From positions 5,456,001-5,520,000 of the forward strand of contig AP026073.1 in the NCBI GenBank assembly GCA_024349765.1: a stretch of 64,000 bases of DNA, read 5' to 3'. Below the pieces are notes generated by a model. That model had not been told where the DNA came from. It worked only from the letters and a program-made list of their open reading frames with translations, and made no database searches. The position numbers and the translations under genes were made by a program. Of the stretch, positions 1 to 64,000 are shown piece after piece. Within the stretch, counting starts at the first letter, position 1, and every line of letters begins with the position of its first letter. The stretch comes from Streptomyces nigrescens (GTDB taxonomy: Bacteria > Actinomycetota > Actinomycetes > Streptomycetales > Streptomycetaceae).

Positions 1-1574
1 GAGAGGTTGGTCAGGCACTCCCAGCCGCCGGAGCGGCGGAAGTGCAGCAGCCCGCCGGCCACCGCTTCGGGGCCGCCGACCCACTCCAGCTCCTCGTCGG
101 CGAGCAGTCCGCGGCGGATGCGCAGCGCGGCGCGGTAGAGCTCCAGGGGCGCGGCCGGATCGCCCTGCTGGGCCTCGACGGACAACTCGCCCCAGCCCGG
201 CGGCTGCGGCAGCCAGGACCCGCCGCTGCCGAAGCCGTACGAGCTTCCCCCGCGCCGCCAGGGCAGCGGCACCCGGCAGCCGTCCCTGCCCTTGGAGCGG
301 CCGCGGCTGCGGGTCCACACCGGGTCCCGCAGGGCCTCGCGGGGCAGGTCGGCGACCTCGGGCAGGCCGAGTTCCTCGCCCTGGTAGACATAGCCGGCGC
401 CGGGCAGCGCCAGCATCAGCAGGGTGGCGGCGAGCGCCCGGCGCAGGCCGAACTCCCGGTCCACGACCGGTCGTCGGCCGTCGGCGAGCAGCCAGGACTC
501 CTCGTCGCAGCCGTCCGGGAGGCCGTGCCGGGAGGCGTGCCGGATCACGTCGTGGTTGGAGAGCACCCAGGTCGCGGTCGCGCCGGCCGCCCGGGCGTCG
601 GCGAGCGCGGTGTCGATGGACGACCGGAGCTCCCCGGCGTGCAGCGACGCCCTGAGGAAGTCGAAGTTGAACGCCTGGCCGAGCTCCTGCGGGGTGGCGT
701 AGGCGGTGCGCCGGGAGTTGCGCACCCAGGCCTCGGCGACCGCGATCCGCGGCGGGTCGTACTCGTTGAAGACCCTGCGCCAGTCGCGGAAGATCTCGTG
801 CACCTCGTCGCGGTCCCAGAAGGGGTGGCTGCCGTCCTCGGGCAGGTCGTCCGGCTGGTAGCTCTCGACGGTGCCGATGTCGCGGAGCGGCGCCGCCAGA
901 TCCTTGGCGAGGCCGTGCGCCACGTCGACCCGGAAGCCGTCCACGCCGCGGTCGGACCAGAAGCGCAGGGTCGTCCGGAACTCCGCGCGGACCTCGGGGT
1001 TGTCCCAGTTGAAGTCGGGCTGCTGCGGGGCGAAGAGGTGGAGGTACCACCAGCCGTCGGGCAGCCGGGTCCAGGCCGGGCCGCCGAAGCAGGAGACCCA
1101 GTCGGTGGGCGGCCGCTCGCCGTGTGCGCCCTTGCCCTCGCGGAAGACGTAGCGCTCCCGCGCGGCGGATCCCGGGCCGGCCCGCAGCGCCTCCTGGAAC
1201 CAGACGTGCTGGTCGGAGGAGTGGTTGGGCACGATGTCGACCATCACCTTGAGGCCGAGGCGGTGCGCCTCGGTGACCATCGCGTCGAAGTCGTCGAGGG
1301 TGCCGAGCCGCGGGTCGACGTCGCGGTAGTCGGCGACGTCATAGCCGCCGTCGGCCAGTTCGGAGGGGTAGAAGGGGCTCAGCCAGACGGCGTCCACCCC
1401 CAGGTCGGCGAGGTGGCCGAGCCGGGAGGTCACCCCGGGGAGGTCGCCGATGCCGTCGCCGTCGGAGTCGGCGAAGCTGCGCGGGTACACCTGGTAGACG
1501 ACGGCCTGCCGCCACCAGTCGCGGCTGCTGCGGCCGGCCGTTCCGGGGTCCGGGCCGAGGTGCTGTGCGGTCAC
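1..1574 (-). CDS. GH13 alpha-glucosidase, C-terminus cut by window edge
   Basis: Intracellular exo-acting glycoside hydrolase of family 13 (oligo-1,6-/maltose alpha-glucosidase type) that would release glucose from short malto- or isomalto-oligosaccharides. The GTG start at 1574 follows the remnant transporter region. About 524 codons are in the window and the frame is open to base 1, so only the C-terminal beta domain is incomplete. Visible GH13 landmarks are YQVYPRSFADSDGDGIGDL near residues 27-45, DIVPNHSS near 115, GFRVDVAH near 210 with the nucleophile Asp, VAEAW near 278 with the acid/base Glu, and SNHDV near 338. Exact substrate is not determinable. It is divergent from the LacI gene at 2159, which probably controls it. 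Confidence 0.9.
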   Translation of the reverse strand, partial: MTAQHLGPDPGTAGRSSRDWWRQAVVYQVYPRSFADSDGDGIGDLPGVTSRLGHLADLGVDAVWLSPFYPSELADGGYDVADYRDVDPRLGTLDDFDAMVTEAHRLGLKVMVDIVPNHSSDQHVWFQEALRAGPGSAARERYVFREGKGAHGERPPTDWVSCFGGPAWTRLPDGWWYLHLFAPQQPDFNWDNPEVRAEFRTTLRFWSDRGVDGFRVDVAHGLAKDLAAPLRDIGTVESYQPDDLPEDGSHPFWDRDEVHEIFRDWRRVFNEYDPPRIAVAEAWVRNSRRTAYATPQELGQAFNFDFLRASLHAGELRSSIDTALADARAAGATATWVLSNHDVIRHASRHGLPDGCDEESWLLADGRRPVVDREFGLRRALAATLLMLALPGAGYVYQGEELGLPEVADLPREALRDPVWTRSRGRSKGRDGCRVPLPWRRGGSSYGFGSGGSWLPQPPGWGELSVEAQQGDPAAPLELYRAALRIRRGLLADEELEWVGGPEAVAGGLLHFRRSGGWECLTNL

Positions 1575-2012
1575 GTGGCTGCCTTTCGGTACGGGGTTGC
1601 ACCGGGTGGTCGACGGACGGGAGGGGACGTCGTCCCTTGACCGCCCCTGAGGTCATGCCCGACACGATCGAGCGGCGGAAGATCACGACCGGGACGCCGA
1701 TGGGCAGGGTGGCCGCCACGGCCGCCGCGAACAGCGTCCCGCAGGGGACGGTGTACTGGCTCGTCAACGGCCTCGGGCCGAAGCCCGAGGCTGCGGAATC
1801 CGCCGAACTCCAGCCGGACGTCGGCGAAGCTCAGCGGCACGGAGCAGAGCGCCGGGAAAACCGTGACGGCGGCGATGACGGGCAGCACCCGGGCGGCGAA
1901 GAAGCATCCGGTGCGGGCCCGGCGGCGGACACTCCTCCGGGCCGGCCCGCCGCGGGACGGTGCCGGTGACGGGATCCGCCGGCGAGCAGGGTTCTGCGGC
2001 TCAAGGCCATGA
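1575..2012 (-). pseudogene. Decayed sugar ABC permease operon remnant
   Basis: Between the alpha-glucosidase and its divergent regulator lie fragments of binding-protein-dependent sugar permeases in shifting frames. One frame, around 1780-1920, reads LPVIAAVTVFPALCSVPLSF, the first membrane segment of a MalF-type permease. Another, around 1640-1765, reads VAATLPIGVPVVIF, then SGMTSGAVKG, the typical end of a MalG-type permease. A start with an upstream GAGGAG sits at 2012 (MALSRRTLLAG), but that frame soon stops. I infer that an importer operon collapsed by internal deletion, leaving its two ends joined upstream of the glucosidase. The family assignment of the fragments rests on motif similarity only. 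Confidence 0.6.
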
Positions 2013-2039
2013 GTGCTCCTCACGTCTCGGCTGTCTTCA

Positions 2040-2132
2040 TGACAGCGCTTGCAGGCTAGAAGTGGGCTCGTTGCCAGGTCAACGGCCGAGGAACCGGAGA
2101 TTCCGCAAGCGATCTTTCTGCGAACGCTGTCA
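2040..2132. promoter_or_regulatory. Inverted 15-bp operator-like repeats of divergent LacI promoter
   Basis: TGACAGCGCTTGCAG at 2040-2054 on the plus strand and TGACAGCGTTCGCAG at 2118-2132 on the minus strand match at 13 of 15 positions. They face each other across the 2013-2158 gap. A related half-site (rc ATCGCTTGCGG) lies at 2103-2113. The CGCTTGC core resembles LacI-family half-sites. The arrangement would let the regulator at 2159 control both its own gene and the leftward operon. Confidence 0.5.
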
Positions 2133-2158
2133 TCGCCCGTCTGTGCTAGCGTCCCGCC

Positions 2159-3190
2159 ATGTCCTCAGCTCGCAGCGAGGCCACGATGGCCGATGTGGCC
2201 CATCGGGCGGGGGTTTCGGTGTCGACCGTCTCGCGCACCCTGCGCGGCCTGTCGACCGTGTCGGAGACCACCCGGGCCCGGGTGGAGGCGGCGGCCCGCG
2301 AGCTCTCCTTCGCCATCACCCGCAGCGCCTCCAGCCTGGTCACCGGCCGCACCGGCCGGGTGGCCGTCCTGATGCCCCACCTGGAGTCGTGGTTCCTGAG
2401 CGCCACCCTGTCCGGCATGGCCCCGGCCCTGCGCGACGCCGGCCTCGAACTGCTGGTCTACAGCGTGACCGATGTCCAGGAACGCGCCGACTTCTTCGAC
2501 CGGTTGCCCGCCCGCCGCAACGCCGACGCCCTCCTCGTGGTGAGCTTCGCGCTCTCCCCCGCCGAACGCGCCCGCCTCGACGACCTGGGCATGCCGCTGG
2601 TCTTCGTCAGCCAGCACGCCCCCGGCCGGCCCAGCGTCTACGTGGACGACGAGGAGGCCGCGCTGCGCGGCACCCGCCATCTGCTCAACCTCGGGCACCG
2701 GCGGATCGCCTTCCTGCAGACCGCCGACGAGACGGGCTTCGCCTGGAGCAGCAAGAACCGGCTCGCCGGCCATCTGCGCGCCCTCACCGAGGCGGGCATC
2801 GAGCACGACGACGACCTCATCATGAGCGTGCCCGGCTGGAAGGGCAGCGGTATGGCCGCCGCGGTGGGCCGGCTGCTGAGCCTGCAGACCCCGCCGACCG
2901 CACTCTTCACCGAGACCGACGACCTGGCCTTCCGCCTCCTGGCCGCCCTCCGCGAGGCCAACATCCCGGTCCCCGGCCGGGTTTCCGTCATGGGCTTCGA
3001 CGACCACGTCATGTCGGCCCTCATGGGCCTGACCACCCTCGCCCAACCCGCCGCCGAACTGGGCCGCACCGCCGTCCGCCTGACCCGCTCCGTCCTCGAC
3101 GACACCGACGGCGACCCCCAACGCCACATCATCCTCCCCACCGAACTCGTCCCCCGCCGCACCACGGCGCCACCACCGGTGGAGCGTTAG
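2159..3190 (+). CDS. LacI-family transcriptional regulator
   Basis: A 343-residue LacI/GalR repressor. The N-terminal helix-turn-helix is MADVAHRAGVSVSTVSRTL (residues 10-28), followed by the hinge and a periplasmic-binding-protein-like effector domain with GHRRIAFL and VPGRVSVMGFDDH. It probably senses a sugar and represses the divergent alpha-glucosidase operon. The start at 2159 lacks a clear Shine-Dalgarno; ATG 2186 (MADVAHRAG) is an alternative. Its sequence does not look like Streptomyces MalR, so I give no symbol. The transporter it presumably also controlled survives only as a remnant at 1575-2012. Confidence 0.9.
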   Translation: MSSARSEATMADVAHRAGVSVSTVSRTLRGLSTVSETTRARVEAAARELSFAITRSASSLVTGRTGRVAVLMPHLESWFLSATLSGMAPALRDAGLELLVYSVTDVQERADFFDRLPARRNADALLVVSFALSPAERARLDDLGMPLVFVSQHAPGRPSVYVDDEEAALRGTRHLLNLGHRRIAFLQTADETGFAWSSKNRLAGHLRALTEAGIEHDDDLIMSVPGWKGSGMAAAVGRLLSLQTPPTALFTETDDLAFRLLAALREANIPVPGRVSVMGFDDHVMSALMGLTTLAQPAAELGRTAVRLTRSVLDDTDGDPQRHIILPTELVPRRTTAPPPVER

Positions 3191-3204
3191 CACGCGAAGC
3201 GTGC
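3190..3204. terminator. Short hairpin after the LacI gene
   Basis: GCACGC, a GAA loop and GCGTGC form a perfect 6-bp stem that overlaps the stop codon of the LacI gene. A G-rich run follows. The convergent glycosyltransferase ends at 3295. Two copies of GGGGCGCGTCC (near 3207 and 3249) lie in the same 104-bp gap. Confidence 0.35.
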
Positions 3205-3294
3205 GGGGGCGCGTCCGGCGGCGACAGGTCAGGACCTGAAGCGGGCCGGGGCGCGTCCCGCCGGTACAGAGTCCCGACGCCTCCGCTTCCGCCG

Positions 3295-4398
3295 CTACCC
3301 GGCGCCGACCGGAGCCGTTCGTGCCGTCGTCCGCCCCCTCGGCGTGTCCGCTCGGCCCTTTTCGTACACCGTGAGGCCGCGGGCCAGGTGGAGGGGGACC
3401 AGGACGAGCTCGATGAGGAGGGCCTTCCAGGCGTAGACGAGGTTGACGGTCTTGGTGGCGTAGACGCAGGGGAGGTTCAACAGGACGCCGGCGAGCGGGA
3501 GTTTGCGGCGGTGGGCGGCGTAGATCAGGGGTGGGGCGGTCAGGAGCAGCTCGGCTCCGGCCCACCAGGCGAAGGTGACGGCGAGTGGCTGCCCGGTGGT
3601 CGCGGCGGTCACGAACGGGGTGGCCCACCACAGCGGTGCGGTGATGATCTCCAGGAGCGCGAGGTGCACCCAGAGGGCCAGCAGGGGTTTGTGGCGGATC
3701 AGACTCCCCAGATGGAGGCGGACGTTCTGGCAGAAGCCCGCCATCCAGCGCCAGACCTGCTTGCGGAGATAGGTGAGGTCCTCCGGGTCGGCGGCGAGGG
3801 CGACGGCGTCGGAGACGTAGACCGCGCGTCTGCCGGCGATCTGCTGGGACCAGGTGTAATCCATGTCCTCGACGATGGTGCGTTCCGGGAAGCCGCCGAA
3901 GGACATCAGGTCGTCGCGGCGGAAGACCGAGCAGCAACCGGAGCAGACCATGGGGCTGTTGGCGCGGGCCTGGATGGGGCGGTGCCAGTGGAAGCCGAAG
4001 AGATACTCCGTGGACCGGCCGCGTTCCCAGACCGTGCGGGTGTGGCGGGTGCGGACCGTGCCGGCCGCGACCGAGACGGTGGGGTCGTCGAAGACGGGCA
4101 ATACGGTTTCGAGGTAGTCCGGGGCGAGGACGGTGTCCGCGTCGACGGCCAGGACGAGATCGGTGGTGCAGTGCGGAAGGGCGTAGTTCTGGGCTTTGGC
4201 CTTGCTGCCGAGGTTGCGGGGCGGGCGTAAGACCGTGACGCCGTGTGACGCCGCCACCTCGCCCGTGCGGTCCGTGGAGGCGTCGTCCACGACCAGGACG
4301 CGGTCGGGCGGGACCGTTTGCCGGGCGAGTGACTCCAGTGTGGCCGGCAGGCCCTCCTCCTCGTTATGAGCAGGAACGATGGCGGTGATGGTGCGCAT
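3295..4398 (-). CDS. Family 2 membrane glycosyltransferase
   Basis: A 367-residue processive-type GT2 enzyme. The N-terminal nucleotide-sugar domain has TAIVPAHNEEEGLP, VVDDASTD, the AVDADT metal-binding motif, VEDMDYTW and the QVWRW product-site motif (QxxRW). Hydrophobic segments at about residues 240-345 anchor it in the membrane. It resembles bacterial synthases of N-acetylhexosamine or glucan polymers (BcsA/HasA/IcaA type), so it probably makes an extracellular polysaccharide; the sugar cannot be told. Its start lies inside a 46-codon membrane ORF (4364-4504), suggesting translational coupling. Confidence 0.85.
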   Translation of the reverse strand: MRTITAIVPAHNEEEGLPATLESLARQTVPPDRVLVVDDASTDRTGEVAASHGVTVLRPPRNLGSKAKAQNYALPHCTTDLVLAVDADTVLAPDYLETVLPVFDDPTVSVAAGTVRTRHTRTVWERGRSTEYLFGFHWHRPIQARANSPMVCSGCCSVFRRDDLMSFGGFPERTIVEDMDYTWSQQIAGRRAVYVSDAVALAADPEDLTYLRKQVWRWMAGFCQNVRLHLGSLIRHKPLLALWVHLALLEIITAPLWWATPFVTAATTGQPLAVTFAWWAGAELLLTAPPLIYAAHRRKLPLAGVLLNLPCVYATKTVNLVYAWKALLIELVLVPLHLARGLTVYEKGRADTPRGRTTARTAPVGAG

Positions 4399-4504
4399 GA
4401 CGGGCTCCCCCCTTGGTGCGGATCGCGGTGATGACGACGCCGGTCAGACCGATGACGCCGTAGACGATGGTGCTGATGCCGATGAACGGCAGTCCTCCGT
4501 GCAT
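4364..4504 (-). CDS. Small single-span membrane protein coupled to GT2
   Basis: ATG at 4504 opens a 46-residue frame ending TAA at 4364. It overlaps the glycosyltransferase start (4398) by 35 bases in another frame. Residues 6-27 (FIGISTIVYGVIGLTGVVITAI) form one hydrophobic helix, followed by a basic His-rich tail. Small hydrophobic partners are known for some bacterial polysaccharide synthases (for example IcaD beside IcaA), so a subunit role is an inference. No strong Shine-Dalgarno is visible, and the His-rich tail may simply reflect the overlap. Confidence 0.45.
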   Translation of the reverse strand: MHGGLPFIGISTIVYGVIGLTGVVITAIRTKGGARHAHHHRHRSCS

Positions 4505-4571
4505 GTCACCGACGGTAGTCGGAGGGAGCGGATCACGGTTCCGGAGGGTTCCTCCTGTGGATAACTTTCCG

Positions 4572-6194
4572 TCAGCCGGGGCGGGTTGGGGATGCCGGTG
4601 CCTTCTCGGCTTCCCCCTCGGGTTCCTCCTCGGGTTCCCCCTCGGTTTCCTTCTCGGATTCCTCCTCGGGTTCCTTCGTGGCGTTGCGGAGGGGGAGGCT
4701 CCACGCCGCCAGGGCGCCGGTGGCGGCGACGGCGGACAGGGCGAGGAGCGTGGTGCTCATCGCGGAGGTGAGGGTGGTCAGCATGGTCGCGAGGGCGACC
4801 CCCAGCGTCGGGCCGATGTTCATCGCGGTCTGCTGGAGTCCGCCGGCCACTCCCGCGTGCGCCACGGGGACATGGCGCACGATGACCGCCGTCGCGGTGA
4901 CCATCACCGTACCGAATCCCGCACCGAGCAGGGCGAAACCCCCGCCGATCACCAACACAGGGGAACCGGGGGTGAGTTGGGAGAGGAGGAGGATGCCGGC
5001 GGTGAGGAGGGACATGGCCGCGAGGGTGGTCCGGCGGGGACCGTGGCGGCGCTGGAGCACGGCCGAGGCGGGCGCGCTCAGCACCATCATGACGGCCAGC
5101 GGCAGTACCCGCAGACCGCTCTGGAGCGGGTCGAGCCCGAGGACGTCCTGCAGGAAGTACGAGCCGACGAAGAGCGCGCCGAACATGCCGGCGGAAGCGC
5201 ACAGCAGGACGGAGAGAGCGGAGACCACGGCTCGTGAGGTGAGGACAGCCGGCGGGACGAGAGGGCTCGCGGTGCGGCGTTCGTGGCGGACGAAGGCGCC
5301 ACAGGCGGCCGTTCCGAAGCCGGTGGTGAGCAGGGTGGCCACGGTCCAGCCGGATTGCGGAAGCGCGACGAGGGTGTGGACCAGGCACAGGAGGGCGAGG
5401 GAGAGGAGGGCCGCTCCGGGGAGGTCGAGGGGGGAGCGTGCGGGCCTGGGCGAGGTGGGCGTCGGGGGCGGGGCTGCGGTGCCCGAGGCGTCGTCGGGGT
5501 GTGGTGGCGTGGGCACGCGGGCGGCGAGGGCCAGTGCGCCGACGATCAGCGCGGGCGGCACGTTGAGGAAGAAGACGGCCCGCCAGCCGAACTGGGCGGA
5601 GAGTGCCCCGCCGAGGACCGGGCCGACCGCGGCCGAGAGGCCGATGGCACTGGTGCGGAGGGCCAGGGGCATGGCGAGCCGGTCCGGTGGATACGTGGCG
5701 CGCAGCATGCCCAGGGTGGCCGGTTGCAGCAGCGCACCGAAGACGCCTTGCGCGATGCGCAGCGCGATCACCCAGCCGATGCCGGGCGCCAGTCCGATCC
5801 CCGCGGATGCGGCGCCGAAGCCCAGGATGCCGAGGGCGAAGATCCGTTGGTGGCCGTAGCGGTCGCCGAGCCGGCCGGCGAGGACGAGCAGGCCGGCCAC
5901 GGCGATGAGGTAGCCGGTGCTGGTCCACTGGACCTGTACGAACGAGGCATGCAGGTCCCGTTGGAGGGCCGGCTGGGCGATGGTCAGTACGGTGCCGTCC
6001 AGGGCCACGATCACCGCGCCGGTGATGCTCCCGGTGAGGATGAGACGGCGGTGGCGGCCGGAGGCGAGGCGGTGGGGCCGGTGGTCGTCGCGCGAATCGG
6101 CGGGCGGACGGCTTCCGGCGTCAGCAGCACCGTGGCCCGTTACGGAGCGACCACTGTCGCCGTGCCTCCTCGAGGAGCGCAGCGGGGCGGTCAT
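4572..6194 (-). CDS. MFS drug:H+ antiporter, DHA2 (14-TMS) type
   Basis: A 540-residue major facilitator. It has the motif-A-like LAGRLGDRYGHQRIF near residue 105, QGVFGALLQPATLGMLRA, the antiporter motif C-like VGPVLGGAL, and about 14 hydrophobic segments. The family exports drugs or antiseptics using the proton gradient. The ATG at 6194 overlaps the stop of the TetR gene (ATGA), so the two form one operon, with the pump under TetR control. The last 40 residues are a Glu/Lys/Pro-rich tail encoded by short repeats. Substrate unknown. Confidence 0.9.
   Translation of the reverse strand: MTAPLRSSRRHGDSGRSVTGHGAADAGSRPPADSRDDHRPHRLASGRHRRLILTGSITGAVIVALDGTVLTIAQPALQRDLHASFVQVQWTSTGYLIAVAGLLVLAGRLGDRYGHQRIFALGILGFGAASAGIGLAPGIGWVIALRIAQGVFGALLQPATLGMLRATYPPDRLAMPLALRTSAIGLSAAVGPVLGGALSAQFGWRAVFFLNVPPALIVGALALAARVPTPPHPDDASGTAAPPPTPTSPRPARSPLDLPGAALLSLALLCLVHTLVALPQSGWTVATLLTTGFGTAACGAFVRHERRTASPLVPPAVLTSRAVVSALSVLLCASAGMFGALFVGSYFLQDVLGLDPLQSGLRVLPLAVMMVLSAPASAVLQRRHGPRRTTLAAMSLLTAGILLLSQLTPGSPVLVIGGGFALLGAGFGTVMVTATAVIVRHVPVAHAGVAGGLQQTAMNIGPTLGVALATMLTTLTSAMSTTLLALSAVAATGALAAWSLPLRNATKEPEEESEKETEGEPEEEPEGEAEKAPASPTRPG
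4601..4677. repeat. Imperfect CTCGGGTTCCTC tandem repeat encoding acidic tail
   Basis: About six degenerate 12-bp units encode alternating Glu/Glu-Pro/Lys runs at the C-terminus of the MFS transporter. The run is in frame throughout, so length changes by whole units would alter only the cytoplasmic tail. Confidence 0.7.
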
Positions 6195-6823
6195 CGGGAC
6201 TCCGGTCCGAGGTGCGCGTCCAGGGCGGCGCGCAGCAGCGGTTCGATGTCGTCGGAGCCGGTGGCGAGCGGGAGGCTGCCCCATCCCCACAGCTGGGCGA
6301 TGCCGTGCAGGTTCGCCCACAGGGCGCCCGCCACCACCGGGGGCGGCGTGTCCGCGGGCGGCCGTATCCGGGCGATCAGGTCCACGAGTACCTGGAAGAG
6401 CGGGAGGCTGGTGTCCCGTAGGCCGAGCCGGTTGCTCTCCAACAGGTCGTGACGGAACATCAGCTCGTACATGCCGCGCTCGGACAGCGCGAAGTCGAGG
6501 TAGGTGCGGGCGAGCGAGGTGAGCCGGGCGCGGGGCGACGCGTCGTCGCCGTCGAGCACCTCGGCGGTCCGGGCGGCCAGGTCGGCGAAGCCCCGGCGGG
6601 CGATCGCGGAGAGCAGGTCGAGGTGCGTCGGGAAGTAGCGGCGCGGGGCACCGTGCGAAACCCCTGCCCGGCGGGCGATTTCCCGCAGTGACAGCGCTTG
6701 CACGCCCTCGCCGGCCACCAGCTCGACACCCGCCTCGACCAGGCGGGCGCGCAGGCCCTCGTCCTGGGCGGGTTCCTCGCCCTGGGCGGGTTCCTCGTTC
6801 GCGGAGTTCACAGGGGTAGGCAT
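6191..6823 (-). CDS. TetR-family repressor
   Basis: About 210 residues. The N-terminal helix-turn-helix is LREIARRAGVSHGAPRRYF and the C-terminal ligand-binding half is helical (TetR_C/WHG type). It is the first gene of a two-gene operon with the MFS exporter, so it probably represses the pump until a toxic ligand binds. ATG 6823 is chosen; GTG 6829 is also in frame. The start codon lies at the edge of one of two operator palindromes (6823-6835), which implies a leaderless or very short-leader transcript and autoregulation. Confidence 0.88.
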   Translation of the reverse strand: MPTPVNSANEEPAQGEEPAQDEGLRARLVEAGVELVAGEGVQALSLREIARRAGVSHGAPRRYFPTHLDLLSAIARRGFADLAARTAEVLDGDDASPRARLTSLARTYLDFALSERGMYELMFRHDLLESNRLGLRDTSLPLFQVLVDLIARIRPPADTPPPVVAGALWANLHGIAQLWGWGSLPLATGSDDIEPLLRAALDAHLGPESR

Positions 6824-6861
6824 AGACACTGTCTACCAGGTGGCTGTAGACAGTGTCTACA
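6823..6861. promoter_or_regulatory. Two palindromic TetR operators
   Basis: TAGACACTGTCTA (6823-6835) and TGTAGACAGTGTCTACA (6845-6861) are perfect odd-length palindromes sharing the TAGACAnTGTCTA core. Their centres are 24 bp apart. They sit exactly at the start of the TetR gene, the expected place for autorepression of the TetR-MFS operon. Confidence 0.85.
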
Positions 6862-6888
6862 GCTATCGAGGGAAGGGCGGACATGACG

Positions 6889-6933
6889 ACGCCGGCCGCC
6901 GCGCCCCGTGGGGGCGAGCGCGACGGCCGGCGT
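6889..6933. terminator. Strong hairpin terminator downstream of the S8 protease
   Basis: ACGCCGGCCGCCGCG (6889-6903) pairs with CGCGACGGCCGGCGT (6919-6933) at 14 of 15 positions, the remaining pair being G-U-like. The loop is 15 nt. It lies just after the protease stop (minus strand) and separates that gene from the TetR operon promoter. Confidence 0.75.
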
Positions 6934-6954
6934 GGAGAACGGGAGGCCGAGGTC

Positions 6955-8163
6955 CTACTCGACGACCTTCAGCAGCTTGTTGGGCGTTCCCTGACCCGGG
7001 TTGGTGATCTTGTCGGCGGTGGCGCCGTCGGTCAGCGCCTTCTCGACGTCGGCGGGCTTGGCGTCCTTGTGGCCCGCCAGGTAGACCGCGGCGGCACCGA
7101 CCACATGCGGGGTCGCCATCGACGTACCCGAGATGGTCTTGGTGGCGTCATCGCTGCTGTTCCAGTCCGACGTGATGTCGGAACCGGGGGCGTAGATGTC
7201 CACCGCGCTGCCGAAGTTGGAGAAGTCGGACTGCTCGTCCTTGTTGGTGCTGGAGGCCACCGTGATGGCCTCCTTGACGCGCGCCGGGGAGCTCTGGCCC
7301 GCGTCGCTGGACTCGTTGCCCGCCGCGACACCGAAGGTGACACCGGAGTCGATGGCCTTCTTCACGGCCGCGTCGAGCGCCTCGTCCGCGCCACCACCCA
7401 GGGACATGTTGGCGACCGAGGGGCCCTTGTGGTTCTTGGTGACCCAGTCGATGCCGGCGACGACCTGCTCGGTGGTGCCGGAGCCCTGGCCGTCCAGGAC
7501 CTTGACGGCCACGATCTTGGCCTTCTTGGCGACGCCGTGCGCCTCACCGGCGATGGTGCCGGAGACGTGGGTGCCGTGACCGTTGTCGTCCTCGGCCTTG
7601 TTGCTGCCGTCGATGGCGTTGAAGCCGTACGACGCGCGGCCGCCGAAGTCCTTGTGGCTGATGTGGACGCCGGTGTCGATGACGTACGCGGTGACGCCCT
7701 CACCCGCGCTGTCGGGGTAGTTGTACTTCTTGTCGCCCTGGGTGTCCTTCTGGTCGATGCGGTCCAGGCCCCACGACGGCGGGTTGTCCTGGGTGGCGTC
7801 GATGTGGAACTTCTTGTTCTGGACGACCTTGTCGACGGCCGGGTCGGCGGCGAGGTGCTTGGCCTCCTCGGCGCTCAGGCCGTTGGCCGAGAAGCCGTCG
7901 ATGGCGGAGGAGAAGGTGCGCTTCACCTTGCCGCCGTACTTGGAAGCGAGATCGCCGCTCTCGGCCGTACGGACCGACTTCTTCAGCATGACGATGTAGC
8001 TGCCGTTCACGGCGCCCTTGGCCTGGGCGCCGTAGATCTTGCCTTCGGCGGGGGCGGGCGACGCGCCCGCGGTCACCGCGGTGACGGTGGCGATACCAGT
8101 CGCGGCAACCGCGGCGGCTATCGCCGTGACGAGCCGCTTCTTGCTGGAACGCTTGTGAGCCAT
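6955..8163 (-). CDS. Secreted subtilisin-like serine protease (S8) with I9 propeptide
   Basis: A 402-residue extracellular endopeptidase. A signal peptide covers residues 1 to about 37 (KKRLVTAIAAAVAATG). An I9 inhibitor propeptide, about 53-122, begins GSYIVMLKK. The catalytic triad is Asp163 (VIDTGV), His196 (NGHGTHVSG) and Ser348 (SGTSMATP), with oxyanion Asn283 (AAGNESS). The length and layout match Streptomyces and Thermus aqualysin/proteinase-K-type proteases without a C-terminal extension. ATG 8163 is preceded by GAGG; upstream in-frame codons lack a signal peptide. A nutritional or developmental role is likely. Confidence 0.95.
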   Translation of the reverse strand: MAHKRSSKKRLVTAIAAAVAATGIATVTAVTAGASPAPAEGKIYGAQAKGAVNGSYIVMLKKSVRTAESGDLASKYGGKVKRTFSSAIDGFSANGLSAEEAKHLAADPAVDKVVQNKKFHIDATQDNPPSWGLDRIDQKDTQGDKKYNYPDSAGEGVTAYVIDTGVHISHKDFGGRASYGFNAIDGSNKAEDDNGHGTHVSGTIAGEAHGVAKKAKIVAVKVLDGQGSGTTEQVVAGIDWVTKNHKGPSVANMSLGGGADEALDAAVKKAIDSGVTFGVAAGNESSDAGQSSPARVKEAITVASSTNKDEQSDFSNFGSAVDIYAPGSDITSDWNSSDDATKTISGTSMATPHVVGAAAVYLAGHKDAKPADVEKALTDGATADKITNPGQGTPNKLLKVVE

Positions 8164-8515
8164 TGCGAGGGTTCTCCTCGTTCGTGGTGTGGGGGGAAAG
8201 CGTTGCGCCAACAGCCCTTGGACACAGGAAAATCTGCGTCGGGCTGACTCGAAACCCTGTCTGATTGGTGGATCCAATTTCAAGGGAGACCCCGTCGTGT
8301 GAGATAGGCAACAACCCTGTAAAACTGCAAAAGGTCCCAGAACTGGTCAAAGCAAGCGGCCGACTTGAAGCAAGGCGACTCAACTCCGTTTACGTTCGTG
8401 TAATGGGGGGAAACCGACGACCTCTTGCCGGAAGTCCCTCTCGCCCTGCGCCGCTGCTACAACTCCGTTGCCCGCGCGGCGATTTCGGGGCCATTCGGCA
8501 AAAGGCCCCAACCCC
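8164..8515. promoter_or_regulatory. 350-bp AT-richer regulatory gap upstream of protease
   Basis: No gene is supported here. The DNA is clearly less GC-rich than its surroundings. On the minus strand TTGAAA (about 8278-8283) and CAGGGT (about 8254-8259) have roughly promoter-like spacing, about 100 bp before the protease start. The stretch 8380-8410 (TTTACGTTCGTGTAATG) is also AT-rich and may hold further control sites. The long leader suggests regulated expression. Confidence 0.35.
8487..8509. terminator. Hairpin downstream of sugar importer operon
   Basis: GGGGCC (8487-8492), an 11-nt loop and GGCCCC (8504-8509) lie directly after the stop codon of the leftward solute-binding protein gene (8516). 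Confidence 0.5.
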
Positions 8516-9844
8516 TCAGCGCTGGTACCGCGCCAGGACCAGATTGCCGTCCCTGACAAGCCGTTTGCGGAGGGTGTCGAGGTCGATCGCGCCGCTGTAG
8601 TACTCCTGCAGGCCCGGGGTGGCGATCTTGTCCTTCCACTCCGGGTAGCCGCGGACGGACTGGGCCGGGGCGGAGCGCAGGGTTGCGGCGAGCGCGGTGC
8701 CGGTCGCCCAGTCGTACCGCCGCACCCGGAGCGCGGGGTTCCGTAGCGCCTCCTGGCCCGTCGGCAACATCCAGTCGCCCAGGGCCAGTCGGACCATGTT
8801 CGGCGGCCGGAGGAAGAAGTCGAGGAACGCCATCGCCTCCTCCTTGTACGGGCAGTCCGCGGCGATCGACAGGGTCTGCGGGCTCACGCCCTGGTCCTGC
8901 GTCGTTCCCTTCGGGGCCGGCAGCACCGTCCAGTCGAAGCCCTCGGGGGCCTGCTGGGCGATCTGCTGGCGGTACGAGAAGCCGAGCGGCACCATGGCGT
9001 AGCGCCCGGCGAAGAAGCCGGGGAGGGTGTCGGATCCGCCCATGCCCAGCGTCGTGCGGGCGGCGGTGCGGTCGACGTTCACCTGGTCGTGGATGATCCG
9101 CGGCACCACCTGGTCGACGGCGTCGAAGCGGACCTGCACCCTGCCGTCCGGGCGGCGGTGGAAGACCCGGCCGCCGGTGGACAGCGAGAGGTTGAGGGTG
9201 GCCGAGACCGGTTCCTTCAGCGGCCAGGCCACGCCGTGGTCGGTGCCACGGGTCAGCCGCTGGGCCGCCTCCGCGAACTCCTCCCAGGACCAAGGCTCTT
9301 CCGGGGTGGGGAGGCGGACGCCGGAGCGGTGGAGTTTCGCACGGTTGGCCACCAGTACCCGTGGTTCCTGGAGGAACGGGACGCCGTATATACGGCCGTC
9401 GAAGGTGGCGGTCTCCCAGCTGTGGCCGGGGATGTCCGCCTTGAGGCGGTCCGGCAGGAGGGAGGTGAGGTCGGCCAGGTCGCCACCGTAGGCGAAGTCC
9501 GCGAGGTCGTCGGAGGCGTCATGGATGATGTCCGGCGCCTCGCCGCCCTCGAAGGAGGTCAGCAGCTGGTCGTGGACGGTCGACCAGGCGCCCTGGACGT
9601 ACTGCACCTGGACGGTGGGGTGCCGGCTGTTCCACTCGGCGACCAGTTGTTCATTGGCCTTGACGGAGTCCTGCTGCCAGGCCAGCGACTGGAAGCGCAG
9701 GGTGATCCGGCCACCGGAGCCGCGCCGCGGGCGGTCGGCGGAGCAGCCCGGGAGCAGAGCCGCGGCCGGCAGCGCGGCGGCGGCCGCCAGCAGTCCCCGG
9801 CGGCTCCATCGGGCGGGGGGCCCGGGCACACGGGCGGCGGGCAT
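8516..9844 (-). CDS. Sugar ABC importer, lipoprotein solute-binding protein
   Basis: A 442-residue extracellular family 1 solute-binding protein. The N-terminus carries a twin-arginine-like SRRGLL (residues 14-19), a hydrophobic stretch and the lipobox LLPGC with Cys34 as the lipid anchor. This combination is common for Streptomyces Tat lipoproteins. The mature part begins ITLRFQSLAW and has the size of sugar-binding proteins. The ATG at 9844 shares a base with the stop of the upstream permease (TGATG), so it is the last gene of a three-gene importer operon. Ligand not determinable. Confidence 0.9.
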   Translation of the reverse strand: MPAARVPGPPARWSRRGLLAAAAALPAAALLPGCSADRPRRGSGGRITLRFQSLAWQQDSVKANEQLVAEWNSRHPTVQVQYVQGAWSTVHDQLLTSFEGGEAPDIIHDASDDLADFAYGGDLADLTSLLPDRLKADIPGHSWETATFDGRIYGVPFLQEPRVLVANRAKLHRSGVRLPTPEEPWSWEEFAEAAQRLTRGTDHGVAWPLKEPVSATLNLSLSTGGRVFHRRPDGRVQVRFDAVDQVVPRIIHDQVNVDRTAARTTLGMGGSDTLPGFFAGRYAMVPLGFSYRQQIAQQAPEGFDWTVLPAPKGTTQDQGVSPQTLSIAADCPYKEEAMAFLDFFLRPPNMVRLALGDWMLPTGQEALRNPALRVRRYDWATGTALAATLRSAPAQSVRGYPEWKDKIATPGLQEYYSGAIDLDTLRKRLVRDGNLVLARYQR

Positions 9845-10683
9845 CAGCTCTTCACCGCCCCGGCGAGCATGCCGCCGGTGATCCGGCGCTGGATGACGGC
9901 GAACAGCAGCAGGCCGGGGAGGGTGGCGAGCAGCGCGGCGGCGGCCAGCGGCCCGAGGTCGGCGACGCCCTCCGTACCGAGGAAGTGGGTCAGCACCACC
10001 GGGAGCGTCTGTTTTTCGGGCGACTTGAGCAGGACCAGGGCGAAGAAGAACTCGTTCCAGGCGGTGAGGAAGGCGAACAGCGCGGTGGCGACGATGCCCG
10101 GGGCGAGCAGCGGGCCGGTGACGGACCGCAGCGTACGGAGCCGGCCGGCGCCGTCGACGGCCGCCGCCTCCTCCAGTTCGCGGGGGACGGCCCGGACGTA
10201 ACCGGTGAGCATCCACAGGGCGAACGGCAGCGCCCAGACCACGTAGACCAGGATCAGCCCGATCCGGGAGTCGACCAGGTGGAGTCCCTTGAGGATCAGG
10301 AACAGCGGGATGATCACCAGCACCAGGGGGAACGCCTGGCTGACGACGACCCAGCCGGTGGCCGCCCGGGCGAGGCGGGTGCGGTGACGGGCGAGGACGT
10401 ACGCCATCGGGGTCGCCAGCACGACGGCGAGCAACGCGGAGACCGCCGCGGCCAGCAGGCTGTTGCCCGCGGCGGCCAGCAGCGGCTGCTGGTCGAAGGC
10501 TTGCCGGAAGTTCTCCAGCGTGGGCGCCTCGGGGATCCAGGTGGGGTGGGCGGCGGCCAGCTCGCGCGGCGGTTTGAAGGCGGTGGAGACCAGCCAGAGG
10601 AAGGGGAGGGCGAGGAAGGCGAGATAGCCGAGGAGCGCGGCGTACTGGCCGGTGCGGGTGGCGGTGCGGCGGAGTGCGGTCAT
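9844..10683 (-). CDS. Sugar ABC importer permease, MalG type
   Basis: A 279-residue inner-membrane permease of the carbohydrate uptake (CUT1) class, with six predicted membrane segments. The EAA loop is ELEEAAAVDGAGRLRTLRSV near residues 184-203, which contacts the ATPase. The terminal IQRRITGGMLAGAVKS is the MalG signature end. It overlaps the MalF-type gene by ATGA at 10680-10683 and the binding protein by one base. No ATPase gene lies in the operon. Confidence 0.92.
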   Translation of the reverse strand: MTALRRTATRTGQYAALLGYLAFLALPFLWLVSTAFKPPRELAAAHPTWIPEAPTLENFRQAFDQQPLLAAAGNSLLAAAVSALLAVVLATPMAYVLARHRTRLARAATGWVVVSQAFPLVLVIIPLFLILKGLHLVDSRIGLILVYVVWALPFALWMLTGYVRAVPRELEEAAAVDGAGRLRTLRSVTGPLLAPGIVATALFAFLTAWNEFFFALVLLKSPEKQTLPVVLTHFLGTEGVADLGPLAAAALLATLPGLLLFAVIQRRITGGMLAGAVKS

Positions 10684-11624
10684 CGGTCCTCGTCCCCCTT
10701 CAGCCGGCCGGCCAGATAGAGGGCCAGCAGGACGGAGATCACCGCGACCATCGCCAGGCCCATCGCGGCGGCGTACCCGAACTGCCCGTAGCGGAACGCC
10801 TCTTCGTACGCGAAGAGCATCGGCAGTCGCGTACGGCCACCGGGGCCGCCGTCGGTCAGCACGAAGACCAGGGCGAAGGAGTTGAAGTTCCAGATGAAGT
10901 TCAGGGCGGTGATGGCGAGGGCGACCGGCCGGAGGGCGGGCCAGGTGACGGTGCGGAACCGGCGCCAGGCGCCCGCGCCGTCGAGGGCCGCGGCCTCGTG
11001 CAGTTCGGGCGGCACGTTCTGCAGGCCGGCCAGCAGCGTGACCGTGGTCTGCGGCATCCCGGCCCAGACGCCGACGACGAGGACCGCGGGCAGCGCGGTG
11101 GCCAGGCCGCTGAGCCAGTCCCGTCCCTCGGCTCCGGACAGGCCGAGGCCGCGCAGGGTCTCGTTCAGCACACCGGCGTCGGGGTGGTAGACCAGCCGCC
11201 ACATGATGCCGACGACGACCTCGGGCATCGCCCACGGGATGATCGCCAGCGCCCGGGCCAGCCAGCGCAGCCGGAGGTTCAGGTTGAGCAGCAGGGCCAG
11301 GCCGAGGGCGAGCAGGAACTGCGGGACGGTGACACCGAACGCCCAGATCAGCCCGATCCGGAAGGAGTCCCAGAACAGGGAGTCGTGGAGCAGGTCGGAG
11401 AAGTTGAGCAGTCCGACGAATCCGGTGGATCGGGTCCGGCCCGACTGGGCGTCGGTGAACGCCAGGCCGATGCCGTACAGCAGCGGTCCGACACTCAAGA
11501 CCAGGATCGGGAGCAGTGCGGGCAGTACCAGGAACCAGACGCCGTGGTCGCGCCGGGGCCGGCCGGCGCGGCCGGGGCCCGCCGTGGTGGACCGCCGCGC
11601 CACCGCGGTCGGCGCTGCTGCCAT
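10680..11624 (-). CDS. Sugar ABC importer permease, MalF type
   Basis: A 314-residue permease, first gene of the importer operon. The N-terminus is basic, then there are six membrane segments and the EAA loop ELHEAAALDGAGAWRRFRTV near residue 205. NFIWNFNSFALVFVLTDGGP is the typical conserved segment before the last helices. It partners the MalG-type permease that overlaps its stop. The presumed promoter is in 11625-11809, shared with the divergent phosphotransferase gene. No local regulator is present. Confidence 0.92.
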   Translation of the reverse strand: MAAAPTAVARRSTTAGPGRAGRPRRDHGVWFLVLPALLPILVLSVGPLLYGIGLAFTDAQSGRTRSTGFVGLLNFSDLLHDSLFWDSFRIGLIWAFGVTVPQFLLALGLALLLNLNLRLRWLARALAIIPWAMPEVVVGIMWRLVYHPDAGVLNETLRGLGLSGAEGRDWLSGLATALPAVLVVGVWAGMPQTTVTLLAGLQNVPPELHEAAALDGAGAWRRFRTVTWPALRPVALAITALNFIWNFNSFALVFVLTDGGPGGRTRLPMLFAYEEAFRYGQFGYAAAMGLAMVAVISVLLALYLAGRLKGDEDR

Positions 11625-11809
11625 CGTTCGGACCCCCCGTCCCCGTGCCTCTCCCCCGGTGGCCGCTCCCCTGTCCGGCCGCCGTCATCGTCGTGAGAGC
11701 GGCTGCCGCCGTCAAGGTCCCGGCCGGATTCCGTGCAGGGTCTCCCCACCCGGGACACCAGGGGCACCTGCGACACTGAGGGCCGGTACGCATCGCAGGA
11801 GGCAGCACC

Positions 11810-12724
11810 ATGACCGAACCGAGCCCGGCCGCCTTCACGGAGGCGCGCGCCCGGGACGTACTCGCCGCGGCCGGGCGCCCGGAGGCGGCGGCCTCCGGGC
11901 GCCCGGAGGCGGCGGCCGACGCCCGGCTGCTCGCGCTCGGCGAGAACGCCGTCTTCGCCCTCGGCGAGCGCGGTCCGGTCGTACGGGTGGGCCGCAGCGC
12001 CGACCTCCTGGAACGCGCCGAGCGGGAACTGGCGGTGGCCGAGTGGCTGGCGGCCGAGGGCGTGCCGGCCGTGCGGGCCGCGGAGCCGGTGGCCACGCTC
12101 GTCGACGGTCATCCCGTGACGTACTGGCAGCGGCTGCCGGAGACCGTCCGGCCGGCCGGTCCCGAGGATCTCGCCGCGCTGCTCAAGCTCGTCCACGCGC
12201 TGCCGGAGCCGCCCTTCGCACTCCCCCGCCGCGAGCTGCTCGGCGGTGTCGAGCGGTGGCTGCGGCTGGCGGGTGACGCCGTATCGGCGCCGGACGCGGA
12301 GTACTTGCGCGGGCGCCGGGACGCCTTCGCGGCGGCCGCCACGGCGCTGGAGCCGCATCTGCCGCGCGGGCCGATCCACGGCGACGCGCTGACCCGCAAC
12401 GTGCATGTCGGGCCCGACGGGCCGGTGCTCGTCGACCTGGAGACCTTCTCCTTCGACCTGCGGGAGCACGACCTGGTCGTGATGGCGCTGAGCCGGGACC
12501 GCTACGGCCTGGCCGCGGACGCCTACGACACCTTCGTGTCCGTCTACGGCTGGGACGTACGGGACTGGGAGGGCTGTGCCGTGCTGCGCGGGTCGCGGGA
12601 GACCGCGAGCTGCGCCTGGGTGTCCCAGCACGCGCCCGGCAACCCGGCGGCGCTGAAGGAATTCCGGCGCCGGATCGCCTCCCTGCGCGAGAAGGACGCG
12701 ACGGTGCGGTGGTACCCCTTCTGA
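11810..12724 (+). CDS. Aminoglycoside phosphotransferase-fold kinase
   Basis: A 304-residue protein of the APH/choline-kinase fold. The catalytic loop is IHGDALTRNV (Brenner motif HxDxxxxN, near residue 190) and the metal-binding Asp lies in VLVDLETF about 17 residues later. The N-terminal lobe has the LGENAVFAL glycine-containing strand. The family includes antibiotic kinases and small-metabolite kinases; nothing identifies this substrate. A 24-bp duplication adds an eight-residue repeat (GRPEAAAS/GRPEAAAD) near residues 21-36. ATG 11810 is preceded by AGGAGG. Confidence 0.85.
   Translation: MTEPSPAAFTEARARDVLAAAGRPEAAASGRPEAAADARLLALGENAVFALGERGPVVRVGRSADLLERAERELAVAEWLAAEGVPAVRAAEPVATLVDGHPVTYWQRLPETVRPAGPEDLAALLKLVHALPEPPFALPRRELLGGVERWLRLAGDAVSAPDAEYLRGRRDAFAAAATALEPHLPRGPIHGDALTRNVHVGPDGPVLVDLETFSFDLREHDLVVMALSRDRYGLAADAYDTFVSVYGWDVRDWEGCAVLRGSRETASCAWVSQHAPGNPAALKEFRRRIASLREKDATVRWYPF
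11871..11918 (+). repeat. Exact 24-bp in-frame tandem duplication
   Basis: Two abutting units (11871-11894, 11895-11918) differ only at the last base. They encode GRPEAAAS and GRPEAAAD at the N-terminus of the phosphotransferase, a likely recent slippage event. Confidence 0.9.
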
Positions 12725-12732
12725 CCCGGCGT

Positions 12733-12756
12733 CGCGGGGCCCGGCTGTGCCCCGCG
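12733..12756. terminator. Bidirectional hairpin between convergent genes
   Basis: CGCGGGGC and GCCCCGCG form a perfect 8-bp stem with an 8-nt loop. It lies between the phosphotransferase stop (12724) and the convergent exonuclease stop (12813). Confidence 0.7.
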
Positions 12757-12812
12757 CCGGCCCGGCACCGCTGCGACCGGCCGTCGCCTGCCCCGGCCCG
12801 GCGGCCGCCGGA

Positions 12813-13532
12813 TCAGACCCTCGTCGCCTGATACGGGATCAGCGGCCAGGCCGGCTCGACTATCGCCTCCGGGTCGGTGCGCCGCAGATAGGCCTGGAAG
12901 GAGGCGGCCTGCTCGGCGGCCGCCTCTTCCTGGAGGGCGTGCAGCGCACGCGGCGACGGAAGGGCGACGGCCGGATACCGCTCACCGATGCGCCGGGCCA
13001 CCCCGGCCGCGGCCGCGGCGTCGGCGCCCGCCTCGTGTGCGCCCTCCAGCCGGACGCCGTAATGACCGCAGAGCGCCTGCAGCGCGCGGCGTCCCTTGCG
13101 GAAGCGGTCCACGTGCTTGTCGAGCACCAGCGGGTCGATGACCGGCGCGGGGGCGCGCCCGAGCCGCTCGGTCAGGGTCCGTACGCCGTGGCGCCGGCAC
13201 TCGCGGTCCAGGAGGGAGAGGTCGTAGCGGGCGTTCATCACCACGAGGGGGGTCTCCGCGCGCAGGGCCTCGGCCAGCGCCTCGGTGATCTCCTCTATCG
13301 CGGTCGCCGGCGGGCGACCGTGCATCTGGACATATGCGGTTGAAATGCCGTGAATGGCCGCGGCTTCCTCGGGTATCGGCACTCCCGGGTCGAGCAGCCA
13401 GGTCCGCTTCCCGGCCACCCGGCCGTCCCCCTCCAGCCGGATCAGGGCGGCGGTGACGATGCGGTCCTGCTCGACGTCCGTGCCCGTGGTCTCCAGGTCG
13501 AAGCCGACCAGCAGTTCCTGATGCCAGCTCAT
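12813..13532 (-). CDS. DnaQ-like DEDDh 3'-5' exonuclease
   Basis: A 239-residue exonuclease of the DEDDh class. The metal-binding set is Asp12 and Glu14 (FDLETTG), Asp104 (NARYDLSLLD), and His166 with Asp171 (AHEAGAD). It is a stand-alone proofreading-domain homologue rather than a polymerase epsilon fusion, and may act on DNA or RNA ends. The start ATG overlaps the stop of a 26-codon upstream ORF (ATGA), indicating translational coupling. Confidence 0.92.
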   Translation of the reverse strand: MSWHQELLVGFDLETTGTDVEQDRIVTAALIRLEGDGRVAGKRTWLLDPGVPIPEEAAAIHGISTAYVQMHGRPPATAIEEITEALAEALRAETPLVVMNARYDLSLLDRECRRHGVRTLTERLGRAPAPVIDPLVLDKHVDRFRKGRRALQALCGHYGVRLEGAHEAGADAAAAAGVARRIGERYPAVALPSPRALHALQEEAAAEQAASFQAYLRRTDPEAIVEPAWPLIPYQATRV

Positions 13533-13609
13533 GCCGGTACCTCACTTCGCCCGGCCCGGCCCGCGCCCGGCGCGTCCCTTACCGTGCCGAGCTCGCCACG
13601 CTCGCTCAT
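13529..13609 (-). CDS. 26-codon upstream ORF coupled to the exonuclease gene
   Basis: ATG 13609 follows a near-ideal AAGGAGG eight bases upstream. It reads MSERGELGTVRDAPGAGRAG and then six more residues before TGA, which overlaps the exonuclease start. The peptide is low-complexity and probably has no function of its own. Its excellent ribosome site suggests it loads ribosomes onto the exonuclease message. Confidence 0.5.
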   Translation of the reverse strand: MSERGELGTVRDAPGAGRAGRSEVPA

Positions 13610-13763
13610 GCGGCCTCCTTCGGTGGTACTTCCCCCGTTGCTCCGCCACTCTCCCACGCACCACTGACAATCGACCGGCCGCCCGTCCCCGCCCGGCGGA
13701 CCGGCCCGCGGAGAGAATCGCGAGCCGGGCACGATCGGGGCGGCGTCCCCCTAGGCTGGCCGC

Positions 13764-14585
13764 ATGGACCTACGGCTGGCAGGGCGCGCGGCGCTGGTGA
13801 CGGGCAGCAGTTCGGGGATCGGGGCGACGATCGCCGAGACGCTGGCGGACGAGGGGTGCGAGGTCCTCGTCCACGGCCGCAACGCGGGGGCCGCGGCGGC
13901 CGTCGCCGAGCGGGTCGCGGCGCGCGGCGTGCGGACGGAAGTGGTGCTCGGCGATCTGACGGAACCGGGCGTGGCGGAGCAGATCGCCCTGACCGCACGG
14001 GACTTCGGGGTCCAGATCCTCGTCAACAACGCCGGGCCGTTCGCCGAGCACGACTGGGAGAGCTCCCGGGCGTCCGACTGGCGGGCCGCCTTCGAGGGGA
14101 ACGTGCTGCCCACGGTGCGGGTCAGCCAGACGCTGCTGCCGTCCTTGCGCGCGCACGGCTGGGGCCGGGTCATCACCATCGGCAGCCGGGCCGTGCGGAC
14201 GCCGCTGCCCAACATGGTGACGTACTCCGCCGCCAAGGCCGCCGTGGTGAACATGACCACGAGCCTGGCCCGGCACCTCGCCGGGACGGGGGTCACCGCG
14301 AACTGCGTGAGTCCCGGGGTGATCGTCAGCCCGTCGATGTACCGGATGTTCGAGGAACGGGCGGCGGACTCGACGGACGAGGGGAACGGCGCCACCGCGA
14401 CCGCGAAGGCGGTGGGCCCCGTCGACGAGGCGGACATCGTCGCCGCGTACGCCGCGAACCCGACCGGGCGGCTGGGGCGCCCGGAGGACATCGCCTCCGC
14501 GGTCGCCTATCTGGCGAGCCCGCGCGCCGATTACGTCAACGGGATCGAGCTGCGGGTGGACGGCGGGATCACGGGGACTCCGTAG
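13764..14585 (+). CDS. Short-chain dehydrogenase/reductase
   Basis: A 273-residue classical SDR oxidoreductase. The cofactor motif is TGSSSGIG (residues 14-21), then LVNNAG near 90. The catalytic Ser is in TIGSRA, with Tyr155 and Lys159 in TYSAAK. GRLGRPEDIASAVAYLASP and VDGGITGTP form the typical FabG-like end. An Arg in VHGRN suggests NADP(H). Substrate unknown. It is convergent with the regulator gene at 14531 and their coding ends overlap by 55 bp. Confidence 0.9.
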   Translation: MDLRLAGRAALVTGSSSGIGATIAETLADEGCEVLVHGRNAGAAAAVAERVAARGVRTEVVLGDLTEPGVAEQIALTARDFGVQILVNNAGPFAEHDWESSRASDWRAAFEGNVLPTVRVSQTLLPSLRAHGWGRVITIGSRAVRTPLPNMVTYSAAKAAVVNMTTSLARHLAGTGVTANCVSPGVIVSPSMYRMFEERAADSTDEGNGATATAKAVGPVDEADIVAAYAANPTGRLGRPEDIASAVAYLASPRADYVNGIELRVDGGITGTP

Positions 14586-17500
14586 AGGTCCTCCGCCACC
14601 AGTTCCTCCGGGGTCCTCTCCGCCCCGTGCGCGTACGCCGCGTCGAAGGCCCTCGCGCCCAGCCCGGCGCGCGCGGCGGTCGTGCTGCGCGTCACGTCCG
14701 CGCGTTCCGCGGCCGGCTGGGGTGCGCCGGCCGCGGCGCGCAGGGCGTCCGCCGCACCGAGCAGTCGGGCCGCGGAGGCGAGGTGCCCGGCCAGCGTCCG
14801 GGCGCCGGCCAGGCCCTCCAGGGCCATGGCGACGGCGCGGGGGTCGCCGGTGGCGCGGGCCGCGGCGAACCCGTCGAGGTGGTGCCGGTGGGCGGTGGCG
14901 GCGTCGCCCCGGAGTTCGGCGAGGAACCCCAGTTCGGCCAGGACGAACGCGGTTCCCGGGTCGCCCTCCCGGCCCCGGCACCACTCCAGCCAGGGCAGCA
15001 GATGCGCCTCCGCCTCGTCGAGGCGGCCCTCCCTCCTGGCGCCGAGGGCGAGTCCGCACTCGGCGAACATCTCGCCGCGCCGGTGGGACTGTTCGGCGGC
15101 CAGCCGCAGCGCCCGCTCGTGGTGCTCCCGGGCGGCCGCCAGGTCGCCGGTCAGCAGCGCGATCCGGCCGAGCCCGGAGAGCTTGTACGAGACCTGGATC
15201 CGCAGGCCCAGCTCCTCGGCGCTGCGCAGTCCCTCCTGGTGGAGCCGGGCCGCGCGGCCGTAGTCGCCGGTGATCTCGGCGATCGCGGCCAGGGCGTCGC
15301 CGGCCTGCAACTGGCCCCAGCGGTCGCCCAGTTCGGCGAAGAGCGCGACGCTCTCCTCGGCGGCGCGGCGGCGGGCGGGCAGGTCCTCGCCGCCGGTGCC
15401 CTGGGCGCGACTGCTGAGCGCCGCCGCGGTGCCCCAGCGGTCGCCGAGCGCACGGAACGCGGTCAGCGCCCGCACCATCCGGTCCGCCGCCAGGTCCGGG
15501 TCGCCGAGGCCGACTTGGGCGTAGCCGAGGAACCACTGGGCCCAGGCGCGTTCGCCGGGGTCGTCGTGGGCTTCGTAGCGGCGGAGAACGGCGGCCGCCC
15601 GGGTCACCGGGTCGGCGTCGCCGCCGGCCAGGGAGGCCATGCCGACCTGCCAGGCCGCCGCCCGCAGCCGCCGGCCCTCCGGGACGTCCGGATGGTCCCC
15701 TTCGGACGCGGTCAGTGCCGCGTCCAGCGAGCGGCCCGCCTCCGCGAGCCGGCCGCGCAGGAACCAGTACCAGGCCAGGGCGTTCACCAGCCGGAGCGCC
15801 CGGTCCGCGGCGCCGTCCGCGACCGCGCCGTCCAGGGCGCCACGCAGGTTCGCGGTCTCCTGGTCGAGCCGCTCCAGCCACTCCCGCTGGGCCGCCCCGT
15901 ACAGCAACGGGGCTGCCTGCTCCGCCAGTTCGGTGTAGTGGAGCTGGTGACGCCGGCGTACCGCGGACAGCTCACCGGCCTCCCGGAGGCGTTCCAGGCA
16001 GTACGCGGCGACGGTCTCCAGGAGGCGGTAGCGGGTCCCGTACGGCGTCCGGGCGACCGCCACCAGCGAGCGGTCCACGAGCCTGGCCAGCAGCTCCAGC
16101 ACGTGCTCGCGGGCGATGCCGTCGCCGGCGCAGACCCATTCGGCGGCCTCCAGGGTGCAGCCGTCGGCGTGCACGGCCAGCCGGCGCAGCACGGTGCGTT
16201 CGGGGCCGGGCAGCAGCTCCCAGCTCCAGTCGATCATGGCGCGCAGGGTCTGCTGGCGGGGTGGGGCGCCGCGCCGGGCGGCGGCCGGCAGCCGGAACCG
16301 GTCGTCGAGCCGGGCGCTCAACTCCCGTACGCCCAGCACCCGGACGCGGGTGGCGGCGAGTTCCAGGGCGAGCGGGATGCCGTCCAGCCGGCGGCAGATC
16401 TCGGCGACCGCGGGGGCGCTCCCGGCGTCCAGCACGAAGCCGGGGTCGGCGGCGCCCGCGCGGGCCGCGAACAGGGCGATCGCACCGTCCGGGGCCAGCG
16501 GCGGCACGGGCCGGATCCGCTCGCCGGCCAGGCCCAGCGGTTCCTGGCCGGTCACCAGGACGCGCAACCGCGGTGCCGCTGCCAGGAGTTCGGCGGTGAC
16601 CTCGGCGGCCGCGTCGACGAGGTGCTCGCAGTTGTCCAGGACCAGCAGCAGGCGTTTGCCGCGGACGGCCGCGACCAGGCGCTCGGCCACCGGTCCGGCC
16701 GCCGCGCCCTCCTGGACGCCGAGCACGGCCAGTACCGCCTCGGCGACCTCCGCGGCGGTGCACTTGGCGCGGCGGCCGTGGTCCGGGTCGTCCGGGCGGC
16801 CGAGGGCGGCCAGCTCCACCAGCCAGATGCCGTCGGGGAAGTCGCCGGCCAGCCGGCCGGCGGTCTCCAGGGCGAGGCGGGTCTTGCCCACCCCGCCGGG
16901 GCCGGTGAGCGTCACCAGGCGGTGGTCGGCCAGGGTCTGGCCGACCTGGCGTACCGCGTCCTCGCGGCCGAGGAGTTCGGTGAGCGGGGTGGGGAGGTTG
17001 GTGCGGGGCCGGGGGTGTGGGTCCGGCTGCGCGCCGGGGGTGTGCGCCGGTGCCGTGATGGCCGCCGGCCGGGGCTGCCAGGGTTCCTGGCGCAGGATCG
17101 CCTGGTGGACCGCGGTCAGTTCGGCGCCGGGGTCGACGCCCAGTTCCTCGGCCAGCCGGGTGCGGATCTCGCCGTAGGCGGCCAGCGCCTCGCTCTGCCG
17201 GCCGGACCGGTACAGGGCGGTCAGCTGGAGCGCGCGCAGCCGTTCCCGGAGCGGGTGCCGGGCCACGAGGGCGGCCAGTTCGCCGGTCAGTGCGGCGTGC
17301 TCGCCCAGTTCCAGGCGGGCCGCGGCGTGCTCCTCCAGGGCGGTCAGCCGCTGCTCCTCCAGGGCCTCGGCCACCGGGCGGACGAGGTCGTCGTCCGCGA
17401 AGCCGGCGAACGCCGGGCCCTGCCACAGGTCCAGCGCCTCGGTGAGCAGCCCGGCCCGGTCCGCCGCGGAACGGGCGGTCCGGGCGCGGGTGGTGAGCGC

Positions 17501-17821
17501 GGTGAAGCGGCCGGCGTCGAGGGCGTCGGCGGTGATGTCCAGCCGGTAGCCGGGCGGGGCGGTGGCCACCAGTTTGCGGGCGCCGGGTTCGGCGGTGTCC
17601 AGGGCGCGGCGGAGCTGGGAGACCTTGCTCTGCAGGGACGCGGTGGGGTGGGCGGGCGGCCGCGGGCCCCAGAGGTGCTCGATCAGCCGGTCGGCGGAGA
17701 CCGGACGGCCGTGGTGCGCCAGGAGGGCGGCGAGCAGGGCCCGTACCTTCTTCTCCGGGACGGGGGCGGGGCGGCCGTCGGCGGACCGCACGTCCAGAGT
17801 GGCCAGTACGCGGAACTGCAT
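14531..17821 (-). CDS. SARP/AfsR-like regulator with NTPase and TPR domains
   Basis: A 1,096-residue large SARP. An OmpR-type winged helix lies at about residues 1-95 (KKVRALLAALLAHH, then PPGYRLDI). A bacterial transcriptional activation domain is at about 100-245. An NB-ARC/STAND NTPase has Walker A GPGGVGKT (307-314) and the Walker B-like LLLVLDNCEHL. A long TPR-like helical C-terminus follows. Such proteins activate secondary-metabolite or developmental genes, with the NTPase module gating activity. No biosynthetic cluster adjoins it, so targets are unknown. ATG 17821 chosen; GTG 17827 is also in frame. Confidence 0.92.
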   Translation of the reverse strand: MQFRVLATLDVRSADGRPAPVPEKKVRALLAALLAHHGRPVSADRLIEHLWGPRPPAHPTASLQSKVSQLRRALDTAEPGARKLVATAPPGYRLDITADALDAGRFTALTTRARTARSAADRAGLLTEALDLWQGPAFAGFADDDLVRPVAEALEEQRLTALEEHAAARLELGEHAALTGELAALVARHPLRERLRALQLTALYRSGRQSEALAAYGEIRTRLAEELGVDPGAELTAVHQAILRQEPWQPRPAAITAPAHTPGAQPDPHPRPRTNLPTPLTELLGREDAVRQVGQTLADHRLVTLTGPGGVGKTRLALETAGRLAGDFPDGIWLVELAALGRPDDPDHGRRAKCTAAEVAEAVLAVLGVQEGAAAGPVAERLVAAVRGKRLLLVLDNCEHLVDAAAEVTAELLAAAPRLRVLVTGQEPLGLAGERIRPVPPLAPDGAIALFAARAGAADPGFVLDAGSAPAVAEICRRLDGIPLALELAATRVRVLGVRELSARLDDRFRLPAAARRGAPPRQQTLRAMIDWSWELLPGPERTVLRRLAVHADGCTLEAAEWVCAGDGIAREHVLELLARLVDRSLVAVARTPYGTRYRLLETVAAYCLERLREAGELSAVRRRHQLHYTELAEQAAPLLYGAAQREWLERLDQETANLRGALDGAVADGAADRALRLVNALAWYWFLRGRLAEAGRSLDAALTASEGDHPDVPEGRRLRAAAWQVGMASLAGGDADPVTRAAAVLRRYEAHDDPGERAWAQWFLGYAQVGLGDPDLAADRMVRALTAFRALGDRWGTAAALSSRAQGTGGEDLPARRRAAEESVALFAELGDRWGQLQAGDALAAIAEITGDYGRAARLHQEGLRSAEELGLRIQVSYKLSGLGRIALLTGDLAAAREHHERALRLAAEQSHRRGEMFAECGLALGARREGRLDEAEAHLLPWLEWCRGREGDPGTAFVLAELGFLAELRGDAATAHRHHLDGFAAARATGDPRAVAMALEGLAGARTLAGHLASAARLLGAADALRAAAGAPQPAAERADVTRSTTAARAGLGARAFDAAYAHGAERTPEELVAEDLYGVPVIPPSTRSSIPLT

Positions 17822-17843
17822 ACGCACAACCGTACGAGGTACG

Positions 17844-19094
17844 TCAGGAAACCGGCCGGGAGTCCGCCCAGATGCCCTCGAACTCCTCCCGGTAGGTCTC
17901 GAACAGCCCGTGGTCGCCGTCGCGGCCGTCCCGGGCGTCCTGGCGGACGATGTCCCGGGAGCCGCCGCGCAGGACGAAGACCGGGGATTCCATGCCGCGG
18001 CTCTTGCGGAGGTACGGCTGGATGACGGCCAGGCCGTCCGGGCCGTCGCCGTCGACGAGGTAGGCGGTGAACCGCGGGGTCTCGTCGAAGACCTGGATCT
18101 CGAAGGCGCCGGGGTCGCGCAGCCGGGCCCGCACCCGCCGCATGTGCAGGATGTTCATCTCGATGGAGCGGCTCATCTCGCCCTTCTTCAGGCCGATTTC
18201 CCGCTCCCTGCGGCGGACCGCGCTGCTCGCCGGGTTGAGGAAGAGCAGCCGGACCCGGCAGCCGGATTCGGCGAGCCGGACCAGGCGGCGGCCGGAGTAG
18301 TTCTGGACGAGGAGGTTGAGCCCGATGCCGACGGCGTCGAGCCGGCGGGCGCCGCCGAAGAGGTCCTCGGCGGGCAACTGCCGCTGGAGGCGCACCCGGT
18401 CGGGGTGGACACCGATGACGTCGGCGTAGCGGTCACCGACGAGGTCCTCGACGGCGTCGATGGGCAGTCGCCCGGAAATGCGGGTGCCGGCACCGGAGCC
18501 GAGTATGTCCAGCAGCCGGGCGGAGGCGCGCTCGGCCTGGGCGAGGACGGTCTCGGAGAGCGCGCGGTTGCGGGAGACGATGTTGCGGGCGACCTCCAGC
18601 TCGTCGAGGGCCAGCTCGACCTCCCGGCGGTCGTCGAAGTACGGCTCGAAGCAGGGCCAGTGCTGGACCATCAGTTCGCGGAGTTGCGGCAGCGTCAGGA
18701 AGCTGACGATGTTGTCGTCCGCGGGGTCGAGGAGGTAGCCCTTGCGGCGGCTGACCTCGCGGACCGCGACGGCCCGTTGCACCCATTCCTGACCGGCGGG
18801 TCCGGCCGCGGCGATCACCCATTCGTCGCCGTGCACCGGCTCGTAGATGGGCCGCAGCACGGCCGCCACCACGGCCCGCAGCCGCTGCTCGACGAGATTC
18901 AGCCAGATGCAGGCGCGGCCGGCCCGGCGGGCACGGGTGCGCACCTCGCTCCACGCCTCGGCGCCCCAGTCCAGTTCCGCCCCGATCTCCAGCGGTCGTG
19001 CCAGGGACACCGCGCCGGGTGGTGCGTCGACGGAGCCGCCTTCATGCCCCTCATGACTCTCGTCACCAGGGGGCAACTCCAGCCCGCCGCTCAC
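17844..19094 (-). CDS. SAV2148-like protein with degenerate HEPN motif
   Basis: A 416-residue actinobacterial protein that I recognise as resembling the SAV2148 group described as HEPN-containing. The helix ELEVARNIVSRNRALSE (residues 166-181) corresponds to the HEPN RNxxxH region, but the His position is Arg (R170-N-I-V-S-R175). The C-terminal half (RVRLLFLNPASS, IQVFDETPRFTAYLVDGDG, KSRGMESPVFVLRGG) looks like a PLD- or DUF5919-type sensor segment. Role unknown. GTG 19094 has GGAAGG upstream and is preferred to the longer TTG at 19124. Confidence 0.7.
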   Translation of the reverse strand: MSGGLELPPGDESHEGHEGGSVDAPPGAVSLARPLEIGAELDWGAEAWSEVRTRARRAGRACIWLNLVEQRLRAVVAAVLRPIYEPVHGDEWVIAAAGPAGQEWVQRAVAVREVSRRKGYLLDPADDNIVSFLTLPQLRELMVQHWPCFEPYFDDRREVELALDELEVARNIVSRNRALSETVLAQAERASARLLDILGSGAGTRISGRLPIDAVEDLVGDRYADVIGVHPDRVRLQRQLPAEDLFGGARRLDAVGIGLNLLVQNYSGRRLVRLAESGCRVRLLFLNPASSAVRRREREIGLKKGEMSRSIEMNILHMRRVRARLRDPGAFEIQVFDETPRFTAYLVDGDGPDGLAVIQPYLRKSRGMESPVFVLRGGSRDIVRQDARDGRDGDHGLFETYREEFEGIWADSRPVS

Positions 19095-19194
19095 CTGCCA
19101 CCGCCTTCCGAACCCCCGTGCCAACGATCAAGGCAGACTACTGCGGTGCGGGAGGCGGTGCAGCAGGATGGGTCGAGTCGTCTACCAACTCCCC

Positions 19195-20529
19195 TTATTC
19201 ATAGTGCCCGTTGTGACCGGCGAGGGCGGGCGGAGTGAGCGGATTCATAGCCGTGACGTCGCGTGGGACCAGCTGGAAGCCCTGCCAGTGCACGGGCATC
19301 GGCTCCTGGTCCTCGTCCCTGGCGATGTGGTGGAACCCGATGTTGACCCACGCGATGGGGTGTTTCAGCGGCTGTCCGTTGACCCAGGCGTCGACGCTCC
19401 GGCCGGTGCGGGGGCCGCAGTTGGCCAGGTTGTTGCTGGCGAACCGCTCGCAGCTGTTGTAGTCCGTGAAATAGACGTCGTGCCGGGTGTAACCGCGGCC
19501 GGTGTACTTGCTGGTGTGGCCCGGCACGATCTCGTACGAGCGCGGATGTCCGTCCTTGTTGCGGCCGTTCGGGCTGACCACCCGCCACCAGCGCATCGGT
19601 CCGGCGTCGCCGGCGAGTTCTCGGGTGACGGGGGTACGGGTGGTGCGGATGGTGGGCGTGTTGCCGCCGCGGCGGGTGGTGGTGGCCGAATCGAACTGCT
19701 CGACCTTGTTGCCGGAGGATCCGCCCAGGCCGAAGTCGAGGCGCCAGAAGACGTTGTGGCTGTGGCTGGTGGCGTAGTCCTTGGCGCCCTTCCCGAGCGG
19801 CATGCCGCGGCCGTCGCCGGCGTCGTAGTCACCGGGTGAGAGGGTGCCGGTGGCGCCGACCTGGAACGTCATGGTGCCGTCGCCGGCGAACCGCCATTCG
19901 GTGAGGTACTCGTACCAGCCGACCTTGTTGACGGTGTAGACCAGCAGGTCCTGGCCCTGGAGCTGGTAGGTCGGGGCGTTCTCGCCGGGGTAGGGGCCCA
20001 TGCGGTAGGCGTGGCCGCGGGCGCGGGTGGTGGTGCACAGGCCGCTGACGTCGGGGTGGGCGGGGTCGTAGGCACCGGGCACCCGGACGGTCTTGACGGT
20101 GCCGCCGGGGCACTCGGCGGGGGTGAGCTTCTGCAGTCCCTGGGCGAAGCCCTGGCCGGTGAGGTCGTCGTACTCGTTCCTGCCGTCGTCGTAGGGGACG
20201 TGGATCTGGCCGAGGCGGGCGCTGGTGAGCACCTTGAGCGGGGCGGGTTCGCCCTTGGGCTGGTACGAGACGTCGTCCAGGACCAGGCCGGCGTTGCCCT
20301 CGTAGTGCCAGCACATCCGCCAGGTGGTGCCGCCGTCCAGGGTCCGGGTGATACGGAACGCGGCGGAGCAGGGCGGGGCGGGCGCGGCGGCGCGGGCGGC
20401 GGGGGCTTCGGGGGCGGCCTGGACGGCCGGGGCGGTCAGCAGGGCGGTCGCGGCGAGCAGTAGCGGGGCGGCGGCGAGCGCGGTGGTGCGCCGGCGGATG
20501 CGGGCGCCGGCGGTGCGGCTTCCGGGCAT
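19195..20529 (-). CDS. Secreted copper amine oxidase, catalytic subunit
   Basis: A 444-residue exported quinoprotein oxidase that would convert primary amines to aldehydes, H2O2 and ammonia. A signal peptide spans residues 1 to about 38. The topaquinone precursor is Tyr206 in VGWYEY, where most family members have NY(D/E). Copper ligands are His256 and His258 (SHSHNVFWRLDFGL) and His401 (HIARDEDQEPMP). The protein lacks the N-terminal N2/N3 domains, which are apparently supplied by the next gene upstream. The Trp in place of Asn beside the quinone Tyr is unusual. Confidence 0.88.
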   Translation of the reverse strand: MPGSRTAGARIRRRTTALAAAPLLLAATALLTAPAVQAAPEAPAARAAAPAPPCSAAFRITRTLDGGTTWRMCWHYEGNAGLVLDDVSYQPKGEPAPLKVLTSARLGQIHVPYDDGRNEYDDLTGQGFAQGLQKLTPAECPGGTVKTVRVPGAYDPAHPDVSGLCTTTRARGHAYRMGPYPGENAPTYQLQGQDLLVYTVNKVGWYEYLTEWRFAGDGTMTFQVGATGTLSPGDYDAGDGRGMPLGKGAKDYATSHSHNVFWRLDFGLGGSSGNKVEQFDSATTTRRGGNTPTIRTTRTPVTRELAGDAGPMRWWRVVSPNGRNKDGHPRSYEIVPGHTSKYTGRGYTRHDVYFTDYNSCERFASNNLANCGPRTGRSVDAWVNGQPLKHPIAWVNIGFHHIARDEDQEPMPVHWQGFQLVPRDVTAMNPLTPPALAGHNGHYE

Positions 20530-20570
20530 GGTGGCGGCTCCGGGGAGAGGCGTGGCGGTGGCGGGCGCGG

Positions 20571-21380
20571 TCAGCCGAGGCGGGCGACGGTGCGGGCGCT
20601 GAGGTCGATGACGAGGCGGCGGGTGTCGATCCACGGGCCGTTCTTGACCTTGGTGAAGAGGCGGACGCAGCGGTGCGGGCCGCAGGCGGCCAGGGCTCCC
20701 GGGGCGTCGCCCTCGGCGCGGCCGCGGTAGACGAAGCCGGTGACCGCCAGCGGGTCGGGTCCGGTGAGGTCGTGGCCGGTGGCCTGGCGGAAGTCCTGCC
20801 GCAGTCCGGCGCCGAGCGGGTCGGCGATCAGCAGCCGGGCCGCCTCGACCGCCTCGGCGTGGCTGGGCGGCGGCTGGACGCCGCGCTGGGTGTCGGTGGC
20901 CTCCACCTCGGAGGTGGTCAGGTTGACCGTCGTGGTGACGTAGCCGTCGGTCGCGTAGTCGTAGAACGAGACCAGGGCGCGGCGCGGCGGGTCGGCCAGC
21001 CCGGCTTCCGCGGGCCGGCGTTCGGCCAGATCGGTGAGGAGCGGTTCGGGCCCCGGGCGGCCGGTGACGTTCCTGGCGGCGTTGCGCAGGGCGCGCGGCT
21101 GCGCGAGGTCCCGGGCGCGCCGGAGCTCGTCGTCGGTGAGCGGATCGCGTCCGTGGCCGCGTACGCCCTGGGTGCCGGCCGGCTCGACGACGCCCGGCGG
21201 CGGCGCGCCCGGATCGCGTCCCTGGGCCGGGGCGCCGGCCTCGGCCGGCCGGGTGGCCGTCGTGCCGGTGGCGCCGGCGCCGGCGGGCAGGGTGACGGCA
21301 GCCATGGCGGCGGTACCGGTGAGCGCCAGGGCGGCGCCGGCGACGGCCTTCCCGAGGTGGCGGTGCAGGAGTCGGTGCAC
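20571..21380 (-). CDS. Copper amine oxidase N-domain partner (tyramine oxidase subunit B-like)
   Basis: A 269-residue secreted protein with a signal peptide (LGKAVAGAALALTGTAAMA). The GTG start at 21380 follows a GGGGGG ribosome site. HPL-type features of amine oxidase N2/N3 domains are visible: PLTDDELRRA at the start of the domain, RRALVSFYDY and VTTTVNLTTSEV in the middle, and GFVYRGRAEGDAPGALA. It is transcribed just ahead of the catalytic subunit, 41 bases apart, so the enzyme is split into two polypeptides. The name follows the Streptomyces tyramine oxidase annotation; the substrate is inferred. Confidence 0.78.
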   Translation of the reverse strand: MHRLLHRHLGKAVAGAALALTGTAAMAAVTLPAGAGATGTTATRPAEAGAPAQGRDPGAPPPGVVEPAGTQGVRGHGRDPLTDDELRRARDLAQPRALRNAARNVTGRPGPEPLLTDLAERRPAEAGLADPPRRALVSFYDYATDGYVTTTVNLTTSEVEATDTQRGVQPPPSHAEAVEAARLLIADPLGAGLRQDFRQATGHDLTGPDPLAVTGFVYRGRAEGDAPGALAACGPHRCVRLFTKVKNGPWIDTRRLVIDLSARTVARLG

Positions 21381-21619
21381 GGTTCCCCCCTGCTGTCACG
21401 TCCGTGACATGCGGTAGCGGTCCCCCGTCGGTCCTCCAGTAGGACGACCATTAGGACGATCCGACATCCCGACGGGTTGCCACCATTCAGCGGGAATCTC
21501 GCGAAAATCCCTCTGTGAGGGACAAGTTGCGACAAGTTGGGGAAGGAATTCCCCTCGGTCCGCGGACGTGTGTCGTGGAGTCGCCGCAGCGCCCGACGAG
21601 AAAGTGGAAGAGTCTACGC

Positions 21620-23818
<2,199 letters not shown>

Positions 23819-25179
23819 CGGCCGCGGGCGCCGGGGCCGGGCCCCGGGTGGCGAGGGCGATGCCGAGGATCAGTACGGCGGCGCAGACGGCCACCGCGAA
23901 GGCGGCGGACGGCCCGTACGCCTCGGCGAGCCGGCCGGAGGCGGCCAGGGAGAGCGCCTGGCCGCCGACCACCGCGCTGGTGAGGAAGGCCATCGATTCG
24001 GCCAGCCGGGTGGCCGGCACCAGCCGTTCGGTCAGCCCGAAGACGGTGATCAGATGCGGGGCGATGGCCGCCCCGAGCACCACGACGACCAGGTAGAGCG
24101 CCCCCAGCGTCCGTACCCACAACAGCGGCACGGGCAGCACGAGCAGCGCCGCGGCGGCCGCCCGCCAGCGCGCCGGCAGGCCGATCCGGGACGGCAGCAG
24201 CGCCAGTGAGAGCCCGGCGGCGGCGCTCATCACGCCCATCGCGGCATAGACCAGGCCGGCCTGACCGGGCTGGTGCAGACGGGCGGTGAGGGCGGTGATG
24301 CCGGCCTGGCAGGCGCCGAAGAGGACGCCCTGCAACGCCATCGAGACGCGCATCCCGTGGACCGCCCGGGGCGTCCGGGCGCGGGCCGGCGCGACGGCGG
24401 CCGGTTGGCGTGCGGCGGGCCCGACCGCGGCCGCCGTCGGGTGCAGCGCGAACGCCGAACCGCAGACGGCCAGCAGGACCGCGGCCAGGCCGAGCGCGAC
24501 GGCCGGCCGGGCGAGCGTGGCGGACAGCCCCACCAGGGCCGGGCCGAGCACGAACGACACCTCGTCCAGGGTGCCCTCGAAGGACAGCGCGGTGGCGACC
24601 GTACGGTCGTCGGCGCGGGCCCGGCGGGCCAGCGCGACCAGCCGGGTGCGGGCGAGCGGGCCGATCTGCGGCACGGCGGCCCCGGCCAGCAGCGCGAGCA
24701 GCACCAGCGGCAGGGTCCCGGCCCGGGCGAGGGCGGCGGCCACCAGGGCGGCGACGGCGAGCGCGTCGCACCAGCAGGCGGCCAGCACCACCGGCCGCTG
24801 GCCGTGCCGGTCCGCGAGCCGGCCGAGCAGCGGGCCGCCGACCGTCTGACCCGCCGCCAGGGCCCCGCCGACGAGGCCCGCGGTGGTCAGCGAGCCGCTG
24901 GTGCCGGCCACCAGCAGCAGGCTGCCGAGCTGGCACATGGCGGTCGGGAGCCGGCCGAGGAAGGACACGACGGGCAGCAGCGGCCCGCCCAGGGCGATCA
25001 CCCGGCGGTAGGCGGCGACGGCGGTCATCGCCCGACGCTATCCGCCCCGGGGCTGCGCGCCGTACGCACCGGACGTACGAAGCGGCCTGCCGCACCGGCG
25101 CACCGGGTTGGAGGAAACGACGACGCCAATGCCGCGCAGCGATGACAGAACGGGCCGTCGGCGGGGTACGGGTGTTCCC

Positions 25180-27771
25180 ATGACGGAGCCCTCGAGTGTG
25201 TCGCCGACCGCCACCTACCGGCTGCAGCTCCAGCCGGACTTCCCGTTCTCCGCCGCCGAGCGGGCGGTCCCCCATCTGGCCGCGCTGGGCGTCTCCCACC
25301 TGCACCTGTCACCGGTGCTGGAGGCCGTGCCGGGGTCCACGCACGGGTACGACGTCGTCGACCACACGGAGGTACGGGCCGAACTGGGCGGCGAGCCGGG
25401 TCTGCGGGCGCTGGCGGCGACGGCCCGGGCGCACGGCCTCGGACTGGTCGTCGACATCGTGCCGAACCACATGGCGGTGCCGGGGCCGGTGTCCTTGAAC
25501 ACGCCGCTGTGGGAGGTGCTGCGCGACGGCCCGGCGTCCCGGTACGCCCGCTGGTTCGACGTCGACTGGGACGGCGGGCACGACGGCCGGCTGCTGCTGC
25601 CGGTGCTGGGCGGGCGGATCGGCGACGAGGCACGGCACCTCCGCGTCGATCCGGAGGACGGGGTGCTGCGCTACCACGACAAGGTCTTCCCGCTGCGCGC
25701 CGGTACCGCGGAACTGCCGCTGCCGGACCTGCTGGAGGCGCAGTGGTACCGCCTCGCCTGGTGGCGGCTGGCCCGCACCGAACTGAACTACCGCCGTTTC
25801 TTCACCATTTCGGACCTCATCGGGGTGCGCGTCGAGGAGCCGGAGGTCTTCGAGGCGACGCACGGCACGGTGCTGCGGCTGATCCGCGAGGGCGTCATCG
25901 ACGGGCTGCGCGTCGACCACCCGGACGGGCTGGCCGACCCCGCCGGCTATCTGGCGCGGCTGGGCGAGGCCACCGGCGGGCGCTGGACGGTCGTCGAGAA
26001 GATCCTCACGGGCGAGGAGCGGCTGCCCGGCAGCTGGGCGTGCGCGGGCACCACCGGGTACGACGCGCTGCGCCACATCGACGGGCTGTTCGTCTGCCCG
26101 CAGGGCGCCGGGAGACTCTTCTCCCACTACCGGGACTTCGTCACGCCGCTGGCCGACGAGGGCGGCGACTGGGAGGAGACCGTGCGCCGGGCCGCCTACG
26201 AGGTCGTCAGCCATGACCTGGCGGCCGAGGTGGAGCGGCTGGTGCGCACCGCGGCCCGGATCAGTGCGCGCGATCCGCGGCCCGGCGACCATGCGCCGTG
26301 GGCGCTGCGGCAGGCGCTCCGGGAGGTGCTGGTCCGGCTGCCGGTCTACCGGCCGTACGCGGGCGACGCCTCGCGGGCGGTGCAGGACGCGGCGATGCTG
26401 GGCCGGGCGGCGGCCGGGGCACGCACCGCGTTCCGGGTGCCCGAGGAGGCCCGGGCGGTGGACCTGGTCCACGATCTGGCGCTGGGGCTCGGCGCGGACG
26501 GTGACGCGGCGCTCGGCGGGGCTCCGGGCCCTGCCGACGGTGGCGACCGGGCCGACCGTCTCGACCGGGCCGACTTCGCCGCCCGCTTCGCCCAGACCGC
26601 GTCCGCGCTGCACGCCAAGTCCGTGGAGGACACCGCCTTCTACCGCTATCCGGTGCTGCTGTCGGCCTGTGAGGTGGGCGGCGACCCCGGTGAGCCCGCG
26701 CTCGGCCCGGAGGCGTTCCATGCCTACGGCGCCCGCATCCAGCGGGACTGGCCGGCGACCGGCACGGTGCTCTCCACACATGACACCAAGCGCAGCGCCG
26801 ACGTCCGGGCGCGGATCGCGGTGCTGTCGGAATGCCCGGACCGGTGGCGGGACGTGCTGGCCGGGATGGGCGAGGACGCGGTGTGCGGCGCCGGGGCGGC
26901 TCTGCTGCCCGGTGCCGGGCCGGCCGATCCGATGGTCTCCTGGCTGGCCTGGCAGACCGCGTTCGGCCTGGGCGCACCCGCCGACGGCTCCGCGACGGTC
27001 GGCGCACCACGCGGCGACGGCTGGGGGAGGGTGGCGCCGTCAGTCCTCAAGGCGGTGCGGGAGGCCGGGCTGCGCACCTCGTGGACGGAGCCGAACGCGG
27101 AGTACGAGGAGGCGGTGACGGAGTTCGTCCGGACCGGGCCGTGCGGCCCCGCGGCCGCGCCGCTGGCCGCGCTGGCGGCGCAGCTCGCACCGCACATCCG
27201 CGCCAACGTCCTGGGCGCGGCCCTGCTGCATCTGACGATGCCGGGCGTCCCGGACCTCTACCAGGGGACCGAACTCACCTACGCCGCACTGGTCGACCCG
27301 GACAACCGGCGGCCCGCCGCCTTCCGGCCGGAGCTGCTCGCCGCACTGGACGGCGGGGCGGACGCCGGTGGGGACGGGCCGGCGGACGGCGGACCGGACG
27401 GTGGGGGCGCGCCGCTCGATCTGGCCGGTGAGAAGCTGCGGCTGACCGTCGCGGCGCTGCGGCTGCGGCGGGCGCGTCCGGAGTGGTTCGGCGCGGCCGG
27501 CTCGTACACCCCGGTGTACGCGGAGGGCCCGGCGGCCGAGCACTGTGTCGCCTTCTGCCGTACCGGGCGGGTGCTGACGGTGGTGACCCGGCTGTCGCTG
27601 CGGCTGGTGGAGACCGGCGGCTGGTGGGACACCGGGCTGCGGATGCCGCCGGGCGGCCCCTGGCGCGATGCGCTGGCCGGCCGCACCGGGCGGGAGCTTC
27701 CGGGCGGCGAGGTGGTGGGCCTGAGCGAGCTGCTGTCCCGGTCGCCGGTGGGGTTGTTCGTACGGGAGTGA
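25180..27771 (+). CDS. treY: Malto-oligosyltrehalose synthase TreY
   Basis: An 863-residue GH13 intramolecular transglycosylase that converts the reducing-end alpha-1,4 link of maltodextrin into the alpha-1,1 link of maltooligosyltrehalose. Landmarks: TATYRLQLQ at the N-terminus, HGYDVVDH near 50, DIVPNHMA near 92, GLRVDHPDGLADP near 242, VVEKILTGEERLP near 271, GTTGYDAL, CEVGGDP, STHDTKRSADVRARI near 531 and PGVPDLYQG. The ATG at 25180 fits the family start; in-frame ATG 25108 would add a non-conserved 24 residues. TreZ, its partner, is at 33256. Confidence 0.95.
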   Translation: MTEPSSVSPTATYRLQLQPDFPFSAAERAVPHLAALGVSHLHLSPVLEAVPGSTHGYDVVDHTEVRAELGGEPGLRALAATARAHGLGLVVDIVPNHMAVPGPVSLNTPLWEVLRDGPASRYARWFDVDWDGGHDGRLLLPVLGGRIGDEARHLRVDPEDGVLRYHDKVFPLRAGTAELPLPDLLEAQWYRLAWWRLARTELNYRRFFTISDLIGVRVEEPEVFEATHGTVLRLIREGVIDGLRVDHPDGLADPAGYLARLGEATGGRWTVVEKILTGEERLPGSWACAGTTGYDALRHIDGLFVCPQGAGRLFSHYRDFVTPLADEGGDWEETVRRAAYEVVSHDLAAEVERLVRTAARISARDPRPGDHAPWALRQALREVLVRLPVYRPYAGDASRAVQDAAMLGRAAAGARTAFRVPEEARAVDLVHDLALGLGADGDAALGGAPGPADGGDRADRLDRADFAARFAQTASALHAKSVEDTAFYRYPVLLSACEVGGDPGEPALGPEAFHAYGARIQRDWPATGTVLSTHDTKRSADVRARIAVLSECPDRWRDVLAGMGEDAVCGAGAALLPGAGPADPMVSWLAWQTAFGLGAPADGSATVGAPRGDGWGRVAPSVLKAVREAGLRTSWTEPNAEYEEAVTEFVRTGPCGPAAAPLAALAAQLAPHIRANVLGAALLHLTMPGVPDLYQGTELTYAALVDPDNRRPAAFRPELLAALDGGADAGGDGPADGGPDGGGAPLDLAGEKLRLTVAALRLRRARPEWFGAAGSYTPVYAEGPAAEHCVAFCRTGRVLTVVTRLSLRLVETGGWWDTGLRMPPGGPWRDALAGRTGRELPGGEVVGLSELLSRSPVGLFVRE

Positions 27772-27803
27772 GGGCCGGCCGGAGAGTGAGGGCCGGCCGG
27801 AGT
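27768..27803 (+). repeat. 18-bp tandem duplication at the treY stop
   Basis: GAGTGAGGGCCGGCCGGA occurs twice in tandem, the first copy containing the treY stop codon. It does not extend the reading frame. Confidence 0.75.
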
Positions 27804-27835
27804 GCCACCTTCCGGGTCCTTCGCCGGGGCGGGAC

Positions 27836-27931
27836 CGGTCCGGTCCGGGCAGGTCCGGTCCGGTTCGGTCCGGTCCGGTTCGGTTCGGTCAGTTCCGCTT
27901 CGGTCAGGTCCGCTTCGGTTCGGTTCGGTTC
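27836..27931. repeat. CGGTC/CGGTT pentanucleotide repeat tract
   Basis: About 95 bp consist almost wholly of CGGTC and CGGTT pentamers with a few interruptions (CAGGT, CAGTT, CGCTT). The tract lies between treY and the 3' end of the LysR gene and has no coding potential of its own. Such pentamers can form a weak structure on one strand and are prone to slippage. Confidence 0.8.
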
Positions 27932-28826
27932 AGGGAGCGTCCGCCGGGTCGGTGGCCGCGGGGCCGGTCGTGCGCAGGAGTTCGGTGAACTCGGCCGCCG
28001 CACCGGTGAGTTCGACCCGGGAGAAGACCGTGATGTCGCGGCGCCAGGGCGGGTCGGTGGGCACCGACGCGCAGTCCAGGCCGGTCAGTTCATGGGCCGC
28101 GGTGAGCAGCACCCCGACGCCCGCCGACGCCATCCGGACGGCGGTCGAGGTGTGCTGGGTGCGGACCGCGGTGCGCGGGGTGAAGCCGACCCGTTCGCAC
28201 TCCAGGTCCAGCCAGCGCCGGCCGTCGACCATCGGCTCCAGGCTGCAGCGCACCCAGGGGCGGTCCGCCAGGTCCGCCAGCCGCACCGAGGGCCGGGCGG
28301 CGAGCGGATCGCCGCGCGGGACCACGAGCACCATGCGCTCGCGCCCGACGACGGTGACCGGCCCCGGCCAGTCCTTGGGGCGGGGCCCCAGCGCCATGTC
28401 GGCCACCCCGCGCGCCATTTGTTCCTCCAGCTCATCGGTGGTGGCGTATTCGTGCAGCACGAGGCGGACGCCGGGGCGGGACCGGGCCCAGCGGGCGCAG
28501 ACCTCCGGCAGCACTCCGAGGGCGTGTGCGTGCACCGTGGCGATGTGGAGTTCCCCCGTCCGCGCGCCGCCCGCGGCCAGTGCGGCACGCCGGGCCTGCC
28601 GGGCGCTGCGCACGGCGAGTTCGGCGTGCGGGAAGTACGCCCGGCCCATCGCGGTCAGCCGTACGCCGCGCGGCATCCGCTCCAGCAGCGGGCCGCCGAC
28701 CTCCCGTTCCAGTGCCTTGATCTGGTGGGACAGGGCGGACTGGGTGACGTGCAGGGCCTCGGCGGCGCGGGTGAAGGATTCCTCTTCGACGACGGCCACC
28801 AGGTATTCCATCCGCCGCAGGCTCAT
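27930..28826 (-). CDS. LysR-family transcriptional regulator
   Basis: A 298-residue LTTR. The N-terminal winged helix is EYLVAVVEEESFTRAAEALHVTQSALSHQIKALE (given here only as landmarks: EESFTRAAEALHVTQSALS), followed by a type 2 periplasmic-binding-protein effector domain (TGELHIATVHAHALGVLPEV). It diverges from the lipoamide dehydrogenase-like gene at 28986 across a 159-bp region with an AT-rich inverted repeat, so it likely controls that gene. Effector unknown. The gene's stop lies at the edge of the pentamer repeat tract. Confidence 0.92.
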   Translation of the reverse strand: MSLRRMEYLVAVVEEESFTRAAEALHVTQSALSHQIKALEREVGGPLLERMPRGVRLTAMGRAYFPHAELAVRSARQARRAALAAGGARTGELHIATVHAHALGVLPEVCARWARSRPGVRLVLHEYATTDELEEQMARGVADMALGPRPKDWPGPVTVVGRERMVLVVPRGDPLAARPSVRLADLADRPWVRCSLEPMVDGRRWLDLECERVGFTPRTAVRTQHTSTAVRMASAGVGVLLTAAHELTGLDCASVPTDPPWRRDITVFSRVELTGAAAEFTELLRTTGPAATDPADAP

Positions 28827-28930
28827 GGCCGTGCCTTCCGCTGCGCTGTGCCTGCCCGTACGTGGTCGGTTCTCCCGCCGTGGCGGCTCGGCGCCTTGGC
28901 GCTTCGGTCGGTATGACGGTTGCTCATCAG

Positions 28931-28954
28931 GTCCATAAAAACATTGCCTTGGAC
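28931..28954. promoter_or_regulatory. Candidate LysR operator
   Basis: GTCCA (28931-28935) and TGGAC (28950-28954) form an interrupted inverted repeat around the AT-rich stretch TAAAAACATT. The spot is in the divergent LysR/dehydrogenase promoter, where AT-rich dyads are expected for LTTR binding. Confidence 0.4.
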
Positions 28955-28985
28955 TCATGAGTGCAGGTGGGCGGAGGCTGGGCGC

Positions 28986-30419
28986 ATGAGTGAGAGGGAT
29001 CGATTCACCGACGTCATCGTGATCGGCGGGGGCACCGGCGGGTACAGCACGGCGCTGCGGGCCGCTTCTCTGGGGCTGCGGGTGGTGCTGGCCGAGCGGG
29101 ATCTGATCGGCGGCACCTGTCTGCACCGCGGTTGCATCCCCAGCAAGGCGATGCTGCACGCCGCGGAGCTGGTGGACGGGATCACGGAGGCCCGGGAGCG
29201 GTGGGGCGTCAAGGCCAGTGTCGACGCGCTGGACTGGCCGTCCCTGGTGGCCACCAGGGACGGCATCGTGGCGCGCAACCACCAGGGCGTGGAGGGGCAT
29301 CTGCGGACCGCGGGGGTGCGGGTGCTGCGGGGGAGCGCCCGGCTGACCGGGCCGCGGACCGTGTTTGTCGAGGGCGCCGGGGAGTTCACGGCCGGGCGCG
29401 GCATCGTGCTCGCCACCGGGTCCCGGCCGCGGCTGCTGCCGGGACTGGCGGCGGACGGGCGGACCGTCGTGACCAGCGATGACGCGCTGTTCGCCGCGGA
29501 GCTTCCGGGGTCCGTGCTGGTGCTGGGCGGGGGCGCGATCGGTGTCGAGTACGCCTCGTTCCACCGGTCCATGGGGGCCGAGGTCACGCTCGTCGAGGCG
29601 GCCGAGCGGCTGCTGCCGTTGGAGGACGCCGACGTGGGCCGCCATCTGGCCCGCGGGCTGAAGAAGCGCGGCATCGCGGTCCGGACGGGTTCCATGGTCG
29701 TCGGCACGGAGGTGGGCGCGGACGGGGTCCGGGCGACCGTACGGACCGCCAAGGGGGAGGAGGTGGTGGTCGAGGCGGAGCGGCTGCTGGTGGCGGTGGG
29801 ACGGGCGCCGGTGACGGACGGGCTGGGGCTGGAGGCGGCCGGACTGGCCACCGACGAGCGGGGGTTCGTGGTGCCGGCGGACTGGTCGCGGCTGGAGACC
29901 GCGGTCCCGGGCATCCATGTGGTGGGTGACCTGCTGCCGCCGCCGTCCCTGGGGCTGGCCCACGCCTCCTTCGCCGAGGGGTTGTTGGTGGCCGAGACGC
30001 TGGCGGGGGTGCCGTCGCGGCCGGTGGACTACGCGACGGTGCCGCGGGTGACGTACTCCTCGCCGCAGACCGCCTCGGTCGGCCTCACGGAGGAGGAGGC
30101 GCGCGCCCGGGGACTGGCGGTCCAGGTCAACACCCTGCCGCTGACCGCCACCGCGAAGGGCATGGTGCACGGCAAGGGCGGCCTGGTGAAGGTGATCGCG
30201 GCGGCCGAGGGGGCGGCGGGTGCGGCCACCGGCGCGGTGCTGGGCGTGCATCTGGTGGGTCCGCACGTCTCGGAGATGATCGCGGAGAGCCAGCTGATCG
30301 TGGCCTGGGACGCCGAACCGTGGGATGTGGCGCAGCTCGTGCACGCCCATCCGACGCTGTCGGAGGCGGTCGGCGAGACGTTCCTGACGCTGGCGGGGCG
30401 CGGGCTGCACCAGCACTGA
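28986..30419 (+). CDS. Dihydrolipoamide dehydrogenase-like flavoprotein disulfide reductase
   Basis: A 477-residue class I pyridine nucleotide-disulfide oxidoreductase. FAD binding is at VIVIGGGTGGYSTALRAA (about residues 9-26). The redox-active pair is in GGTCLHRGCIPSK (CX4C). The NAD(P) site is VLVLGGGAIGVEYASF near 180. The partner His/Glu dyad is in HAHPTLSEAVGE near the C-terminus. All residues for lipoamide dehydrogenase chemistry are present. No acyltransferase or decarboxylase subunit is adjacent, so it may be an extra Lpd paralogue. GGAGG lies nine bases before ATG 28986. Confidence 0.88.
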   Translation: MSERDRFTDVIVIGGGTGGYSTALRAASLGLRVVLAERDLIGGTCLHRGCIPSKAMLHAAELVDGITEARERWGVKASVDALDWPSLVATRDGIVARNHQGVEGHLRTAGVRVLRGSARLTGPRTVFVEGAGEFTAGRGIVLATGSRPRLLPGLAADGRTVVTSDDALFAAELPGSVLVLGGGAIGVEYASFHRSMGAEVTLVEAAERLLPLEDADVGRHLARGLKKRGIAVRTGSMVVGTEVGADGVRATVRTAKGEEVVVEAERLLVAVGRAPVTDGLGLEAAGLATDERGFVVPADWSRLETAVPGIHVVGDLLPPPSLGLAHASFAEGLLVAETLAGVPSRPVDYATVPRVTYSSPQTASVGLTEEEARARGLAVQVNTLPLTATAKGMVHGKGGLVKVIAAAEGAAGAATGAVLGVHLVGPHVSEMIAESQLIVAWDAEPWDVAQLVHAHPTLSEAVGETFLTLAGRGLHQH

Positions 30420-30433
30420 GCGCCGGTGTCGTG

Positions 30434-30471
30434 CGCCGGGCCGCACCGTTTAATTCGGTTGCGGTCCGGCG
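30434..30471 (+). terminator. Long hairpin between lpd-like and ribosomal-protection genes
   Basis: CGCCGGGCCGCACCG (30434-30448) pairs with CGGTTGCGGTCCGGCG (30456-30471) with one bulge and one G-U pair around a TTTAATT loop. It either ends the upstream gene or attenuates transcription into the next one. Confidence 0.6.
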
Positions 30472-30524
30472 TACGGCTGTCAGCATGAGCCGGTACACAG
30501 GGATGACTGAACAGGAGCAACGGA

Positions 30525-30647
30525 ATGCGCGGATTCCTCGGAACGACTCATCGCCCCATCCGGACGACTGTCTTCGAGGACGCCTCCTTCCATGCACCTT
30601 TCGCACACCCTGAACATCGGGATTCTCGCCCACGTCGACGCGGGTAA
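30525..30647 (+). CDS. 40-codon leader ORF overlapping the OtrA-like start
   Basis: ATG 30525 follows AGGAG with good spacing and opens a 40-codon frame (MRGFLGTTHRPIRTTVFEDA at its start) that ends TAA at 30647. It runs past the downstream start at 30592 in a different frame. Leader peptides with their own ribosome sites precede some tetracycline-resistance ribosomal protection genes, so a translational or transcriptional attenuation role is plausible. The GTPase start itself has only GAGG 12 bases upstream. Confidence 0.45.
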   Translation: MRGFLGTTHRPIRTTVFEDASFHAPFAHPEHRDSRPRRRG

Positions 30648-32520
30648 GACCAGCCTCACCGAGCGGCTGCTGTTCGACACCGGCGTCATCGACCGGCTCG
30701 GCAGTGTGGACGCCGGTGACACCCGGACCGACACCGGCGAGCTGGAGCGGCAGCGCGGCATCACGATCCGCTCGGCGGTCGCCTCCTTCACCGTCGGCGA
30801 TGTCCAGGTCAATCTGATCGACACGCCCGGCCACTCGGACTTCATCGCCGAGGTCGAGCGGGCCCTCGGCGTGCTCGACGGCGCCGTGCTGCTGCTGTCC
30901 GCGGTGGAGGGCGTCCAGGCCAGGACCCGGGTGCTGATGCGGACGCTGCGACGGCTGCGCCTGCCCACCCTGCTCTTCGTCAACAAGATCGACCGGCGGG
31001 GCGCCCGCGGGGAGGAGCTGGTGGCCGACATCCGCCGGCTGCTGACCCCGGCCGTGGTGCCCCTGACGTCCGTGACCGGGCTCGGCACCGCGCGGGCCCG
31101 CGCGGTGCCGTACGCGCTGGCGGATCCCAAGGTGCGCGAGCGGATCGCGGAATCCGTGGCGGAGGTGGACGAGTCGGTGCTGGCCCGGCTCGTCGACGGG
31201 ACGCCGCCGGACGCGGAGCAGATGCGGGCGGCGCTGTCCGCCCGGACGGCCGACGGTTCGCTGCATCCGCTGTTCTTCGGTTCGGCGCTCGGCGGGCAGG
31301 GCGTCCGGGCGCTGGTCGACGGCGTGGTCCGGCTGATCCCGCCGGCTCCGGTGGCGCCGGGCGGTCCGCCGCGCGGCACGGTCTTCGCGGTGCACCAGCC
31401 GCCGCAGGGCGAGCGGACCGCGTACCTCCGGCTGTTCGCGGGCGAGCTGCGGGCCCGGCAGCGGATCGAGCTGCACCGCGCCGGCGGCGGGCCGCTCACC
31501 GGGCGGATCACCGCGCTCGACGTCGTCGGGCGGCCGCCCGGGGACGACGGGCCGCTGACCGCCGGCAACATCGCGGTGGTCCGCGGGCTGCCCGGCGTCC
31601 GGACCGGCGACCGGCTGGGCCCGCCCGGCGACACCCCGGACGGCCCCGCCCACTTCCCCTCCCCCACCCTGGAATCCGTGGTGCACGCCCGTGATCCGGA
31701 ACGTGCCGGGGCCCTGCGTGCCGCGCTGCTGGCGCTGGCCGACCAGGACCCGCTGCTGGCGGTCCGCCCGGCGCCGGACGGCGCGACGTCGGTGCTGCTG
31801 CACGGCGAGGTGCAGAAGGAGGTGCTGGCGGCGACGCTGCGTCAGGAGTACGGCATCGAGGCGGTCTTCGCGCCGAGCCGGGTGGTGTGCGTGGAACGGC
31901 CCCGCGGGGTCGGCGAGGCGCTGGCGGAGATCGCCCGGCGCGGGCACACCGGGCCGTGGGCCACGGTCGGGCTGCGGGTCGAGCCGGGCGCCCGCGGCTC
32001 CGGCCCGGTCTTCACCTACGAGACCGAACTGGGCGCCCTGCCGCACGGCTTCCACCAGGCCGTCGAGGAGACCGTGCTGGCCACCCTGCGCAGCGGTCCG
32101 CGCGGGCTGGCGGTGACGGACTGCCGGGTCGTGCTGACCCGGTCCGGGTTCATCGGTCCGCTGAGCACGGCCGGGGACTTCCGGGCGGTCACCCCGGGCG
32201 TCCTGCTACGGGCGCTCGACCGGGCCGGTACCCGGGTCTACGAGCCGTACCACGCCTTCGAGGCGGAGGTTCCGGTGGACGCCCTGGCGCCGGTGACCGC
32301 CCGGCTCGCGGCGTTCGGCGCGGAGCTGGAGGGGACCACCGGCGGCCGGCGGTCCTGGCTGATCAGCGGGGCTCTCGCGGCGCGTCATGTACCGGATGTG
32401 CAGCGGGAGTTGCCGGGGCTGACGCACGGCGAGGGAGTGTGGACGTCCAGCCCGTCGGGGGACCGTCCGCTGCGCTCCGGCGTCCCGGAGGCGGGGGGTC
32501 AGCGCTCCGTCAGGACGTAG
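30592..32520 (+). CDS. OtrA/TetM-like ribosomal protection GTPase
   Basis: A 642-residue translational GTPase of the EF-G-related tetracycline-resistance class, closest by eye to Streptomyces OtrA. G1 is NIGILAHVDAGKTSLTERLL (residues 8-27), the G2 region is ERQRGITIRSA, G3 DTPGHSDF near 77, and G4 FVNKID near 130. C-terminal domain IV/V segments (VCVERPRGVGEAL, LTRSGFIGPLS) are intact. The protein would bind the ribosome and dislodge tetracycline. It may serve self-protection or be a housekeeping paralogue, since no tetracycline biosynthesis genes are present. Its 3' end overlaps the convergent FHA gene by 22 bp. Confidence 0.9.
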   Translation: MHLSHTLNIGILAHVDAGKTSLTERLLFDTGVIDRLGSVDAGDTRTDTGELERQRGITIRSAVASFTVGDVQVNLIDTPGHSDFIAEVERALGVLDGAVLLLSAVEGVQARTRVLMRTLRRLRLPTLLFVNKIDRRGARGEELVADIRRLLTPAVVPLTSVTGLGTARARAVPYALADPKVRERIAESVAEVDESVLARLVDGTPPDAEQMRAALSARTADGSLHPLFFGSALGGQGVRALVDGVVRLIPPAPVAPGGPPRGTVFAVHQPPQGERTAYLRLFAGELRARQRIELHRAGGGPLTGRITALDVVGRPPGDDGPLTAGNIAVVRGLPGVRTGDRLGPPGDTPDGPAHFPSPTLESVVHARDPERAGALRAALLALADQDPLLAVRPAPDGATSVLLHGEVQKEVLAATLRQEYGIEAVFAPSRVVCVERPRGVGEALAEIARRGHTGPWATVGLRVEPGARGSGPVFTYETELGALPHGFHQAVEETVLATLRSGPRGLAVTDCRVVLTRSGFIGPLSTAGDFRAVTPGVLLRALDRAGTRVYEPYHAFEAEVPVDALAPVTARLAAFGAELEGTTGGRRSWLISGALAARHVPDVQRELPGLTHGEGVWTSSPSGDRPLRSGVPEAGGQRSVRT

Positions 32521-33044
32521 TCCACGTGGCCGAAGGTGATGTGGTCGCCGGGGCCGACCGGGACCTCGCCGACCACCCGGCGGCCGTTGACGCAGGTGCC
32601 GTTGGTGGAGCCGAGGTCGCGCAGCAGCCAGCCCTTGCCGGCGCTGCGCAGCTCGGCGTGGGCGCGGGAGACCGTCTCGTGGTTGAGCCGCAGGCCGACG
32701 CCCGGTGCCCGCCCTATGACCAGCGGGAGGGGGCTCGGTTCGGGCAGCAGCAGCTTGGGCAGCCGCTCCATCCGCCAGGCCCGGCGCACCCGGAGGTGGA
32801 ACGCCGAGACCCGGCCGACCATCCGCAGCAGGGTGCCCTGGACCTTGCCCCGGCTCGCCAAGTCGGCGGTGAGCAGGTCGAGTTCGGCGTTCTCCTGGGC
32901 GGTGAGCACGAGTTCCAGCCGCCGCAGGAAGGTGTCCTGGGACAGCCGCCCCTGCGCCGCGCCGTCCCGCAGCAGGTCAAGGGCGCGTTCCCGGTCGGCG
33001 TCCGACGGCCGCGCCGGACGCGCGGGGAACTCCAGCGAAGTCAT
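32499..33044 (-). CDS. DUF1707-FHA protein
   Basis: A 181-residue cytoplasmic protein. An N-terminal DUF1707 segment (RPSDADRERALDLLRDGAAQ, residues 12-31; LSQDTFLRRLELVLTA) is joined to a forkhead-associated domain at about 105-180. The phosphothreonine-binding residues are G111-R112, S126, R127, H129 and N148-G149/N153-G154. It probably reads Ser/Thr kinase phosphorylation, though no kinase is nearby. DUF1707 is common in actinobacterial membrane and cell-envelope proteins, but no transmembrane helix is seen here. Confidence 0.88.
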   Translation of the reverse strand: MTSLEFPARPARPSDADRERALDLLRDGAAQGRLSQDTFLRRLELVLTAQENAELDLLTADLASRGKVQGTLLRMVGRVSAFHLRVRRAWRMERLPKLLLPEPSPLPLVIGRAPGVGLRLNHETVSRAHAELRSAGKGWLLRDLGSTNGTCVNGRRVVGEVPVGPGDHITFGHVDYVLTER

Positions 33045-33255
33045 GCCGTGATTGTCGGGCTCCCGCGAGCCGCTGTCCAGGCGAGGCCGGTGCGCGGCTC
33101 CGGGCGGCTCCGGGCGGTGCCGGACGGCCCGTCATCTCGCCGGAACGGACGCGCGCATTGGCGCGATGTCGGCCCGTGCCGCCACGTCGGGCTGTCGGGC
33201 GGCGCGCCGGCGTGCTTGGGTCGTCCGGACCGGGTGCGAACGAAGGAGGACGGCC

Positions 33256-35040
33256 GTGCTGTTCGAGGTGTGGGCGCCGCGCGCCGGCCGGGTGGCTCTC
33301 CGGTGGGCGGGCGACCGGGCTACGGAACCGGAGATTCCGATGGAGCCGGACGACGCCCGCGCGGGCTGGTGGCGTACCGACGCGCCGGCCCGCGACGGCG
33401 ACCGCTACGCGTTCCGGCTCGACGACGGGCCACCGCTGCCCGATCCGCGGGCCGCCCGGCTGCCGGAGGGCCCCGGCGGCCCGGCCGCGGTCGTCGAGCA
33501 CGACCGGTTCGGATGGCGCCACCCGTGGTCCGGCCGCCCGCTGCCCGGCGCGGTCCTGTACGAGCTGCACATCGGGACGTACACCCCGGAGGGCACCTTC
33601 GACGCCGCCGCCGCGCGCCTGCGGCACCTGGCCGACCTGGGCATCACCCACATCGAGCTGATGCCGGTCTGCCCCTTCCCGGGCACCCACGGGTGGGGTT
33701 ACGACGGGGTCGCGCCCTGGGCGGTGCACGAGCCGTACGGCGGGCCCGAGGGGCTGAAGCGGTTCGTGGACGCGGCGCACGGTCAGGGCCTGGGCGTGGT
33801 CCTCGACGTCGTGCACAACCACCTCGGACCGTCCGGCAACCATCTCCCGGAATTCGGCCCGTACTTCACCGACACCCACCACACGCCGTGGGGCGCGGCG
33901 GTCAACCTCGACGCGCCCGGTTCCGACGAGGTGCGCGCCTACTTCCTGGGGAGCGCGCTGTCCTGGCTGCGCGACTACCGGCTCGACGGGCTGCGGCTGG
34001 ACGCCGTGCACGCGCTGCACGACGACCGGACCCCGCACTTCCTGGCCCAGCTCTCCGCCGCCGTGGACGCGCTGGCCGGCCGGCTGCGCCGCCCGCTGTT
34101 CCTGATCGCCGAGTCGGATCTGAACGATCCGCGGACGACCGCGCCGCGCCACAGCGGCGGCCAGGGCCTGCACGCCCAGTGGAACGACGACTTCCACCAC
34201 GCCCTGCACACCGCGCTCACCGGTGAGTCCCAGGGCTACTACGCGGACTTCGCGCGGGCCCCGCTCGCCGCCCTCGCCAAGACCCTGACCGGCGGCTTCT
34301 TCCACGACGGTACGTACTCCAGCTTCCGCGGCCGGCCGCACGGCGCACCGCTGGACCTGCGGGAGACCCCGGCGTACCGGCTGCTGGCCTACGCCCAGAC
34401 ACACGACCAGATCGGCAACCGGGCGCTCGGCGACCGGCTCGCCGCCGCCCTCTCCCCCGGCCTGCTGGCCTGCGCCGGCGCGCTGGTGCTGTGCGCGCCG
34501 TTCACCCCGATGCTGTTCATGGGCGAGGAGTGGGGGGCGCGCACGCCCTGGCAGTACTTCACCGACCACACCGATCCCGAGCTGGCGGAGGCGGTACGGG
34601 CCGGCCGGCGGCGGGAGTTCGCCGAGCACGCCTGGGCGGGCGACAGCGCCGAGTGGCCGGACCCGCAGGATCCGGCCACCCGCGACCGCTGCGTGCTGGA
34701 CTGGTCCGAGCCGGCCGTGGCCCCGCACTCCGGGCTGCTGGCCTGGTACCGCACGCTGCTGACGCTCCGCCGCGAACTGCCCGCGCTGACCGACCCGGAC
34801 CCCCGGCACACCTCGGTCCGCTTCGACGAGGAGGCGCGCTGGCTGCTGCTGTGCCGCGGCCCGCTGCGGGTGGCGGTCAACCTCTCGCCGGAGGCGACGG
34901 CCGCGGTGCCGCTGCCGCGGGGGGACGGCGGCCGACGGCCGGCGTTGGAGGCCCTGGCGGGCTGGCCGGCGGCCCGGCTGCCGGGGGCGGACGGCGTCCT
35001 GCGCCTGCCCCCGGAGTCGGTGGTGGTCCTGGGTCCGTGA
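33256..35040 (+). CDS. treZ: Malto-oligosyltrehalose trehalohydrolase TreZ
   Basis: A 594-residue GH13 enzyme that cuts trehalose off maltooligosyltrehalose made by TreY. An N-terminal CBM48-like fold (MLFEVWAPRAGRVALRW) is followed by LYELHIGTYTPEGTFDAA, HIELMPVCPFPGTHGWGYDG, DVVHNHLG near 185, GLRLDAVHAL near 245 (nucleophile), LIAESDLND near 283 (acid/base) and THDQIGNR near 382. GTG 33256 has GGAGGA eight bases upstream. With GlgX at 21620 and TreY at 25180 it completes the TreYZ trehalose route. Confidence 0.95.
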   Translation: MLFEVWAPRAGRVALRWAGDRATEPEIPMEPDDARAGWWRTDAPARDGDRYAFRLDDGPPLPDPRAARLPEGPGGPAAVVEHDRFGWRHPWSGRPLPGAVLYELHIGTYTPEGTFDAAAARLRHLADLGITHIELMPVCPFPGTHGWGYDGVAPWAVHEPYGGPEGLKRFVDAAHGQGLGVVLDVVHNHLGPSGNHLPEFGPYFTDTHHTPWGAAVNLDAPGSDEVRAYFLGSALSWLRDYRLDGLRLDAVHALHDDRTPHFLAQLSAAVDALAGRLRRPLFLIAESDLNDPRTTAPRHSGGQGLHAQWNDDFHHALHTALTGESQGYYADFARAPLAALAKTLTGGFFHDGTYSSFRGRPHGAPLDLRETPAYRLLAYAQTHDQIGNRALGDRLAAALSPGLLACAGALVLCAPFTPMLFMGEEWGARTPWQYFTDHTDPELAEAVRAGRRREFAEHAWAGDSAEWPDPQDPATRDRCVLDWSEPAVAPHSGLLAWYRTLLTLRRELPALTDPDPRHTSVRFDEEARWLLLCRGPLRVAVNLSPEATAAVPLPRGDGGRRPALEALAGWPAARLPGADGVLRLPPESVVVLGP

Positions 35041-35046
35041 GCCGGC

Positions 35047-36540
35047 TCAGGCGGGGCTGCCGGCGGCCGCCGGCGCGTCCGGGCCGGCGGCGGCATCGGG
35101 GGTGCCCTCCAGTTCCCGTTCGCTGGCGGCCACCGCGGCCTGCTCCGCCGCCAGGTCGAGGTTGCGGTTGAGGAGGTGGTAGAGGCCGCCGCCGACCAGC
35201 AGGCCGGGGACGAAGGACAGGTCGGCGCCGCCGAGGGCCTCGGTGACCGGGCCGGTGTAGAAGGACGTGGCGAAGAAGGGGATCATCGCGACGAAGCCGG
35301 CGGCGTAGGCGAGGATGCCGCGCCAGGCCCAGCGGCCGTAGAGACCGGCCGGGTCGAAGATCGCGGTGACGGCGTAGTGGCCGCGCCGGACCCAGTAGAA
35401 GTCGACGAGGTTGACCGCGGTCCAGGGGATGAGGAAGTAGAGCATCATCAGCACGAAGGTGTTGAAGCTCTCCAGGTAGTCCTCCGGGAGCAGCATCGCC
35501 ACGGCGAAGATGATCAGCCCGATGGTGACGATGCCGGCGATGCGGACGCGGACGGTCGGCTTTACCGTGCGGAAGGCGTCCACCGCGCTGGTGGTGGTGA
35601 GCATCGCGCCGTACGCGTTGACCGCCATGATGCCGATCAGGGCGACGGAGGAGACGACGACCGCGAAGGTGCCGAAGCCGGGGAGGATGGCGTTGCCGAC
35701 CTGGCGGAGGGCGCTGATCGCGTCCGGGTGCGGCAGTGCGGAGGCGAGCAGCGCGCCGAGTGACATCAGCCAGGCGGCCGAACCTCCGGCGCCGGCGTAG
35801 GTCCACCAGATCACCTTGCGGGCGGAGACGTCCCGGGGCAGGTAGCGGGAGTAGTCCGAGACGTAGACGGCGTAGCTGATCTGGTAGCCGGCCGCGGCGG
35901 AGAAGACCACCAGGAAGGAGGTCCAGGAGCCGTGTGCGGCGCCGGCGGCGGTGTGCGGGTGGAGCTGGACCAGCGCGCCGACGGTCAACACGCCGAAGAC
36001 CGCGATCAGCACGTAGGTCAGCCAGCGCTGGACCAGGTGCAGCAGGTCGTGGCCGACCACCGCGAGGACGATGGCGACGCCGATGATCAGGACGTACCAG
36101 AGGGTGGTGCCGCCGGGGAAGACGGTGCGCAGGCCCTGGGCGGCCAGGACGACGTTGAAGACGTTGAAGCCGACGTAGACGAAGACCACCGCGGCGAACG
36201 GGACGATCGCGCCCCGGATGCCGAACTGGGCCCGCGACTGGATCATCTGCGGCAGGCCCATCCGGGGGCCCTGGTTGGCGTGGAAGGCCATGAAGAAGGT
36301 GCCGAAGCAGGCGCCGAGGACGACCGCGGCGACGGAGGCGGCCAGGCTCAGGCCGAGCGACGGGCCGAGGAAGCCGGTGACCATGGTGGTGAGCACGAAG
36401 TTGCCGGTGAACCAGAAGGGGCCCTGGTGCCAGACCTTCCCGTGCCGCTCCCGGACCGGGACGTAGTCGATGGAGCGGACCTCGATCATGCCGGAGCCGC
36501 GCCCCTGACTCGTGCGGTCCATGGGGGCCGTGGGATCCAT
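35047..36540 (-). CDS. NCS1-family nucleobase/allantoin permease
   Basis: A 497-residue, about 12-segment purine-cytosine permease. Characteristic stretches include GPFWFTGNFVLTTMVTGFLGPSLGLSL, GTFFMAFHANQGPRMGLPQMIQSRAQFG and FNVFNVVLAAQGL. The family imports cytosine, purines, allantoin or hydantoins with H+ or Na+. ATG 36540 has AGGAGAG upstream. It diverges from the PucR regulator at 36695, a pairing that suggests purine or hydantoin uptake under PucR control. No catabolic genes are adjacent. Confidence 0.88.
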   Translation of the reverse strand: MDPTAPMDRTSQGRGSGMIEVRSIDYVPVRERHGKVWHQGPFWFTGNFVLTTMVTGFLGPSLGLSLAASVAAVVLGACFGTFFMAFHANQGPRMGLPQMIQSRAQFGIRGAIVPFAAVVFVYVGFNVFNVVLAAQGLRTVFPGGTTLWYVLIIGVAIVLAVVGHDLLHLVQRWLTYVLIAVFGVLTVGALVQLHPHTAAGAAHGSWTSFLVVFSAAAGYQISYAVYVSDYSRYLPRDVSARKVIWWTYAGAGGSAAWLMSLGALLASALPHPDAISALRQVGNAILPGFGTFAVVVSSVALIGIMAVNAYGAMLTTTSAVDAFRTVKPTVRVRIAGIVTIGLIIFAVAMLLPEDYLESFNTFVLMMLYFLIPWTAVNLVDFYWVRRGHYAVTAIFDPAGLYGRWAWRGILAYAAGFVAMIPFFATSFYTGPVTEALGGADLSFVPGLLVGGGLYHLLNRNLDLAAEQAAVAASERELEGTPDAAAGPDAPAAAGSPA

Positions 36541-36694
36541 GGGTCTCTCCTGGGGGCGTGGTCGACGACGGGTCTCCGCGGGCCACCGGCGATAGTTGCC
36601 CGATACAGCGATTCCGCGGTGGTGCGAACCTAGGCGCCCCGCCGCCGGGACTCGATCGCCCGATCGTCCATCCCATGGATATGTGGTGGACACT

Positions 36695-38398
36695 ATGTCT
36701 ATGCCGCTGCACCTCTCGGACCTGCTGACCCGGCCCGACCTGCGTCTCTCGGTCACCTACGACGTGCCGCCGCACCTGCTGGCCCGCCCGATCGAGGCCG
36801 CGACCGTCTCGGACCTGCTGTCGCCCGGCAAGTGGCTGCAGGGCGGCGAACTGCTGATGACCATCGGCCTGCTGCTGCCCATGGAGCCGGCCGCCTGCCG
36901 GGCGTACATCCGTGATGTCGCCGAGGGCGGGGCGGCCTGCCTGGCGCTCGGGCTGGGCCAGGGCCTGCCGTACCAGGAGGCGCCGGAGCCGCTGGTGACC
37001 GCGGCCGAGGAGGCCGGGCTGCCGCTGCTGACGGTGCCGGACGAGGTGCCGTTCATCGCGGTCACCAAGGCGGTCTTCGACGCCCGCGCCACCGAGCAGC
37101 GCGACGCGCTGCACCGGGCGTTCGCCACCCAGCGGCGGCTGACCGCGGCCGCGGCCGGCGACGGGCTGCGGCCGATGCTGGAGGAGTGGACGGCCGCCAC
37201 CGGCGTGGGCGCCGCGGTGCTCGATCCGCTCGGGCGGCTGCTGGCGGCCGGCGAGCGGGAGCCGCGCACGCCCCTGGCCCAGGCCCGCGATCTGCTCGAC
37301 CGGGTCGCCGCGCGCGGGCTGCGCGGCAGCGCGTCCAGTACGGCCGGCGGGCAGCAGCTGGAGGTGCAGCCGCTGGGCGCGCGGCGGCTGCGCGGTCTGC
37401 TGCTGCTCACCGGCCGCCCGGACGACGCCGCCCGGTCGGTGGTCCCCGGTCTGGTCTCGCTGCTCTCGCTGGAGCTGGAGCGCCGCCACCTGCGCGACGA
37501 GCCGGAGCGCCGGCGCCGGTCGGCGCTGCTGTCGGAACTGCTGGCCGAGGAGCATCCGGCACCCGGCCGGGCCCGGGACATGCTGCACTCGGTGGGACTG
37601 ACGACCGAGCGGGTGCGCGGTGTGGTGGTGGAGGCGGGCAGCGGGGGCGACGCGCGCAAGCGGGCGGCGGGGGCCGGTTCCGGCACGGCGGCCCCCGAGA
37701 CCTCCGACGGGTCGGCCGCCGAGTCCGCCGCCCAGGAGATGGCCGCCGATCTCGCCCTGGCGATGCCCGGCGGACTGGTCCGGGTGGTGGGCGGCGCCGC
37801 CGACGGCACCCCGGCCGGCGCACCGGACCGCGCACCGGGCGGGCCGGCCGGCCCCTTCGTCGAGGCGGTGGTCGGCGAGGACCTCGACATCCGGGACGTA
37901 CTGGCCCGCTTCGCCCCGCACCGGCCGGCCGGCATCGGCCCGGTCACCGCGCCGGAGGCGGTGCGGGTCTCGCTGCGGCAGGCGGCCGGTCTGCTGGCCG
38001 TCAGCCGGGCGTCGGGCGAGCCGGCCGAGGCCCGGCAGAGCCAGGCCAGCCGGCTGCTGCTCGACCTCGGCGACCGCCGCACGCTGCAGGGCTACGCCGA
38101 CACCGTGCTCGGCCCGCTCGACCTCGCGGACAACGGCGAGGAGCTGATCGCCACCCTGGCGGCCTGGCTGGAGACCGGCGGCGTCTGGGACGCCACCAGC
38201 CGCCGGCTCGGCGTGCACCGGCACACCGTGCGCAACCGCCTCGACAAGGCCATGGATCTGACGGGGCGTCGGCTGGACGACCCGGACGACCGCTTCGACC
38301 TGTGGCTGGCCACCCGCATCCGCCGCGGCGGCACGCCCTCCCCCGGGGCCGCCGGCCGGACCGCCGCCGCACCGCCCCCGGCACGCCCGGACCGGTGA
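36695..38398 (+). CDS. PucR-family transcriptional regulator
   Basis: A 567-residue regulator. An N-terminal PucR sensing domain (residues about 5-125, LLSPGKWLQGGELLMTIG) leads to a GGDEF-like/CdaR middle region and a C-terminal HTH_30 motif WDATSRRLGVHRHTVRNRLDKAM near 500 (key residues HRHTVRNRL). PucR proteins respond to purine-catabolism metabolites. It shares a 154-bp divergent promoter region with the NCS1 permease and probably regulates it. ATG 36695 is followed by a second ATG at 36701; the frame is open upstream without a conserved start. Confidence 0.9.
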   Translation: MSMPLHLSDLLTRPDLRLSVTYDVPPHLLARPIEAATVSDLLSPGKWLQGGELLMTIGLLLPMEPAACRAYIRDVAEGGAACLALGLGQGLPYQEAPEPLVTAAEEAGLPLLTVPDEVPFIAVTKAVFDARATEQRDALHRAFATQRRLTAAAAGDGLRPMLEEWTAATGVGAAVLDPLGRLLAAGEREPRTPLAQARDLLDRVAARGLRGSASSTAGGQQLEVQPLGARRLRGLLLLTGRPDDAARSVVPGLVSLLSLELERRHLRDEPERRRRSALLSELLAEEHPAPGRARDMLHSVGLTTERVRGVVVEAGSGGDARKRAAGAGSGTAAPETSDGSAAESAAQEMAADLALAMPGGLVRVVGGAADGTPAGAPDRAPGGPAGPFVEAVVGEDLDIRDVLARFAPHRPAGIGPVTAPEAVRVSLRQAAGLLAVSRASGEPAEARQSQASRLLLDLGDRRTLQGYADTVLGPLDLADNGEELIATLAAWLETGGVWDATSRRLGVHRHTVRNRLDKAMDLTGRRLDDPDDRFDLWLATRIRRGGTPSPGAAGRTAAAPPPARPDR

Positions 38399-38459
38399 CA
38401 CACCGCCCGTCCCCCGGCCCGCCCTTCACTCTCCCTGGCGCACCGTCTTTACTGCGAGG

Positions 38460-39418
<959 letters not shown>

Positions 39419-39422
<4 letters not shown>

Positions 39423-40078
39423 TCGACAAGCTGCTCCCGGCGCCGCTCGTGACCGCCGAGTCCTTCGAGGACGCCCCGCTGTCCGAGATGTTCCCCGAGG
39501 AATGGGCGCTGGTGGCAGACGCCGTGCCCAAGCGCCAACGGGAGTTCGGCACGGTGCGCGTCTGTGCCCGCGCCGCGCTGTCCCGGCTGGGCATCGCCCC
39601 GGCGCCGCTGCTGCCCGGCCGGGACCGGGCGCCGGAGTGGCCGGCCGGCATCGTCGGGGCGATGACGCACTGCACCGGTTACCGCGCCGTGGTGGTGGCC
39701 CGCCAACGGGACATGCTCACCGTCGGCCTGGACGCCGAGCCCAACCTGCCGGTCTCCGACCCGGGCGTCATGGACCTCGTCACCCTCCCCGAGGAACGCG
39801 CCCAGCTCCGCCACCTGGCCGACCTCGAACCGGAGGTCGCCTGGGACCGCCTGATCTTCAGCGCCAAGGAGAGCGTTTATAAGGCGTGGTACCCCCTCGC
39901 CCAGCGCTGGCTCGGCTTCGAGGACGCACTGCTCACCCTCGACCCCACCGACGCCACCTTCACCGCCCGCCTCCTCGTCCCCGGCCCCCTCGTCAAGGGC
40001 ACCGAACTCACCGAGTTCACCGGCCGCTGGCTGGTCGAGGAGGGCCTGGTCGTCACGGCCATCACCATGCCGGCGTGA
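39419..40078 (+). CDS. 4'-phosphopantetheinyl transferase, Sfp/EntD type
   Basis: A 219-residue enzyme that attaches phosphopantetheine from CoA to carrier proteins of polyketide or peptide synthases. The EntD-like core shows MTHCTGYRAVVVA, VGLDAEP with the metal-binding Asp near residue 105, and FSAKESVYKAWYP near 150 with the Glu/Lys motif. The size fits EntD/Sfp-group enzymes. It is translationally coupled to the phosphoesterase gene and is the last gene before the palindromic terminator. Target carrier proteins are not in this window. Confidence 0.92.
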
Positions 40079-40091
40079 CCCGCAGCCCATC

Positions 40092-40155
40092 CGGCCCGGA
40101 ATGCGCGATGCCCACGAGAGCCGCGGCTCTCGTGGGCATCGCGCATTCCGGGCCG
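40092..40155. terminator. 64-bp perfect palindrome
   Basis: Every base of the left arm (40092-40123) is complementary to the right arm (40124-40155) with no loop; the centre is CCGCGG. It lies 14 bp after the phosphopantetheinyl transferase stop and 11 bp before the msrB fragment stop on the other strand, so it would terminate transcription from both sides. Perfection over 32 bp per arm is unusual for a simple terminator. Confidence 0.85.
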
Positions 40156-40165
40156 CCGGGCGGCG

Positions 40166-40376
40166 TCAGCTCTCGTCGGGCGTCAGCCGCAACGAGATCG
40201 AGTTGATGCAGTACCGCTGGTCCGTAGGCGTCGGGTACCCCTCGCCCTCGAAGACATGGCCGAGGTGGGAGCCGCAGCGGGCGCAGCGCACTTCGGTGCG
40301 GACCATGCCGTGCGAGCGGTCGGCCAGGAGCTCTACGGCGTCGGAGTCCTTGGGGTCGTAGAAGGACGGCCAGCCG
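40166..40376 (-). pseudogene. msrB: Severed 3' fragment of msrB (original C-terminus)
   Basis: This fragment encodes the last 70 or so residues of methionine-R-sulfoxide reductase, from GWPSFYDP through [16 protein letters not shown] and [11 protein letters not shown], ending TPDES and TGA. Bases 40184-40376 match 52017-52209 at all but one position. Upstream of 40376 the reading frame leaves the family (EKCESANHA) and has no real start. I infer that it is the old 3' end of msrB, cut off when an island inserted. Confidence 0.85.
40184..40376. repeat. Left 193-bp direct repeat of the island
   Basis: It is identical to 52017-52209 except for G at 40328 versus A at 52161. Same orientation, 11,833 bp apart. 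It lies inside the msrB 3' coding region. Confidence 0.95.
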
Positions 40377-40549
40377 GCGTGGTTCGCGGATTCACACTTC
40401 TCGGGCGCCTCATGCTGTGCGCCCACGCCCTGGTCCCGCACCAATCGAGTAGGCGAATTCTCTTGTCTCTGGGCGTCCTCCAGCCGGCGACGTCTCGCCC
40501 CCGGCCGGGGACCTCAACCACCTACCTCACCAGGGAATCGAGGACCCTC

Positions 40550-41409
40550 ATGTCCGACACCACATCTGACAGCACATCGACGCAGCACCCCGTACCCGAA
40601 CCGCTGACCGGGCTGACCGGGCTGACCGAAGCACAAGCCACCATCTACATCGAACTGGTCGGACGCACCGAACCGGCCACGGTCATCGAACTCGCCCTCG
40701 CCGCAGGCGTCGGCAAGTCCACTGCCGGAAGGGCACTGGCCATGCTGGAAGACGTGGCCTGGCCGTACGTACCCCGGGCGGTCACGACGGCCCCCGCCGC
40801 ATGCCCGACCTCTGGTACACCGCCGCCACGGCCAACGAAGCCCCCAGCACGCCGTCGAACGACGACGCCCCCGCACCGGCCCGGCCAGAGCCCTGCACGG
40901 ACGACACCACCGAGCCCACCAGCAGCTCCCTTGAAGGCAACGACAGCTCCCAGGAAAAGCCCACACCGGGCACCACGGCCCTCGAGACCGACAACACGGA
41001 CACCTGTGCCGAAGAGGAAGCCAACGCGGCACAGAGCGCCCCGTCTCAGGACACCGAGCACAACGACGGCGACGACACCAGCCAAGACGGTACGCCCAGT
41101 GAGGAGGACAGCAACAACACTTCCGCGCCGCAGGAGAACCCCGAGCCGCCAACCGCACCGGCACCACCGGCACCCAGCGCGGAAGGGCGACTCGCGCCGG
41201 GAGCACTCCGGCAGATGGTCATCGACCACCTCCGGGCACACCCCGCCGACGCATTCACCGCCACCCAGATCAGCCGCATCATCGAAAAGTCATCAGGCGC
41301 CATCGCCAACGCGCTCGACAAACTGGTCAGCCAGGGAATCGCTACGCAGGTGAATGACCGACCACGCCGATTTCAGCTCGCCAACTCGACCGTGAACACG
41401 ACGCAGTAG
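40550..41409 (+). pseudogene. Frameshifted winged-helix/MarR-like regulator
   Basis: ATG 40550 (GAGG upstream) starts MSDTTSDSTSTQHP and reads a helical DNA-binding-like segment ELALAAGVGKSTAGRALAML. Near 40757 the frame is lost. The sensible sequence resumes in another frame (GLAVRTPGGHDGPRR, then MPDLWYTA from 40801), runs through a Glu/Asp/Thr/Ser-rich linker, and ends with a second winged-helix-like module LRQMVIDHLRAHPADAFTAT, stopping at 41409. Adding one base near 40757 (GTCGGCC for GTGGCC) would fuse both parts into a protein of about 285 residues. It could be a true mutation or a sequencing error. Confidence 0.65.
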
Positions 41410-41562
41410 CTGCGCTACCGGTACGGAACCGGGTGCACCCCGCGCACCGCGCGAGGTGCACCCGGACGTCCTCTTGATCACAACCGGGCGGCCGACGCAG
41501 TGCGGATCGTGGCGGCCTCAAACAAGCCGACTGACGGGTGTAGGCGGGCGACCAGGTGCCGC
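41410..41562. other. Short gene-free gap in the island
   Basis: Between the winged-helix pseudogene and the membrane protein. AT-richer DNA; I see no gene, repeat or hairpin of note. Confidence 0.5.
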
Positions 41563-42102
41563 TCAGGAGTTATTGATCGCTGCCCATACGGCGCAGGCCA
41601 CAGCGGCTACCAGCCAGATTTCCGAGAGCCAAGAGACTGCACATTTCCTGCGAATCACAAAGTCAGACACTGCCGCTTTTCCGGCGACATGGTTGCGGAC
41701 TACCTTTGCCGCCCTGTCCGCGCTGCCCACAAAGGAATCAATGAGGGAGCCGCTGTAGGCTGCCACGAAAATCTCACTGCCGTCTCTCGCCTCGATCTTC
41801 ATATTCCCCCGGATGTCAACGAAAGCTTCCTTTATCGCCCCGGGTTCAACGTGGTATTCAAAGATGGCGTTCACCACCTGCACGTCACCGGGGGAAAGAA
41901 TGATACGAGAGCGGAGGATTCGCTGCTCGACGAAGATCGTCCCGAAGATCGCCGTTAGGCCAAGCGGAGCGCCGTTCGGGCCATCGGTGCCCATTTTGGC
42001 AACCATCAGAGCAGCCAACGCCAGGAAGAACACGGTGAAGAACCATTGCAGTACTCGATAACCGCTCCTACGCAGCTTCCGCGCTCGCTCTTTACGCTTC
42101 AT
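41563..42102 (-). CDS. Small membrane protein, candidate immunity to the RHS protein
   Basis: A 179-residue protein of no named family. It begins with a basic cluster (MKRKERARKLRRS), a hydrophobic helix at about residues 18-36 (LQWFFTVFFLALAALMVAK), a second weaker one near 45-58, then a soluble PH-like beta-rich middle (RIILSPGDVQVVNAIFEYHVEP), and a final helix near 157-175. Its codon use is AT-richer than the flanks. It starts 69 bp after the RHS stop on the same strand, exactly where polymorphic-toxin immunity genes lie. Immunity is inferred from position alone. Confidence 0.6.
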   Translation of the reverse strand: MKRKERARKLRRSGYRVLQWFFTVFFLALAALMVAKMGTDGPNGAPLGLTAIFGTIFVEQRILRSRIILSPGDVQVVNAIFEYHVEPGAIKEAFVDIRGNMKIEARDGSEIFVAAYSGSLIDSFVGSADRAAKVVRNHVAGKAAVSDFVIRRKCAVSWLSEIWLVAAVACAVWAAINNS

Positions 42103-42129
42103 CGGCTTGCTCCCTGATTCCCATCCAAA

Positions 42130-42160
42130 TCGGGATGACCCAGCAAGCGGGCCATCCCGA
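42130..42160. terminator. Hairpin between RHS gene and the candidate immunity gene
   Basis: TCGGGATG (42130-42137) and CATCCCGA (42153-42160) form a perfect 8-bp stem with a 15-nt loop. It may reduce read-through from the giant RHS gene into the small gene downstream. Confidence 0.5.
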
Positions 42161-42171
42161 CAGTCGATCTG

Positions 42172-45100
42172 TCAGCAGAATTTTGGAACGCTTGACGCCA
42201 CTACGTTCAACAGATTGCCCGCACTAGAGGCGTCTGCTCCACAGAAGCCCACATTGAATGCACCGTTGATACTCATGTTGCCATAGGCCTGTTTCCAGTT
42301 TATTGGTCCGCGAAAAGTTTTATCGATGGTCCAGGTTTTCCGTCCGCCGCCTACACCTGCAACTCCAGGGATCTTGGTTTTGTACATTCTTGAAGTCCTG
42401 GTGAGGGGGCTGCCCCAATAAGCTTCAGACCAGCTCTTCGCCCCTCCGAATGCCCTACCGAAGGCTGCGGCAGTTCCACCGCCCACTAGCGTCCATGCCA
42501 AGTCTTTCGAGTATGACTTGACGTCGAAGTTTCCTGTTTTCATTCCGTCACCCGCAAATTTGAGGGTAGCGACAGCCACTCCCGCACCGGCACACAATCC
42601 TGCCGATGCAGCCAGGCAAGTGACGAATCCTGCGACCGTCGCGACTGTCTTGATGTCGTCCCAGTGGTCGCTGACCCAGCCCGATGCGGAATTCCACGCC
42701 TTCTCCCACCAGGGTTTCGGCTTGGGCGGCGCCGGCTTCGGCTTGGGTTTTCCATACCCGGCGTCCTTCCCCGTGCTCACGTAGTCCCGGTACCAGCTGG
42801 AGCTGTAGTAGCTGCGCCAGGTCTTGTTGTAGGAGCTGATGAAGCGCTTGTACTTCCTGGTGGGGTGGCCGTAGCGGTCGGTGTATCCCTGGTCGCGGTA
42901 CCAGTTCCGGTGGGCTGTGCTGTTGCCGTAGCCGAGGCCGGTCTCGCGGTCCTGGAACTGTTGGCCGTCAGGGTCGGAGGCGGTGACGGGAGTGTTGTTG
43001 GCGTAGGCGTAGGCGTTGGACTGCTGGGGGTCGTCGGGGTCGAGGAGCGGGTCGACGGAGAGGAAGGTTCCTAGGGCCGGATCGTACTCGCGGGCGCCTA
43101 TGTGGGTGAGTCCTGTGCCTTCCTGGGTGCCATCGACGAATCCGTGTGTGCCGGGCCAGGACGTCGGTTGAGCAGTGCGGGGTGCTCCGAAGGGGAGCTG
43201 AGTGCGGCGGGTGATTGCCTGGTCGGTGGCAGCCACGGCGGTCAGTGCCGTGCCCTGGTGGTCGGTGAAGAGGTAGGAGAGGCCTCCGGTGCTGGTGCGC
43301 ACGGCGACGGTGTCCTCGCCATGGGTGTAGTAGCGGGTACCGACGGTGGATCCGTCGTCGTAGGTCTTGAGCTCGTTGCCGTTCGGCAGGTAGAGGGTGG
43401 TGCTGCCGTCGCTGTTGTGGGTGAGGAGTCGGTCGCCTTCGGTGTCGTAGAGGTAGCTGGTGTCCTTGCCGTCCTCGGTGACCGCCGCGAGGCGTCCTTC
43501 GGCGTCCCAGGTGAAGGTCTGGTTGCGGCCCGCTTCTTGGCGGGTGCGGAGGTTGCCGGCTTCGTCGTAGGTGAACTTGTCGACGTCACCGTTGGCAGGG
43601 CCGCCCTGAGTGCTGACGGTGGTGACGGCGTGCGGCCGGTCCTTCTTGGCGTCAGGGAAGTCGGAGTTGCGGGTGACGTCTTGTCCTGCGGTGGTTCCGG
43701 AGACCTGGTGCTGTGTCTCCTTCTTCCGGTTGCCGACCGCGTCGTAGGTGTAGCTGCGCCAGTAGGGGGCTGGGCCGCCCACGGTGGTTGTCGAGGGCGC
43801 GGTGGTGCAGTCCTTGGTGGTCGTCCAGGCTTCGGTCAAGCGGCGCAGGGCGTCCATGGTGAAGCACTGGGTGTCGGTGGTTTTGGTTTTGTCCTGGCCG
43901 CTGGTCGTGGTGAGACCGGTGATGTTGCCGGCGTTGTCGTAGGTGTAGGCGATGTCGTCGATGCGCTGGGGGGCTGTGTCGCGGTCGGTGGTCTGCCGCA
44001 TGAGGTCGCCGGTGTGTTCGTCGTAGCTCTGTGTCTTGTAGAGCTTCTTGCCCAGAGTGCCGCCGTATTCGGTGCGTAGTGGTCGGGAGAAGGGGTCGTG
44101 CGAGGTCTGGTTGACCAGGACCTGCGAGCCGGCAGTGGTCTTTTGCGGGAGGTTCCCGTCGCTGAGGACGGTGGTGACGCGTTCGGAGGGGAGTCCGCCG
44201 AGGGCGGGGTTGAGGGTCCACTCCTGGATGCCGGTGTAGGTGTTGTAGCCGTATTTGAAGGTGTAGTCGGTCGTGGTGCCTTGTTGGCCGGGGAGGGTGA
44301 CGGTGGTGGAGGTCGGCTGGTAGCGGTCGTTGTAGCCGCCGGTGCTGGTGGTGTATTCCTTGCCGTCTTCGATGCGGGTTTCGGAACTGAGCTGGCCCTT
44401 GGCGAGGGTGTCGTAGGTCCACCTGGCGCGGATGGTGGAGCCCTGCTTGAGGGTGGTTCTGCGGCCCAGGGCGTCGTAGCCGGTGGTCAGGGTGGTGCCG
44501 CGTGCGTCGGTGACGGTGGTGGGGCGGTCGGCGTTGTCGTAGGTCGTGGTGGTGGTGCCCTTGTCGGGGTCATGGGCGCTGATCTGGCGGCCGCGGGCGT
44601 CCTGGGTGTACGTCCAGGTGTTGCCTGCGGGGTCGGTCATGCTGGCGAGCTTGTCGTGCTGGTCATAGGTGTAGGTGGTGGCCTGGTAGTCGCTCATGCC
44701 GCTGGAGGTGTACTGGCGCAGTTCGGTGGTGCGGCCACGGGCATCGGTGAGCGTGGTGGTGGCGGTCGCCCCCTTGGGCGGGATGACGGTGGTGCGGTCG
44801 CCGCCGTAGGTGGTGGTGGTGCGCCGGGTTTCGTCTCCGTACCTGCGTGAGATGGCGGCGGTGATGCGGCCGCTGCCGTCGTAGGTGTTCTCGGTGAGGT
44901 GGGGAACGGTGTTGTCCGCTGCCTTCACCGGGGTCGCGGAGGGTTGGCCGTCGGCGTAGTAGGGGTTGTAGGTCTTCCAGGTCCAGCCGTGGGTGTCGTA
45001 GAGGGTTTCGGCGATGAGGCGTCCGCCGCCGGGGGCCGGTGTCTGGGTTTCGCGTTCGCGCAGCAGGCCGTCGTAGAGGTTGTAGGTGGTGTGGTAGCTG

Positions 45101-48100
45101 GCGTCGTACTGGAGGGTTTTGGTGGTGACGACGTTGGGTGTGGTGGTGGAGAGGGCGTAGGTGTATTCGGTGGACGGCATGCCGGGGTGGTCGGCCTTGG
45201 TCCAGCCGGGCTGCCACAGTTTGGTCAGGCGTCCGAGGGCGTCGTAGGTGGCGTCGGTGCGTTTGCCGTTGGCGTCGATGGTGGCAAGTGGAGTGCCCCG
45301 GGCCGGGTCGTCCTGAGTGGTCTCGGTGTGTCCGAGCGGGTTGGTGGTAACGGTGGTGAGGGGGGTGGCGCCGGTGGCGGGGGTGAAGTCGGTGGTGGTC
45401 GTGGCTCCTGTGGCGTCGGTGGAGGTGTGGACCCGGCCGTAGGCGTCGTAGGTCCGGGTCTCGGTGGTCAGGAAGCCGGTGCCGGCTGCGTCCTGGCCGT
45501 CGGTGCGGGTGATATCGCCCTTGGTGGGTGGGGCCGCGAGGGTGGTGGAGCCGTCGTAGTAGCTGCGTTCGACCGAGACCAGGTCTTTGGGCAGAGCGGG
45601 GGTGGCGTCACAGTCGACGGCTACGGTCTTGGCCTCGGCGACGAGGTCGAGGATGTTGGCTTGAGTGTTGCGTGCGTAGCGGGTGGTGGTGCAGCGTTCG
45701 TCGCCGGTCTTCGCCGTGTCACCGGTCTCGGAGGAGGTGGTGATCTGGCCGTAGTCGTCGAAGGTGTTGTCAGTGCGGGTGCGTCGCCATGCTCCGCCGG
45801 TGATGGCCTCGCGGGTGGCGGTGGTCTTGGTGTCGGTCATGTAGGCGACCAGGTCGGGCAGTCCGGCGCGGGCGTGGGTGGCGGTGGGGGCGGAGCGCCA
45901 GGGAGTGGTGACCGTGGCCTTGAGGATCTTGTCGCTGTCGCCGTCGTAGGTGATTTCCTCGCGGGGCATCCCGGCGAAGGCTTCGTGGTCGTCGGTGGTG
46001 TTGCCTTCCGAGTCAGGGACCTTGGATCCGTTGATGCCTCGGAAGTACCGGGTTTCGGTGAGGGTGGTCTTGTCGTTGCCGGCACCGACGCGTTCTTGGA
46101 CTCTGGCGTAGCCGCGCTGGTCCCCGTAAGTGCGGTATTTGGCCTTGGTGAAGGGGTCCTGGTCCTTGGCCCATGCTGCTCCGCCTGGGTAGCTGTAGGC
46201 GGTCTGCTTGATGGGCGCTCCGGCGGTGTTGTCGGATTCGAGGACCTGCGTGACGACGTAGGAGTGGAACCAGTCGAGGTAGGGCTCGCCGTTGGGGCCC
46301 GGGGAGTCGGGTGGCGACCACATCACCGGGTAGCAGCGGGTGATGTTGCTGTCGGGCTGGGGAAGTGAGGTGGCGGTGCAGCCTGGCTGGGAGTAGGTGA
46401 CGCCGATCGTGCCGCCGCTCTCGGTGTCGATGCCGTAGATGCGGTAGCGCACGAGCGGGGGTATCTCTTCGTGGACGCGCTCGACGCGGTTGGCCAGCTG
46501 CTGGCCGCGGAAGGAGACGGCGGGCAGGGTGACGGCCGGGTCGGCGGTGTGGCCGGTGCGCTGGATGGAGGCGAGCCACAGTGCGGGATCGGACCCGTCG
46601 CCGGTGGAGGGGAACTGGTGGGTCAGCTTCCAGGCGTCCACCGTCTTGTAGGCGCTGCCCACCAGGAGGTGGGTGGTGATGTCGGTGAGGCGTTTACGGG
46701 TCCAGAAGGAGGGCGAGTACCTGTTTTTGCACTCGTCGCCTTCATTGCAGTACTGGTCGAAGGGTACGTCGGGCCAGTTCTTGGCGTGGGTGGCGTCGAA
46801 GGTGGTGCACTCATCGAGGCATCGTTCGGAGGTGCCAAAGGTGACGGTGGCCGCGGCGCCATTGGTGGCGTACATGGCGGTTGCGCGCAGGCCGTATTCG
46901 ATGCGCTTGAGGCTGCCGCCCCGGACGTACGACGTGGCGGTGGATGTGCCGGTGGTGTCGGAGACGTTGCGCCCGTAGTAGTTGGTCTCCTTGTCCCAGT
47001 AGTAGGCCATGGCATTGCCGTGCGGGTCGACCACATAGTCGAGGTTCCAGCGCCAGGCCTGCTGACACCAGGAGTCCGCGAAGGCGGTCTGGTGGCAGGG
47101 TTCGCCGGGGTGGTTTCCGAAGACGGGCACGGTCCAGGTGGAGTTGGTTTCGGTCTTGCCGTCGCTCCAGCCGGGCAGGCGGTTGTAGCCGTAGTAATAG
47201 CTGGTGCCGTCGGGTGTGGTGACACGCCAGTATTCGCCGTTGTTGTCGCCGTTGCCGCGTTCGGTGTTGCTGAGCTGTTCGACCTTGGTGCCGTCGTCGT
47301 CCTTCAAGTGCCAGACGGTGGGCTTGTCGCTGTCTTTGTTCTCCGTGTCGTCCTTGACGAGTTCGTGGGACTTGCCGGCGAGGGAGAGGGTGGCGTTGTC
47401 GGTCTTCCAGCACAGGTCGCCGACTTTGGTGGTGCTGTTGCCGCCACTGTCGTCGTCCATGCAAGGGGTGTAGCGACGTTCTATGCCGCCTGGTTCCATC
47501 GACCAGCCGTCGCCGATCCAGTTTGCCTGGTTGTTGGTTGCCGCGGTGCGGCCATCGACGGACTGGGAGGAGTAAGACAGGCCGAGGTCGGGGGCAAGGT
47601 CTCCCGGTACATCCGGAACGTCGAGGTCGTAGCTCCAGGAAAAGGCTCCGGAGGAGCCGCCGGCTGTCCATGTGCCGGAGGGAGAAAGGGCGGTGGCTTT
47701 GAAGTCACCGGATGCTCCGGCAGGTGCTGCGGTGGCGGCGAGCAGGGTCACGTCGTTGCTCGCCGCGGTGAGGCCTTGGGGGGCTTTCGCCGACGTGGGT
47801 GTGTGAGCCAAGAGGGCTTTGCCTGAGGGTGCTGTGCGTGCGGGCTTGAGGCTGAGGGCGCCGGAGAGCTTGCCCGCCGGGACATCGTTGTGGGTGTCGA
47901 GCGGGATAGCGGGGCCGCAGGGGTGCGACGCTTTGGTGGTCAAGGCGCATGCGGGGAGGCGGCGCAGGGTCAGGCGTGACGCCCAGTCGCCGCCGTAGGC
48001 GTGGCGGAAGCCCGAGTAGTCGAGTTCGACCTCGACCTTGCCTGCGGATCCGCCTTTGCCTCGTACTGCGAGGACCACGCCCTCCATGCCGAGGGCCTTG

Positions 48101-48516
48101 GTGGCGTTGCGGTCGAGGACCTGGATGTCGAGGCGCTGGGGGCCGGTCGGCTCGCTGGTGCGGGCACCTGAGAGGCTCCGGGCCTTGAGGGGTAGCGTTC
48201 CGGCTGCGGCGAACGAAGGGACAGCCTTGCCGTCGGCTTGCAAGGAGACTGTCGCGGTCTGGGCCTTGGGCCAGGTCACCGTTGGGGGGCGTTTCCACGC
48301 GTGCGCGCGGGCTTGGTCAGGCTTGGGGACACTACGGCCTGGGCTGGCTTTGACGGGTACGGGCTTGGTCTTCTGTTGTGCGGGCAACTCCAGGCCGGCC
48401 GCTGCTGCCGCTATCGGTTCTCCGAGAAGCCCGCCTAACAGGCAAGCGGCGAGCACCGTCGCGATTCCTGTCCGTGCGCTTCTTCGTCTGCCTCTGGCGC
48501 GCCCGCATTCAGCCAT
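42172..48516 (-). CDS. Secreted RHS/YD-repeat protein with distinct C-terminal region
   Basis: About 2,114 residues. It has a signal peptide (RRSARTGIATVLAACLLGGLL). An N-terminal SpvB/TcB-like segment (GAFSWSYDLDVPDVPGDLAP) precedes a long YD-repeat region with repeats such as YDALGRLTKLWQPG and YDALGRRTTLKQGS. The RHS-core end is AREYDPALGTFLSVDPLLDP, then NAYAYANNTPVTASDPDG. The following 263 residues (42172-42963) are non-repeat: a basic Tyr/Trp-rich stretch, a Pro/Lys hinge, a hydrophobic pretoxin-like segment (TVAGFVTCLAASAGLCAGAG) and a Cys-containing tail. No known toxin motif is recognised. ATG 48516 is eight bases after GGGGGGG; GTG 48522 is also possible. Confidence 0.9.
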   Translation of the reverse strand: MAECGRARGRRRSARTGIATVLAACLLGGLLGEPIAAAAAGLELPAQQKTKPVPVKASPGRSVPKPDQARAHAWKRPPTVTWPKAQTATVSLQADGKAVPSFAAAGTLPLKARSLSGARTSEPTGPQRLDIQVLDRNATKALGMEGVVLAVRGKGGSAGKVEVELDYSGFRHAYGGDWASRLTLRRLPACALTTKASHPCGPAIPLDTHNDVPAGKLSGALSLKPARTAPSGKALLAHTPTSAKAPQGLTAASNDVTLLAATAAPAGASGDFKATALSPSGTWTAGGSSGAFSWSYDLDVPDVPGDLAPDLGLSYSSQSVDGRTAATNNQANWIGDGWSMEPGGIERRYTPCMDDDSGGNSTTKVGDLCWKTDNATLSLAGKSHELVKDDTENKDSDKPTVWHLKDDDGTKVEQLSNTERGNGDNNGEYWRVTTPDGTSYYYGYNRLPGWSDGKTETNSTWTVPVFGNHPGEPCHQTAFADSWCQQAWRWNLDYVVDPHGNAMAYYWDKETNYYGRNVSDTTGTSTATSYVRGGSLKRIEYGLRATAMYATNGAAATVTFGTSERCLDECTTFDATHAKNWPDVPFDQYCNEGDECKNRYSPSFWTRKRLTDITTHLLVGSAYKTVDAWKLTHQFPSTGDGSDPALWLASIQRTGHTADPAVTLPAVSFRGQQLANRVERVHEEIPPLVRYRIYGIDTESGGTIGVTYSQPGCTATSLPQPDSNITRCYPVMWSPPDSPGPNGEPYLDWFHSYVVTQVLESDNTAGAPIKQTAYSYPGGAAWAKDQDPFTKAKYRTYGDQRGYARVQERVGAGNDKTTLTETRYFRGINGSKVPDSEGNTTDDHEAFAGMPREEITYDGDSDKILKATVTTPWRSAPTATHARAGLPDLVAYMTDTKTTATREAITGGAWRRTRTDNTFDDYGQITTSSETGDTAKTGDERCTTTRYARNTQANILDLVAEAKTVAVDCDATPALPKDLVSVERSYYDGSTTLAAPPTKGDITRTDGQDAAGTGFLTTETRTYDAYGRVHTSTDATGATTTTDFTPATGATPLTTVTTNPLGHTETTQDDPARGTPLATIDANGKRTDATYDALGRLTKLWQPGWTKADHPGMPSTEYTYALSTTTPNVVTTKTLQYDASYHTTYNLYDGLLRERETQTPAPGGGRLIAETLYDTHGWTWKTYNPYYADGQPSATPVKAADNTVPHLTENTYDGSGRITAAISRRYGDETRRTTTTYGGDRTTVIPPKGATATTTLTDARGRTTELRQYTSSGMSDYQATTYTYDQHDKLASMTDPAGNTWTYTQDARGRQISAHDPDKGTTTTTYDNADRPTTVTDARGTTLTTGYDALGRRTTLKQGSTIRARWTYDTLAKGQLSSETRIEDGKEYTTSTGGYNDRYQPTSTTVTLPGQQGTTTDYTFKYGYNTYTGIQEWTLNPALGGLPSERVTTVLSDGNLPQKTTAGSQVLVNQTSHDPFSRPLRTEYGGTLGKKLYKTQSYDEHTGDLMRQTTDRDTAPQRIDDIAYTYDNAGNITGLTTTSGQDKTKTTDTQCFTMDALRRLTEAWTTTKDCTTAPSTTTVGGPAPYWRSYTYDAVGNRKKETQHQVSGTTAGQDVTRNSDFPDAKKDRPHAVTTVSTQGGPANGDVDKFTYDEAGNLRTRQEAGRNQTFTWDAEGRLAAVTEDGKDTSYLYDTEGDRLLTHNSDGSTTLYLPNGNELKTYDDGSTVGTRYYTHGEDTVAVRTSTGGLSYLFTDHQGTALTAVAATDQAITRRTQLPFGAPRTAQPTSWPGTHGFVDGTQEGTGLTHIGAREYDPALGTFLSVDPLLDPDDPQQSNAYAYANNTPVTASDPDGQQFQDRETGLGYGNSTAHRNWYRDQGYTDRYGHPTRKYKRFISSYNKTWRSYYSSSWYRDYVSTGKDAGYGKPKPKPAPPKPKPWWEKAWNSASGWVSDHWDDIKTVATVAGFVTCLAASAGLCAGAGVAVATLKFAGDGMKTGNFDVKSYSKDLAWTLVGGGTAAAFGRAFGGAKSWSEAYWGSPLTRTSRMYKTKIPGVAGVGGGRKTWTIDKTFRGPINWKQAYGNMSINGAFNVGFCGADASSAGNLLNVVASSVPKFC

Positions 48517-48601
48517 GAACACATCCCCCCCATTGATTTCACAACATCCCCATCAAGTGGCCCGGAAGCTAACAGCGCCCTCGCGAGTCACGCCAGGGCC
48601 A

Positions 48602-51600
48602 GTGAGACCACACAGATCCCTGGCCGCCCTGGCCGCTGTCGCCACGATGACGACGGTCTTGTCCGCCCTGGCCGAACCATCGACCGCATCAGCGACGACG
48701 AACAGTGCTGCACATGCATCAGCCGCCACCGCAGTCCGCGACTCTCTGGCAACGCAGGCAGCAAAGGCCTCTCAGCAGGCGGCGGATACCGGGGAGCCGG
48801 TCGAGGTTCTCGGCCAGCGCACAGAGACCTCGCAGGTGTTCGCCAACCCGTCGGGCACCTACACCGAGGAGCGCTACGCAACCGCCCAATGGGTCCACAA
48901 AGACGGCAAGTTAGCCAGCATCGACACTTCTCTCGAGAGTGACGGCCGCGGCCGATTCAACGCCAAGGCAACCGAGGTGGCGGTGTCGTTGTCAGGGGGT
49001 GGCAGCGGGCCGCTTGCCACCGTCACGCGCGATGGCCGGAGCATCTCCCTTGCCTGGCCCAAGGCCCTCCCGACCCCCGAGGTGGACGGCGACACCGCCA
49101 CCTACCCCAACGTCCTTCCGGACGTGGACCTGAAAGTGCGCGCCGACCCGGCCGGTTTTGGGCAACTCCTGGTGGTCAAAACACCCGAAGCGGCCACCAA
49201 CCCGGACCTTGCCACGTTGCAGTACAGCATGGCCAGCAACGGAGTCGACGTATCCGTCGACGAGCATGACAACCTTCGAGCGGTCAATCCGGCAGGTCAG
49301 GAAGTCTTCACCGGCCCCACGCCGCGGATGTGGGACAGCACCACAGAACCTGCAGGACAGCCGGCCGCCAAGGTCCCTGCCTCGGCGTCTCCACCGACCC
49401 AGGGCGCAAGGAACGACGACGAGTTCATCCCCGGGCCCGGAGCCAAGCAAGCACCGGTTCAGATCGACGTCCACGGCAAGAGCCTCCAACTCACCCCGGA
49501 CCAAGAGCTCCTCAAGGGCAAGGACACCAAGTACCCGCTCTACATCGATCCGTACATCGAAGGCTCGCGCTACGCCTGGACCATCGCCTACGAGAAGTAC
49601 CCCAACAGCGCCTTCTACAACGGTGCCGGCTGGATCGAACGCGATGGCAAAAAAGGGACCACGACCGCCCGGGTCGGCTACGAGAACGAAACCAACGGCC
49701 TGGGACGTTCCTACTTCCGCATGAACACCAAGAACCTGTGGAGTACCAACAAGAAGGTCCTCCACTCCACGTTCCGGATCATGAACAAGTGGTCGTGGTC
49801 GTGCAGCAGCCGCCCGGTGGACATGTACCGGACCGACACCATCAGCTCCGCCACCACCTGGAACAACCAACCCGCCAAACGCGGCAAGCTCGACACGGTC
49901 AATGACGCCAAGGGCTGGGGCACTGGATGCCCTGCCGGTAATTTGGCCTTCGACACCACAACAGCGGCCAAGGACGCCGCGTCGGGGCACTGGAACACCA
50001 TCACCCTGCTGCTCCAGGCCGCCGACGAATCAGACGTCTACGGGTGGAAGAAGTTCGACGCGAAGTCGGCGGTGCTGTCTACCGAGTACAACACCGTCCC
50101 CAACGCTCCCACCGGCCTGTACACCCATCCCTCCAGCGGGTCCAAGTGCGGTGCCACCGCGCCCTACACGGTGATCGGCAACACCGACATCACTCTCGGC
50201 GCGAAATTCGGCGATCGCGACGGCGGTACGGTCAAGGCCCAGTTCGTCCTGTGGCCCACCGGCCACGGCGGCGCCGACAACGAAGTCCGCAAAACCATCT
50301 CTGTCACCTCCAACACCCTCGGCAAGCTCGTCGTCCCCAAAGCCACTCTCACCTCCCTTCTCAAGAACGCCGGAGTGGCCGGCACCGGCACCTTCAGCTG
50401 GTGGGCGCAGACCTCCGACGGCTCCCTGGTCAGCGCCTGGAGCCCCCAGTGTCACTTCCAGTTCGACGCCACACGCCCCAGCCACCCCCCTACAGTGACC
50501 TCACCTCAGTTCCCCGACGGCAGCGACGGCTGGCCCGCAGTCACCGGCTCCGTCCGCAGCCCCGGCACCTTCACCGTCGCCAGCGGCGGAGTGAGCGACG
50601 TCGTCTCCTACACCTACTGGACAGAGACCGACGACACCCGCCGCACCACCAAACCCGCCACTACCGGCGGCTCAGCAACCCTGGCACTCACCCCCACCCT
50701 CACCGGCGCCAACCAGCTCTACGTCCAAAGCTCCGACCGCGCCGGCAACCGCTCCGACACCACCACCTACCTCTTCTACGCCAACGGCCCCAAACAGCCC
50801 GACAAGCCGGGAGATCTCAACGGTGACGGCAACGCCGACCTGTGGGGCGTCGACAAAGACGGCACCCTGCACCGCTTCTACGGAAGCGGCAACGGCACCC
50901 TCACCGAAGCCAACGCCACCGCCTCCCAGGCCACCTGGAACAACACCAAGATCACCCACCGCGGCGACTGGACCTCCGACGGCTACGAAGACCTCATCTC
51001 CCTGAGCAACGACCCCGCTCTGGGCGCCCAACGCCTATGGGTCCAACCGAACAACGGATACGGCTACGCCTGCACCGACTGCAGCGGCGACGGCACCCAG
51101 CGACAAGAACTCACCGTCTACGACGAAGCCAACAACCACTGGAAGAACGGGGCCAAACAGATCCTCGCCGTAGGCGACGTCGACGGCCCCCTCGACACCA
51201 ACGGCGACGGCACACCCGACACACCCGGCTACCCCGACCTGGTCGTCAACGACGGCACCTACGTCTGGCTCTACTACGGCGGCCCCGACTACCGCCTCGA
51301 CACCGAAGCCGCCCCCGTCCTCCTCGGCGGCCCCGACGACCCCCTGGCCGAAGGCGCATCAAAGATCAGCGAAATCACCCTCGCCGCAGCCGGAGACTGG
51401 AACGCCGACGGGACACCCGACCTGGTCGCCCGCTACGACCGCGCCGACGCCGGCGGCCTGTACGTCTTCAACGCCACCAAGGAAGACGGCGACTACGGCA
51501 TCAGCCTCTCCCACCGCACTCCCATCGGCCCCAACTTCTCCACCACCACCGTCCCCACCTTCACCGCAGCCCCCGACGCCAACAACAACGGCAAACTCGA

Positions 51601-51721
51601 CCTGTGGGCCACCACACCCAACTCCGGAAGACTCCGCGCCTTCCTCGACCTCACCAGCACAGGTACCGGCCAAGTGATCAGTGCCTCTGAAAACTTCGCT
51701 GGTTACCAAACCATCAGCTGA
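48602..51721 (+). CDS. Large secreted protein with FG-GAP repeats
   Basis: 1,039 residues, divergent from the RHS gene. GTG 48602 gives a clean signal peptide (RPHRSLAALAAVATMTTVLS, then ALAEPSTASA). An N-terminal domain (EVLGQRTETSQVFANPSGTY, WVHKDGKLASIDTSLESDGR) resembles the non-toxin leader modules of large Streptomyces surface proteins. A DNRLRE/CBM96-like region (KNLWSTNKKVLHSTFRI, SSATTWNNQP) lies mid-protein. At least four FG-GAP/VCBS repeats (GDLNGDGNADLWGV, GDWTSDGYEDLIS, GDVDGPLDTNGDGTPDTPGY, GDWNADGTPDLVARY) suggest a calcium-binding beta-propeller at about 730-1039. No catalytic motif. Upstream ATG 48515 would collide with the RHS start. Confidence 0.82.
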   Translation: MRPHRSLAALAAVATMTTVLSALAEPSTASATTNSAAHASAATAVRDSLATQAAKASQQAADTGEPVEVLGQRTETSQVFANPSGTYTEERYATAQWVHKDGKLASIDTSLESDGRGRFNAKATEVAVSLSGGGSGPLATVTRDGRSISLAWPKALPTPEVDGDTATYPNVLPDVDLKVRADPAGFGQLLVVKTPEAATNPDLATLQYSMASNGVDVSVDEHDNLRAVNPAGQEVFTGPTPRMWDSTTEPAGQPAAKVPASASPPTQGARNDDEFIPGPGAKQAPVQIDVHGKSLQLTPDQELLKGKDTKYPLYIDPYIEGSRYAWTIAYEKYPNSAFYNGAGWIERDGKKGTTTARVGYENETNGLGRSYFRMNTKNLWSTNKKVLHSTFRIMNKWSWSCSSRPVDMYRTDTISSATTWNNQPAKRGKLDTVNDAKGWGTGCPAGNLAFDTTTAAKDAASGHWNTITLLLQAADESDVYGWKKFDAKSAVLSTEYNTVPNAPTGLYTHPSSGSKCGATAPYTVIGNTDITLGAKFGDRDGGTVKAQFVLWPTGHGGADNEVRKTISVTSNTLGKLVVPKATLTSLLKNAGVAGTGTFSWWAQTSDGSLVSAWSPQCHFQFDATRPSHPPTVTSPQFPDGSDGWPAVTGSVRSPGTFTVASGGVSDVVSYTYWTETDDTRRTTKPATTGGSATLALTPTLTGANQLYVQSSDRAGNRSDTTTYLFYANGPKQPDKPGDLNGDGNADLWGVDKDGTLHRFYGSGNGTLTEANATASQATWNNTKITHRGDWTSDGYEDLISLSNDPALGAQRLWVQPNNGYGYACTDCSGDGTQRQELTVYDEANNHWKNGAKQILAVGDVDGPLDTNGDGTPDTPGYPDLVVNDGTYVWLYYGGPDYRLDTEAAPVLLGGPDDPLAEGASKISEITLAAAGDWNADGTPDLVARYDRADAGGLYVFNATKEDGDYGISLSHRTPIGPNFSTTTVPTFTAAPDANNNGKLDLWATTPNSGRLRAFLDLTSTGTGQVISASENFAGYQTIS

Positions 51722-51758
51722 CCCTTCCCACACAACGGCCAGGGATGGCGACAGACGC

Positions 51759-51792
51759 CTGGGTGCTCTCACCGCGCGGGGAGAGCACCCAG
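51759..51792 (+). terminator. Hairpin downstream of the FG-GAP gene
   Basis: CTGGGTGCTCTC (51759-51770), a 10-nt loop and GAGAGCACCCAG (51781-51792) form a perfect 12-bp stem, 38 bp past the stop. The rest of the gap up to the msrB gene (51793-51968) shows no gene. Confidence 0.75.
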
Positions 51793-51968
51793 ATGGCATC
51801 AACCTCAGACCTTCAGCCCCCGTCGCTTCACACGTCATGTCGCTGGTGGGGCGATACGGTGGAGCACGCGCGGGGGATGGTCCCGTGCGGAGGTACGGAT
51901 GCCTGGAGTGTCCGAACTACTCCCCACGCGTCAGCAAGTGGCCCCGAGATGCTGCTGGACACGCTGGT

Positions 51969-52406
51969 CTATGGCCTGTGCTCCCCATGCGAGCGAGGAC
52001 GGTCCTCCTCAGGGAGCAGCCGCAACGAGATCGAGTTGATGCAGTACCGCTGGTCCGTAGGCGTCGGGTACCCCTCGCCCTCGAAGACATGGCCGAGGTG
52101 GGAGCCGCAGCGGGCGCAGCGCACTTCGGTGCGGACCATGCCGTGCGAGCGGTCGGCCAGAAGCTCTACGGCGTCGGAGTCCTTGGGGTCGTAGAAGGAC
52201 GGCCAGCCGCAGTGGCTCTCGAACTTGGTGTCGGAGCGGAAGAGTTCGGCGCCGCAGGCGCGGCAGGAGTAGATTCCCGACGTCTTGGTGTCGGTGTATT
52301 CGCCGACGAAGGCGGGCTCGGTGCCGGCCTGGCGGAGTACCTGGTACTCGGCGGGGGTCAGCTCGGCGCGCCACTGCTCATCGGGCTTGTCGATCTCGTA
52401 CGGCAT
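51969..52406 (-). CDS. msrB: Peptide methionine-R-sulfoxide reductase MsrB
   Basis: A 145-residue repair enzyme that reduces methionine-R-sulfoxide. Zinc ligands are Cys48, Cys51, Cys97 and Cys100; the catalytic Cys122 is in RYCINS, with GHVF upstream. The gene is complete, but its last 15 residues (LLPEEDRPRSHGEHRP) differ from the TPDES tail of the fragment at 40166. The final part of the coding sequence (52017-52209) is the right copy of the island repeat, so the functional gene appears to be a host 5' part joined to an island-supplied 3' part. It precedes murC by only 18 bp in a likely operon. Confidence 0.93.
   Translation of the reverse strand: MPYEIDKPDEQWRAELTPAEYQVLRQAGTEPAFVGEYTDTKTSGIYSCRACGAELFRSDTKFESHCGWPSFYDPKDSDAVELLADRSHGMVRTEVRCARCGSHLGHVFEGEGYPTPTDQRYCINSISLRLLPEEDRPRSHGEHRP
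52017..52209. repeat. Right 193-bp direct repeat of the island
   Basis: It matches 40184-40376 with one mismatch and covers residues about 66-130 of MsrB. It presumably marks the island's right boundary. Confidence 0.95.
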
Positions 52407-52424
52407 CTGGGGGCCTCCTCCGGC

Positions 52425-53822
52425 TCAGCTGCCCAGTCGGGTCAGGATGGCGGGGCCGAGGTCGGTCACATCGCCCGCGCCCATGGTGAGAACAAGGTCA
52501 CCGGGCCGGGCCATTCCTGCGATGGCGTCCGGGACGGCGGTCTTGTCGCTCTCGGCGGTGACCTCGGCGCCGGCGGCGCGCGCGGCGTCGATGATCAGGT
52601 CGCTGGTGACGCCCGGGATCGGGTCCTCGCGGGCCGGGTAGATGTCCAGCACGACGGAGGCGTCGGCGAGGGCGAGCGCCTGGCCCATTTCCGTGCCGAG
52701 CTCCTGGGTGCGGGAGAAGAGGTGCGGCTGGAAGACGACCAGGACGCGGGCGTCCTCGGCGGCGCCGCGGATCGCTTCGAGGTCGGCGGTCATCTCCGTC
52801 GGGTGGTGGGCGTAGGAGTCGATGACCTGGACGCCGGCCGCCTCGCCCTTGAGCTGGAGGCGGCGCTTGACGCCGGTGTACTTGCCGAGGGCGGTGGAGA
52901 GGTTGTGCGGCGGCAGGTCGAGGGCGACGCCGGCGGCGAGGGCGGCGACGGCGTTGTGGGCGTAGTGCCGGCCGGGGACGGAGACGGTGAAGGTGAGGAT
53001 CTTGCCGCTGGTGAGGCTGACCGTGACGTCGCTGGTCAGGCCGTGCGGGGTGACCTGGAGGATGCGGACGTCGGCGTCCTTGGACTCGCCGTAGGTGACG
53101 ATCTCGAGGTCCTCGCGGCCGGAGACCCGGGCGGTCAGCTCGCGGGCGCCGGGGTGGTCGGCGGCGATGACCAGGGTGCCGCCGGGGCGGATGCGGCCGA
53201 CGAAGGTCTCGAAGGACTCGTAGATCTCGTCCATCGAGGCGTAGTTGGCGTGGTGGTCCAGCTCGACGTTGAGGACGATGGCGACCTCGGGGGCGTACTT
53301 GTGGAAGCTGCGGTCGCTCTCGTCGGCCTCGGCGACGAAGATCTCGCCGGCGCCGTGCTCGGCGTTGGAGCCGGGGGCGTCGAGGTCGCCGCCGATGGCG
53401 TAGGACGGCTTGAGGCCGAGGGCGCCGAGGGAGACGGCGAGCATGGAGGTGGTCGTGGTCTTGCCGTGCGTGCCGGCCACGGCGATCGGGCGCAGGCCGT
53501 CCATGAGGGCGGCGAGGGCGTCGGAGCGGTGCACGACGGGGATGCCGCGCTCATGGGCGGCGGCCAGCTCGGGGTTGTCGGGGCGGATCGCGGAGGAGAC
53601 CACGACGCTGGTGGCGTCGGCGGCGAGGTGCTCGGCGGCGTGGCCGAGGTGGACGGTGACGCCGAGGGCGCGCAGGGCCTCGGCGGTCGGGGAGTCCTTG
53701 GCGTCGCTGCCGGCCACCCGGGCGCCGCGCTGGGCGAGGATCTTGGCGATGCCCGACATGCCGGCTCCGCCGATACCGATGAAGTGCGGTCGGTCCATCG
53801 AGGCTGGGATGGCGGGTGCCAT
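52425..53822 (-). CDS. murC: UDP-N-acetylmuramate-L-alanine ligase MurC
   Basis: A 465-residue cytoplasmic ligase that adds L-Ala to UDP-MurNAc in peptidoglycan synthesis. Signatures: HFIGIGGAGMSGIA near residue 13, the ATP site GTHGKTTTTSML near 113, AEADESDRSFHKY, ELDHHANY and IDSYAHHPTEM. The C-terminal Mur ligase domain has VVFQPHLFSRT. ATG 53822 with AGGGAG nine bases upstream is chosen; ATG 53849 would add nine residues. It is followed by msrB in the same orientation. Confidence 0.97.
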   Translation of the reverse strand: MAPAIPASMDRPHFIGIGGAGMSGIAKILAQRGARVAGSDAKDSPTAEALRALGVTVHLGHAAEHLAADATSVVVSSAIRPDNPELAAAHERGIPVVHRSDALAALMDGLRPIAVAGTHGKTTTTSMLAVSLGALGLKPSYAIGGDLDAPGSNAEHGAGEIFVAEADESDRSFHKYAPEVAIVLNVELDHHANYASMDEIYESFETFVGRIRPGGTLVIAADHPGARELTARVSGREDLEIVTYGESKDADVRILQVTPHGLTSDVTVSLTSGKILTFTVSVPGRHYAHNAVAALAAGVALDLPPHNLSTALGKYTGVKRRLQLKGEAAGVQVIDSYAHHPTEMTADLEAIRGAAEDARVLVVFQPHLFSRTQELGTEMGQALALADASVVLDIYPAREDPIPGVTSDLIIDAARAAGAEVTAESDKTAVPDAIAGMARPGDLVLTMGAGDVTDLGPAILTRLGS

Positions 53823-54036
53823 GGGCGGGTCTCCCTGATCGTCGATCATCGCGAGCGGTGGTGCGGTCGTGCGGTTCTGCTGCCGGGCCGCCGGCACCGG
53901 CCCTGGTGCGGCCGGCGCGGCTGTCCCGCTGCCGAAGATTGTCGCACCCGGCACCGACAGCGGCGGTCCACGGACCCCGGACGACCGCGGACCGGGCCGC
54001 ACCGGGCCCCGAGTCGGTGGTCAGCGGGTCAGCGGG

Positions 54037-54678
54037 TCAGCGGCGGATCAGGCCCTTCGCGGTGGCCGCGGCGACCGCGGACGTACGGGAGTCCACCCCC
54101 AGCTTGGAGTAGATGTGGACAAGGTGGGATTTGACGGTCGCCTGGCTGAGGAAGAGCCGCTTGCTGATCGCGGCGTTCGACAGGCCGTCCGCGACGAGCT
54201 GGAGGACCTCGGTCTCGCGGCGGGAGAGCGCGGTGGCGGGCGCGCGCATCCGGTCCATCAGGCGCAGCGCGATGGTGGGCGCGAGCGCGGACTTCCCGGC
54301 CGCGGCGGTGCGCACCGCGGCGGCCAGCTCCTCGGGCGGGGCGTCCTTGAGGAGGTAGCCGGTGGCGCCGGCCTCGATGGCGGCGAGGATGTCGGCGTCG
54401 GTGTCGTACGTGGTCAGGACCAGGACGCGCGGGGCGCCGGCCCGGGCGGTGATCGCGGCGGTGGCCTGCGAGCCCAGCATCCGCCCGCCGAACTGGAGGT
54501 CCATGAGGACCACGTCCACCGCGCACCGGCCGGCGAGCTCGACGGCCTCCTCGGCGGTGGGCACGTCCGCGACGACCTCGAAGCCCGGTTCGGTCTCCAG
54601 GACGGCGCGCAGCCCGGCCCGTACGACGGGGTGGTCGTCGGCGAGCAGCAGCCGGATGGGGGGCGCGGGGCTGGTCAC
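54037..54678 (-). CDS. NarL/LuxR-type response regulator
   Basis: A 213-residue regulator. The receiver domain has acidic Asp14-Asp15 (LLADDHPVV), phosphoacceptor Asp60 (VVLMDLQFGG), the conserved Thr in VLTTYD, and Lys in YLLKDAP. The LuxR helix-turn-helix is LSRRETEVLQLVADGLSNAAI near residue 155, then QATVKSHLVHIYSKLGV. GTG 54678 overlaps the stop of the sensor kinase gene (GTGA), so they are cotranscribed. Targets may include the divergent ABC exporter at 56095. Confidence 0.93.
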   Translation of the reverse strand: MTSPAPPIRLLLADDHPVVRAGLRAVLETEPGFEVVADVPTAEEAVELAGRCAVDVVLMDLQFGGRMLGSQATAAITARAGAPRVLVLTTYDTDADILAAIEAGATGYLLKDAPPEELAAAVRTAAAGKSALAPTIALRLMDRMRAPATALSRRETEVLQLVADGLSNAAISKRLFLSQATVKSHLVHIYSKLGVDSRTSAVAAATAKGLIRR

Positions 54679-55910
54679 GGGGTGGCCTCCGGGGTGGCGG
54701 GCGCTGCCGGGCAGGGCAGGGTGACGGCGATGGCGGTGCCCTCTCCCGGGGCGGACTCGACGGCGAGGGTGCCCTGGAGGGCGCGGGCCCGGGCGCGCAT
54801 CGCGGCGAGCCCGAATCCGGTGCCCGAGGCCGCGGCGGAGCCCGGTGCGGGCACCTCGGCCGGGACGAATCCGGCGCCGTCGTCGACGACGTCGAGGGCG
54901 ACCTCGGTGTCCATGTAGCTGAGGGTCAGCTCGACCCGGCCGGCCGCGGCGTGCCGGACGGTGTTGGCGAGCGCGGACTGGGCGATGCGCAGCAGGGCGA
55001 CCTCTTGCGGGGTGGGCAGCGGGGTGGGCGCCCCGGAGACCTGGCAGTGCACGGCCAGGCCGGAGGTGCGCGCCGTGGTGGCGCACAGCCGCTCCAGGGC
55101 GGCGGGCAGCGATCCGGTCTCCAGATCGGGCGGGCTGAGCGCGCGGACGAACCGGCGGGCCTCGGCGAGGTTGTCGACCGCGGCCGTACGGGCCTGCCGG
55201 ACATGCCCGAGCGCCGCCCCGGGCCGCTCGGGGAGGGCGCGCTCGGCGGCGCGCAGCAGCAGCTGGATGCTGGACAGGCCCTGCGCGAGGGTGTCGTGGA
55301 TCTCCCGGGCCAGCCGCTCCCGCTCGGCGAGCACGCCGGCGGCGTGCTCCGCGGCGGCCAGCTCGCTGCGGGCCGCGGTCAGCTCCTCGATGAGGCGGCG
55401 GCGCTGTTCGCTCTCGCGGTAGAGGGCTTGGTATCCGAGGACCACGGCGACCGCGACCGCCGCCCCGAGGGCCGGCCCGAGGACCGTGCCGACGCCGAGG
55501 GTGTGGGTGTGCCATCCGAAACCGGCGACGGCGGCGAGGGTGGTGGCCGCGACGACGGGCAGCGCCCAGCGCAGCGGGAGGAGGTGCAGCTGGACGAAGA
55601 ACAGCGGGAAGGCCAGCCAGACGCCGTCCGGGGTGAGGGCCAGCAGCACCAGCCAGACCAGCCCGACGGCGGTGAGCCAGAGCGCGGCGGCGCCGGTGGA
55701 GCCGCGCAGCCTGGGCAGCCGGGGGCCGGCGACGTAGAGCGCGAACAGCACGACGGCGGTGGCCAGGATCGCGGGTGCGTGCGGGCGGTGCTCGGCGAGC
55801 GCGCGGACGGCGGCGAGCCCGAGCAGCGCGGCCACCATCAGATGGAGGCAGCTGCGCAGGACCCGCAGGACGGGGGTGAGGGAGTGGGCGGTCACGGCTT
55901 CTTCGGTCAC
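54675..55910 (-). CDS. NarL-system sensor histidine kinase
   Basis: A 411-residue membrane kinase. Roughly five to six hydrophobic segments lie in residues 15-165. The HisKA_3 dimerisation helix has His205 (AREIHDTLAQGLSSIQ), followed by an HATPase domain with the N-box ANTVRHA, DDGAGF and GFGLAAMRARA. The whole-membrane sensor with no large external loop suggests sensing of membrane stress or small hydrophobic molecules. GTG 55910 is the start. Paired with the response regulator downstream; the divergent ABC transporter is the likely output, as in many Gram-positive detoxification modules. Confidence 0.92.
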   Translation of the reverse strand: MTEEAVTAHSLTPVLRVLRSCLHLMVAALLGLAAVRALAEHRPHAPAILATAVVLFALYVAGPRLPRLRGSTGAAALWLTAVGLVWLVLLALTPDGVWLAFPLFFVQLHLLPLRWALPVVAATTLAAVAGFGWHTHTLGVGTVLGPALGAAVAVAVVLGYQALYRESEQRRRLIEELTAARSELAAAEHAAGVLAERERLAREIHDTLAQGLSSIQLLLRAAERALPERPGAALGHVRQARTAAVDNLAEARRFVRALSPPDLETGSLPAALERLCATTARTSGLAVHCQVSGAPTPLPTPQEVALLRIAQSALANTVRHAAAGRVELTLSYMDTEVALDVVDDGAGFVPAEVPAPGSAAASGTGFGLAAMRARARALQGTLAVESAPGEGTAIAVTLPCPAAPATPEATP

Positions 55911-56094
55911 GGCCTCTTCAGGCTACGGGCGGGTACGGCCTCGGGCATCAACCGAAGGGTTGATGCCGGGGCGCACCTTTCGATCTCCACGGACCACTCC
56001 GCGGCGCGATGCCGCGGCCCCCTCCGGCGGGCGACGGTGGGGTCCAGCCGCCGGGCAGTGGGTCCGGCGTCCGACCCGGAGGATGGCCGAGCCC

Positions 56095-57180
56095 GTGTTC
56101 GTCGCCTGGAGAGATCTGAGATTCGCCAAGGGGCGGTTCGCCCTGATGGGCACCGTCGTGGTGCTGATCACCGTGCTGGTGGGTCTGCTGTCGGGCCTGA
56201 CGGCGGGCCTGGGCCGGGAGAACACCTCGGCGATCACCGGCCTGCCCGCCGACCACCTGGTGTTCTCGGCGCCCCTGGAGGGCCGTGCGGTCGCCTTCAC
56301 CGACTCCCGGCTGACCGAACGGACCGTACGGGAGTGGGCGCGGGTGCCCGGCGTACGGCGGGCCGAGCCGCTGTCGATCGCCACGACGAAGGCGGAGGCG
56401 GGCGACCGGACGGCCGCGGTGTCGGCGTTCGGGGTGCGCCCCGGATCGCCGCTGGCCCCGGCGCCGGGGCGGACCGGTGACGGCACGGTGGTGCTCTCGG
56501 AGAAGGCCGCGGCCTCACTAGGGGCGCGGGCCGGCGGCTCGGTGTCGCTGGGCGGGCGCACGTTCCGGGTGGCGGCGGTGTCGGGCGTGGCCATGTACAG
56601 CCACACCCCGGTGGTCTGGACGTCGCTCGCCGACTGGCGGGGCCTGACGGGCGGCACCGGGAGCGGCGGCTCCCCGGGCGCGACGGTGCTGGCGCTCTCC
56701 ACCACGGGGACGCCGGGCCTCGCCGCCGCCGACCGGCGGCTGGGCACGAAGACGGTGCCCCTCGACGACGCCCTGCAGGCCATCGGCTCGTACACCGCCG
56801 AGAACGGCTCGCTCCAGCTGATGCGCGGCTTCCTGTTCGCCATCTCCGCGCTGGTGATCGGCGCGTTCTTCACGGTGTGGACGATCCAGCGCAGCGGCGA
56901 CGTCGCGGTGCTGAAGGCGCTGGGCGCCTCGACCCGCTATCTGCTGCGGGACGCGCTCGGGCAGGCCGTCGTCCTGCTGGTGATCGGGACGGGCCTGGGC
57001 ACCGCCGTGGCGGCGGGGGTGGGCGCGGGGATCGGCGGCGCGGTGCCGTTCGTGCTCGATCCGCCGACGGTGCTGGTCCCGGCCCTGGTCATGATCGCGC
57101 TCGGCGCCGCCGGGGCCGCGCTGTCCATCCGCCGCATCACGTCCGTCGACCCGCTGACCGCCCTGGGGAGTGCCCGATGA
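56095..57180 (+). CDS. FtsX/MacB-type ABC transporter permease
   Basis: A 361-residue membrane protein of the FtsX/MacB type: one N-terminal helix (FALMGTVVVLITVLVGLLSG), a large extracytoplasmic domain (about 40-250) and three C-terminal helices with RSGDVAVLKALGAS and the final RRITSVDPLTALGSA. The family exports peptides, lipoproteins or antibiotics or acts mechanically. GTG 56095 (VFVAWRDLRFAKGRF) lies 12 bases after GGAGG; ATG 56083 overlaps that site directly and is less likely. It overlaps its ATPase by ATGA. Confidence 0.9.
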   Translation: MFVAWRDLRFAKGRFALMGTVVVLITVLVGLLSGLTAGLGRENTSAITGLPADHLVFSAPLEGRAVAFTDSRLTERTVREWARVPGVRRAEPLSIATTKAEAGDRTAAVSAFGVRPGSPLAPAPGRTGDGTVVLSEKAAASLGARAGGSVSLGGRTFRVAAVSGVAMYSHTPVVWTSLADWRGLTGGTGSGGSPGATVLALSTTGTPGLAAADRRLGTKTVPLDDALQAIGSYTAENGSLQLMRGFLFAISALVIGAFFTVWTIQRSGDVAVLKALGASTRYLLRDALGQAVVLLVIGTGLGTAVAAGVGAGIGGAVPFVLDPPTVLVPALVMIALGAAGAALSIRRITSVDPLTALGSAR

Positions 57181-57863
57181 GCCTGGAACTGACCGATGTG
57201 ACCCTGACCTACCCCGACGGCGAGGAGCGGCTGACCGCGCTGGACGCGGTCTCGCTGACCGTGCCCGCCGGCTGTCTGACCGCGGTGATCGGGCCGTCCG
57301 GGTCGGGCAAGTCCAGCCTGCTGGCGGTCGCCGCGACGCTGATCCGCCCGGACCGCGGACGGGTGGTGATCGACGGCACGGACACCACGGGCCTCGGCCG
57401 CGCCGAGCTGACCGTGCTGCGCCGGACGGCCCTCGGCATGGTCTTCCAGCAGCCGAACCTGCTGCCGTCCCTGACCGCCGCCGAGCAGCTGGAGGTGATG
57501 GCCCATCTGGACGGCCGCTCGCCGCGCAAGGCCCGGGCCAGGGCGCGGGAGCTGCTGGCGGCGGTCGGTCTGGAGGGGCTGGCCGGCCGGCGGCCGCACC
57601 AGCTGTCGGGCGGTCAGCGGCAGCGGATCAACATCGCCCGGGCGCTGATGAACGACCCCGCGGTGCTGCTGGTGGACGAGCCGACCAGCGCGCTGGACCA
57701 CGAGCGGGGCGCCGCGGTGCTGGAGCTGCTGCTGACCCTGACCCACCAGCGGGCGACGGCGACGGTGCTGGTCACCCACGACCACAGCCATCTGGACGTG
57801 GCGGACGACATCGCGGAGGTGCACGACGGGCGGCTGCGCTGCCGCCCGGCCGCCCGGCTGTGA
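57177..57863 (+). CDS. ABC transporter ATP-binding protein, LolD/MacB type
   Basis: A 228-residue ATPase. Walker A GPSGSGKSS (residues 39-47), Q-loop VFQQPNLLPS, signature LSGGQRQR near 142, Walker B VLLVDEPTSALD near 164 and H-loop VTHDHSH. It powers the FtsX-type permease that overlaps its start. Together with the divergent two-component system this forms a compact export or envelope-stress unit. Confidence 0.95.
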   Translation: MSLELTDVTLTYPDGEERLTALDAVSLTVPAGCLTAVIGPSGSGKSSLLAVAATLIRPDRGRVVIDGTDTTGLGRAELTVLRRTALGMVFQQPNLLPSLTAAEQLEVMAHLDGRSPRKARARARELLAAVGLEGLAGRRPHQLSGGQRQRINIARALMNDPAVLLVDEPTSALDHERGAAVLELLLTLTHQRATATVLVTHDHSHLDVADDIAEVHDGRLRCRPAARL

Positions 57864-57879
57864 CGGTGCCGGGGGCCGG

Positions 57880-57906
57880 GCCCGGGGGCGCGGTCAGCCC
57901 CCGGGC
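57880..57906. terminator. Bidirectional hairpin between convergent genes
   Basis: GCCCGGGGGC, a 7-nt loop and GCCCCCGGGC give a perfect 10-bp stem. It lies after the ATPase stop (57863) and spans the stop codon of the convergent gene (57894-57896). Confidence 0.7.
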
Positions 57907-58391
57907 GTCCCCTGGGGCTGGTCGTCGGCGGCGTGCGAGAAGAGCTTGAGGACCGGGACGCCGACCTTGTGGCGGGCGCGGGAGGCCCAGTCGCGGTGGA
58001 AGAACTCCTCGACGAAGTGCGGGGCGGTCAGCACGATCACCTCGTCCGCCCCGGTCTCGTCCACGACGGAGCGCAGCAGGTCCAGCGGATGGTCCTCGAC
58101 GACCTGTCCGACGGCCTGCGCACCGGCCGCGCGCAGTGCCTGGAGGGTCTGCGACAGCCCGACCTCGGCGGGGGCCCCGCCCTGTGCCCCGCCCGGTTCG
58201 GCCCCCTCGCGCACGGCGTCGTCGAACTCCCCGAGGGCGACGTCGTCGATCGCCCGCAGCAGGACGTCCTGCTTGCCGCGGGGCTGCATGAGCACGACGA
58301 AGGAGACCCGGTCGTCGCCGTGCAGGGTGGTCACGAACTCCACGTCGGCGGGCGTCAGTGGTTTCTCGATCATCAATACGCTCGTGAACAC
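57894..58391 (-). CDS. Conserved actinobacterial USP-like protein
   Basis: A 165-residue cytoplasmic protein with an alternating alpha/beta pattern: SVLMIEKPLTPADVEFVTTL, then VSFVVLMQPRG, and a later VDETGADEVIVLTAPHFVEE. The order suggests a universal-stress-protein-like Rossmann fold. Streptomyces homologues are often labelled indole-3-glycerol phosphate synthase, but I see none of that enzyme's TIM-barrel motifs. Function unknown. GTG 58391 is chosen over the ATG six codons later. It lies directly beside the RibD-like reductase, same orientation. Confidence 0.75.
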   Translation of the reverse strand: MFTSVLMIEKPLTPADVEFVTTLHGDDRVSFVVLMQPRGKQDVLLRAIDDVALGEFDDAVREGAEPGGAQGGAPAEVGLSQTLQALRAAGAQAVGQVVEDHPLDLLRSVVDETGADEVIVLTAPHFVEEFFHRDWASRARHKVGVPVLKLFSHAADDQPQGTPGG

Positions 58392-58528
58392 GACGGACGC
58401 CCTTCTTCTCTTCAGCGCCGCATTGCGCGGAGCCCGACAGACACCATCCTGCCCCGTCGCCACGCGGGACCTGTTGGCTTTTAGTGTGCCCAATGGAAGC
58501 TAAGCGGAACAGATAATTCCGCTGTTTG

Positions 58529-59353
58529 TCAGGGCCGACGGTAGCGAGTGAACAGGAACCCGGCCTCCTCCAATACGGATGCCAGGGTGAACCGCTCGGG
58601 AACCTCGACGGCCGGCCCCTTCATGATCCTCGGCGCCTCTCCGACGGTTACCACAGGAGCGAGCGTCAGACACATCTCGTCCAGCGCACCGGCCGCCGCG
58701 AACTGCCCCAGCAGCATCGGCCCGCCCTCGGTGAGCAGCCGGGTGTGACCGCGTTCGGCCAGGACACCGGCCACCCGCGCCGGGTCGACGCCCAGCCCCT
58801 CGCCGGCGAACAGCACCTCCACGCCGGCCGCCCGGGCCTTGGCCACCCGGTCGGCGGGGGCGCCCGCGCCGGTCAGGACGACGGTCGGCGCCGGCGCCTC
58901 GGTGAACAGGGGCAGCCCGAAGTCCAGCCCGAGCCCGGCGGTGACCACCGCGATCGCGGGCGCCGTGGTCTGCCCGGCGGCGGCCCGGCGGGCGGCGAAC
59001 GCCTCCCGGACGCGGGCCGGCCGGTAGCCCTCCTGGCGCACCGTCTCCGCCCCCACCACCACGACGTCGGCGACGGCCCGCAGCACCCCGAAGATCCGCA
59101 TGTCGGCGTCGCTGGAGAGCGGCTGCGAGCGCCCCTCGTGGTGGGCCGCGCCGTCCAGGGAGGACACCATGTTGGCGCGCAGCCAGCCGGAGCGCCCCGC
59201 GCGCGCCGGGTCGTCCGCCGCCGGGTAGGCGTAGGCGTCGGCCAGCTCGTCCAGCGTCCACTCACGGTCGTCGGCACCGGTCACCGCGGGCGCGGCGGCC
59301 GTCCCGTCGGCGGCGGGTACGGGCGGGGCGGGGAGGGGGAACAGGCGTCGCAT
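58529..59353 (-). CDS. Pyrimidine reductase/RibD C-terminal domain protein
   Basis: A 274-residue NADPH-dependent reductase of the RibD C-terminal/DHFR-like fold. Segments: WLRANMVSSLDGAAHHEG, LRAVADVVVVGAETVRQEG, RLLTEGGPMLLGQFAAAGALDEMCLTLAP (landmarks LTEGGPMLLGQF). It lacks the deaminase half of riboflavin RibD, so it is a stand-alone reductase that could act in riboflavin or related pterin metabolism. It is divergent from zapE by 67 bp and faces the same direction as the stress-like gene. Confidence 0.85.
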   Translation of the reverse strand: MRRLFPLPAPPVPAADGTAAAPAVTGADDREWTLDELADAYAYPAADDPARAGRSGWLRANMVSSLDGAAHHEGRSQPLSSDADMRIFGVLRAVADVVVVGAETVRQEGYRPARVREAFAARRAAAGQTTAPAIAVVTAGLGLDFGLPLFTEAPAPTVVLTGAGAPADRVAKARAAGVEVLFAGEGLGVDPARVAGVLAERGHTRLLTEGGPMLLGQFAAAGALDEMCLTLAPVVTVGEAPRIMKGPAVEVPERFTLASVLEEAGFLFTRYRRP

Positions 59354-59420
59354 GGCGGCAGTGTGACATGCCTCGCCACACGGTCCGGCACCTCGGGCGA
59401 ACGAGATAGGCTGGACGGCT

Positions 59421-60548
59421 GTGTCACCTTCCCAGCCCTCCGCGCCGCAGTCCGACCCGATAGCCGGACCGCCGGCCGACGCGGACGACGCGGCCCCCGC
59501 CGCGCTCACCGCCCGCGCCCCGCACGTCCCGGCCGACCGCCTGGTCGCCGAGATGGTGCCGCCGCCGCGCTTCCAGGACGCCCGGTTCGACACGTACATC
59601 CCGGACCCGAAGCAGCCCAGCCAGGCCGAGGCGGTCCAGGTCCTGAGCGACTTCGCGGACTCCATCGCCGGCGGGGCGGACACCGGCGGCAAGCGCCGCT
59701 GGTTCGCCAGGAGCCCCAGGAAGGCCGTCCCCAAGGGCCCCCGCGGCGTCTATCTGGACGGCGGCTACGGCGTCGGCAAGACCCATCTGCTCGCCTCCCT
59801 GTGGCACGCCGCCCCGGCGCCCGCCGAACAGAAGGCGTTCGGCACCTTCGTCGAGCTGACGAACCTGGTGGGCGCGCTCGGCTTCCAGCAGACCGTCCGC
59901 ACGCTCGGCGAGCACAAGCTGCTGTGCATCGACGAGTTCGAGCTGGACGACCCCGGCGACACGGTGCTGGTCTCCACGCTGCTCGGCAAGCTGGTGGAGG
60001 CCGGTGTGGCGCTGGCCGCCACCTCCAACACGCTGCCCGGCAAGCTCGGCGAGGGCCGGTTCGCCGCCGTCGACTTCCTGCGCGAGATCCAGGGCCTGAG
60101 CGCCCACTTCCGCCCGCTGCGGATCGACGGCGAGGACTACCGCCACCGCGGTCTGCCCGAGGCGCCCGCCCCGTTCGACGACGAGACCGTCACCCGCACC
60201 GCGTACCGCACGCCCGGGGCCTCGCTCGACGACTTCCCCTCCCTCCTGGACCACCTGTCGAAGGTGCACCCCAGCCGGTACGGCGCGATGTGCGACGGCA
60301 TCGAGGCGGTCTGCCTGACCGACGTCCAGGCGGTGCCCGACCAGTCCACCGCGCTGCGCCTGGTGGTCCTCGCGGACCGGCTCTACGACCGCGAGGTGCC
60401 GGTGCTGGCCTCCGGCAAGCCCTTCGACGAGCTGTTCAGCGAGGAGATGCTGCGCGGCGGCTACCGGAAGAAGTACTTCCGGGCGATCTCCCGGCTGACG
60501 GCCCTGGCGCGCGACGCGAAGTCCCTGGTGACCGACGAGGTCCGCTAG
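59421..60548 (+). CDS. zapE: Cell division AFG1-like ATPase ZapE
   Basis: A 375-residue AAA-type ATPase. Walker A is in GGYGVGKTHLLASLWHA (residues about 114-130), Walker B LLCIDEFELDDPGDT near 173, and a sensor-like ATSNTLPGKL follows. YDREVPVLASGKP and the C-terminal EEMLRGGYRKKYFRAISRL match the AFG1/ZapE family. E. coli ZapE modulates FtsZ under stress. The GTG at 59421 starts the conserved protein; no good Shine-Dalgarno is visible, so the transcript may be nearly leaderless. Confidence 0.92.
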   Translation: MSPSQPSAPQSDPIAGPPADADDAAPAALTARAPHVPADRLVAEMVPPPRFQDARFDTYIPDPKQPSQAEAVQVLSDFADSIAGGADTGGKRRWFARSPRKAVPKGPRGVYLDGGYGVGKTHLLASLWHAAPAPAEQKAFGTFVELTNLVGALGFQQTVRTLGEHKLLCIDEFELDDPGDTVLVSTLLGKLVEAGVALAATSNTLPGKLGEGRFAAVDFLREIQGLSAHFRPLRIDGEDYRHRGLPEAPAPFDDETVTRTAYRTPGASLDDFPSLLDHLSKVHPSRYGAMCDGIEAVCLTDVQAVPDQSTALRLVVLADRLYDREVPVLASGKPFDELFSEEMLRGGYRKKYFRAISRLTALARDAKSLVTDEVR

Positions 60549-60677
60549 GCGCGGTCCGCCGGGCGAGGTCCGTCAGGGGGTTCCAACGGGACCGTCGGTC
60601 GGCCTGGTTCCCGGGCGGCCGGGTGCGTGGTACACACAAGCGGGTCACGTCACCTGTCCGCCATCAGGGAGTTGCCC

Positions 60678-62051
60678 ATGTCTGCGACACGGCGTCAGAT
60701 CCTGGCAAGAACCGGTGCGTTGGGGGCGTCTCTCGCCTTCTCCGGAAGCCTCGGTGCGGTCTTCGCGGGGACCGCGACCGCGCGGGGGATGGGACGGCGC
60801 GGGTACGGCCCGCTGGTGCCCGACCCGGACGGCCTGCTCGACCTCCCCGAGGGCTTCCGCTACCGGGTCCTCTCCCGGGAGGGCGAGCCGCTGCGCTCCG
60901 GCGAGGGCAGGGTGCCCGGCAACTGCGACGGCATGGCCGCCTTCCCCGCCCCCGGCCGGCGCGGCGGGACCTGCCTCGTCCGCAACCACGAGAACCGTAC
61001 GGGCTCCCGCTCCGCCGTCCCCCGGGTGCGCGAGCTGACCTACGACCCCGGTGGCGAGGGGGGCTGTACCGCCCTGGAACTGGACCGCGACAACACGGTG
61101 CGCTCGGAACGGGTCGCCATCGCCGGCACCTCCACCAACTGCGCGGGCGGCCCCACCCCTTGGCACACCTGGCTGACCTGCGAGGAGACCGAGTTCCGGG
61201 CCGGCGACGAGAACTACACCAAGGACCACGGCTTCATCTTCGAGGTGGACCCGTACGACCCGCGGCGCACCGGGGCGGTACCGCTGACCGCGATGGGCCG
61301 CTTCCAGCACGAGGCGATCGCCGTGGACCCCGGCACCGGCACCGTCTACGAGACCGAGGACGCCTTCGAGAAGCCCTTCGGGCTCTTCTACCGCTTCCTG
61401 CCCGACAAGCCGCTGGGCGGCCGGGGTTCGCTCCGGGCCGGCGGACGCCTCCAGGCGCTCCGGGTGCCCGGCGTGCCCGACCTGTCCACCGTCCAGGCGC
61501 CCGGCACCGTCTTCGACCACGTCAGCTGGGTGGACGTGCCCGACCCGCTGGCCCGGACCACGCCGATCCGCTTCCAGGACTTCGGTACCGGCGGCATCAC
61601 CCACGCGCAGAAACTGGAGGGCTGCTACTGGGGCGGTTCCTGCGTCCACTTCGTCTCCAGCTTCGCGCACCGCTCCGCCGGTTCGGCGGCCGACCACTAC
61701 GGCCAGGTCTGGCGGTACGACCCGCGGCGGCGCCGGCTCACCCTCGTCGTCGTCTTCGGCCCGGACACCGACCTCCAACTGCCCGGCGAGTCCCCCGACA
61801 ACATCTGCCTGGCGCCCAGCGGGGGCCTGATGGTCTGCGAGGACGGCGACGGTGCCCAGCACGTCTTCGGGCTCACCCGGGGCGGCGAGGTCTACCCGAT
61901 GGCCCGTGGGCGGCAGAACATCGGCACGCCCCAGAAGCCGGAGTGGGGCGAGTTCGCGGGCGTGACCTTCGCGCCCGACCACCGCACGATGTACGTCAAC
62001 TGCTACAGGCCGGGCACGACGTTCGCGGTGACCGGGCCCTGGCACCACTGA
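60678..62051 (+). CDS. Tat-exported PhoX-like (DUF839) protein
   Basis: A 457-residue extracytoplasmic protein. The twin-arginine signal is SATRRQILARTGALGASLAF, followed by the mature PhoX-type beta-propeller: GNCDGMAAF, LVRNHENR, STNCAGGPTPWHTWLTCEET (the PhoX calcium/iron-site region, with key residues C and E), GRFQHEAIAVDP and SPDNICLAPSGGLMVCED. PhoX enzymes are Ca/Fe-dependent alkaline phosphatases. ATG 60678 has AGGGAG seven bases upstream. No clear PHO box was seen, so phosphate control is unproven. Confidence 0.88.
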   Translation: MSATRRQILARTGALGASLAFSGSLGAVFAGTATARGMGRRGYGPLVPDPDGLLDLPEGFRYRVLSREGEPLRSGEGRVPGNCDGMAAFPAPGRRGGTCLVRNHENRTGSRSAVPRVRELTYDPGGEGGCTALELDRDNTVRSERVAIAGTSTNCAGGPTPWHTWLTCEETEFRAGDENYTKDHGFIFEVDPYDPRRTGAVPLTAMGRFQHEAIAVDPGTGTVYETEDAFEKPFGLFYRFLPDKPLGGRGSLRAGGRLQALRVPGVPDLSTVQAPGTVFDHVSWVDVPDPLARTTPIRFQDFGTGGITHAQKLEGCYWGGSCVHFVSSFAHRSAGSAADHYGQVWRYDPRRRRLTLVVVFGPDTDLQLPGESPDNICLAPSGGLMVCEDGDGAQHVFGLTRGGEVYPMARGRQNIGTPQKPEWGEFAGVTFAPDHRTMYVNCYRPGTTFAVTGPWHH

Positions 62052-62079
62052 CGCCGCCGCGGCCGCGCCGCCCCACGGA

Positions 62080-62250
62080 TCAGCCGGAGCACGCGGTCCG
62101 CTGCGCCTCCTGCCACTCGCACACCGGGCAGAGCACGATCCCCGGCCGGTCGACCGGGTACGCGGTGGGCCGGCCGCAGTGCAGGCAGTCGGCTACGGGG
62201 GCGTCGGGGGCCGGGGCAGCGGGATCGGGAGCGGCGGGCGGGTGCGGCAT
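62080..62250 (-). CDS. 56-residue zinc-ribbon protein
   Basis: ATG 62250 opens a Pro/Ala-rich lead followed by two CxxC pairs (C22-x2-C25 in DCLHCGRP; C41-x2-C44 in LCPVCEW), the pattern of a zinc ribbon. It ends with a further Cys (ACSG). Such tiny Streptomyces proteins are common; function unknown. It lies downstream of PhoX on the opposite strand. Confidence 0.7.
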   Translation of the reverse strand: MPHPPAAPDPAAPAPDAPVADCLHCGRPTAYPVDRPGIVLCPVCEWQEAQRTACSG

Positions 62251-62302
62251 GGGGCCGAGGGTACGCCCACCGGTCCCGGGGCGGCCCGCCCTCCCCCGTG
62301 GT

Positions 62303-62971
62303 TCAGCTGCGACGGGGCGCCAGGGCGCAGGCGGCGGCGGTGGCGGCGGCCGCGAGCAGGGCGGCCGCGGCGGCCGGGAGCCAGGGGACGGTGATCGTGC
62401 CGTGCAGGGAGCCGGTGACCAGGCCCGTCATGGCGGCGTTGGCGGGCGAGCCGCCCAGGACGAGCAGCAGCAGCGAGCCGAGGAGCCCGGCCGGAACGCC
62501 CCAGCCCGGGACGCGCAGCACCGGCCAGGTGCACAGCGCGCCGATCGCCAGGCCCGTCAGCAGACAGGCCAGCACGGCGCACAGGCCGGCGCCGGTCGCG
62601 GGCAGGACGGGTACCGCCACCCGGCCCTTGGCGGAGTGCGGATCGGACAGCAGCACCACAAGGGCCGTACCGAGCAGCCCGAGCAGCAGCGCGGCACCGG
62701 CCGCGGTCAGCACGGAGGCGAGGTGCACGCGGCCGGGCCCGGCGGCGGCCGCCGTGCAACTGCGGGCGGCGGGCGGCTCGTTGGCGACGCAGATCCGGGT
62801 CAGCCAGACGGTGACCGGCAGCACACCGACCGCGGCGTAGCCGAACGCGTCGAGGATCGGGCCGCCGCTCTGGATGCCGATGGCCAGGAACGCCGCGTAG
62901 AGGATGACCGGCGGCAGCCAGCGGTGCGAGCCGACGAGCAGCGCCGCCTGATAGCGGAGGAGAGCGGTCAC
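62303..62971 (-). CDS. ABC transporter membrane subunit
   Basis: A 222-residue hydrophobic protein with about six membrane helices, beginning TALLRYQAALLVGSHRWLPP and ending PRRS. GTG 62971 overlaps the stop of the ATPase gene (GTGA), so the two form an operon. It belongs to no specific permease family that I recognise. The arrangement suggests an exporter or a membrane-repair unit rather than an importer, as no binding protein is present. Confidence 0.82.
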   Translation of the reverse strand: MTALLRYQAALLVGSHRWLPPVILYAAFLAIGIQSGGPILDAFGYAAVGVLPVTVWLTRICVANEPPAARSCTAAAAGPGRVHLASVLTAAGAALLLGLLGTALVVLLSDPHSAKGRVAVPVLPATGAGLCAVLACLLTGLAIGALCTWPVLRVPGWGVPAGLLGSLLLLVLGGSPANAAMTGLVTGSLHGTITVPWLPAAAAALLAAAATAAACALAPRRS

Positions 62972-63924
62972 GGGAGGGGGGCCTCGTCGGGGTCGGGGGC
63001 GGGCGGGTTTGCCGCAGCCGGCGGTGCGGCCGGGCCGGGGGCGGCGGTGACGGCGCGGATGTGCCACGGCGGACGGGCGGTGAGCAGGGCGCGCAGCAGC
63101 GCGTCGGAGTGGACGGCGGGGACCGTGAGCCGGAACGCGCCGTCCGGACCGGGAGTGATCTCCGGGCCGCCCGGTAGCCGCGGGGCTCCGGGGGGTGTCC
63201 CGGGCGGCCCGGTCGGCGGGGCGGCGCCCGGTGGGCCCTCGGCCTCGACGGTCACCCGGGGGCCGGTCGCGGCGCCCGGATCCGCGGGCGTACCGGGCCG
63301 GTCCTCCTGGGCCAGCAGCCGCCCGTCCGTGACCCGGTAGCGGGCGTCGGCCGCGCCGGCCAAACGCTGCGGGTCGTGGTCGACGAACACCACCGTGCCG
63401 CCGTCCGCGACCCGTTCGGCGACCGCCCGGTCGAGCACCTCACGGGCGCCGCGGTCCAGGCCGGTCCACGCCTCGTCCAGGACGAGGAGTTCGGGCTCGG
63501 CGAGCAGCGCCTGGGCGACCGCGACCTTCTGGCTGGTCCCCTTGGACAGCTCGGCCAGCCGGGTACGGGCGTGCCCGGCCGCGCCGAAGCGTTCCAGCCA
63601 CTCGGCGGCCCGCCGGGCCGCTGCCGCGCCGGTCAGGCCGTGGACGCGGCCGAGGTGGGTGAGGTAGCCGACGGCCGTGAAGGGCATGGCGGCCGGGAAG
63701 CGTTCGGGGACGTAGGCGCGGCGCGGCCGGCCGGTGATGCGTCCGGTGCTGGGCCGGTCGATCCCGGCGAGCAGCCGCAGGAGGGTGGACTTCCCGGTGC
63801 CGTTGGTCCCCTCGATGCGCAGCAACGCGCCTTCGGGCACCGTGAGGTGGACCTCGCGCAGCACCCAGGGGCCGCGGACCCCGTAGCGCCGCCCCACCCC
63901 GTCCAGCCGCATCCGCTCCGGCAT
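62968..63924 (-). CDS. ABC transporter ATP-binding protein with Pro/Gly-rich C-terminus
   Basis: A 318-residue ATPase. Walker A GTNGTGKST (39-47), a divergent signature LSKGTSQK (125-132), Walker B LLVLDEAWTGLD (145-156) and H-loop VFVDHD. After residue 205 it has an unusual extension of about 110 residues rich in Pro, Gly and Ala, ending APDPDEAPLP. It is probably followed by no further subunits beyond the membrane partner. The upstream region 63925-64000 holds no recognisable feature. Confidence 0.9.
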   Translation of the reverse strand: MPERMRLDGVGRRYGVRGPWVLREVHLTVPEGALLRIEGTNGTGKSTLLRLLAGIDRPSTGRITGRPRRAYVPERFPAAMPFTAVGYLTHLGRVHGLTGAAAARRAAEWLERFGAAGHARTRLAELSKGTSQKVAVAQALLAEPELLVLDEAWTGLDRGAREVLDRAVAERVADGGTVVFVDHDPQRLAGAADARYRVTDGRLLAQEDRPGTPADPGAATGPRVTVEAEGPPGAAPPTGPPGTPPGAPRLPGGPEITPGPDGAFRLTVPAVHSDALLRALLTARPPWHIRAVTAAPGPAAPPAAANPPAPDPDEAPLP

Positions 63925-64000
63925 CCGCTGCCTCCCCGTGTCCCCGCGCTGCCCGGCCCGGCATCCGATCGCCCGTGCCGGCCCGCCCGTTGGCGTACGG

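Follow-up and report, generated by a model that had tools for sequence, protein, structure and literature searches.

Staphylococcal SCC cassettes occur as composite arrays, and SCC cassettes without a recombinase are also found. In Dehalococcoides, islands associated with serine recombinases occupy one conserved single-copy gene, ssrA, and an element is termed cis-mobilizable when it lacks an integrase and is flanked by functional att sites (both from the accessible portion of PMC3146451). In Streptomyces itself, AICEs and accretion sites have flanking direct repeats of up to hundreds of bases, use tRNA genes or protein genes such as rlmN, gather several elements per site and undergo decay (accessible portions of PMC9513070 and PMC3218068). 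By analogy, these three kinds appear to be the closest known to the locus analyzed here, an island in the msrB gene of Streptomyces nigrescens within a window of 64,000 nucleotides (GCA_024349765.1, contig AP026073.1, positions 5,456,001 to 5,520,000). From the sequence comparisons presented below, we consider it probable, with good confidence, that the island is an old cassette, now without an integrase, that entered msrB at codon 67 through site-specific recombination, likely catalyzed by a Bxb1-like enzyme, and was later modified by gene conversion.

Results

The first-pass annotation of the window had described two direct repeats of 193 bp that differ at a single base, the right one completing a full msrB gene with an altered tail and the left one belonging to a severed copy. 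All of this was confirmed: 192/193 bases are the same, the repeats lie 11,833 bp apart from start to start, and the only mismatch is a G at 40328 against an A at 52161 (Table 1). A search of the same genome (9.33 Mb, 2 contigs; E<=0.001) found the repeat sequence in these two places only. The reading frame of the left copy runs past the repeat to a native stop just below 40184, ending in LTPDES, and the PPTase gene adjoins it. Because a PPTase gene also lies downstream of msrB in three other loci (L041, L044 and L146), the left copy occupies the native position of the 3' end. The repeat copies differ in their flanks, and other assemblies show the same layout, which makes an error of assembly unlikely.

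Table 1. Features of the msrB island and its borders (positions in the window).
Feature	Position	Strand	Evidence
Left repeat copy (displaced msrB 3' half)	40184..40376	-	192/193 to right copy
22-bp element arm (putative P arm), GTGTGAATCCGCGAACCACGCC, immediately preceding codon 67	40376..40397	-	18-19/22 with L143, L145, L146
Inserted island between the msrB repeats	40377..52016	.	Repeat boundaries; GC 65.3%
HTH / MarR-like regulator, two frames	40550..41409	+	MarR_2 E=0.0038 (below cut-off); second ORF 40801-41409
179-aa ORF behind the RHS gene	41563..42102	-	No Pfam or NCBIfam match
2116-aa RHS protein	42172..48522	-	RHS_repeat 6.4e-17; RHS core TIGR03696 5.7e-15
FG-GAP repeat protein (start codon provisional)	48602..51721	+	FG-GAP_3 5.2e-10
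Complete msrB, 145 aa	51969..52406	-	SelR domain E=4e-50; codon alignment
Right repeat copy, within the complete msrB	52017..52209	-	Codon 67 (crossover point) at 52206-52208

The MsrB of named relatives has 133-138 aa in 80/80 cases (135 aa in 62 of them), so the product encoded in the window is a long form, and joining the window flanks without the island gives a 135-aa MsrB. Apart from the tail beyond codon 131 and the base at 52161, the right copy reads as native, and it lacks the P' arm described below; the unusual codons GTA and GCC are common to both window copies and to the element type of the gene. Judged by its codons, the complete msrB is a native 5' half joined to an imported or converted 3' half and an altered tail, and comparison by eye with a related genome (G161) suggests that the long tail arose by loss of one base in the imported stop codon.

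The DNA between the repeats had been annotated as an AT-richer island carrying a giant RHS protein, and its GC content is indeed below that of the two flanks (74.5% and 74.9%). The gene for the HTH / MarR-like regulator is apparently broken, and a role of the 179-aa ORF as an immunity protein for the RHS protein is only a guess. The annotation had also seen no integrase; Pfam and NCBIfam scans of four island ORFs found neither recombinase nor integrase, and tblastn found no remnant of the recombinase of genome G281 (see below) in the window or in 19 other loci. No integrase, Rep or TraB of the AICE type was found in the scanned island ORFs, a set in which the HTH gene is represented by its second frame, and no phage structural genes were detected among the scanned ORFs with Pfam and NCBIfam. 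The annotation had regarded the presence of both repeats with this cargo in all related strains as evidence against its reading, and G161 goes part of the way towards this, showing that the island is not confined to the strain of the window: the last 547 bp of the FG-GAP gene have a 93.8% identical copy beside its msrB, and its msrB-murC stretch is 89.3% identical to that of the window. This remnant also fits shared ancestry or repeated insertion.

A first search of 61 genomes and its follow-up revealed that several Streptomyces carry additional pieces of the msrB 3' end in the neighbourhood of the complete gene. Across 392 genomes of the genus, 18 gave two or more matches to the MsrB C-terminus (E<=1e-10). 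A piece that shares its contig with a complete msrB, at a distance of up to about 12 kb, was found in 13/392, the genome of the window included (G000, G001, G012, G021, G030, G073, G161, G199, G233, G261, G267, G281 and G394). Two of these, G001 and G012, were below the double-match cut-off and were added from the earlier search; G111, G222, G236, G258 and G325 were dropped because their matches were widely separated or located on different contigs, and G308, with its second piece about 460 kb from msrB, and G002, with a weak second piece, were left out. The count is a minimum for this set of genomes, as short or decayed pieces escape detection. Among 80 named loci (L033-L112), none showed an msrB piece or an element-type half within flanks of at most 10 kb, some far shorter, a range in which a more distant displaced half is missed.

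The cargo mostly differs among the genomes with msrB pieces: a MoxR-type ATPase accompanied by one DUF2201 and one SUKH-4 protein in G030, WXG100 proteins and a helicase that fits PDC-S68, a candidate-defence model, in G281, DUF4132 in G267 and kinases in G394. The GC content of ten other cassettes ranges from 62.5 to 72.3% and is below that of the surroundings in some, not all. Searches of a phage collection gave msrB-like matches in 2 and 14 records, none labelled Streptomyces, and the tables for a plasmid collection contained five Streptomyces records, the best being a 2.8-Mb replicon. IMG/VR yielded one msrB match at a provirus-like contig edge, and in none of the four IMG/VR pattern matches examined did msrB follow the pattern.

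To locate the junctions, 16 pieces were examined (the window, L013-L016, L140-L149 and L151), including those of G069, which lie on two contigs and place this genome outside the 13. The piece starts at codon 67 (GGC TGG) in 12/16, the fixed point that characterizes a site-specific junction; this count takes in L014, which possibly starts a codon further upstream, as well as L015 and L140, which have internal deletions. The remaining four start at residues 87-109. Recurrent insertion at msrB codon 67 is well supported by the sequences compared.

Immediately before codon 67, the 22 bases agree at 18-19/22 positions in all six pairs formed by the window, L143, L145 and L146, and the next 22 bases outward agree at 3-8/22 in five pairs and at 14/22 between the window and L146. 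Agreement with this arm is partial in L142 (8-10/22), and L144 has a similar arm with shorter spacing. A 15-base scan allowing up to three mismatches found the arm at only 5/12 codon-67 junctions; the others gave no match in that scan, L142 being partial. The first 16 bases of the window arm have one exact copy in their own genome. In the element-borne msrB halves, the codons for DARN read on the other strand as GCGTGCATC, the mirror of GTGTGMATC. Relatives thus carry an arm and a mirror arm, putatively the two att arms, and the right one is absent in the window. At L143, two 17-base candidate arms agree by eye at 13 positions; next to its gene, a serine integrase is expected to have an attP in the form of a palindrome, here of about 49 bp.

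Chimeric msrB genes were found in four genomes (L141, L143, L147 and L150), where the 3' half, with the RYCINS motif that we take to be catalytic, is differently coded and DAR[ND] replaces DPKD. The native-type half is displaced to the far end in L141, L144 and L149, and the paired halves are 78-80% identical (L141, L143/L144 and L150/L149). The window and L148 (99%) have near-identical repeat copies, and those of L146 are similar (95%). Such copies would also be expected from simple homologous recombination, in which a circular DNA with a segment of msrB integrates by the Campbell route and needs no integrase. We consider this origin unlikely in view of the recurring start at codon 67, the conserved arm, the low identity of the three pairs of halves just mentioned, and the recombinase gene at the G281 junction.

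The clearest exchange is that of G281. Compared with G012, its msrB is 97.0% identical in the 5' half, 95.3% in the displaced 3' half and 79.2% in the current 3' half, and the DNA outside both junctions is about 89-92% identical to G233 and G012. These two are not pristine: further downstream, each retains a short remnant of an old msrB copy (L151 and L016). Two more junctions of an arm and an element half (L142 and L143) suggest that G281 holds three cassettes in tandem, in an array that is not closed, its last junction being on another contig. A foreign half within the whole gene and a displaced native-type half speak against an assembly artefact or the decay of a plain segmental duplication of msrB, as does the recurrence of the start point across separate assemblies. 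We thus find such an origin hardly credible, even if one msrB copy is merely a fragment, as expected of a decaying duplicate.

The last junction of G281 (L144, at 6669) lies 40 bp from the start (6629) of a gene for a 505-aa recombinase that reads away from it, and an arm, GTGTGCATCC, starts at 6650 beside the junction. The domains found in the protein are Resolvase, Recombinase and zinc-ribbon, and its match in PDB 9iu2 (E=1.4e-46) is a 500-aa integrase, presumably Bxb1. Its catalytic Arg, Ser and Gln align with Arg8, Ser10 and Gln22 of this structure, the residues given as catalytic for Bxb1 in the accessible portion of PMC12884075. Among 15 genomes searched with PF07508, G281 was the only one with a serine recombinase beside the msrB piece, and overlapping samples of 392, 391 and 395 genomes contained no second close copy and none beside msrB. 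No relatives of this recombinase were found in IMG/VR, and its identity to phage proteins was at most about 35% in the 15 phage records listed.

The gene for a recombinase is thus found at the junction of one relative and not in the window island. The most likely inserting agent would still be a serine recombinase, as indicated by this one genome and by the architecture of the site. A tyrosine recombinase such as the Tn554-like pair of G021, where two Phage_integrase-domain genes lie beyond the msrB piece, is, as judged from this one pair, a very unlikely agent: a 97%-identical relative in G286 is about 1.4 Mb from the msrB of that genome. The recurring codon-67 junction, the exchanged and displaced halves and the adjacent recombinase of G281 lend support to the annotation's view of an element whose integration splits a protein gene and makes it whole again.

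Discussion

Insertion by a serine recombinase would have begun with a circular element carrying its own msrB 3' half in its attachment site. Recombination at codon 67 would join the native 5' half to the element 3' half, keeping msrB whole, and would displace the native 3' half to the far end, beside the P arm of the element. The enzyme would most likely be a Bxb1-like large serine recombinase supplied by a related element, the recombinase gene of the window cassette having been lost or never present. Gene conversion between the halves would then make the copies near-identical and remove the P' arm from the right copy, a loss that would block excision and restore the target site.

We infer the action of this kind of recombinase at the window island, as well as the conversion step after insertion and the resulting immobility of the island. 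Because the three clear exchanges are only 78-80% identical, the near-identity of the window copies is probably due to later conversion, and since GTA and GCC are common to the element type and both copies, it may have run in either direction. The right window site now seems native-like, which bears on the assignment of the island to the cis-mobilizable class. Tentatively, with somewhat less than even confidence, msrB could be seen as a landing site for small, SCC-like, mostly integrase-free cassettes with shared att sites, in which the P' arm lies in codons of the catalytic half and conversion locks the island in and reopens the site. If this is true, each insertion swaps the catalytic half of MsrB for an element-borne version.

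The comparisons point to msrB, a conserved protein gene in a genus of industrial importance, as a hotspot where integration recurs with codon precision and varied cargo gathers, among it an RHS protein and genes that fit models of candidate defence systems. The candidate serine integrase and the attachment sites lend themselves to direct tests, and the locus is a natural case of a mobile element exchanging half of a conserved redox enzyme. No report of msrB as an integration site was found among the titles and abstract openings of the open-access PMC papers listed, and no open-access PMC paper combined msrB, attB, integrase and Streptomyces. In the accessible portions of the articles, msr has no match in PMC9513070, msrB is absent from PMC3218068, and sulfoxide is absent from PMC10083194, PMC12884075 and PMC12924846.

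The island resembles the Dehalococcoides ssrA islands in the tandem copies marked by direct repeats of the 3' end of the target gene, the conserved motif beside the repeat and the existence of islands without an integration module. The ssrA islands differ in using a tmRNA gene, a 20-bp repeat and a CcrB-like integrase (accessible portion of PMC3146451), whereas at msrB some 200 bp of protein-coding sequence are involved and the recombinase in G281 is Bxb1-like. With SCC cassettes the msrB insertions share serine recombinases and insertion in a conserved gene (same portion of PMC3146451). Composite arrays and recombinase-free cassettes are further common traits, but the target gene is different, and the G281 recombinase scores 23.6-49.1 bits on Ccr models with cut-offs of 700-900 and is not recognised as CcrA, CcrB or CcrC. 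Streptomyces AICEs and accretion sites occur in the same genus and share the flanking repeats, the use of protein genes, the multiple elements per site and the decay, whereas the island has no recognised replication, transfer or integrase gene. Insertions by large serine recombinases resemble it in the conserved coding-sequence site and the attachment sites of about 50 bp, but in the accessible portions of PMC10083194 and PMC12924846 genes are disrupted or targeted, whereas here a replacement is supplied for half of the protein. The unusual feature of the msrB locus is that half of a conserved enzyme, including its RYCINS motif, is replaced by an element-borne version whose codons hold an attachment arm.

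Other features of the island and of related loci

Within the island, the regulator gene, whose reading is split over two frames, is apparently broken, and a genome search found no further copies of its second part in the same genome. Outside it, a palindrome formed by two 32-bp arms with no spacer lies between the displaced msrB half and the PPTase gene and is perhaps a two-way terminator.

An MsrB C-terminal end stands at the extreme edge of an IMG/VR contig, where the adjoining genes were judged by eye to be phage-like and which may represent a further msrB-linked provirus. A decayed msrB 3' piece lies about 460 kb from the msrB of its genome (G308). In genome G281, a gene for a protein of no clear family flanks an msrB junction on either side, the second copy being apparently broken, and two methyltransferase genes share a cassette with the serine recombinase. 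Immediately past the msrB piece of genome G021 lie two tyrosine recombinase genes, a Tn554-like pair.

Coordinates of the features described
Sequence	Position	Feature
Window	40092-40155	Perfect 64-bp palindrome
Window	40550-41409	HTH / MarR-like regulator gene
UViG_3300012083_000019 (L157)	1-136	MsrB C-terminal end
G308, L153	9435-9560	msrB 3' piece
G281, L142	6851-10442	530-aa protein gene, two copies
G281, L144	2349-4158	Genes for an N6/N4-type and a C5-type DNA methyltransferase
G021, L014	1400-5025	Tyrosine recombinase gene pair
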